In this document: positions 1 to 20,821 of the stretch, piece after piece
Numbering within the stretch: position 1 is the first letter of the stretch
Layout: every line of letters begins with the position of its first letter
Source of the DNA: a virus
Direction: 5' to 3' (one strand)
DNA: 20,821 bases
Virus record (IMG/VR): IMGVR_UViG_3300037247_000403
Coordinates: 1-20,821 of that record
Translations under genes and position numbers: made by a program
Notes under the pieces: model-generated
Told to the model about the DNA's origin: nothing
Database searches by the model: none
Seen by the model: only the letters and a program-made list of their open reading frames with translations

Positions 1-161
1 TCGTCTAGGCGTTCGATTAGGGTGGCTGAGGGTGTCACACCGGGCTCTGCGGGGCAGTTTCGTTTCGGTGGCTTGTCGCTGTGGAGCTTGTAGACCCAGC
101 GGCACTTATCGCGGGTGCATTGCCAGAGGCCGTCGGTGTTTAGTTCAAACACGCAATCCAT
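1..161 (-). CDS. Small zinc-ribbon-like protein, 3' end outside the window
   Basis: This reading frame starts at an ATG whose A is shared with the TAA stop of the gene before it (TAATG) and stays open for 53 codons to the window edge. The visible part begins MDCVFELNTDGLWQC and continues with Cys residues in the contexts WQCTRDKCRW and KRNCP, plus a PPKR stretch. That pattern (a short 'GxWxC...C...PPxRNCP' module) resembles small zinc-ribbon proteins I remember at the end of tail modules in planctomycete phage regions. Metal binding is inferred from the cysteines only. The stop-start overlap implies translation coupled to the Cys-rich protein upstream. The product is incomplete, so no length comparison is possible, and the function is unknown. 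Confidence 0.6.
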   Translation of the reverse strand, partial: MDCVFELNTDGLWQCTRDKCRWVYKLHSDKPPKRNCPAEPGVTPSATLIERLD

Positions 162-706
162 TATAATGCTGTTATGAGACAAGTCTTTGAAAGGCCCCCG
201 CACACTGTGACATCTGTAGCGATGAATGGCAATGAATAGTTGCTCCAACCAAGACAGTCCTGCTCAGCAAACGGCGTGATGGTTTTCCTGAACTCTTGTG
301 ACACATTAACTCCCCTGCATAACGCGAATGACACCCGAAAAGAACTTGGAGCAGGAGTAAGCAGCAATTCCACTCTTGTGACATCGCATATAGATTCAGG
401 GAGTACGTACCGCCACACACATCCGTCAATACTACCGGATGCACAATCACCAACTAAGAAGCCTACGAAGTCAACAATATAAGTATCATTCAGAGCCGTG
501 CATTCATCACAATCCAAATTCGTTAATCCTGCAACAACTACTTGGATCTGTTGCGGGAAATTGTTGTCAATACAGCCGGTATTACACTCCTCTTCTTCCT
601 CGATACAACAATCATCACACGGATACGGCTGGTCGTTCTCATTCGCTAACCCCAACCTCGGGACCAGCAACCCACTCGCGCGTCTTGCCCACCGATCAGG
701 CGCCAC
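161..706 (-). CDS. Cysteine-rich distal tail-module protein, unknown function
   Basis: The 181-residue product starts at GTG 706, with a GGGGTGG-type site just upstream. It has an unusual Cys/acidic segment at about residues 30-45 (CDDCC, a run of five Glu, then CNTGC). A beta-rich body follows, with more paired cysteines (DCDECTALND, CVWRY, ICDV, DCLGW, VCGG). The motif 'CxxCtxLNxTy...CxWxY' matches, from memory, a family common in Planctomycetes that is annotated only as hypothetical. Its position after the tape measure and two other tail-module genes suggests a distal tail or adsorption component, but that is inference. The start overlaps the preceding gene by 11 bp. Base composition between about 170 and 640 is visibly more AT-rich than the neighbours, which may reflect separate acquisition. 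Confidence 0.75.
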   Translation of the reverse strand: MAPDRWARRASGLLVPRLGLANENDQPYPCDDCCIEEEEECNTGCIDNNFPQQIQVVVAGLTNLDCDECTALNDTYIVDFVGFLVGDCASGSIDGCVWRYVLPESICDVTRVELLLTPAPSSFRVSFALCRGVNVSQEFRKTITPFAEQDCLGWSNYSLPFIATDVTVCGGLSKTCLITAL

Positions 707-1349
707 TGGCCACCCCGCTTCCGCAGTCTTTTTGCACTGCTATCCAACGCTCATTGCCATCGTCCCACCGAATCTGCAGTACCTGGTTGAAGCCTCCGGA
801 CCAATCGTGAATGTTCAGAGCTTGCGTCACAGAGAACATCAGCAACGCCTGGTCAGTCGGGCCAATCACGCTGACCGTGTCGACTGATATGAACTCATCG
901 TCTGTCTCAAACTTACTGCTGACCAAGCACAACGCCCAGATCGCGTGATCTTGCAACCACTCGATTTCCCACCCCCCGTTACGATTGATGGCCAGGCCCT
1001 TCGAGCCATCCCAGCCCGACTCGACCCCCCGGGCCCGACCGCGGAACCTGCTACCAACGTCGATCACTGGGAATGTATCTTCAGAGAGTTGCGTGACGTA
1101 CAGCCCGCTATCGCTGTCGAACTCCATCGGGTACGCTTGGGAGGTTCCGCCGGGCGCAAGAGAGTCGTAGAGCTCGAAATACTTGAAACGCGAACCGCCA
1201 CGGGGCGGATAGAGTAGCACGGACCCGTGAGACCCGGACGCCCAGAACGCGCCGGCAGCGCCGGGGGGCGTGTTCGCGTTGGTCTGATCGACCAAGCTGT
1301 TGTAGTGACTCAGCGACCGGCTGCCACGTTCTACGTGCTTGAGAGTCAT
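696..1349 (-). CDS. Hypothetical tail-module protein
   Basis: The 217-residue product starts at ATG 1349, which overlaps the previous stop as ATGA, so translation is probably coupled. It is rich in Gly, Ser, Trp and aromatic residues (for example FWASGSHGSVLLYPPRGG and NRNGGWEIEWLQDHAIW), has no signal peptide or membrane segment, and looks like a beta-structured virion protein. I do not recognise the family. Placement downstream of the tape measure and the 285-residue protein fits the distal tail or baseplate region. A role in tail-tip or receptor-binding structure is possible but not shown by any motif I can see. Confidence 0.7.
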   Translation of the reverse strand: MTLKHVERGSRSLSHYNSLVDQTNANTPPGAAGAFWASGSHGSVLLYPPRGGSRFKYFELYDSLAPGGTSQAYPMEFDSDSGLYVTQLSEDTFPVIDVGSRFRGRARGVESGWDGSKGLAINRNGGWEIEWLQDHAIWALCLVSSKFETDDEFISVDTVSVIGPTDQALLMFSVTQALNIHDWSGGFNQVLQIRWDDGNERWIAVQKDCGSGVASGA

Positions 1350-2203
1350 TCGACCTCGGCGTATTTGAAGAGCACATCGAAGTCAATCGCCAGCTCGTAA
1401 GCCGGATTATTGTTGACGTCTACCAATCTGTCCCAGCCCATCTGATCTCGGGGCTTAGTTCGGTAAAAGTGATTCCAGCCTCCAACATTGTTGCCAATAT
1501 GGATTCGTCGCTCACGGAACACATAGTTCAACCGCCACGCGGTCACCAACTCGTTGCCGTCTTCCAGTAGCACGAATTCTTTCTCGGCGTCCCACGTATC
1601 GAACAGCATCGTCTGAGGCGCGAACCCGTGCCACTCAAGCGCATTTACCTTGCCGACATTGGCGTCAATCGCGGCTTTCGGGGGGATCAACACGTAGTGC
1701 CACATCAAGTGATGCTCAACTACCGGGATGCGTTGCAACAGCAGCAGCTCTGGATCGTTCACACGCTGCCCGTCATTCCACTTCCAGTTGTCACCAAATA
1801 TCACGACAGCCTCGACAGATCCGCCGACCCGGTAGGTCAGCCACGTGCGTTCCTGTAGATCGATCGTCCCGCCGCCCGGCAACTTGTCGAGCGCTGTCTG
1901 ATAGTCGACCGTGACCTTGGCGAAAGAGACGTAGGTGTTCGGGCCGTCTTCCAGCGTCGGCAGCGTCTGCGGCTCCACGTCGTCGGTAAACGGTTCCATC
2001 TCGACCTTGGTTGGCCGGACCCGGTTCGTACCCGGATAGTTGACCCCCGCCGTCCCGCCGATGCCGTACCCGGTACCGAGAATGTCTCGGACGAAAGCGA
2101 ATCGTTCGCTCCAGTTGCATTGAAATATCCGCGTGGCCGCCATGCCGCCCTCGGCGAAACGTTCCTTGGGGGACCCGGTGAGTTCTCGGAACCATGTAGC
2201 CAT
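1346..2203 (-). CDS. Hypothetical protein directly downstream of the tape measure (candidate distal tail component)
   Basis: The 285-residue soluble protein begins MATWFRELTGSPKERF, two bases after the tape-measure stop (TAG TC ATG). In most siphoviruses the gene after the tape measure encodes the distal tail protein, so position suggests that role; sequence alone does not prove it. The protein contains segments such as ERFAFVRDILGTGYG, TYVSFAKVTVDY and YVFRERRIHIGNN, which look like alternating beta strands, and has many Trp, Tyr and Asn residues but no Cys pairs apart from one early Cys. It ends within the ATGA start of the next gene. I do not recognise a named family. Confidence 0.72.
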   Translation of the reverse strand: MATWFRELTGSPKERFAEGGMAATRIFQCNWSERFAFVRDILGTGYGIGGTAGVNYPGTNRVRPTKVEMEPFTDDVEPQTLPTLEDGPNTYVSFAKVTVDYQTALDKLPGGGTIDLQERTWLTYRVGGSVEAVVIFGDNWKWNDGQRVNDPELLLLQRIPVVEHHLMWHYVLIPPKAAIDANVGKVNALEWHGFAPQTMLFDTWDAEKEFVLLEDGNELVTAWRLNYVFRERRIHIGNNVGGWNHFYRTKPRDQMGWDRLVDVNNNPAYELAIDFDVLFKYAEVE

Positions 2204-2205
2204 GA

Positions 2206-4281
2206 CTATTGCAACCCCAGGTTGAGTTTCTCGATGGTCGTGCTGACATCCTGGGTCGCTGCAATCAGGGCGTCACGCTGCCGAGCGGCATCGGTTTCTG
2301 CTGTCGTCGGCTGGGCGAATTTCTGCTGTAACAGCGCCTGCACGCCCGCCATGGCCGTTGTTTGTAGTTCTAGGCGGTCGGGACGGCCGGCGGGCCGGGG
2401 CTGGCCCATACCGCGCAGCATGGTCTCGCGTAATTCCTGCTGTTGACGGATGATGTTAGGGGCCTCGTTGAATATAGGTACTTGGGGAATCGGCTCTTTG
2501 ATGCCCCTCAGGCGGTTCTCTCGTTCTATCCTTTGTTGCTCAATGATAGCGGGGGCCTCGTTAAAAACGGGTATACCGACAGGCGGCTCGCCTCCCCCCC
2601 TAAACTCGCCCGGACGAAATCCCCGCAGCCCTCTACCAGCAATGGCGCCGACTTCTCCTCTGGCTGCCAACACCCCCCTCCGTGCCCGTTCCGCCTGACC
2701 GCGAGTGAATTCAAGCTGTCTCGTCAGCTCTTCTTGACGCTCCTCTCTTCCTGGAGGAACGACAGCCGCGACGTCAAGTCGGGCCTGCGCGGCATCGATT
2801 GCAGCTTGCCTTGCCCGGTTGATAATTCGATTCGCGGCCGTAAGGTTGCTTAGGTTTGGCTGTGGCAACACAAAGAGTTCATTCTGTAATCTTGTGAGCC
2901 TTTGCTCCCTGCGGCGCTCTTCAGCTAATGCCACTATCTCGCGTGCAGGCGGCCCTATTCGGGCTCTTTCTTCTATGTTGCTGAGCCGCGTATCTTCGAC
3001 GCGCTTTTCAGCAGCCGCAAGCTTTGTCTCGGCAGCCGCAAGCTTTGCCATGGCAGCCGTAAGTTCGGGGTTTGCTTGAGCCAGATCGTCTGCGCCGCCA
3101 GCGGCACCGGCACCGCCGACCACTGCGCCACCAGCAGCCTGAGCACCGCCCAGCGGTGCCGCCGCCGCTTTCTCTGCCTCTTCGACTACCTTTTTGGCTG
3201 CTTCGGTAGCTTCCTTTGCGCTCTCTGCCACCTTGTCGTAGGCTACGCCCATTGCCATGACCGCGACCGTGGCGGCCGTGACACCCACTGCCAGTGCAGT
3301 CCACGCTTGCGGGCCACTGAGTCCGAGAAGAAATGCTTGCGCAGCACCAGCGATTTTCAACGCCCCCGCCAGGGCAACTATCGCGCCGGCCAGCTTGGCA
3401 GCGATAATAATGGTCGCCGCTCCGATCGCCCCGAAAGCGACCAGCTTTATAATTAGTTCTCCGTTCTCCATCACCCATTCCTTACTAGCCTTGACGATGT
3501 TGATCAACCATGTGACCAGATCCTTGGCGATCGGCATAAATGTCTGCCCTAGTTGGATTGCCAAATCCTTGACGTCAGCCAATAGCCGCTTGAATTGGTT
3601 TGCCATCGAACCTTGGGTACGGATCGCATCGCCGATGGCCCCCTGCTCGCCCATGGCCCTGTAGATGATATTGAGCCGAGAAATCGCCTTCTCTTGTTCG
3701 CTGGCCTTGAATATCCCTCCCTCGATTCCCCTGCTGAGCAGCTCTTGGTTTAGCGCAGCCTGTTTTGTGTTGATCCCGAACCTGTCAAGAACTTCACTTG
3801 ATCCGGCCAGCGCTGAGATAAATCTCTGAGACGCCTCCGCATCTGCCAGATTGTTGAAACTAGCGAAGTCGATCGCCAGCGTCTGTATTTTCTTGGACAT
3901 TTCCTCTGCCTGCTTGCCACCGAAACCAAGCCCGACAAAGAACGCCTGAAAGCCAGACAGCGTCTCCTCTAGTTCCTGCCGCTGCCTGCCGACAGCGTCC
4001 GCCAGATCGTCGGCCCACTTGCGAACCCCCGGCGCTCCCTCCCGAAAGACCGCGTCAAATTTGTTCGCTGTTTCTTCAGCGTCCGCAGCTACCTTGACGA
4101 ACGCCGCCAGCGCGCCAGCACCAATCAACAGAAATCGCTGCGCCTGTCTGGCCGCGGAATCCAAGGCGCCCTTCAGCTTCATCAGCGAACTGGTGATGCT
4201 ATTTATCCCTGTGCGGAACTGCTTGTCTCGCAACGACACCTCTGCAAAGGCTTCGGCAAACTTGAATTCGTTGACGGCCAT
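2206..4281 (-). CDS. Phage tail tape measure protein
   Basis: A 691-residue protein if started at ATG 4281 (TGATG overlap with the chaperone extension's stop); a GTG one codon upstream is the alternative. It sets tail length and occupies the tail lumen, and contributes to DNA delivery in known phages. Features in order: an N-terminal coiled region with SLRDKQFRTGINSITSSL (residues about 16-35), the usual tape-measure phrases around residues 60-260 (LSGFQAFFVGLGFGGKQAEEMSKK spread over 109-132, and IDFASFNNL at about 137-145), hydrophobic segments at about 277-319 and 327-348, an Ala-rich heptad coil with two KLAAAE units near 413-426, a Gly/Ala linker, and two copies of an (I/V)P(V/I)FNEAP(A/N)II motif near the C-terminus. 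Length is moderate for the family. The chaperone gene immediately upstream supports the call strongly. Confidence 0.92.
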   Translation of the reverse strand: MAVNEFKFAEAFAEVSLRDKQFRTGINSITSSLMKLKGALDSAARQAQRFLLIGAGALAAFVKVAADAEETANKFDAVFREGAPGVRKWADDLADAVGRQRQELEETLSGFQAFFVGLGFGGKQAEEMSKKIQTLAIDFASFNNLADAEASQRFISALAGSSEVLDRFGINTKQAALNQELLSRGIEGGIFKASEQEKAISRLNIIYRAMGEQGAIGDAIRTQGSMANQFKRLLADVKDLAIQLGQTFMPIAKDLVTWLINIVKASKEWVMENGELIIKLVAFGAIGAATIIIAAKLAGAIVALAGALKIAGAAQAFLLGLSGPQAWTALAVGVTAATVAVMAMGVAYDKVAESAKEATEAAKKVVEEAEKAAAAPLGGAQAAGGAVVGGAGAAGGADDLAQANPELTAAMAKLAAAETKLAAAEKRVEDTRLSNIEERARIGPPAREIVALAEERRREQRLTRLQNELFVLPQPNLSNLTAANRIINRARQAAIDAAQARLDVAAVVPPGREERQEELTRQLEFTRGQAERARRGVLAARGEVGAIAGRGLRGFRPGEFRGGGEPPVGIPVFNEAPAIIEQQRIERENRLRGIKEPIPQVPIFNEAPNIIRQQQELRETMLRGMGQPRPAGRPDRLELQTTAMAGVQALLQQKFAQPTTAETDAARQRDALIAATQDVSTTIEKLNLGLQ

Positions 4282-5041
4282 CACTGCACCTGCCGATCAA
4301 TCCACTGTCGTCGGGCTTCACGGTGACGCTGGACGAACGCCTCCCCCTCGTGCAACCCCATGCGCTGCTGATTCCCGGCCTTCGCCACCGGCTTCAACGC
4401 CAAAAACATCTGGGCTATTGTCATGCGGTTGATCTCCTCAAACGTCCAGCCGTGCCGTTCCCTTAGTTCGGCGTCCCATCGTTCCCAGTCGAGTGGCTGG
4501 TCGGGGTCCCCGGCGTCTCCGGGGCAGGCGAGTTTCCCGCCGGCAATCCCGCCGCCTTGCCGATCAGCACCGCCATGCCCTTGTCTTCTTGCTGCGATGC
4601 AATGGCGGCTACGTCTTGGGGCGTGGCCTCAGGGAAGCGCTTGAGCAGTTCCGTGGTGATCCGCTCAAGGTGCTCTTGTCCGAATTGTTCGAGCAATTCT
4701 GCCGCGCGGGCTTCGGTTATGTCGCGGTGTTCCTTGCGAACCTGCAAGTAGAACTGGAATACCATCCCGTCAAGCGTGAACCGCCAAGTATCAAGTTCCT
4801 TGACGGACACCACGTTCGCCCGCATGGCATCGTCGTAGGCCCTGGCATACAGTTCGCTCGCAACGTCTTTCGGTGCATTCGCGGCCAGCCGGGCCACCAC
4901 CTCGATCGGGTCTGTGCGGCCGGCCTTGATGCGCTCGTCGATGAGCCCCCAGTCGGCTCGGTTCAACGGCCGCAGCCGATACGCCTCGCCGCCGATAATG
5001 ATCTCTGTACCCGTCGCGGTGAGTGTGTCTAATCCAGGCAT
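4281..5041 (-). CDS. Tail assembly chaperone, -1 frameshift (G-T type) extended product
   Basis: Read 5041 to 4532 in the normal frame (170 codons), then slip back one base at GGGAAAC and continue from 4532 to 4284 in the -1 frame (83 codons), stopping at TGA 4283-4281. The predicted product is 253 residues. The extension is open throughout and looks protein-like: it begins LACPGDAGDPDQPLDWERWD and includes HGWTFEEINRMTIAQMFLAL. In lambda-like phages the frameshifted gpGT binds the tape measure and recruits tail tube subunits, and the ratio of G to GT matters for tail assembly. Without the frameshift the roughly 180-bp gap before the tape measure would be empty, which is unusual here. The extension stop overlaps the tape-measure ATG, as expected if both are translated in series. 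Not experimentally shown. Confidence 0.85.
4463..5041 (-). CDS. Tail assembly chaperone, short (G-type) product
   Basis: The 192-residue zero-frame protein starts at ATG 5041 and ends TPN-stop at 4463. The N-terminal part (IIIGGEAYRLRPLNRADWGLIDERI) resembles phage tail assembly chaperones, which often carry a compact 'x-G-x-x-Y-x-L-R-P-L' opening. The helical middle (SELYARAYDDAM and AAELLEQFGQEHLERITTEL) fits the mostly alpha-helical family. The last 20 residues are Pro/Thr/Ser/Gly-rich and low in complexity, as often seen where a zero-frame tail exists mainly because most ribosomes fail to shift. It lies between the tail tube and tape measure genes, the canonical position. A weak AGGGG site precedes the ATG. 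Confidence 0.85.
   Translation of the reverse strand: MPGLDTLTATGTEIIIGGEAYRLRPLNRADWGLIDERIKAGRTDPIEVVARLAANAPKDVASELYARAYDDAMRANVVSVKELDTWRFTLDGMVFQFYLQVRKEHRDITEARAAELLEQFGQEHLERITTELLKRFPEATPQDVAAIASQQEDKGMAVLIGKAAGLPAGNSPAPETPGTPTSHSTGNDGTPN
4508..4538 (-). promoter_or_regulatory. Programmed -1 ribosomal frameshift signal (slippery heptamer plus hairpin)
   Basis: On the minus strand the heptamer GGGAAAC (4538-4532) sits exactly in X_XXY_YYZ phase with the chaperone frame (GCG GGA AAC). A 7-nt spacer (TCGCCTG) follows, then a perfect 6-bp stem CCCCGG / CCGGGG with loop AGACG (4524-4508). The -1 frame is open from this point to a TGA that overlaps the tape-measure start. The lambda G/GT site uses GGGAAAG, so this is a close relative in type. 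I see all three parts directly; efficiency is unknown. Confidence 0.88.
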
Positions 5042-5066
5042 GCTTGCCCCTATGTTTGTTTACGGA

Positions 5067-5438
5067 CTATAAAGAACCAGTGGATTCAGCTACCGCGCTG
5101 GTGCCCTGGAACGTCACGGCAAACGCGACTACCGTTCCGTCATTCATGTCCGTAACAGCCTCAATAGACTCGATAAGTGCCGTGGCGAGCGTGTAGATGT
5201 CTTGGCCGGTGTAGAGTACCAAGGCAATCTCAGCGCCCTCATTAAACGTCGGCTTGTCGTTCATGTTGAAACTGCCACTGGAGTCCTTGACGCCGGACAC
5301 GCCACCCTTCCATCCACCGGTATCGTTGGCTCCGAACTTCGACATGTTTGCGGAGGTCCGCAATCGCCAATCGATGACGGGAACTATCTCGGCCCCGCCT
5401 ACAGTAATCGTGCCATCTTTTCCGCTTAGTGCGGCCAT
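5067..5438 (-). CDS. Major tail tube protein candidate
   Basis: A 123-residue beta-rich protein starting MAALSGKDGTITVGGAEIVPV, preceded by an AGGAG site 9 nt upstream of ATG 5438. The opening 'G-x-x-G-x-x-x-x-G-x' followed by a Trp-containing strand (VIDWRLR), a Gly/Ser loop region (GGWKGGVSGVKDSSGSF) and a C-terminal strand ending in FAVTFQGTSAV resembles compact siphovirus tail tube subunits. In such phages the tube gene sits immediately before the chaperone gene, as here. At 123 residues it is at the short end for tail tube proteins. Alternatives are another tail structural protein, with the 173-residue neighbour being the true tube. No motif decides this, so the call leans on position and fold impression. 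Confidence 0.7.
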   Translation of the reverse strand: MAALSGKDGTITVGGAEIVPVIDWRLRTSANMSKFGANDTGGWKGGVSGVKDSSGSFNMNDKPTFNEGAEIALVLYTGQDIYTLATALIESIEAVTDMNDGTVVAFAVTFQGTSAVAESTGSL

Positions 5439-5451
5439 GATTCATTTACTC

Positions 5452-5973
5452 CTACAGCCCCGAACTGGAACAGTCACCAATTGCCGTGGTGGTCGTTCCG
5501 ATGATTGCAATCGAATAGGTCACGTCACCGCCTACCGCGGCGACCTTGAGATTCTTGTGGGTATCGTCGACTTCCCAGCCACACTTCCGGTTACTCAGTA
5601 ACAGGGGGCTGTCTAGTGGCACCTCCGCGCTATCCCCGTCGGCTCCGAAGCATTCCGACCACTCATTGGTCGCCGCGCCGCCAAGTAATAGCTTTCCGCC
5701 GCTGGTCGACTTATTGATGAGCAGGATCGACTTAACCAGCAACAACGTGGTGATCAGCGTATCGCCGAATACGCTGCGGGTCAGGGCCGTCAGGTCGTAG
5801 GTTGCGGAGACCCCTTCCAGCAACTCCACGTCTTCCAGATGCCAGACGGCCTCCGCTTGATTGGCCTCGGGACCGTGGGTCAGCAGCTTGACGTATTCCA
5901 GCTTACTCTCGTCGACGGCGCCGCTGTTCCAATCCCACCCCTTCCGGGCGACAATTTCCGCCTTGAATGTCAT
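5452..5973 (-). CDS. Conserved hypothetical virion protein (tail region)
   Basis: The 173-residue product begins MTFKAEIVARKGWDW at ATG 5973, three bases after the stop of the preceding gene (TAG ATG). The C-terminal half carries a recognisable pattern: VKSILLINKSTSGGKLLLGG, then ATNEWSECFGADGD, a Leu-rich LDSPLLLSN stretch and VGGDVTYSIAIIGT. I remember this 'STSGGxLLxGGAAxNxWxxxFG...GDVTYxIxxIG' pattern from uncharacterised proteins of planctomycete phage regions, always annotated as hypothetical. Its place between the tail terminator and tail tube genes argues for a particle component, perhaps a tube-associated or decoration protein. There is no membrane segment; the hydrophobic run near residue 80 is more likely a beta strand. 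Confidence 0.72.
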   Translation of the reverse strand: MTFKAEIVARKGWDWNSGAVDESKLEYVKLLTHGPEANQAEAVWHLEDVELLEGVSATYDLTALTRSVFGDTLITTLLLVKSILLINKSTSGGKLLLGGAATNEWSECFGADGDSAEVPLDSPLLLSNRKCGWEVDDTHKNLKVAAVGGDVTYSIAIIGTTTTAIGDCSSSGL

Positions 5974-6387
5974 CTACGTCCCCGATGCCAGGTAGACCAT
6001 GCAAGTAAAGTCAATCACGAAAAACCAGTTGTCATCTTCGTCTTGGAGTTCCACATAGCCGGTGCGTTGCATATTCAGCACCTTGTCGCTACCGAACAGA
6101 TCAAACGCCGCTCGGTCGAATGCGCTCTTGACTGCGTCGGCAATCGCCAGCCCGGCGTCGTAGCTGTCACGGTGATGGTAGACGGTCACTCGGACCGTTA
6201 CCCGTTCGTCAGCAGCACCTTCGTTGTCGTATCCTTCGGTGGTGTCCCCTGGCCGAATGATCGTACCGTAGGGGAACACAGGGTCCTCAGCGAAGTAGTT
6301 CCCTGTCATCACCTTGGCTACGGGCAGCAAGCCGTTCAGCGTGCCGTCTGCTTCCCATCGCGCGTGGAGGACTTGGCCGATGTTCAT
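5974..6387 (-). CDS. Tail terminator/completion protein candidate
   Basis: A 137-residue protein starting MNIGQVLHARWEADGTLNGLL at ATG 6387, overlapping the previous stop by 4 bp. The layout matches tail terminator-like proteins: an N-terminal helix with a 'xxLxxxxxxDxxLxxLL' look, a strand region with VFPYGTIIRPGDTTEG, then RVTVRVTVYHHRDSYDAGLAIADAV split around a central helix, and a closing strand pair ending NWFFVIDFTCMVY. In that family the protein forms the ring that ends tail polymerisation and joins head to tail. Its location between the HK97 gp10-like gene and the tail tube gene is the standard one. The family assignment comes from pattern memory and is not a search result. Confidence 0.75.
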   Translation of the reverse strand: MNIGQVLHARWEADGTLNGLLPVAKVMTGNYFAEDPVFPYGTIIRPGDTTEGYDNEGAADERVTVRVTVYHHRDSYDAGLAIADAVKSAFDRAAFDLFGSDKVLNMQRTGYVELQDEDDNWFFVIDFTCMVYLASGT

Positions 6388-6839
6388 TGCACCGCCCTTG
6401 CCGCGTTGCGTCCGGCGATCATCATTCGACGATGGTTTTCCCGTATCGCCGGCACGATCGTAGGCCGCTGTTGAAAGCCAACCCTCTTGTACCTGATGCC
6501 CAATTCGTGAAACGTCATGTAGCGGGCGTTGCGGGTATAGCCCACGCGGCCGACCTGTTGTGCCGCGTTGTATCCTTGGACGATGTTCTTGTGCCCAAAT
6601 CCTGTCCGGCGGCGTGGTGACTCGCCTGGCCGTGACGAGTGCGGATAGACCGTCCGCTGGGTTTTGGCCCCGCCCTTGCGGGGTCGCTTGATTGCAACCC
6701 GAACACCCCGATTAGATATGCTGGCCTTCTTGCGTGCGATTCGGTGCAGTTCCAGCGTGGCCGCCTGCAAAAACGCATCGAGCTTGCGACCTACCATCGC
6801 GCGAAACTCTTTGTCGAATATCCTTAGCTCTACCGCCAT
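6384..6839 (-). CDS. HK97 gp10-like head-tail connector/tail completion protein
   Basis: The 151-residue basic protein starts MAVELRIFDKEFRAMVGRKLD at ATG 6839. It shows the family plan: an N-terminal helix, a long Arg/Lys-rich loop (IKRPRKGGAKTQRT, SSRPGESPRRRTGFGH), a central strand with QVGRVGYTRNARYMTFHELG, then the PTIVPAIRENHRRMM helix, matching the usual 'Y-x-x-F-x-E-x-G...RPfxxPAxxxn' signature of HK97 gp10-type proteins. Members sit in the head-tail junction and take part in joining or completing the tail. The gene is flanked by a connector-like gene and a terminator-like gene. It ends inside the next start (ATGA type), implying coupling. Confidence 0.85.
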   Translation of the reverse strand: MAVELRIFDKEFRAMVGRKLDAFLQAATLELHRIARKKASISNRGVRVAIKRPRKGGAKTQRTVYPHSSRPGESPRRRTGFGHKNIVQGYNAAQQVGRVGYTRNARYMTFHELGIRYKRVGFQQRPTIVPAIRENHRRMMIAGRNAARAVQ

Positions 6840-7493
6840 TCACTCGCTCCTACGCCATTCGCTTGCCCCCACGACTTGCGCTTGGCCCAACTCAGCCTTA
6901 TTCGCCGTCCCCACGATCTTGTAGTAGGTGCCCTTGCGATCACGTATGCGGTGGTTGTGGTTGATCTCGTAATCATCTTCCAGGAAAATCCGGAACTCTC
7001 TGGCTGTTCGCTGGGTTTCTACATCGTTTCCGACCGTCACGGTCGTCTCTTGGATGCGTGCCCGTACCCCCGCTTTCCAGACGTGATAGGTGGCCACAGC
7101 AGCCCCACCTGTGGCCTTGGTGTAGACGGCCTCTTCGATCACTACCGTGTCGTTGAGCCCAAAGGCGATCGCCAGGTTGCGCGTCACACACCGCCAGCGA
7201 CGGCTGAGCGTGTCTTCATGTACCTCGATAACCTGCCAACGATTCGATGCCCCGTCCACAATCCAGTCGCCCAATTGCGGCCTACTGGAAACCTCGGATA
7301 CCGGCAGATGCCACCGGACGTCGCCAGCCCGGTACTTGCCATCGCTGGGTCCGATTTCTGAGGTTGCGATGCTGCGCTGCAGTGCACTGGTAACCGAGAC
7401 ATCAGACGACGAGCCTCGGCGGTTCAGCGTCACCGCTTCCAGCCCGTCGACCACATCGACGAAATCGGTTCCGGGTGCGAAAGTTACGGACAT
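6840..7493 (-). CDS. Head-tail joining (head closure) protein candidate
   Basis: The 217-residue product begins MSVTFAPGTDFVDVVDGLEAV. The middle contains LGDWIVDGASNRWQVIEV, and the C-terminal part has FLEDDYEINHNHRIRDRKGTYYKIVG followed by GQAQVVGAS. The 'RIRDRKGTYYKIVG' style strand is what one sees in phage head-tail adaptor or stopper proteins (SPP1 gp16 / PF05521-like), though this protein is about twice as long as the compact members and may contain a duplicated beta-barrel: an RWQVIEV strand and a YYKIVG strand appear in comparable contexts. Neighbours are small connector genes and the gp10-like gene. The role would be to seal the portal channel after packaging. Moderate certainty. 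Confidence 0.65.
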   Translation of the reverse strand: MSVTFAPGTDFVDVVDGLEAVTLNRRGSSSDVSVTSALQRSIATSEIGPSDGKYRAGDVRWHLPVSEVSSRPQLGDWIVDGASNRWQVIEVHEDTLSRRWRCVTRNLAIAFGLNDTVVIEEAVYTKATGGAAVATYHVWKAGVRARIQETTVTVGNDVETQRTAREFRIFLEDDYEINHNHRIRDRKGTYYKIVGTANKAELGQAQVVGASEWRRSE

Positions 7494-7705
7494 TACGTGA
7501 ACCCCTGGGTGTGCAACTCAAACGGTTCATCGGCTGCGATCAGCTCATTGAGCCCTTCGAGTCGAGCAAACAACATCTTTTGGTACTCCATCCACGAGAC
7601 CTCTTGGCCGTCCAGGTTATACGACGGCTTGGGGTTGACGGTGAGGTCTTCCAGGAGGGCCAGCACCTGCGTCTTGATCGTTTTGAGTCTGTCGATGTCA
7701 GCCAT
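7493..7705 (-). CDS. Small conserved hypothetical protein of the connector module
   Basis: A 70-residue protein, MADIDRLKTIKTQVLALLEDL at the start, then YNLDGQEVSWMEYQKMLFAR and EPFELHTQGFT at the C-terminus. It is mostly helical and soluble. The 'Y-x-x-D-G-Q-x-x-S-W-x-E-Y' phrase with a C-terminal EPFE-x-x-T-Q-G-(F/Y)-T is familiar to me from small phage proteins placed between capsid and head-tail joining genes, without a known function. The gene overlaps its upstream neighbour by 8 bp and its stop abuts the next start, so it is almost certainly cotranslated with the connector genes. Confidence 0.75.
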   Translation of the reverse strand: MADIDRLKTIKTQVLALLEDLTVNPKPSYNLDGQEVSWMEYQKMLFARLEGLNELIAADEPFELHTQGFT

Positions 7706-7955
7706 CGTCGACCTCGACTAGCTTGTACCGCTTGCCGTTCGGTAGCACCGTCACAAATACATCCGCGTCGCATTCCAAGTCCGCTTCAGTCAGAATCATC
7801 TCGACCGTCGCCTGCGGGACGCTCTCGAAGTCTGCTGAAAACCGCACTGCCGTTACCGCCGATAATTCGTCACCGTTATCCAACAAAACCACAAACGGCT
7901 CCGAGGACGGCTTCAACTTTTCCTTGGCAACAATGCGAAGCTTCACGATACTCAC
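7698..7955 (-). CDS. Small hypothetical protein after the capsid gene
   Basis: An 85-residue protein opening with GTG 7955 (MSIVKLRIVAKEKLKPSSEP). A second GTG three codons on (7946) has a better-placed GGGGTGA site and is a plausible alternative start. The sequence alternates strand-like segments (FVVLLDNGDELSAVTAVRF, ATVEMILTEADL, DVFVTVLPNGKRYKLVEV) and looks like a small beta-sandwich or barrel. I do not recognise the family. It is the first gene after the capsid hairpins and overlaps the next gene, so it belongs to the connector cluster, but the function is unknown. Confidence 0.68.
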   Translation of the reverse strand: MSIVKLRIVAKEKLKPSSEPFVVLLDNGDELSAVTAVRFSADFESVPQATVEMILTEADLECDADVFVTVLPNGKRYKLVEVDDG

Positions 7956-7963
7956 CCCGTATC

Positions 7964-8039
7964 AAAACGACGTCCGGCCGGCGGACCGGGGCAGTTAGCC
8001 CGGCCGACCGAACGTCAACCCAAAGGAGATCCAATCTCC
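7964..8039 (-). terminator. Strong hairpins after the capsid gene, terminator-like
   Basis: Immediately after the capsid stop the minus strand holds a perfect hairpin GGAGAT-TGG-ATCTCC (8039-8025) followed by TTTGGG. A larger GC-rich structure follows whose outer arms are GTCGGCCGG and CCGGCCGGAC (8008-7972, one bulge), with an inner GGGC-TAACT-GCCC stem, and then GTCGTTTTG. This is the only long gap (89 bp) in this part of the operon. A partial terminator or mRNA-stabilising 3' structure would let capsid message exceed downstream connector message. The T-runs are short, so full termination is uncertain. Confidence 0.5.
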
Positions 8040-8044
8040 CCGGT

Positions 8045-9286
8045 TTATCCTTGGCCAGTGGATCGCAACACGAAGTGTGGCGCCAACACTGCCGGCACAC
8101 CTCGCATCGAAGCTTTGAACTGGGCCACGATATCGCGGTCGAACTCGGCCTCTGCGTTGGGCGGGGCCTGGCTCGGCGTAATCGGCCAGTTCTCCATCCA
8201 GGCAAACGCCTTGGAGAAATCGCCCAGGAACCAAAACAGCCGGGCATTAGCCGCCGACTGCCCTGCGTTGTCGATCAGCCGACGATGCAGGTAGCGACTC
8301 TCCACTACGGTGATGGAACTTCCAAACGGATTCTGGAACAGCGTCTGCACGGAGCTGCCGGTCGTTACCCGCAACTCAGTAGCGTTGACGATATTTCGGG
8401 CCGTCGGGAACAGGGCCGGACCGACGAGCAACGTCAACTGCGGAGCCACGACAATCGGCTCCTGCGTATTCGGGTCCTGCATTTCGCCGTACTTCTCAAG
8501 CGCGGCGTCCAGGTCCGTGTAGTCGGCCAACACATCAGTGATCTGATTGGTGTAGGGCACCAACGGATCAGAGGTGAAGTCGGTGGCACTTGCCGTGTAC
8601 ACGGGGTACTCGGTGCTGCGCCACTTCCACTTACCGCCCAGGGCAAACGTCGGCGACGACCCACCACCGTAACCACTGACAGAGTCCATCAATAGCTTTT
8701 CCTTGGTCACACCCAGCCACTCGCCCACTTCTGCGGCTCGCTTCAGGACCAAGGCGGTCCGATCGAAGAAGATGGCTTCCTTCGTCACAGGGACGATCTC
8801 GCCGTACTTCTGAGTCGGCGGCGTGTCGATGTAATCCTCGACAACACCAACACGCTCATACGGCATGCCAGGGTGTATGGGCTTGATCCCCACGCTGTCG
8901 TTGGTTCGCGTCACTCCGGGGATCTTTTCGCCGTCCAGCTTCGTCGGCACCGCCGGCACCAACGCCGTGGCCACCTTGGAGGCGGCCACGAATGCCTGCA
9001 TAATCGCCGAAAAGACGATTTGGCCGGTGATATTCCGGAAGGCCGTCACGTCAACGCCGTCGCCTGCCGATTCCATCACGCTGGTGATGCGATGGTTGGG
9101 GCCGTTTCCGGGGTTGCACATTTCCACGAATTCATGGCCCATCGAAGCAAGGGCCCATTCGCGGATTGAAAAGTCGCGGGCTTGGAGGTGTCCTTCCCGC
9201 AGGGCCTCGGTCAGATGCTGCTCTGCCTTGGCCGGACCCATGCTCTCGCACAGGTGTTTCAGTTCTCGATACTTGATCGCTCTCAT
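8045..9286 (-). CDS. Major capsid protein (HK97-fold candidate)
   Basis: A 413-residue protein from ATG 9286 (GGTGA five bases upstream); a GTG at 9295 is an in-frame alternative with AAAGGA close by. The N-terminal 90 residues are helical (ELKHLCESMGPAKAEQHL), then FRNITGQIVFSAIMQAFVAAS, IPGVTRTNDSVGIKPIHPGMPYE split over the next strands, a TALVLKRAAEVGEWLG helix resembling the spine helix of HK97-type shells, and a C-terminal half with IVVAPQLTLLVGPALFPTARNI and FGSSITVVESRYL, the usual P-domain/A-domain phrases ('L-v-x-P-x-L...A...i-v-x-n-x...v-v-x-s-x-x-l'). Size, and order behind protease/scaffold and cement genes, support the call. It could be labelled Mu gpT-like in databases. No covalent cross-link residues can be assigned. 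Confidence 0.88.
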   Translation of the reverse strand: MRAIKYRELKHLCESMGPAKAEQHLTEALREGHLQARDFSIREWALASMGHEFVEMCNPGNGPNHRITSVMESAGDGVDVTAFRNITGQIVFSAIMQAFVAASKVATALVPAVPTKLDGEKIPGVTRTNDSVGIKPIHPGMPYERVGVVEDYIDTPPTQKYGEIVPVTKEAIFFDRTALVLKRAAEVGEWLGVTKEKLLMDSVSGYGGGSSPTFALGGKWKWRSTEYPVYTASATDFTSDPLVPYTNQITDVLADYTDLDAALEKYGEMQDPNTQEPIVVAPQLTLLVGPALFPTARNIVNATELRVTTGSSVQTLFQNPFGSSITVVESRYLHRRLIDNAGQSAANARLFWFLGDFSKAFAWMENWPITPSQAPPNAEAEFDRDIVAQFKASMRGVPAVLAPHFVLRSTGQG

Positions 9287-9305
9287 GGTTTTCACCGTGT
9301 CCTTT

Positions 9306-9806
9306 CTAGACTGAGGCAGTGCCCAAGGGGTAGCCGCCGGTCATGACGGTGGATCTGATCTCCACGAGCACGCGAGTGACATTCGATCCTTCGCGTTTGG
9401 CCGCCTTGCCGATTGCACGCGGCACGTCGGCGTCGGCATGGCCGTCCCCCAGCGAGACAACCTTTTGGTCTTCCAGTGCCGTCGATCCGCTGTTGTCCGC
9501 GGCGGCCACGAGATCGCCAAGCTCGAACTGATCTGCGGCGCAATCGAACTCGAATACGCCACTGGTGGCGACCCGAATGTCCTCTGTATTGCCGTCTGGG
9601 CTACTCTGCATCGCGACGCCCAGGAAGTCGTCCACAAGCGCCTCTTGCGCCGTTGCCAATCCCCCGGCATACGACACGGCAGATGCCGGCCGGACGTCGT
9701 CGGTGTTCAGCCAAACCAGGTCACCAATCTCGACAACCTGAGCTGAGTCAACTGGCGATACGCGCGGATTCGTCGCACCATAACGCCACAGCATGCGGTT
9801 AGACAT
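9306..9806 (-). CDS. Capsid cement/decoration protein (DUF2190-like)
   Basis: A 166-residue protein starting MSNRMLWRYGATNPRVSPVD at ATG 9806, with a strong AGGAGG eight bases upstream, consistent with high expression. It has the features of small phage capsid-stabilising proteins: an IGDLVWLNTDDVRPAS strand-turn, DFLGVAMQSSPDG, then TSGVFEFDCAADQFELGDLV and a closing PRAIGKAAKREGSNVTRVLVEI strand pair. In DUF2190-type proteins the phrase 'G-x-F-x-x-x-x-a-...-x-G-d-x-V' followed by 'v-G-x-A-...-v-x-V-x-L' is typical. It lies between the protease/scaffold and the major capsid protein, where cement proteins usually occur. The role is to cover or brace the expanded capsid. Confidence 0.82.
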   Translation of the reverse strand: MSNRMLWRYGATNPRVSPVDSAQVVEIGDLVWLNTDDVRPASAVSYAGGLATAQEALVDDFLGVAMQSSPDGNTEDIRVATSGVFEFDCAADQFELGDLVAAADNSGSTALEDQKVVSLGDGHADADVPRAIGKAAKREGSNVTRVLVEIRSTVMTGGYPLGTASV

Positions 9807-9836
9807 ATGCTAACCCTCCTATCTCTACCCCTATGT

Positions 9837-10319
9837 TCAAGTAATCAGCGAGACGAATTCCTTGGCGTTTGCCACCTTGGTCTCGCCTTCCGTCACGCCT
9901 TGTTCTCTGCTGCGAGGCTTGCCGCCCTCGGTCAGCTTGGCCATTGTCTGCCGATCCTCGATCAGCGCCTTGCGTCGGTCGGCATCGGCGTTCAGCATCG
10001 ACTCACGGAACACGTCCGTGACCAGTGCCTCCGGCAACTTGGCCGCCTCGACCAGGGCGTCGACTTCGGTCTTTTGCTTGGCCAGCTTCTCGACCGCCTC
10101 GAAGACGTCGATCTTCTCGACCAGCACGGTTTTCTCTTTACCGGCCGCCTCGACCTGCTCGACGAGCGTCTTGGCCTCCGAGGCCAGCTTGGCATTGTCG
10201 GCATTCAGTTTCTCGATCACCGTAGCGTCATCGCGGCCGGCAATCGCCTTGCGGCTGATCGCCTCCACCAGCTCGCCATGGTCGGCTTCGAGGATTGCCA
10301 GAGTTAAGGGTGTGTCCAT
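9837..10319 (-). CDS. Internal in-frame scaffold product (nested start)
   Basis: Inside the protease gene an ATG at 10319 (MDTPLTLAILEADHGELVEA) is preceded by an AAAGGA-AAAAGGTC purine stretch, a good ribosome site. Translation from it would give a 160-residue protein made only of the coiled-coil scaffold region, without the protease domain. This reproduces the lambda C/Nu3 arrangement, where scaffold is made in excess from an internal start. The boundary is convincing: protease motifs end near QSVDLVADPATTRGLFE and an acidic linker precedes the ATG. Expression from this start is inferred from sequence only. Confidence 0.65.
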   Translation of the reverse strand: MDTPLTLAILEADHGELVEAISRKAIAGRDDATVIEKLNADNAKLASEAKTLVEQVEAAGKEKTVLVEKIDVFEAVEKLAKQKTEVDALVEAAKLPEALVTDVFRESMLNADADRRKALIEDRQTMAKLTEGGKPRSREQGVTEGETKVANAKEFVSLIT

Positions 10320-10841
10320 GACCTTTTTCCTTTCATCTATGCGCCCCTCATTGTCTTCTGCTTGCTCGAATAACCCGCGGGTCGTAGCTGGATCGGCCAC
10401 CAGGTCGACAGACTGAACGCGGGTGATTTCCTCGACCAGCACACGATCGCCTTTACGACGTACGCGCACCCCAACATTGTGCGAGAACCCCACATTTTCC
10501 GGCGCATGCTCGGCGTCCCATTCGAGCTGCTTGGCAAGGGGGTGGTGGGGGTTGTAGAAAAAATCCCCGTAGAGGCCATCGCTTTCGACGACGACGTGGC
10601 GGATGATTCCCATGCGATCTTGATAGTCGCGAGGGGCTCCGGCCTTGGCGGGGTGATTGACGTTGACCTTGGCATCTTCGTAGAGTACGGCCGCCTGTTT
10701 CAGCGTCTCGGGCGGATAGTCGCGGCCGTTGCGGCTGGCCAGGCCCAGGATCTTTACGCCGCGGATCACGCCGCCGTTGTTGTCGACCTTCAGCTCGACG
10801 CCACGACTATCAACGAATTCCTGAATCAGTTCGGTATCCAT
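9837..10841 (-). CDS. Prohead maturation protease fused to a scaffold-like C-terminal region
   Basis: 334 residues from ATG 10841 (MDTELIQEFVDSRGVELKVD). A longer frame opening at TTG 10895 runs through a terminator-like hairpin and is unlikely to be the true start. The N-terminal 170 residues look like a herpesvirus/T4 gp21-type maturation protease: VNVNHPA with His63, NVGFSHNVGVR with Ser120, and RVQSVDLVADPA with Asp146, plausible catalytic residues in the right order and spacing. The rest (about 175-334) is a charged, Ala/Glu/Lys-rich coiled coil (NADNAKLASEAKTLVEQVEA) like capsid scaffolds. The protease would cleave scaffold and capsid N-termini before expansion. Followed by cement and capsid genes, as in HK97-fold phages. 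The ATG has only a weak ribosome site. Confidence 0.88.
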   Translation of the reverse strand: MDTELIQEFVDSRGVELKVDNNGGVIRGVKILGLASRNGRDYPPETLKQAAVLYEDAKVNVNHPAKAGAPRDYQDRMGIIRHVVVESDGLYGDFFYNPHHPLAKQLEWDAEHAPENVGFSHNVGVRVRRKGDRVLVEEITRVQSVDLVADPATTRGLFEQAEDNEGRIDERKKVMDTPLTLAILEADHGELVEAISRKAIAGRDDATVIEKLNADNAKLASEAKTLVEQVEAAGKEKTVLVEKIDVFEAVEKLAKQKTEVDALVEAAKLPEALVTDVFRESMLNADADRRKALIEDRQTMAKLTEGGKPRSREQGVTEGETKVANAKEFVSLIT

Positions 10842-10870
10842 TGCCTGTATCCCAGCCCCTAGCAAGAACG

Positions 10871-10912
10871 GAAAACGCCCGCAGCCCCGGCGCAATGCCG
10901 AAGATGCGGGCG
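10871..10912 (-). terminator. Hairpin with T-run, unit B of a tandem pair, just before the protease gene
   Basis: The minus strand reads CGCCCGCA (10912-10905), an inner CGGC-ATTGC-GCCG stem, then TGCGGGCG (10883-10876) followed by TTTT. That is an 8-bp GC stem with a nested hairpin and a short T-run, the form of an intrinsic terminator. It ends 34 bp before the protease ATG, so complete termination would leave the capsid genes without read-through. It may attenuate, or a promoter may lie after it; I see no clear promoter in the short gap. Confidence 0.6.
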
Positions 10913-10952
10913 CACCTGTAAGGTTTCTGCCCGAATCGTCAGTTAGGACAAT

Positions 10953-11013
10953 CCAACAAAAAACGCCCGTGGCCTGAGCGGATAGTGCTCAGAACACGGG
11001 CGCGGTTTGTTGG
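10953..11013 (-). terminator. Long composite hairpin with T-run, unit A of a tandem pair
   Basis: A 61-nt near-palindrome. Outer arms CCAACAAA/TTTGTTGG (11013-11006 and 10960-10953), middle arms CGCCCGTG/CACGGGCG (11002-10995 and 10971-10964), apical arms CTGAGC/GCTCAG (10992-10987 and 10979-10974). On the minus strand the GC stem is followed by six T residues, so it is a good intrinsic terminator in the direction of the operon. It lies 36 bp after the stop of the 58-residue gene at 11049. Confidence 0.72.
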
Positions 11014-11048
11014 CCTTCTGCCCGAAGGATCAGGTTGTCAGGGTCATT

Positions 11049-11225
11049 TTACTTCGGCGACGTGGCTCTTTCTCGGATCACACCAAACCCGCGTGACTTC
11101 AATTGTTTCAGCCCCGCTCCCCCTTCCAAGCGGATCAAATCGCCCAACGCTGCCACCAATCGCGCGTATTGGTCTGGCGTGACAAGGCTCGGGTCGTACG
11201 CGATCACCAGTGGGGGTTCTATCAT
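11049..11225 (-). CDS. Small hypothetical protein, 58 residues
   Basis: Starts at ATG 11225 (MIEPPLVIAYDPSLVTPDQY), two bases past the TAA of the previous gene; a TTG further up is an unlikely start. The C-terminal half, ARLVAALGDLIRLEGGAGLK followed by SRGFGV, matches a phrase ('LGDLxRxEGGxGxxxxxSRGFGV') I remember from small uncharacterised bacterial proteins, without a known function. It is mostly helical and carries no cysteine or membrane segment. It is the last gene of the accessory cluster and is followed by a strong hairpin terminator. Confidence 0.66.
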   Translation of the reverse strand: MIEPPLVIAYDPSLVTPDQYARLVAALGDLIRLEGGAGLKQLKSRGFGVIRERATSPK

Positions 11226-11226
11226 G

Positions 11227-11412
11227 TTACGGAGCCGGGTGGTTCTCAATAATCTGTGCCTGGGACCCCTGCACCTCGCCTTCGCGGTAGTGAACCTTCA
11301 GGATCACGTCACCGCGAAGCCCACATTCCCGGGCCTCTGCCATCTTCATGGACAGCAAAAGTTCCGGGGCAGGGCCCTTGTCTCTATCTAAGCGTACTGG
11401 CTTCTCGGACAT
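11227..11412 (-). CDS. Small hypothetical protein, 61 residues
   Basis: The best start is ATG 11412 (MSEKPVRLDRDKGPAPELLL), right after the TGA of the preceding gene (TGA CA ATG); a TTG two codons up is less likely. The protein is charged and soluble, with ARECGLRGDVILKVHYREGE in the middle, probably a small beta/alpha domain. No recognised family. It sits between the Cys/HTH protein and the 58-residue gene, with stop-start contacts on both sides, so it is part of one translational unit. Confidence 0.6.
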   Translation of the reverse strand: MSEKPVRLDRDKGPAPELLLSMKMAEARECGLRGDVILKVHYREGEVQGSQAQIIENHPAP

Positions 11413-11414
11413 TG

Positions 11415-11870
11415 TCAAGTGGAATCTGGGGGAGCACCGACGATTTTAGAGAATATCGCCCGCTCCGCCTGGGTCGGGGATTGCGAGATGTCAACGATTT
11501 TAGGGAATTCCGCTTTACCCTGTTGTTCTGCTGCCCACGCCCGAAGCTCCAACTCAATGAATCCGACTGCACCGTCACGCATCCTCACGGAGGGGATTAC
11601 AAAGTCATCAGCCAATCGTGTAACGCGATTTGAGGCCATCCCTAGGATGTCGCCGGCTTCACATTCATCCAGCAGCAGCCGTGGATAAAGCGGAGGGGCT
11701 TGTTTCAGTACATCCGGTACAAACTCACCACACCACTCGGTGTCGTCTACGCAGGGCCATTGGCTGGCGGTGGGCGGGTGCCGACGACAGGTACCCTCAC
11801 TTATAGTCGGCGCTATTTCTCGCCAGAACCTACACCCTACACACCTCTCGTCATTCGGTGATTCGCTCAT
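11415..11870 (-). CDS. Four-cysteine domain fused to an excisionase-type helix-turn-helix
   Basis: 151 residues from ATG 11870, chosen because GAGGAGG lies four bases upstream; the longer frame lacks such a site. Residues 10-50 carry C10-x2-C13-RFW, GTC28-RRHPP, WPC40 and EWC47-GEF, a pattern I associate with small metal- or Fe-S-binding modules seen in phage and bacterial hypothetical proteins. Residues about 66-116 (LLLDECEAGDILGMASNRVT, then FVIPSVRMRDGAVGFIELEL, then RAWAAE) follow the winged-helix pattern of AlpA/Xis/MerR-like DNA-binding domains. A DNA-binding protein with a metal or redox centre is a reasonable inference. It overlaps the upstream gene by 20 bp. Its target is unknown; the tandem hairpin region downstream or a late promoter would be candidates. 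Confidence 0.72.
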   Translation of the reverse strand: MSESPNDERCVGCRFWREIAPTISEGTCRRHPPTASQWPCVDDTEWCGEFVPDVLKQAPPLYPRLLLDECEAGDILGMASNRVTRLADDFVIPSVRMRDGAVGFIELELRAWAAEQQGKAEFPKIVDISQSPTQAERAIFSKIVGAPPDST

Positions 11871-12267
11871 CGCCCTCCTCTTCTGGTGCCGGCAACGGCA
11901 CGCCGTCCCAGCACCCATCGCTGGCCAGCTTGGTCAATGGCTGCGGGAACCGCTGGCACACCCCGCCGTGGTGCTTGGGCTTGAAACACCCGCAGTCAGG
12001 GCAAAGGCGGAAGTGGGGACCGGCGGCAGGGTCGACCGAGCCGGCCGGTAGATCGCGCAGGGGGATAGTGTCCAGGTCACGTTCCCGGCTCAACGGGTGT
12101 TCCGGCGGCTTGTCGTACGCTGCCAGTTCTGGCGATCCGGGCTTCAGCCGAGATCGTCGCTGTTCGGTTGACGGCTTGCGTTTGGATTGTGGTTTGGTCA
12201 TCATGGCCTCCAATGGACTTGCGATTGTCTTTCCGCTAGCGTCTCTGTGAATAAACGTGTCAGGCAT
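11851..12267 (-). CDS. Small Cys-motif protein with charged N-terminus
   Basis: 138 residues from ATG 12267, with AGGTGG in good position; internal ATGs at 12204 and 12201 follow a GGAGG and could also be used, giving a protein starting MMTKPQSKRK. Residues about 22-75 are basic and low in complexity, perhaps nucleic-acid-contacting. The C-terminal part has C89-PDC92-GC94, GGVC104-QRFPQ and GC119-WDGVP, the same order (CxxC, then GxCxRxP, then a Trp-Cys pair) as the next gene's four-cysteine module. The two neighbours probably share an ancestral domain. Ends in a Glu-rich tail. Function unknown. Confidence 0.68.
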   Translation of the reverse strand: MPDTFIHRDASGKTIASPLEAMMTKPQSKRKPSTEQRRSRLKPGSPELAAYDKPPEHPLSRERDLDTIPLRDLPAGSVDPAAGPHFRLCPDCGCFKPKHHGGVCQRFPQPLTKLASDGCWDGVPLPAPEEEGDERITE

Positions 12268-12324
12268 TACACCACCTGGGTCGTGGTTTGGTCATTTGGG
12301 TTGGTCCTTGGGTATGGGCCCCCG

Positions 12325-12657
12325 CTAAGCAGGGTCTCTCCAGCCGACAATCGACTGCTCAACGATTGGTTGCTTCTCTCGTTCCGTCCATCCTGCACCA
12401 TTGCAAACGGTACACGGCACCTGCTCGTGGCCGACAACAATATCTAAGTATTCAGGGTCACCGTAACCGCCCCCAGCGTAACCATATTGTGGATTATCGC
12501 AGGTTCCCATGATTGGCTTGCCGTCTTGGGTCCCCTTCCCCTGACACGCGGGACAGCAATGCACTCTGCCCGCGACCGCGGCCTCGTGTTGTCGACACGA
12601 GTACTCCGAACGAAACCTCTTGCCGTCTGTTGCGACAAAAGAAACTTCCCTTTTCAT
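12325..12657 (-). CDS. DnaJ-type zinc-finger-like protein
   Basis: 110 residues from ATG 12657 (4-bp ATGA overlap with the previous stop; AGAGGA nine bases upstream). It contains two CxxCxGxG motifs, C35-PAC38-QGKG and C82-TVC85-NGAG, separated by a Gly/Tyr-rich loop (YGYAGGGYGD). This is the zinc-binding arrangement of the DnaJ central domain, here in a stand-alone protein with no J domain. Such proteins can aid folding or bind zinc in assembly factors; a role in capsid or tail folding is only a guess. The N-terminal MKREVSFVATDGKRFRSEYS looks like a small beta domain. Confidence 0.75.
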   Translation of the reverse strand: MKREVSFVATDGKRFRSEYSCRQHEAAVAGRVHCCPACQGKGTQDGKPIMGTCDNPQYGYAGGGYGDPEYLDIVVGHEQVPCTVCNGAGWTEREKQPIVEQSIVGWRDPA

Positions 12658-12872
12658 CGCACGCTTTCCTCTTTGGGTTTGGATTGGTCCTCTTTCGGAA
12701 TCACGCGAATTGTGACTTCTACGCGATGTCCGTGTTCGCCATAAATTCCCGGTATCTTAGTAAGTGCCGGCTGCTGGAACGTCACGCCGTCCTCAGTGAC
12801 CGCCGGGTCCCACGCGATGTCCGTGTATCCCGCCTGCCCGTCCACATTGTCCGAAATAATCGTCCCAATCAT
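12654..12872 (-). CDS. Small hypothetical protein, 72 residues
   Basis: MIGTIISDNVDGQAGYTDIA at ATG 12872, then VTFQQPALTKIPGIYGEHGH and VEVTIRVIPKED, a small beta-rich soluble protein. The C-terminal codons for KPKEESVR supply the AAAGAGGA ribosome-binding sequence of the next gene, so the two are tightly coupled. No recognised family. It is the first accessory gene after the minor head protein. Confidence 0.62.
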   Translation of the reverse strand: MIGTIISDNVDGQAGYTDIAWDPAVTEDGVTFQQPALTKIPGIYGEHGHRVEVTIRVIPKEDQSKPKEESVR

Positions 12873-12895
12873 TGCTCACTCCCGATCTGTAGAAT

Positions 12896-13963
12896 CTAGC
12901 TTGCCAACGCCGCCTTTTCCTGCTGCCGAAACCGCGCCATCCCCTTCTCGTACTGCCCCCAGTTCACCGGCGGAGCGCCTACGTATAGGTCGTCGCGCAG
13001 CTCTTGGGTTGAATAACAACGACAATTCGGTGCAGCAGGGAAATGCGGCAACAGCCCCGGCGCCCTCGGCCGTGTGGTCTGCCGATACGAGCCGTCTGAC
13101 GTCCTGATGTACAACAAGTCATGCCACACTCTGTGCTCGCTGCGGACGTTCTCATCGTTCGCCGTAAACGTCCTGATCCCCTTCAGCAAATCCTTGACCG
13201 GCTCCCACGAGTCCTGCATGGCCGCCTCGGCCACCCGAACGCCTTCGGTGCGGGCAATCCGCTTGGCCTTCCAGTTGATCCCTTCGTTGGTGTCCAGCAA
13301 TGGGGCGATCTTGACCTTCATCGCCTCTACGGCCGAGGCCCCCTTAAAGTCGGTCGTCATGGTCTCGCGAACGATACCCCGCAACTTTTCCATGTCAGCC
13401 GGCAGTATCGTCTTGATCCGATCGGTAGCCGACAGGCCGTCAGGGGCCTCTGTAGAAGCCATTATGGCATCCACCTGCTCAGGCGTCGGGTCGCCGAACT
13501 CGGCCTGCCTGACAATCTCCCGGGCTTCTGTAGCGGAGGCCAAGCCCCTCAATATCCGATCCCATGCCACGACGGTGCGAAAGTCAAACTCTTGCACCGC
13601 CCCCTCGCCGATCTCGCCGTGCATCGTCACGGGGACTAGCCGGTGGAGCCAGAATCGCATGGGTATGACCCGGACGAACGTCGCTGTCACATCCTGCCAG
13701 GCCCATGCGTGGATGCCCCGCAGCCCTGAATCGAGGATCTCAGCGGCCTCCGCCAGCGCATCGGCCAAAACAACGTCCGTAGAGGCCATCACGCCTTCGA
13801 TACCGCCCCGACCGGCCGCTACGATGCCAAGCAGCCTTTCCTCCAAGGATTGCGTCCAGCGGTCTATCTCGCGGCCTACGGCGATGATCCGACGGTCACG
13901 CCCCGGGATGCGGGCGAGCGAGGCGACCTCCAGGCGATTCGTGGCTTTGCGGAAACTAGGCAT
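12896..13963 (-). CDS. Minor head / head morphogenesis protein (Mu gpF / SPP1 gp7-like)
   Basis: 355 residues starting MPSFRKATNRLEVASLARIP. The C-terminal third has the family's hallmark: AKRIARTEGVRVAEAAMQDS (about 235-254), FTANDENVRSEHRVWHDLLY, and the ending PHFPAAPNCRCYS with C314-R-C316, equivalent to the 'hP-x-C-R-C' that closes these domains. In known phages the protein binds the portal and is packaged in a few copies, aiding infection or assembly. Length and position after the portal are normal. The ATG lacks a ribosome site, and its frame is the same as that of the 30-residue gene just upstream, with one TGA between them, so re-initiation is likely. Confidence 0.85.
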   Translation of the reverse strand: MPSFRKATNRLEVASLARIPGRDRRIIAVGREIDRWTQSLEERLLGIVAAGRGGIEGVMASTDVVLADALAEAAEILDSGLRGIHAWAWQDVTATFVRVIPMRFWLHRLVPVTMHGEIGEGAVQEFDFRTVVAWDRILRGLASATEAREIVRQAEFGDPTPEQVDAIMASTEAPDGLSATDRIKTILPADMEKLRGIVRETMTTDFKGASAVEAMKVKIAPLLDTNEGINWKAKRIARTEGVRVAEAAMQDSWEPVKDLLKGIRTFTANDENVRSEHRVWHDLLYIRTSDGSYRQTTRPRAPGLLPHFPAAPNCRCYSTQELRDDLYVGAPPVNWGQYEKGMARFRQQEKAALAS

Positions 13964-13987
13964 TTCGGAGGTGCTTGGTGTAAGGGG

Positions 13988-14080
13988 TCATCCGTAAAAA
14001 CACCATCGGATCAGCATACTCAAGCCAGCATTCAAAAGGCCAAACGCCACGGCGAGTGCAACGAAGCTACGTCGTTTCAT
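13988..14080 (-). CDS. Tiny single-pass membrane peptide, 30 residues
   Basis: A start at ATG 14080 with GAGGTG six bases upstream, overlapping the preceding stop as ATGA, opens a 30-codon frame ending TGA 13990-13988. It encodes MKRRSFVALAVAFGLLNAGL and then SMLIRWCFYG: a positively charged tip and one hydrophobic span of about 20 residues. The strong ribosome site and the overlap argue that it is a real gene despite its size. It may be a small holin-like, inhibitor or membrane-targeting peptide; no homolog is recognised. It is in frame with the downstream head protein, nine codons separating its TGA from the next ATG. Confidence 0.6.
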   Translation of the reverse strand: MKRRSFVALAVAFGLLNAGLSMLIRWCFYG

Positions 14081-14622
14081 GGTTCACCTCGCAGTCTCTT
14101 TGCCATAATCCTAAGCCGCTCGACCGAACTGCGCAGGCACACGTCGCTGGTTCCACCCGCATCGAGGTTGTCCGCTATTGATTCCGCAACCTGCGCTTCC
14201 GCCTCGCGACCCCAGTGCCGCTCACGGTTTATTAGCCGCATTCTCGCGGCAAGTCCCCTGAGCCTTGCGGGAACCTCTTGCCACCCAGCAGCACAGGTAG
14301 TGGCCTCCGGCATGACATCCATGGTCTCCGCCACCAAATCCAACAATTGCACGTCGGCAGCAGCGAACATCGAGGGGCCTGGCTGGCTTGCATCTACAGC
14401 CGCGCACTCCCGATGCGGGTCCCACGGGTTCGCATTGCTTTCCGTCGGCGGTCCCGCTTTGAGTGTGTTCCGGACCATGTCGGCATGCATCGGGCACAAC
14501 TCCCCCGTCCACTTCGACAGGTGCTCGGGAACATCACAATCCTGAGTCGGCAATTTGTCGAACCGTAGTTCGTACGTGTCGGCCCCGGATGTCCGGGGGG
14601 CGCACATATCGCAGACTTTCAT
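14077..14622 (-). CDS. Hypothetical protein with N-terminal Cys/His motif
   Basis: 181 residues from ATG 14622, with AAGGAG in good position encoded by the end of the previous gene. The N-terminal part reads KVC4-DMC7-APRTSG, a strand LRFDKLPT, then ELC43-PMH46-ADM, a CxxC...CxxH arrangement typical of a small treble-clef or zinc-finger fold. The rest is helical (VPARLRGLAARMRL, SVERLRIMAKRL). I know no function. It lies between two tiny membrane proteins within the portal-minor head interval, an unusual place for accessory genes. Confidence 0.7.
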   Translation of the reverse strand: MKVCDMCAPRTSGADTYELRFDKLPTQDCDVPEHLSKWTGELCPMHADMVRNTLKAGPPTESNANPWDPHRECAAVDASQPGPSMFAAADVQLLDLVAETMDVMPEATTCAAGWQEVPARLRGLAARMRLINRERHWGREAEAQVAESIADNLDAGGTSDVCLRSSVERLRIMAKRLRGEP

Positions 14623-14810
14623 TCGCTCTCTCCTTTGGGTTTCGTAGCCCTCTTAATCACCCACCCCAGCAATGCAAACGGAGCCACGACCACGCATACA
14701 GGGGCAATCAGCACCGCAAACAAACCCAGGCACGCATGCTGAATAAAAGCCGGCGATTCCTCTTCCTCGCGCGGCGCAGTGCTAGGCGGCGGGGGATCAG
14801 CGGGCTTCAT
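14619..14810 (-). CDS. Small membrane protein, 63 residues
   Basis: Start chosen at ATG 14810 (MKPADPPPPSTAPREEEESP) with GGGGAG just upstream; another ATG at 14840, nine bases after AAGGAGG, would add ten residues. A Pro-rich acidic N-terminus is followed by one long hydrophobic stretch (HACLGLFAVLIAPVCVVVAP and FALLGWVI) and a basic tail KRATKPKGESE. It could be one long or two short membrane segments with a hairpin. It overlaps the portal stop by 14 bp. A holin- or anchor-like role is possible, but phage membrane peptides of this size have many uses. Confidence 0.65.
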   Translation of the reverse strand: MKPADPPPPSTAPREEEESPAFIQHACLGLFAVLIAPVCVVVAPFALLGWVIKRATKPKGESE

Positions 14811-16395
14811 CCGCTCCCCGTGTTCCGTCAGTAGTACCATCGTCTCCATCCTCCTTAGGTTTCGGTTCATCACCCTCCCCGTCGCCCCTACCTGGCATCT
14901 GCCTAAACGGATCCAACCCATCGAACGGGTCCATTTTCTTCCGCTGTTCGTCGATCAACTCGGTCTCGTGCTCGGGGTCCAGGTCGTTGCGGAGTTGTAG
15001 CGTCTGGATCGACATGGCCTTCTTATCGACCAGAATGGCGTCGGCCTCTATCTCCTCTTTCCGGTCGCGGCTGGCCAACTGCGGCGGGGTGACGTCGATC
15101 TCAAGCTGATCTCGTACTTCCGCTGTCAGCCGACCTGTCTCGACCGCCATATCCAACACCCGGTCCATCACCTCTAAGTCCTCTTCGATCATCGTCCATT
15201 GTTCACGCCCGAACATCTTCACTGCCGGTCCCTCGGCCACCATAGTCGATGAAAAGTTGGCGTTGCTGGCATCGCTGGTCAGCATGAATTCAGGCATCAC
15301 CAGTCGGCTGGCAATGGCCCTCAGCTCAGCCTGTAACACCACGACAAAACCGCCCGCGTCAATGCTGGAAGACGGGAACTCGTAATCCGTGCTGGCTGGT
15401 GCATCGATGATCGCGCCAGGCGCGTAGCGGCGAAAGTGGCTCGTTTTGCCCGTGGTAGTGTTACTGACCGTCACATCGGCATTGGCCGCCCTTGCCGCCT
15501 CAGACGCCCCCTTGCCGCCCCCCTGCTGCTTGCGGATCATGGCGATAGCCGACTGGATGCCGGCCACCACGCTCATATTCCTCAACAGCTCATCGGCCCG
15601 ACGAAGGTTCTTGCGGACCGGGTAGAACAACGACAGCCCGCGTTTGACGTTGCGATCCACATTGGCCTTGCGGTGCTGGATCGAAAACGCATCGACCCGC
15701 ACCTCATCGACCCAGTATGCTACAGCCGTCTCTACGTCATCCTCAGCCGTGACGATCCCCCATGTAGCCTCGGAGCGCGTGTCGCTCGGCGGAGTCTCGA
15801 TCTGGCTAGGCTCGACGAACCGCACGCGGATACTACCATCGGCGCCTGTAAAGAACCGCAGGAAGCACTCGCCATCACGGTCCTTACGAAGTTGGATCTC
15901 CTGCTGCCGGGAATGCCAACTGTTTTCCTTGATAAACTCATCGATCACCGCCTGGCCTTCCCGTAGGGCGTCATCCGCCGACCCGAGGGTCTTATCGTCG
16001 CTATCCTTGGAGTCCTTCAGCAACTTTGCCAGGGCTGAGTCAGGCTTTGCTGTCACCGCATAGGCGTGGCCGGTCCCTATAATGTAACTGATTCGATTCT
16101 CGTGGCCATTTATTGCGTACGGATTAGTGCCCGCCAGCAGCCGAGACGTTTTCCGCATGGCCGTCAACTCGGCTATTGTGCGAATCAGCCGCGTATCTTC
16201 GTCCAGTAACGCCCCTAGCGGGTCCCATACCTCACCTGTCTCGGGGTCCCGCAGCGCATCCATCGGATCGACGCACGAGGTAGTGATGTCCAACGATTCG
16301 AGCAACTTCGCCTCAAGGTCCTGTCGCTTCTCAGCCAGGGCCATCTCTCGATCGTCAAATGCCCGCCGGTGTCGCCATTTTTTTAGAATGCCCAT
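14797..16395 (-). CDS. Phage portal protein (lambda type)
   Basis: 532 residues from ATG 16395, sharing one base with the terminase stop (TGATG). It forms the dodecameric ring at the capsid vertex through which DNA enters and leaves. The phrase ELRAIASRLVMPEFMLTSDA followed by NFSSTMVAEGPAVKMF matches the conserved wing/stem region of lambda-family portals ('LRaiAaxlgiPyexLtgDxsxxNySS'). Other matching parts are ISYIIGTGHAY near residues 103-113 and a GLSLFYPVRKNLRRADELLR helix. The C-terminus is acidic and disordered (GDGEGDEPKPKEDGDDGTTD). Length is normal for the family. Terminase large subunit upstream and gpF-like protein downstream complete the usual packaging order. Confidence 0.93.
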   Translation of the reverse strand: MGILKKWRHRRAFDDREMALAEKRQDLEAKLLESLDITTSCVDPMDALRDPETGEVWDPLGALLDEDTRLIRTIAELTAMRKTSRLLAGTNPYAINGHENRISYIIGTGHAYAVTAKPDSALAKLLKDSKDSDDKTLGSADDALREGQAVIDEFIKENSWHSRQQEIQLRKDRDGECFLRFFTGADGSIRVRFVEPSQIETPPSDTRSEATWGIVTAEDDVETAVAYWVDEVRVDAFSIQHRKANVDRNVKRGLSLFYPVRKNLRRADELLRNMSVVAGIQSAIAMIRKQQGGGKGASEAARAANADVTVSNTTTGKTSHFRRYAPGAIIDAPASTDYEFPSSSIDAGGFVVVLQAELRAIASRLVMPEFMLTSDASNANFSSTMVAEGPAVKMFGREQWTMIEEDLEVMDRVLDMAVETGRLTAEVRDQLEIDVTPPQLASRDRKEEIEADAILVDKKAMSIQTLQLRNDLDPEHETELIDEQRKKMDPFDGLDPFRQMPGRGDGEGDEPKPKEDGDDGTTDGTRGADEAR

Positions 16396-17897
16396 CAGTA
16401 CGTCGCTCCCACTGCATCGAGCAGATTGCCCCCTAGTCCGTCATCGTGGCCCCCGCAGTTCTCTTCTAGCAGCCGAATCGCCATTTCCAGGGCGTCAGGG
16501 CCGTCGTCGTGATCGCAGTTTGGGAACTCTTGCATCTGTTCGACCAGCAGCCGGGCACCCGGCGAGCCACCCTTGAACCGCAGGTGTTTCTGGCTAAGGT
16601 AGGGCGTCAACCGGTGAATGCGGACCTCTTTGTTTACTCGGTTGTCCAACTCGCAAATCGGCACTGGCACACCCGCGAGGGCGCTCGCCTGGTTGATGTC
16701 ATCGATGAGTAGCTGCTGGAACTGGTTCACCTCGACGCCGAAGTAGTGCGGCTGGAACCGCCGCTGGATCTCGACCACCGTGTCTACCCCCACGTTTAGC
16801 GGACGGTCGTTGGTCAACTCAGCGTCGACGTAGAAGATGCCGTCTCGCCCCAGCAGCACCTTAACGAACGCCGAGTAGTCGCCCCATTTGGTGCCCGTGC
16901 CCTTGCTTGGGTCCCACGCTGCCGACTTGCGGAAATACTCTTGCGGCCATTCGTTGAACCAGATATCCGGCTCAAAGAACGACTCAGGCCACGCGCTGCC
17001 GCCCTCGGCCCGGGGCACCTGCTGGTACATCGCCGACCAACGAACCGGACCTAACGTGGTCTTGATCGTGGTCAGCTCGGCCGTTGACTTGAATTCCGGC
17101 CAGAGCGGTTCGCCCGGCGACCGAGGGTCATACTCGCACTCTCGATCGCTCCGCTCCCCCTCAAACGACACTACTACCCATTGGTCGGCTTTGAGGTTGT
17201 CCACCGCTTCCCTGAGTAGCGAGCCCGCCAAGTCGTTCTTGTGCCACCGGGTGAGGATGATCACCACCCGGGCGTCCTTGCGTAGTCGCGTGTAGAACGT
17301 GCCACGGTACCAGTTAGCCAGACTGGCCCGGATCGTCGGCGAATAGGCGGCCTCATCGCCCTTGATCGGATCGTCGATGATCCCGAACGTCGCCCCATGC
17401 CCGGTGATGCTGCCCCCTGCCCCGCCACACCGGTAGCTGCCTGTATGACCAACGATCTCGAATACCTCGGTATTGCGCAAATAGGCGGCCTCAGCCTGGT
17501 TGCGTACGCTCTTGCCAAACAACTGCGTATCAGGAAACACTCGACGATAGGCATCCGTGTCGATGATCCGCTGCGTGGCCCGGTTGTTCTCCTGTGCGAG
17601 GTTGAATCCGTAGCTGCACGCAATCACGCTGGCGTCGGGGTCCCGGCCGAAGATGTAGGCCGGCAGCCGCTTGGATACCAGCTCGCTCTTTCCGTGTTGT
17701 GGTGGGGCGAATACCATCAGCCGTCGAATCTCCCCCGATACGACCCGGTCCAGGTAATCGCACAACACATCGTGGTGCCAATTGACCTGGTAGTCGGGTT
17801 TGGTGTACGTGGTGAAGTCAAGAAGTCCCGTTCGCGCCCGGCGGCGGGCCAACAATTCGCTGGCGGCCTCCGCTGGCGATATTTGTGAGTTCGTCAT
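16395..17897 (-). CDS. terL: Terminase large subunit
   Basis: 500 residues from ATG 17897 (a GTG one codon up is possible). It is the ATP-driven DNA packaging motor and nuclease. Visible motifs: an adenine-type YQVNWHH at about 37-42, Walker A APPQHGKSE at 64-72, Walker B FGIIDDP at about 171-177, coupling-like ILTRWHKNDLAGSL, then the RNase-H-like nuclease with the AAWDPSKGTG strand (first acidic residue Asp) and HDDGPDALEMA near 463-473 with further acidic residues. All parts expected of a full-length protein are present. It overlaps the small subunit gene by 80 bp, a longer overlap than elsewhere in the operon. Confidence 0.96.
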   Translation of the reverse strand: MTNSQISPAEAASELLARRRARTGLLDFTTYTKPDYQVNWHHDVLCDYLDRVVSGEIRRLMVFAPPQHGKSELVSKRLPAYIFGRDPDASVIACSYGFNLAQENNRATQRIIDTDAYRRVFPDTQLFGKSVRNQAEAAYLRNTEVFEIVGHTGSYRCGGAGGSITGHGATFGIIDDPIKGDEAAYSPTIRASLANWYRGTFYTRLRKDARVVIILTRWHKNDLAGSLLREAVDNLKADQWVVVSFEGERSDRECEYDPRSPGEPLWPEFKSTAELTTIKTTLGPVRWSAMYQQVPRAEGGSAWPESFFEPDIWFNEWPQEYFRKSAAWDPSKGTGTKWGDYSAFVKVLLGRDGIFYVDAELTNDRPLNVGVDTVVEIQRRFQPHYFGVEVNQFQQLLIDDINQASALAGVPVPICELDNRVNKEVRIHRLTPYLSQKHLRFKGGSPGARLLVEQMQEFPNCDHDDGPDALEMAIRLLEENCGGHDDGLGGNLLDAVGATY

Positions 17898-18336
17898 CAC
17901 TAAGCGTCTCAGCCGCCAATCGAATCGGCCCTCCGTCTCGCCCCGTGTGCTCGATGCGAGCGTTGTCCCGGTATTTCTCCGGCATCGCCCCTTTCATCAG
18001 GAAGATCAGCAACGTATCGGAGAATTCCTTGATCGTTTCAATCTTCTTGCCCTTGTAGTAGACGCTTCGAGGCACCCCGTGCATGGCCCGCCGCCGGGCC
18101 TCCACCTCCAATGAATCACAGGCCGACGCCCGAGCATCCTCGAACGCCATGCGGTAGGCGTCCCCGTCCGGTCCCTCTTCCTCGTGCCAATTGTAGTGAC
18201 TCCGGCGGTTGATCCCGGCCACCTGGGCCGCCTTGGTAATCGCCCCCAAGCTTGCGTAAGCTGCCAGAAATGCCCGCTTTTTCGGCTGTGATATTTCGGG
18301 TACTTTTTCTTGACCGTCGCCATTGCTCTCGCTCAT
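17818..18336 (-). CDS. terS: Terminase small subunit
   Basis: 172 residues from ATG 18336, with AGGTGG four bases upstream. After a polar leader, residues about 19-65 form the DNA-binding region: KKRAFLAAYASLGAITKAAQ, then VAGINRRSHYNWHEE, the usual 'F...Y...G-x-i-x-x-A-a-x-x-A-G-v-x-r-x-t-x-Y-x-W' helix-turn-helix of small terminases. A helical middle (CDSLEVEARRRAMHG) and LLIFLMKGAMPEKYRD follow. It recognises the packaging start site and regulates the large subunit. The last 28 codons overlap the start of the large subunit gene. Confidence 0.9.
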   Translation of the reverse strand: MSESNGDGQEKVPEISQPKKRAFLAAYASLGAITKAAQVAGINRRSHYNWHEEEGPDGDAYRMAFEDARASACDSLEVEARRRAMHGVPRSVYYKGKKIETIKEFSDTLLIFLMKGAMPEKYRDNARIEHTGRDGGPIRLAAETLSDDELTNIASGGRQRIVGPPPGANGTS

Positions 18337-18433
18337 CGGACCACCTTACTATCCCCCTCCCCTTATACGCTTTCCGCCACCGCCCCGCTCTATCGTGGTT
18401 GGTATGTCTTTTTCCGATTCTGGGGGGGGGTCG
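18337..18433 (-). other. Gap before the terminase genes: C9 tract, weak promoter-like boxes
   Basis: This 97-bp stretch between the anchored zinc protein and the small terminase contains a run of nine C (minus strand, 18430-18422), preceded by TTGACG at the stop of the previous gene, and later a TATAAG box and a purine-rich GGGGAGGGGG before the terS ribosome site. The boxes are not at good mutual spacing, so I regard a promoter here as possible but unproven. No coding frame is supported. Confidence 0.35.
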
Positions 18434-18745
18434 TCAATCCCGCCTGCATCGCCAGCACTCACCCACGGTTGCCAGTATGCCGTCGCGTCGCTCCACCCCG
18501 TACCAGCTTGACGTGACCGTACTTACGCTCCGCTCGCACACTCGGCATATCAGCCGGTTCCGCCGCATGTACGCGAACCGCCAGAACAGGTCTTTCAGCG
18601 GCTCAGCCCACACTACCCACCAATACGGGCATCGGTTGATCATCCACGTCCAGATCGACGCCCGGTTGCGAAGTCGCAGCCATGCCGGCCAGAGGACTGC
18701 CGAACACACTACGCCAATCGCGACTCCGATAGTCAGTTCTGCCAT
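18434..18745 (-). CDS. Membrane-anchored protein with C-terminal zinc-ribbon-like cysteines
   Basis: 103 residues from ATG 18745 (TGATG with the previous stop). Residues 3-24 (ELTIGVAIGVVCSAVLWPAW) form a likely N-terminal membrane anchor, followed by basic LRLRNR. A Trp-rich middle (WTWMINRCPYWWVVW) may sit at the membrane surface. The C-terminal part has LIC-RVC and ECWRC, two CxxC pairs about 30 residues apart, typical of a zinc ribbon. No family recognised. The proximity of the alpha-CTD-like gene and the terminase genes gives no clear function. Confidence 0.65.
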   Translation of the reverse strand: MAELTIGVAIGVVCSAVLWPAWLRLRNRASIWTWMINRCPYWWVVWAEPLKDLFWRFAYMRRNRLICRVCERSVSTVTSSWYGVERRDGILATVGECWRCRRD

Positions 18746-19089
18746 CACTCTACCCGCCTTGGCTCTGGCAATATCGACTCTCCGTCAAGGTGCAACCCGT
18801 ATGTCTTCAGGAGTTCCCGCACTCGCACAAGGCACGTCTCGCCGAAGCCCTCACACCCCAACAAAAAATCTGCCGTCTTACTCGTCAGGTCGCCGATAGT
18901 GTGTACCCCAGCTTTTCGCAACGGCTGCCTTGCGTGGCCCGGTAGATCATACAACGACTCTATAGAGGCATCCAACATAGTGCCATGGGTGCTGCATTCA
19001 CGCGACAGGCCAGCCGCGGCATTGAGGACACCGATAGCCTGCGTGATATCGTTCGGCTTCTCGGAATCAACAACAATCGTTAGTTTCAC
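18745..19089 (-). CDS. Small protein with RNA-polymerase alpha-CTD-like helix-hairpin-helix domain
   Basis: 114 residues from GTG 19089, eight bases after AGGAGG; a TTG one codon up is the alternative. Residues about 42-105 align by eye with the C-terminal domain of RNA polymerase alpha: SIESLYDLPGHARQPLRKAG, VHTIGDLTSKTADFLLGCEG, FGETCLVRVRELLKTYGLHL, corresponding to the E. coli segments around IHYIGDLVQRTEVELL and [21 protein letters not shown]. By my alignment the key UP-element contacts are not kept: R265 falls at His, N268 at Gln, K298 at Thr and S299 at Cys, although the glycine of the second hairpin (G296) is. The N-terminal 40 residues are unrelated. It could contact DNA, a sigma factor, an activator or another HhH partner, and may modulate host transcription. 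The domain call is good; the role is inference. Confidence 0.75.
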   Translation of the reverse strand: MKLTIVVDSEKPNDITQAIGVLNAAAGLSRECSTHGTMLDASIESLYDLPGHARQPLRKAGVHTIGDLTSKTADFLLGCEGFGETCLVRVRELLKTYGLHLDGESILPEPRRVE

Positions 19090-19157
19090 CAATCTGCCCT
19101 CCTTTGATCCTTTGCCTCCACCCGCCGGAACTCTTTGATACGGTCACGTACGCTCAT
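19086..19157 (-). pseudogene. 23-codon ORF resembling the N-terminal stub of a ParB-like phage protein
   Basis: ATG 19157 overlaps the stop of the preceding gene (ATGA) and opens MSVRDRIKEFRRVEAKDQRR followed by ADW and TGA. The first 17 residues resemble the start of ParB-N-domain proteins I remember beside planctomycete phage terminases, which continue with a 'LxPNPKNWRxHP' motif; that continuation is absent. Instead the frame runs through the AGGAGG ribosome site of the alpha-CTD-like gene and stops. Either this is a deletion remnant or it is a short leader kept for coupling. Confidence 0.45.
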
Positions 19158-19558
19158 GTCACATCCACCACAAACCGAAACACAATCACCTCCCCGCTAC
19201 TAGGCGTCAGTTTGTACTCCATCAGGTACCGCCGGCCGGCAATCGTGAGCACCTCGCCACTGCTGGTGGGGATCTGGTGCCTGAAGTTGTACCCGATATC
19301 GTCCCGATCATTCCACAGGTCATCATCCTGTAATGCGTCGAAGATCACACTGGCAATCGTCAACCCGACGTCAGTATGAATACCCACCGCCGTGCGGCTA
19401 TCGGCGTCCTGATCGTCCAGCAGGAAAATCGAGTATGTGGCGCTGGCGATGTCACTCTGCGTGATGTTTGCCCCGTCGTTGCCCGTGACCCGTCTCATCA
19501 AGATCGGGGCTGAGCCCTCGGGTGCCGTCAGGAATACGTCGAGGTTGCTGTTAGCCAT
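19154..19558 (-). CDS. Hypothetical beta-rich protein, 134 residues
   Basis: Starts MANSNLDVFLTAPEGSAPIL at ATG 19558. Alternating strands such as ATYSIFLLDDQDADSRTAVG, TIAGRRYLMEYKLTPSSGEV and a final IVFRFVVDVT suggest an immunoglobulin-like or small barrel domain. There are no cysteines and no membrane segments. It overlaps the 87-residue gene by 8 bp and the ParB-like stub by 4 bp. I do not recognise a named family. Proximity to the beta-helix protein suggests a virion appendage part or its assembly partner, by position only. Confidence 0.7.
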   Translation of the reverse strand: MANSNLDVFLTAPEGSAPILMRRVTGNDGANITQSDIASATYSIFLLDDQDADSRTAVGIHTDVGLTIASVIFDALQDDDLWNDRDDIGYNFRHQIPTSSGEVLTIAGRRYLMEYKLTPSSGEVIVFRFVVDVT

Positions 19559-19814
19559 TGACCTGTCCTACATCGCCCCCTGAAACGTAACCATGTCCGG
19601 CTGCCCCACCGGACACGTACGCCGTACCTACGTCTCCGCCCGAGACGTAAGCGTGGCCTGTCTCGATCTGGAATGGACCCGCAAGCGCCACCAATATCCC
19701 CGCGTATTTCCATACCTTGTGCTGCCGGTCAGCCTGGTCTATCGTCCCGTCGGCCAACGGCAATACATGCCGACCCAGCTTGGAACGTCGTTCGTTGGCT
19801 GTATCTACGGCCAT
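19551..19814 (-). CDS. Small protein with triple YVSGG repeat tail
   Basis: 87 residues from ATG 19814 (TGATG with the beta-helix gene's stop). The N-terminal part MAVDTANERRSKLGRHVLPL and DGTIDQADRQHKVWKYAGIL is familiar to me from short planctomycete phage proteins that open 'MAxDTxxxRxS' and contain 'DQADRQ...Y-a-G-I'. The last third is three tandem repeats of about 10 residues: HAYVSGGDVG, TAYVSGGAAG, HGYVSGGDVG. The hydrophobic AGILVALAGPF is too short for a sure membrane segment. Function unknown; Gly-rich repeats with a conserved Tyr may pack as beta turns. Confidence 0.7.
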   Translation of the reverse strand: MAVDTANERRSKLGRHVLPLADGTIDQADRQHKVWKYAGILVALAGPFQIETGHAYVSGGDVGTAYVSGGAAGHGYVSGGDVGQVNG

Positions 19815-20821
19815 CAGGACAGTTTTCCCCGCGTAAATGTCGTCGCGTCGTCTGAATCAGCGCTCGTTCCGATGGCCGATCCTGCATCGTTTGCCACGGT
19901 CGAGGCGGTCGCTGTTGACGTAAGTTGGTTGCGCATAGTCATATAGACAAACTGGACCATGGCGTGCAGGCTCGGCGATGCCGCCGGCACGGCCGCCAAC
20001 TCGGACACGGTGTCTGTGCGTAACACATCGACCACCTCTGCGTTGACGCCCGCGCTATCCGTCCCTCGCATGGCTGTGGTGGGAATCGCATCCAGCAATA
20101 AGTCCAACCGACCGTCGTTAATCCAATCGGTCAATATCGCAGCCCGCACGGCCGTCAATCGTGCAGTGTCTGTCCCGATGTCAGTCAGGGCCCCGGAATT
20201 AGGCAAAACGTCGGTTACCGCCTTGATCGTAGCCAAGTCCCCACCCCCGCTGGCCTCAGTCAGCACATCAATAGCTTTTATCCGCTGCATAATACTATCA
20301 GCGGTAGGACTACTTTCCATCGCCGAATCGAGTCCCGAGCCTTTGATGATCGTCCCGCTTGTTTTGCTGCGATCGTACTCGACGCCGATTACCCGCAATG
20401 TACCGGACGTCTGGGTGAGGTCACTGCTTGTAGTCCCCTTGCCGTAGACTGACCCGCCAAACAGCTCGATGGTCCCGCCTCCGCAATCGACCGCCGTAGC
20501 GCCGGCCCCAGTGCTCAGGGCGCGAACCGACGTGTTCCACGCACGAATGGTACAGTCGGCGTCCGTAGTGTAGATACCCCTGGCTGAATTGACTGTGTTG
20601 TTACAGAATACTTGGCAGTCTATCAGCTCAAATACCGTATCACTGCCCGCTGTGGTACACACGAACCCGTCGAATACGCTGGAAAAAATACAGTCACGAA
20701 ACGTAGCCGACAGAGTTGAATTGAGAACCGCGAAAAAGGCGTCGGCAAGACCGTGCATTTTGACGCGGAAAATGTACGCATCTTCAAACGCTTGTGATCC
20801 TGTAATAGTTCCTATAGCACG
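19814..20821 (-). CDS. Beta-helix/fibre-like protein, 5' end outside the window
   Basis: The frame is open from the right edge of the window (no stop in the 21 codons before the first ATG at 20758), so the true start lies outside; 335 residues are visible. The first 150 residues look like right-handed parallel beta-helix coils: FRDCIFSSVFDGFVCTTAGS, FELIDCQVFCNNTVNSARGI, CTIRAWNTSVRALSTGAGAT, IELFGGSVYG, with regular short strands and stacked Cys/Asn/Phe. The second half changes to helical segments typical of phage fibres: LATIKAVTDVLPNSGALTDI, LTAVRAAILTDWINDGRLDL, MVQFVYMTMRNQL. A tail spike, fibre or other adsorption appendage is likely. It precedes the terminase genes, while the rest of the tail lies far downstream. 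Confidence 0.72.
   Translation of the reverse strand, partial: RAIGTITGSQAFEDAYIFRVKMHGLADAFFAVLNSTLSATFRDCIFSSVFDGFVCTTAGSDTVFELIDCQVFCNNTVNSARGIYTTDADCTIRAWNTSVRALSTGAGATAVDCGGGTIELFGGSVYGKGTTSSDLTQTSGTLRVIGVEYDRSKTSGTIIKGSGLDSAMESSPTADSIMQRIKAIDVLTEASGGGDLATIKAVTDVLPNSGALTDIGTDTARLTAVRAAILTDWINDGRLDLLLDAIPTTAMRGTDSAGVNAEVVDVLRTDTVSELAAVPAASPSLHAMVQFVYMTMRNQLTSTATASTVANDAGSAIGTSADSDDATTFTRGKLS

Follow-up and report, generated by a model that had tools for sequence, protein, structure and literature searches.

In this study, we found that two tandem hairpins lying immediately ahead of the protease and capsid genes in the window (the whole stretch of DNA that was analysed, a 20.8-kb viral record) represent divergent copies of an RNA element, conserved yet undescribed, which occurs in many phages, including some that reside in Planctomycetota genomes. 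The RNA element and its conservation are well supported. We favour, with moderate confidence, a reading in which the tandem units are attenuators, or conditional intrinsic terminators, of the head operon leader and would alternate between two folds under the putative control of a trans-acting factor.

The head genes of the window run on the minus strand in the order terminase, portal, MuF-like protein, small genes, protease-like protein, cement and major capsid protein. The RNA units are read on the same strand, in the direction of the head genes, and both are flanked by the small genes on one side and by the start of the protease gene (10841) on the other. Each unit comprises a terminator or terminator-like hairpin and, overlapping its 5′ arm, an antiterminator-like hairpin in which a box pairs with the arm sequence GCCCG (P1) around an inner helix (P2). 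The features are as follows.

8045–9295, minus strand: major capsid protein (PF25209; relatives 43–52% identical).
9306–9806, minus strand: head cement/decoration protein (phrog_122 and PF09956).
9837–10841, minus strand: protease-like head protein, the first gene after the RNA element (phrog_29592, E 2.8e-15; relatives weakly match head maturation protease profiles too).
10872–10912, minus strand: unit 2 terminator-like hairpin (stem 10912–10876, followed by a short U-run of only U4, 10875–10872).
10907–10933, minus strand: unit 2 antiterminator-like hairpin (box CGGGC, 10933–10929; P2 ACCU/AGGU; GCCCG, 10911–10907; fold −11.2 kcal/mol).
10953–11013, minus strand: unit 1 terminator (61-nt nested hairpin; core stem 11002–10964; U6, 10963–10958).
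10997–11024, minus strand: unit 1 antiterminator-like hairpin (box CGGGC, 11024–11020, with GCCCG, 11001–10997; P2 weak, 2 bp; AACAA within the loop; fold −9.1 kcal/mol; nucleotide homology to the L266 leader).
11227–11418, minus strand: small gene whose product is similar, by a motif match and a weak alignment, to the short protein that most relatives encode upstream of the element; family searches gave no family match.
L340:2675–2854, L353:2649–2858, L404:2401–2613 and others: the small-protein genes in relatives, with the pattern GFYGTAxxELxxQDGTIQxIRR.

The original prediction described two units about 91 bp apart that share a box and a CGCCCG hairpin. This was borne out: the window contains exactly two copies of TTCGGGCAGAA, at 11026–11016 and 10935–10925 on the minus strand, with a spacing of 91 nt, and each copy is followed on that strand by a CGCCCG...CGGGCG stem and then a U-run. 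The 61-nt hairpin with three nested stems that it had also described was recovered in the fold of unit 1, with arms 10953–10979 and 10987–11013. In minus-strand order, a box, the U6 hairpin, the second box and the U4 hairpin (to 10872) lead up to the protease start, 30 nt on. Both units thus have, by sequence, the make-up of an intrinsic terminator, a GC-rich hairpin followed directly by a U-run. The 191-nt region folds at −89.3 kcal/mol, compared with −62.8 (sd 4.5) for its shuffles (z −5.9; none of 200 as good); over the window as a whole, the counts of promoter-like and terminator-like sites are at chance level. The P1–P2 hairpin folds by itself in both units, with 5 bp of box/arm complementarity in each. 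The P2 loop of unit 2 is UAC, without AACAA, while unit 1 has AACAA in the loop but a P2 of just 2 bp. Two short flanking sequences were also observed: (A)AC(C)UGA just before the box, at about 11047–11032 (minus strand) in the window, recurs at the same place in L266, L341, L333 and L360, and CGUUCUUG or a similar sequence recurs after the U-run in several leaders.

Since patterns made from the window's own box gave chance matches only, in viral and genome contigs alike, relatives were sought through the neighbouring proteins. The window protease, used as a single-sequence query, retrieved nothing, and the capsid protein, and the protease of one relative, had no match among 50,697 phage records. 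The capsid protein led to three relatives, and alignments of the capsid protein and the protease then gave 80 and 64 loci, across which the leaders (250 nt upstream of the protease starts) were read. The layout seen in the window recurs repeatedly upstream of the protease in many other phages. A terminator-like hairpin is present in 32 of the 49 distinct protease leaders that these phages supplied, and some of these 49 leaders of the window's protease family are without one. In most of the leaders with a hairpin, a conserved box (GGGUA/GGGCA or GGUAUC) precedes the terminator and can pair with its 5′ arm, so that the antiterminator-like hairpin (P1 and P2) and the terminator are mutually exclusive. 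The distance from the end of the U-run to the start codon has a median of 21 nt (range 4 to 130, with 4 in L338). A promoter and start site would rarely fit into such a space, and most capsid transcripts should therefore cross the hairpin.

Searches against Rfam 15 at the gathering threshold gave no match for the window and only one unrelated tRNA for 20 relatives; at a relaxed threshold, only a microRNA model appeared, far below its cut-off. Our paper searches returned no description of the element. A published table lists a candidate RNA, Rhodopirellula-1, which has a possible cis-regulatory role in Planctomycetes and Proteobacteria and carries no Rfam accession there (PMC2864571); it may or may not be identical with our element.

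The element takes two forms. Type I can be written approximately as CGGGU-A-n-[P2]-AACAA-[P2′]-G-GCCCG, in which GCCCG is the start of the terminator, and type II as GGUAUC-N4–5-GAG-[middle hairpin]-UAUC-N4–5-GA-GCCC, running into the terminator. The type II units number 34, listed with one further chance match; the type II pattern matched 19 viral contigs, mostly upstream of the window's protease family, and had no match in 246 genomes of the phylum to which a Planctomycetia genome belongs. A stricter type I pattern recovered only units already known and chance coding matches. The covariance model R1, made from six type I seed copies, matched 835 kb of relatives 41 times at E up to 1, with about 38 matches falling at leaders, and had no match in 754 kb of unrelated genome control contigs. 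Its best score in 249 Pseudomonadota genomes was 31.6 bits, and those of its matches in the Planctomycetota set that score 41 to 53 bits are clear of this noise; L534–L536, at 31–32 bits, are at the noise edge by score. Because R1 also recovers type II, the two forms look related. The weak genome matches of the model R2 were left unused, as this model is too loose (up to 36.6 bits in Pseudomonadota).

Neither R1 nor R2 matched the window at E up to 10, and the window units are best called divergent members of the family on the basis of their position and fold and of a clear homology, at the nucleotide level, to one relative. They lie directly before the protease, which is the leader position of the other members. 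Unit 1 aligns with the L266 leader at a nucleotide score of 51, against a maximum of 28 in 2000 shuffles, and the homology takes in most of CCTGACAACCTGAT, upstream of the box. Both window units align with L266, L323 and L326 in a GGCAGA subgroup, and R1 finds L323.

The original prediction had been staked in part on the existence of relatives with compensatory changes in the stems. Such relatives were found, and both the P2 and the terminator stems covary. In the tested set, whose register was set by hand, P2 is represented by eight distinct Watson–Crick helices with all 24 pairs intact (permutation 5e-5), and 98% of P2 cells are paired. Double changes occur in all three P2 pairs and in five of seven terminator pairs of a model-fitted alignment, which leans towards structure. 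The middle hairpin of type II also covaries (158 of 175 cells paired, compared with 133 after shuffling). P1 is nearly invariant, and its pairing support consists of a few, partly related cases. Where the arm is GCCG, the box is shortened to CGGU or UGGU (5/5 units), and where the arm is GCCCG, the box is of the GGG type (19/20); the joint shortening from CGGGU/GCCCG to CGGU/GCCG (5/5 versus 1/20; Fisher p 1.1e-4) is to be read with the fact that the copies are not fully independent or certain, some of them coming from one phage and L534 being a weak match. The L535 arm, ACCU, retains the ability to pair with its box, GGGU. When any 4-nt complement upstream was accepted, a lenient criterion, 62% of leaders and 48% of ordinary control terminators had one (p 0.14, not significant). 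The complementarity of the window boxes was rejected as stand-alone evidence, given that two generic tests fail to separate the leaders and relatives from ordinary terminators; for the same reason, it is meaningful only through the relatives.

These data bear on two further suggestions made for the window. That the boxes are a recognised motif agrees with the conserved box of the relatives, although the motif proves to be GGG(U/C)A with a small P2 hairpin (loop usually AACAA) and GCCC, and not TTCGGGCAGAA itself. That the units are tandem attenuators or antiterminator sites fits the comparative evidence, including the covariation of P2 and the terminator.

According to the attenuator model, the box in the nascent RNA (CGGGC in the window, CGGGU in most relatives) would pair with the GCCCG just downstream and close the P2 hairpin. 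As this GCCCG also serves the terminator as its 5′ arm, the RNA could adopt one fold or the other, never both. Without help, the stronger terminator would prevail, and transcription would end before the protease and capsid genes; a factor holding the P1–P2 hairpin, perhaps a phage RNA-binding protein, would let the polymerase read through. In tandem copies, the upstream arm could pair with the next box, giving a possible chain of alternative pairings. The predicted stabilities are −20 to −47 kcal/mol for the terminator hairpin versus −8 to −13 kcal/mol for the P1–P2 hairpin. P1–P2 may form first during transcription but would normally be displaced by the far more stable terminator, so that read-through would need a stabilizer. 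Read-through dependent on a stabilizer has been described for the BglG-type and ANTAR systems (PMC3369931). What speaks against an attenuator is that a terminator before the most abundant protein calls for efficient bypass.

Several known systems resemble the element. In RAT, the target of the BglG/SacY/LicT family, an antiterminator likewise overlaps a mutually exclusive adjacent terminator and is stabilized by protein (PMC3369931). The RAT consensus is not apparent by eye in our element, the comparison resting on the general description, and the element, unlike RAT, governs phage head genes. The targets of ANTAR proteins (EutV/NasR/AmiR) are, like the element, small hairpins, often in a tandem pair, that overlap the 5′ part of an intrinsic terminator, with mutually exclusive folds (PMC3369931, PMC3369936). 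They are recognized by hexanucleotide loops with A at position 1 and G at position 4 (PMC3369931); the loop of type I is usually the five-nucleotide AACAA or a variant of it, and in this respect the element differs from an ANTAR target. The put sites of phage HK022 and the nut sites of lambda are also phage RNA sites, put consisting of two stem-loops, and allow the polymerase to pass terminators (PMC9378689). However, put is about 70 nt in length, lies in early operons near the promoter and has no terminator overlap (PMC9378689), whereas the P1 arm of our element is the terminator arm and the element stands before head genes; it was not taken for a put site.

A related but unlikely explanation is that the element is a nut- or put-like loading site, at which the box and the AACAA hairpin bring in an antitermination factor, or affect the polymerase themselves, with this and later terminators then being ignored and the P1/arm pairing being incidental. 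This would account for sequence conserved beyond the needs of pairing (GGGUA, AACAA, GGUAUC and GAG), for the upstream copy of L283, which is without a U-run of its own, and for the presence of several copies along one operon; lambdoid phages place such sites before early genes (PMC9378689). However, the element overlaps the terminator arm at a fixed spacing and box and arm co-vary, both of which are unnecessary for a site that acts at a distance. It is improbable that the hairpins are RNA processing or stability elements, marking cleavage or protecting ends between gene blocks and so setting mRNA levels without regulated termination. Very stable hairpins at gene-block borders would suit such a role, but the U-runs conserved directly after the stem are typical of terminators and superfluous for processing, and the covarying P2 beside an arm-complementary box would be left unexplained. 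Ordinary tandem terminators that insulate a capsid operon with its own downstream promoter are likewise improbable: the hairpins and U-runs are good terminators by sequence and a complementary 4-mer nearby is common at terminators, but in most leaders a promoter would not fit into the short distance from U-run to start codon (30 nt in the window), and the conserved box and covarying P2 go unexplained.

The element also occurs beyond the window's protease family. In L413, the element precedes an unrelated protease/ATPase fusion, which is followed by the capsid gene. L427 carries, on the reverse strand, three copies at gene-block borders (12360–12297, 8692–8638 and 5918–5858), which stand before the portal gene, before a gene of 317 aa, and before a small gene that has a capsid-like gene after it; box and arm are shortened jointly in two of the three. 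Among bacterial genomes, the element lies before terminase and portal genes in L533 and L537 and, with a weaker score, before the capsid gene in L535 and L539. Strong matches were found before a protease/capsid block in L587, on a contig with phage-type replication genes in L588, and between excisionase-like and primase-like genes of an integrative element in L589, near 8604 (G655:C327:12602–12675). Judging by these contexts, the element appears to serve mobile elements as a control point, chiefly at head genes but also elsewhere.

Some copies have other surroundings. Type II copies away from head genes are present at L392:10426–10483 (minus strand) and L400:649–706 (plus strand), following an HD-phosphohydrolase gene and preceding a helix-turn-helix gene. 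Weaker copies in the Planctomycetota genomes G042 and G010 (L534, L536 and L555) lie near ordinary-looking genes, at sites after a hemE-like gene and before a gene with a signal-peptide-like start; these are either chance matches or host use of the element.

Most relatives, and L413 as well, encode a protein of 59–85 aa immediately upstream of the element. It shows a weak likeness to DUF2292 (E 0.67), and its predicted structure (pLDDT 83; one helix and two strands) gave no confident match among solved structures. By its position, this small protein might be one candidate for the missing read-through factor.

Taken together, we tentatively propose, as a possibility that we do not yet hold to be probable, a new class of cis-regulatory RNA switch that serves as a control point before head genes and other blocks, is common to unrelated Planctomycetota phages and mobile elements, and is recognized by one conserved RNA-binding factor. 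Phages need capsid protein late and in bulk, and the well-known controls of capsid production are promoters, processive antitermination and RNA processing. If a terminator that carries its own antiterminator does stand before the capsid block, serving unrelated phages and recurring along a head operon, this would be a different solution, and it would point to a novel RNA-binding regulator, of phage or host origin, in a bacterial phylum with little-studied phages.
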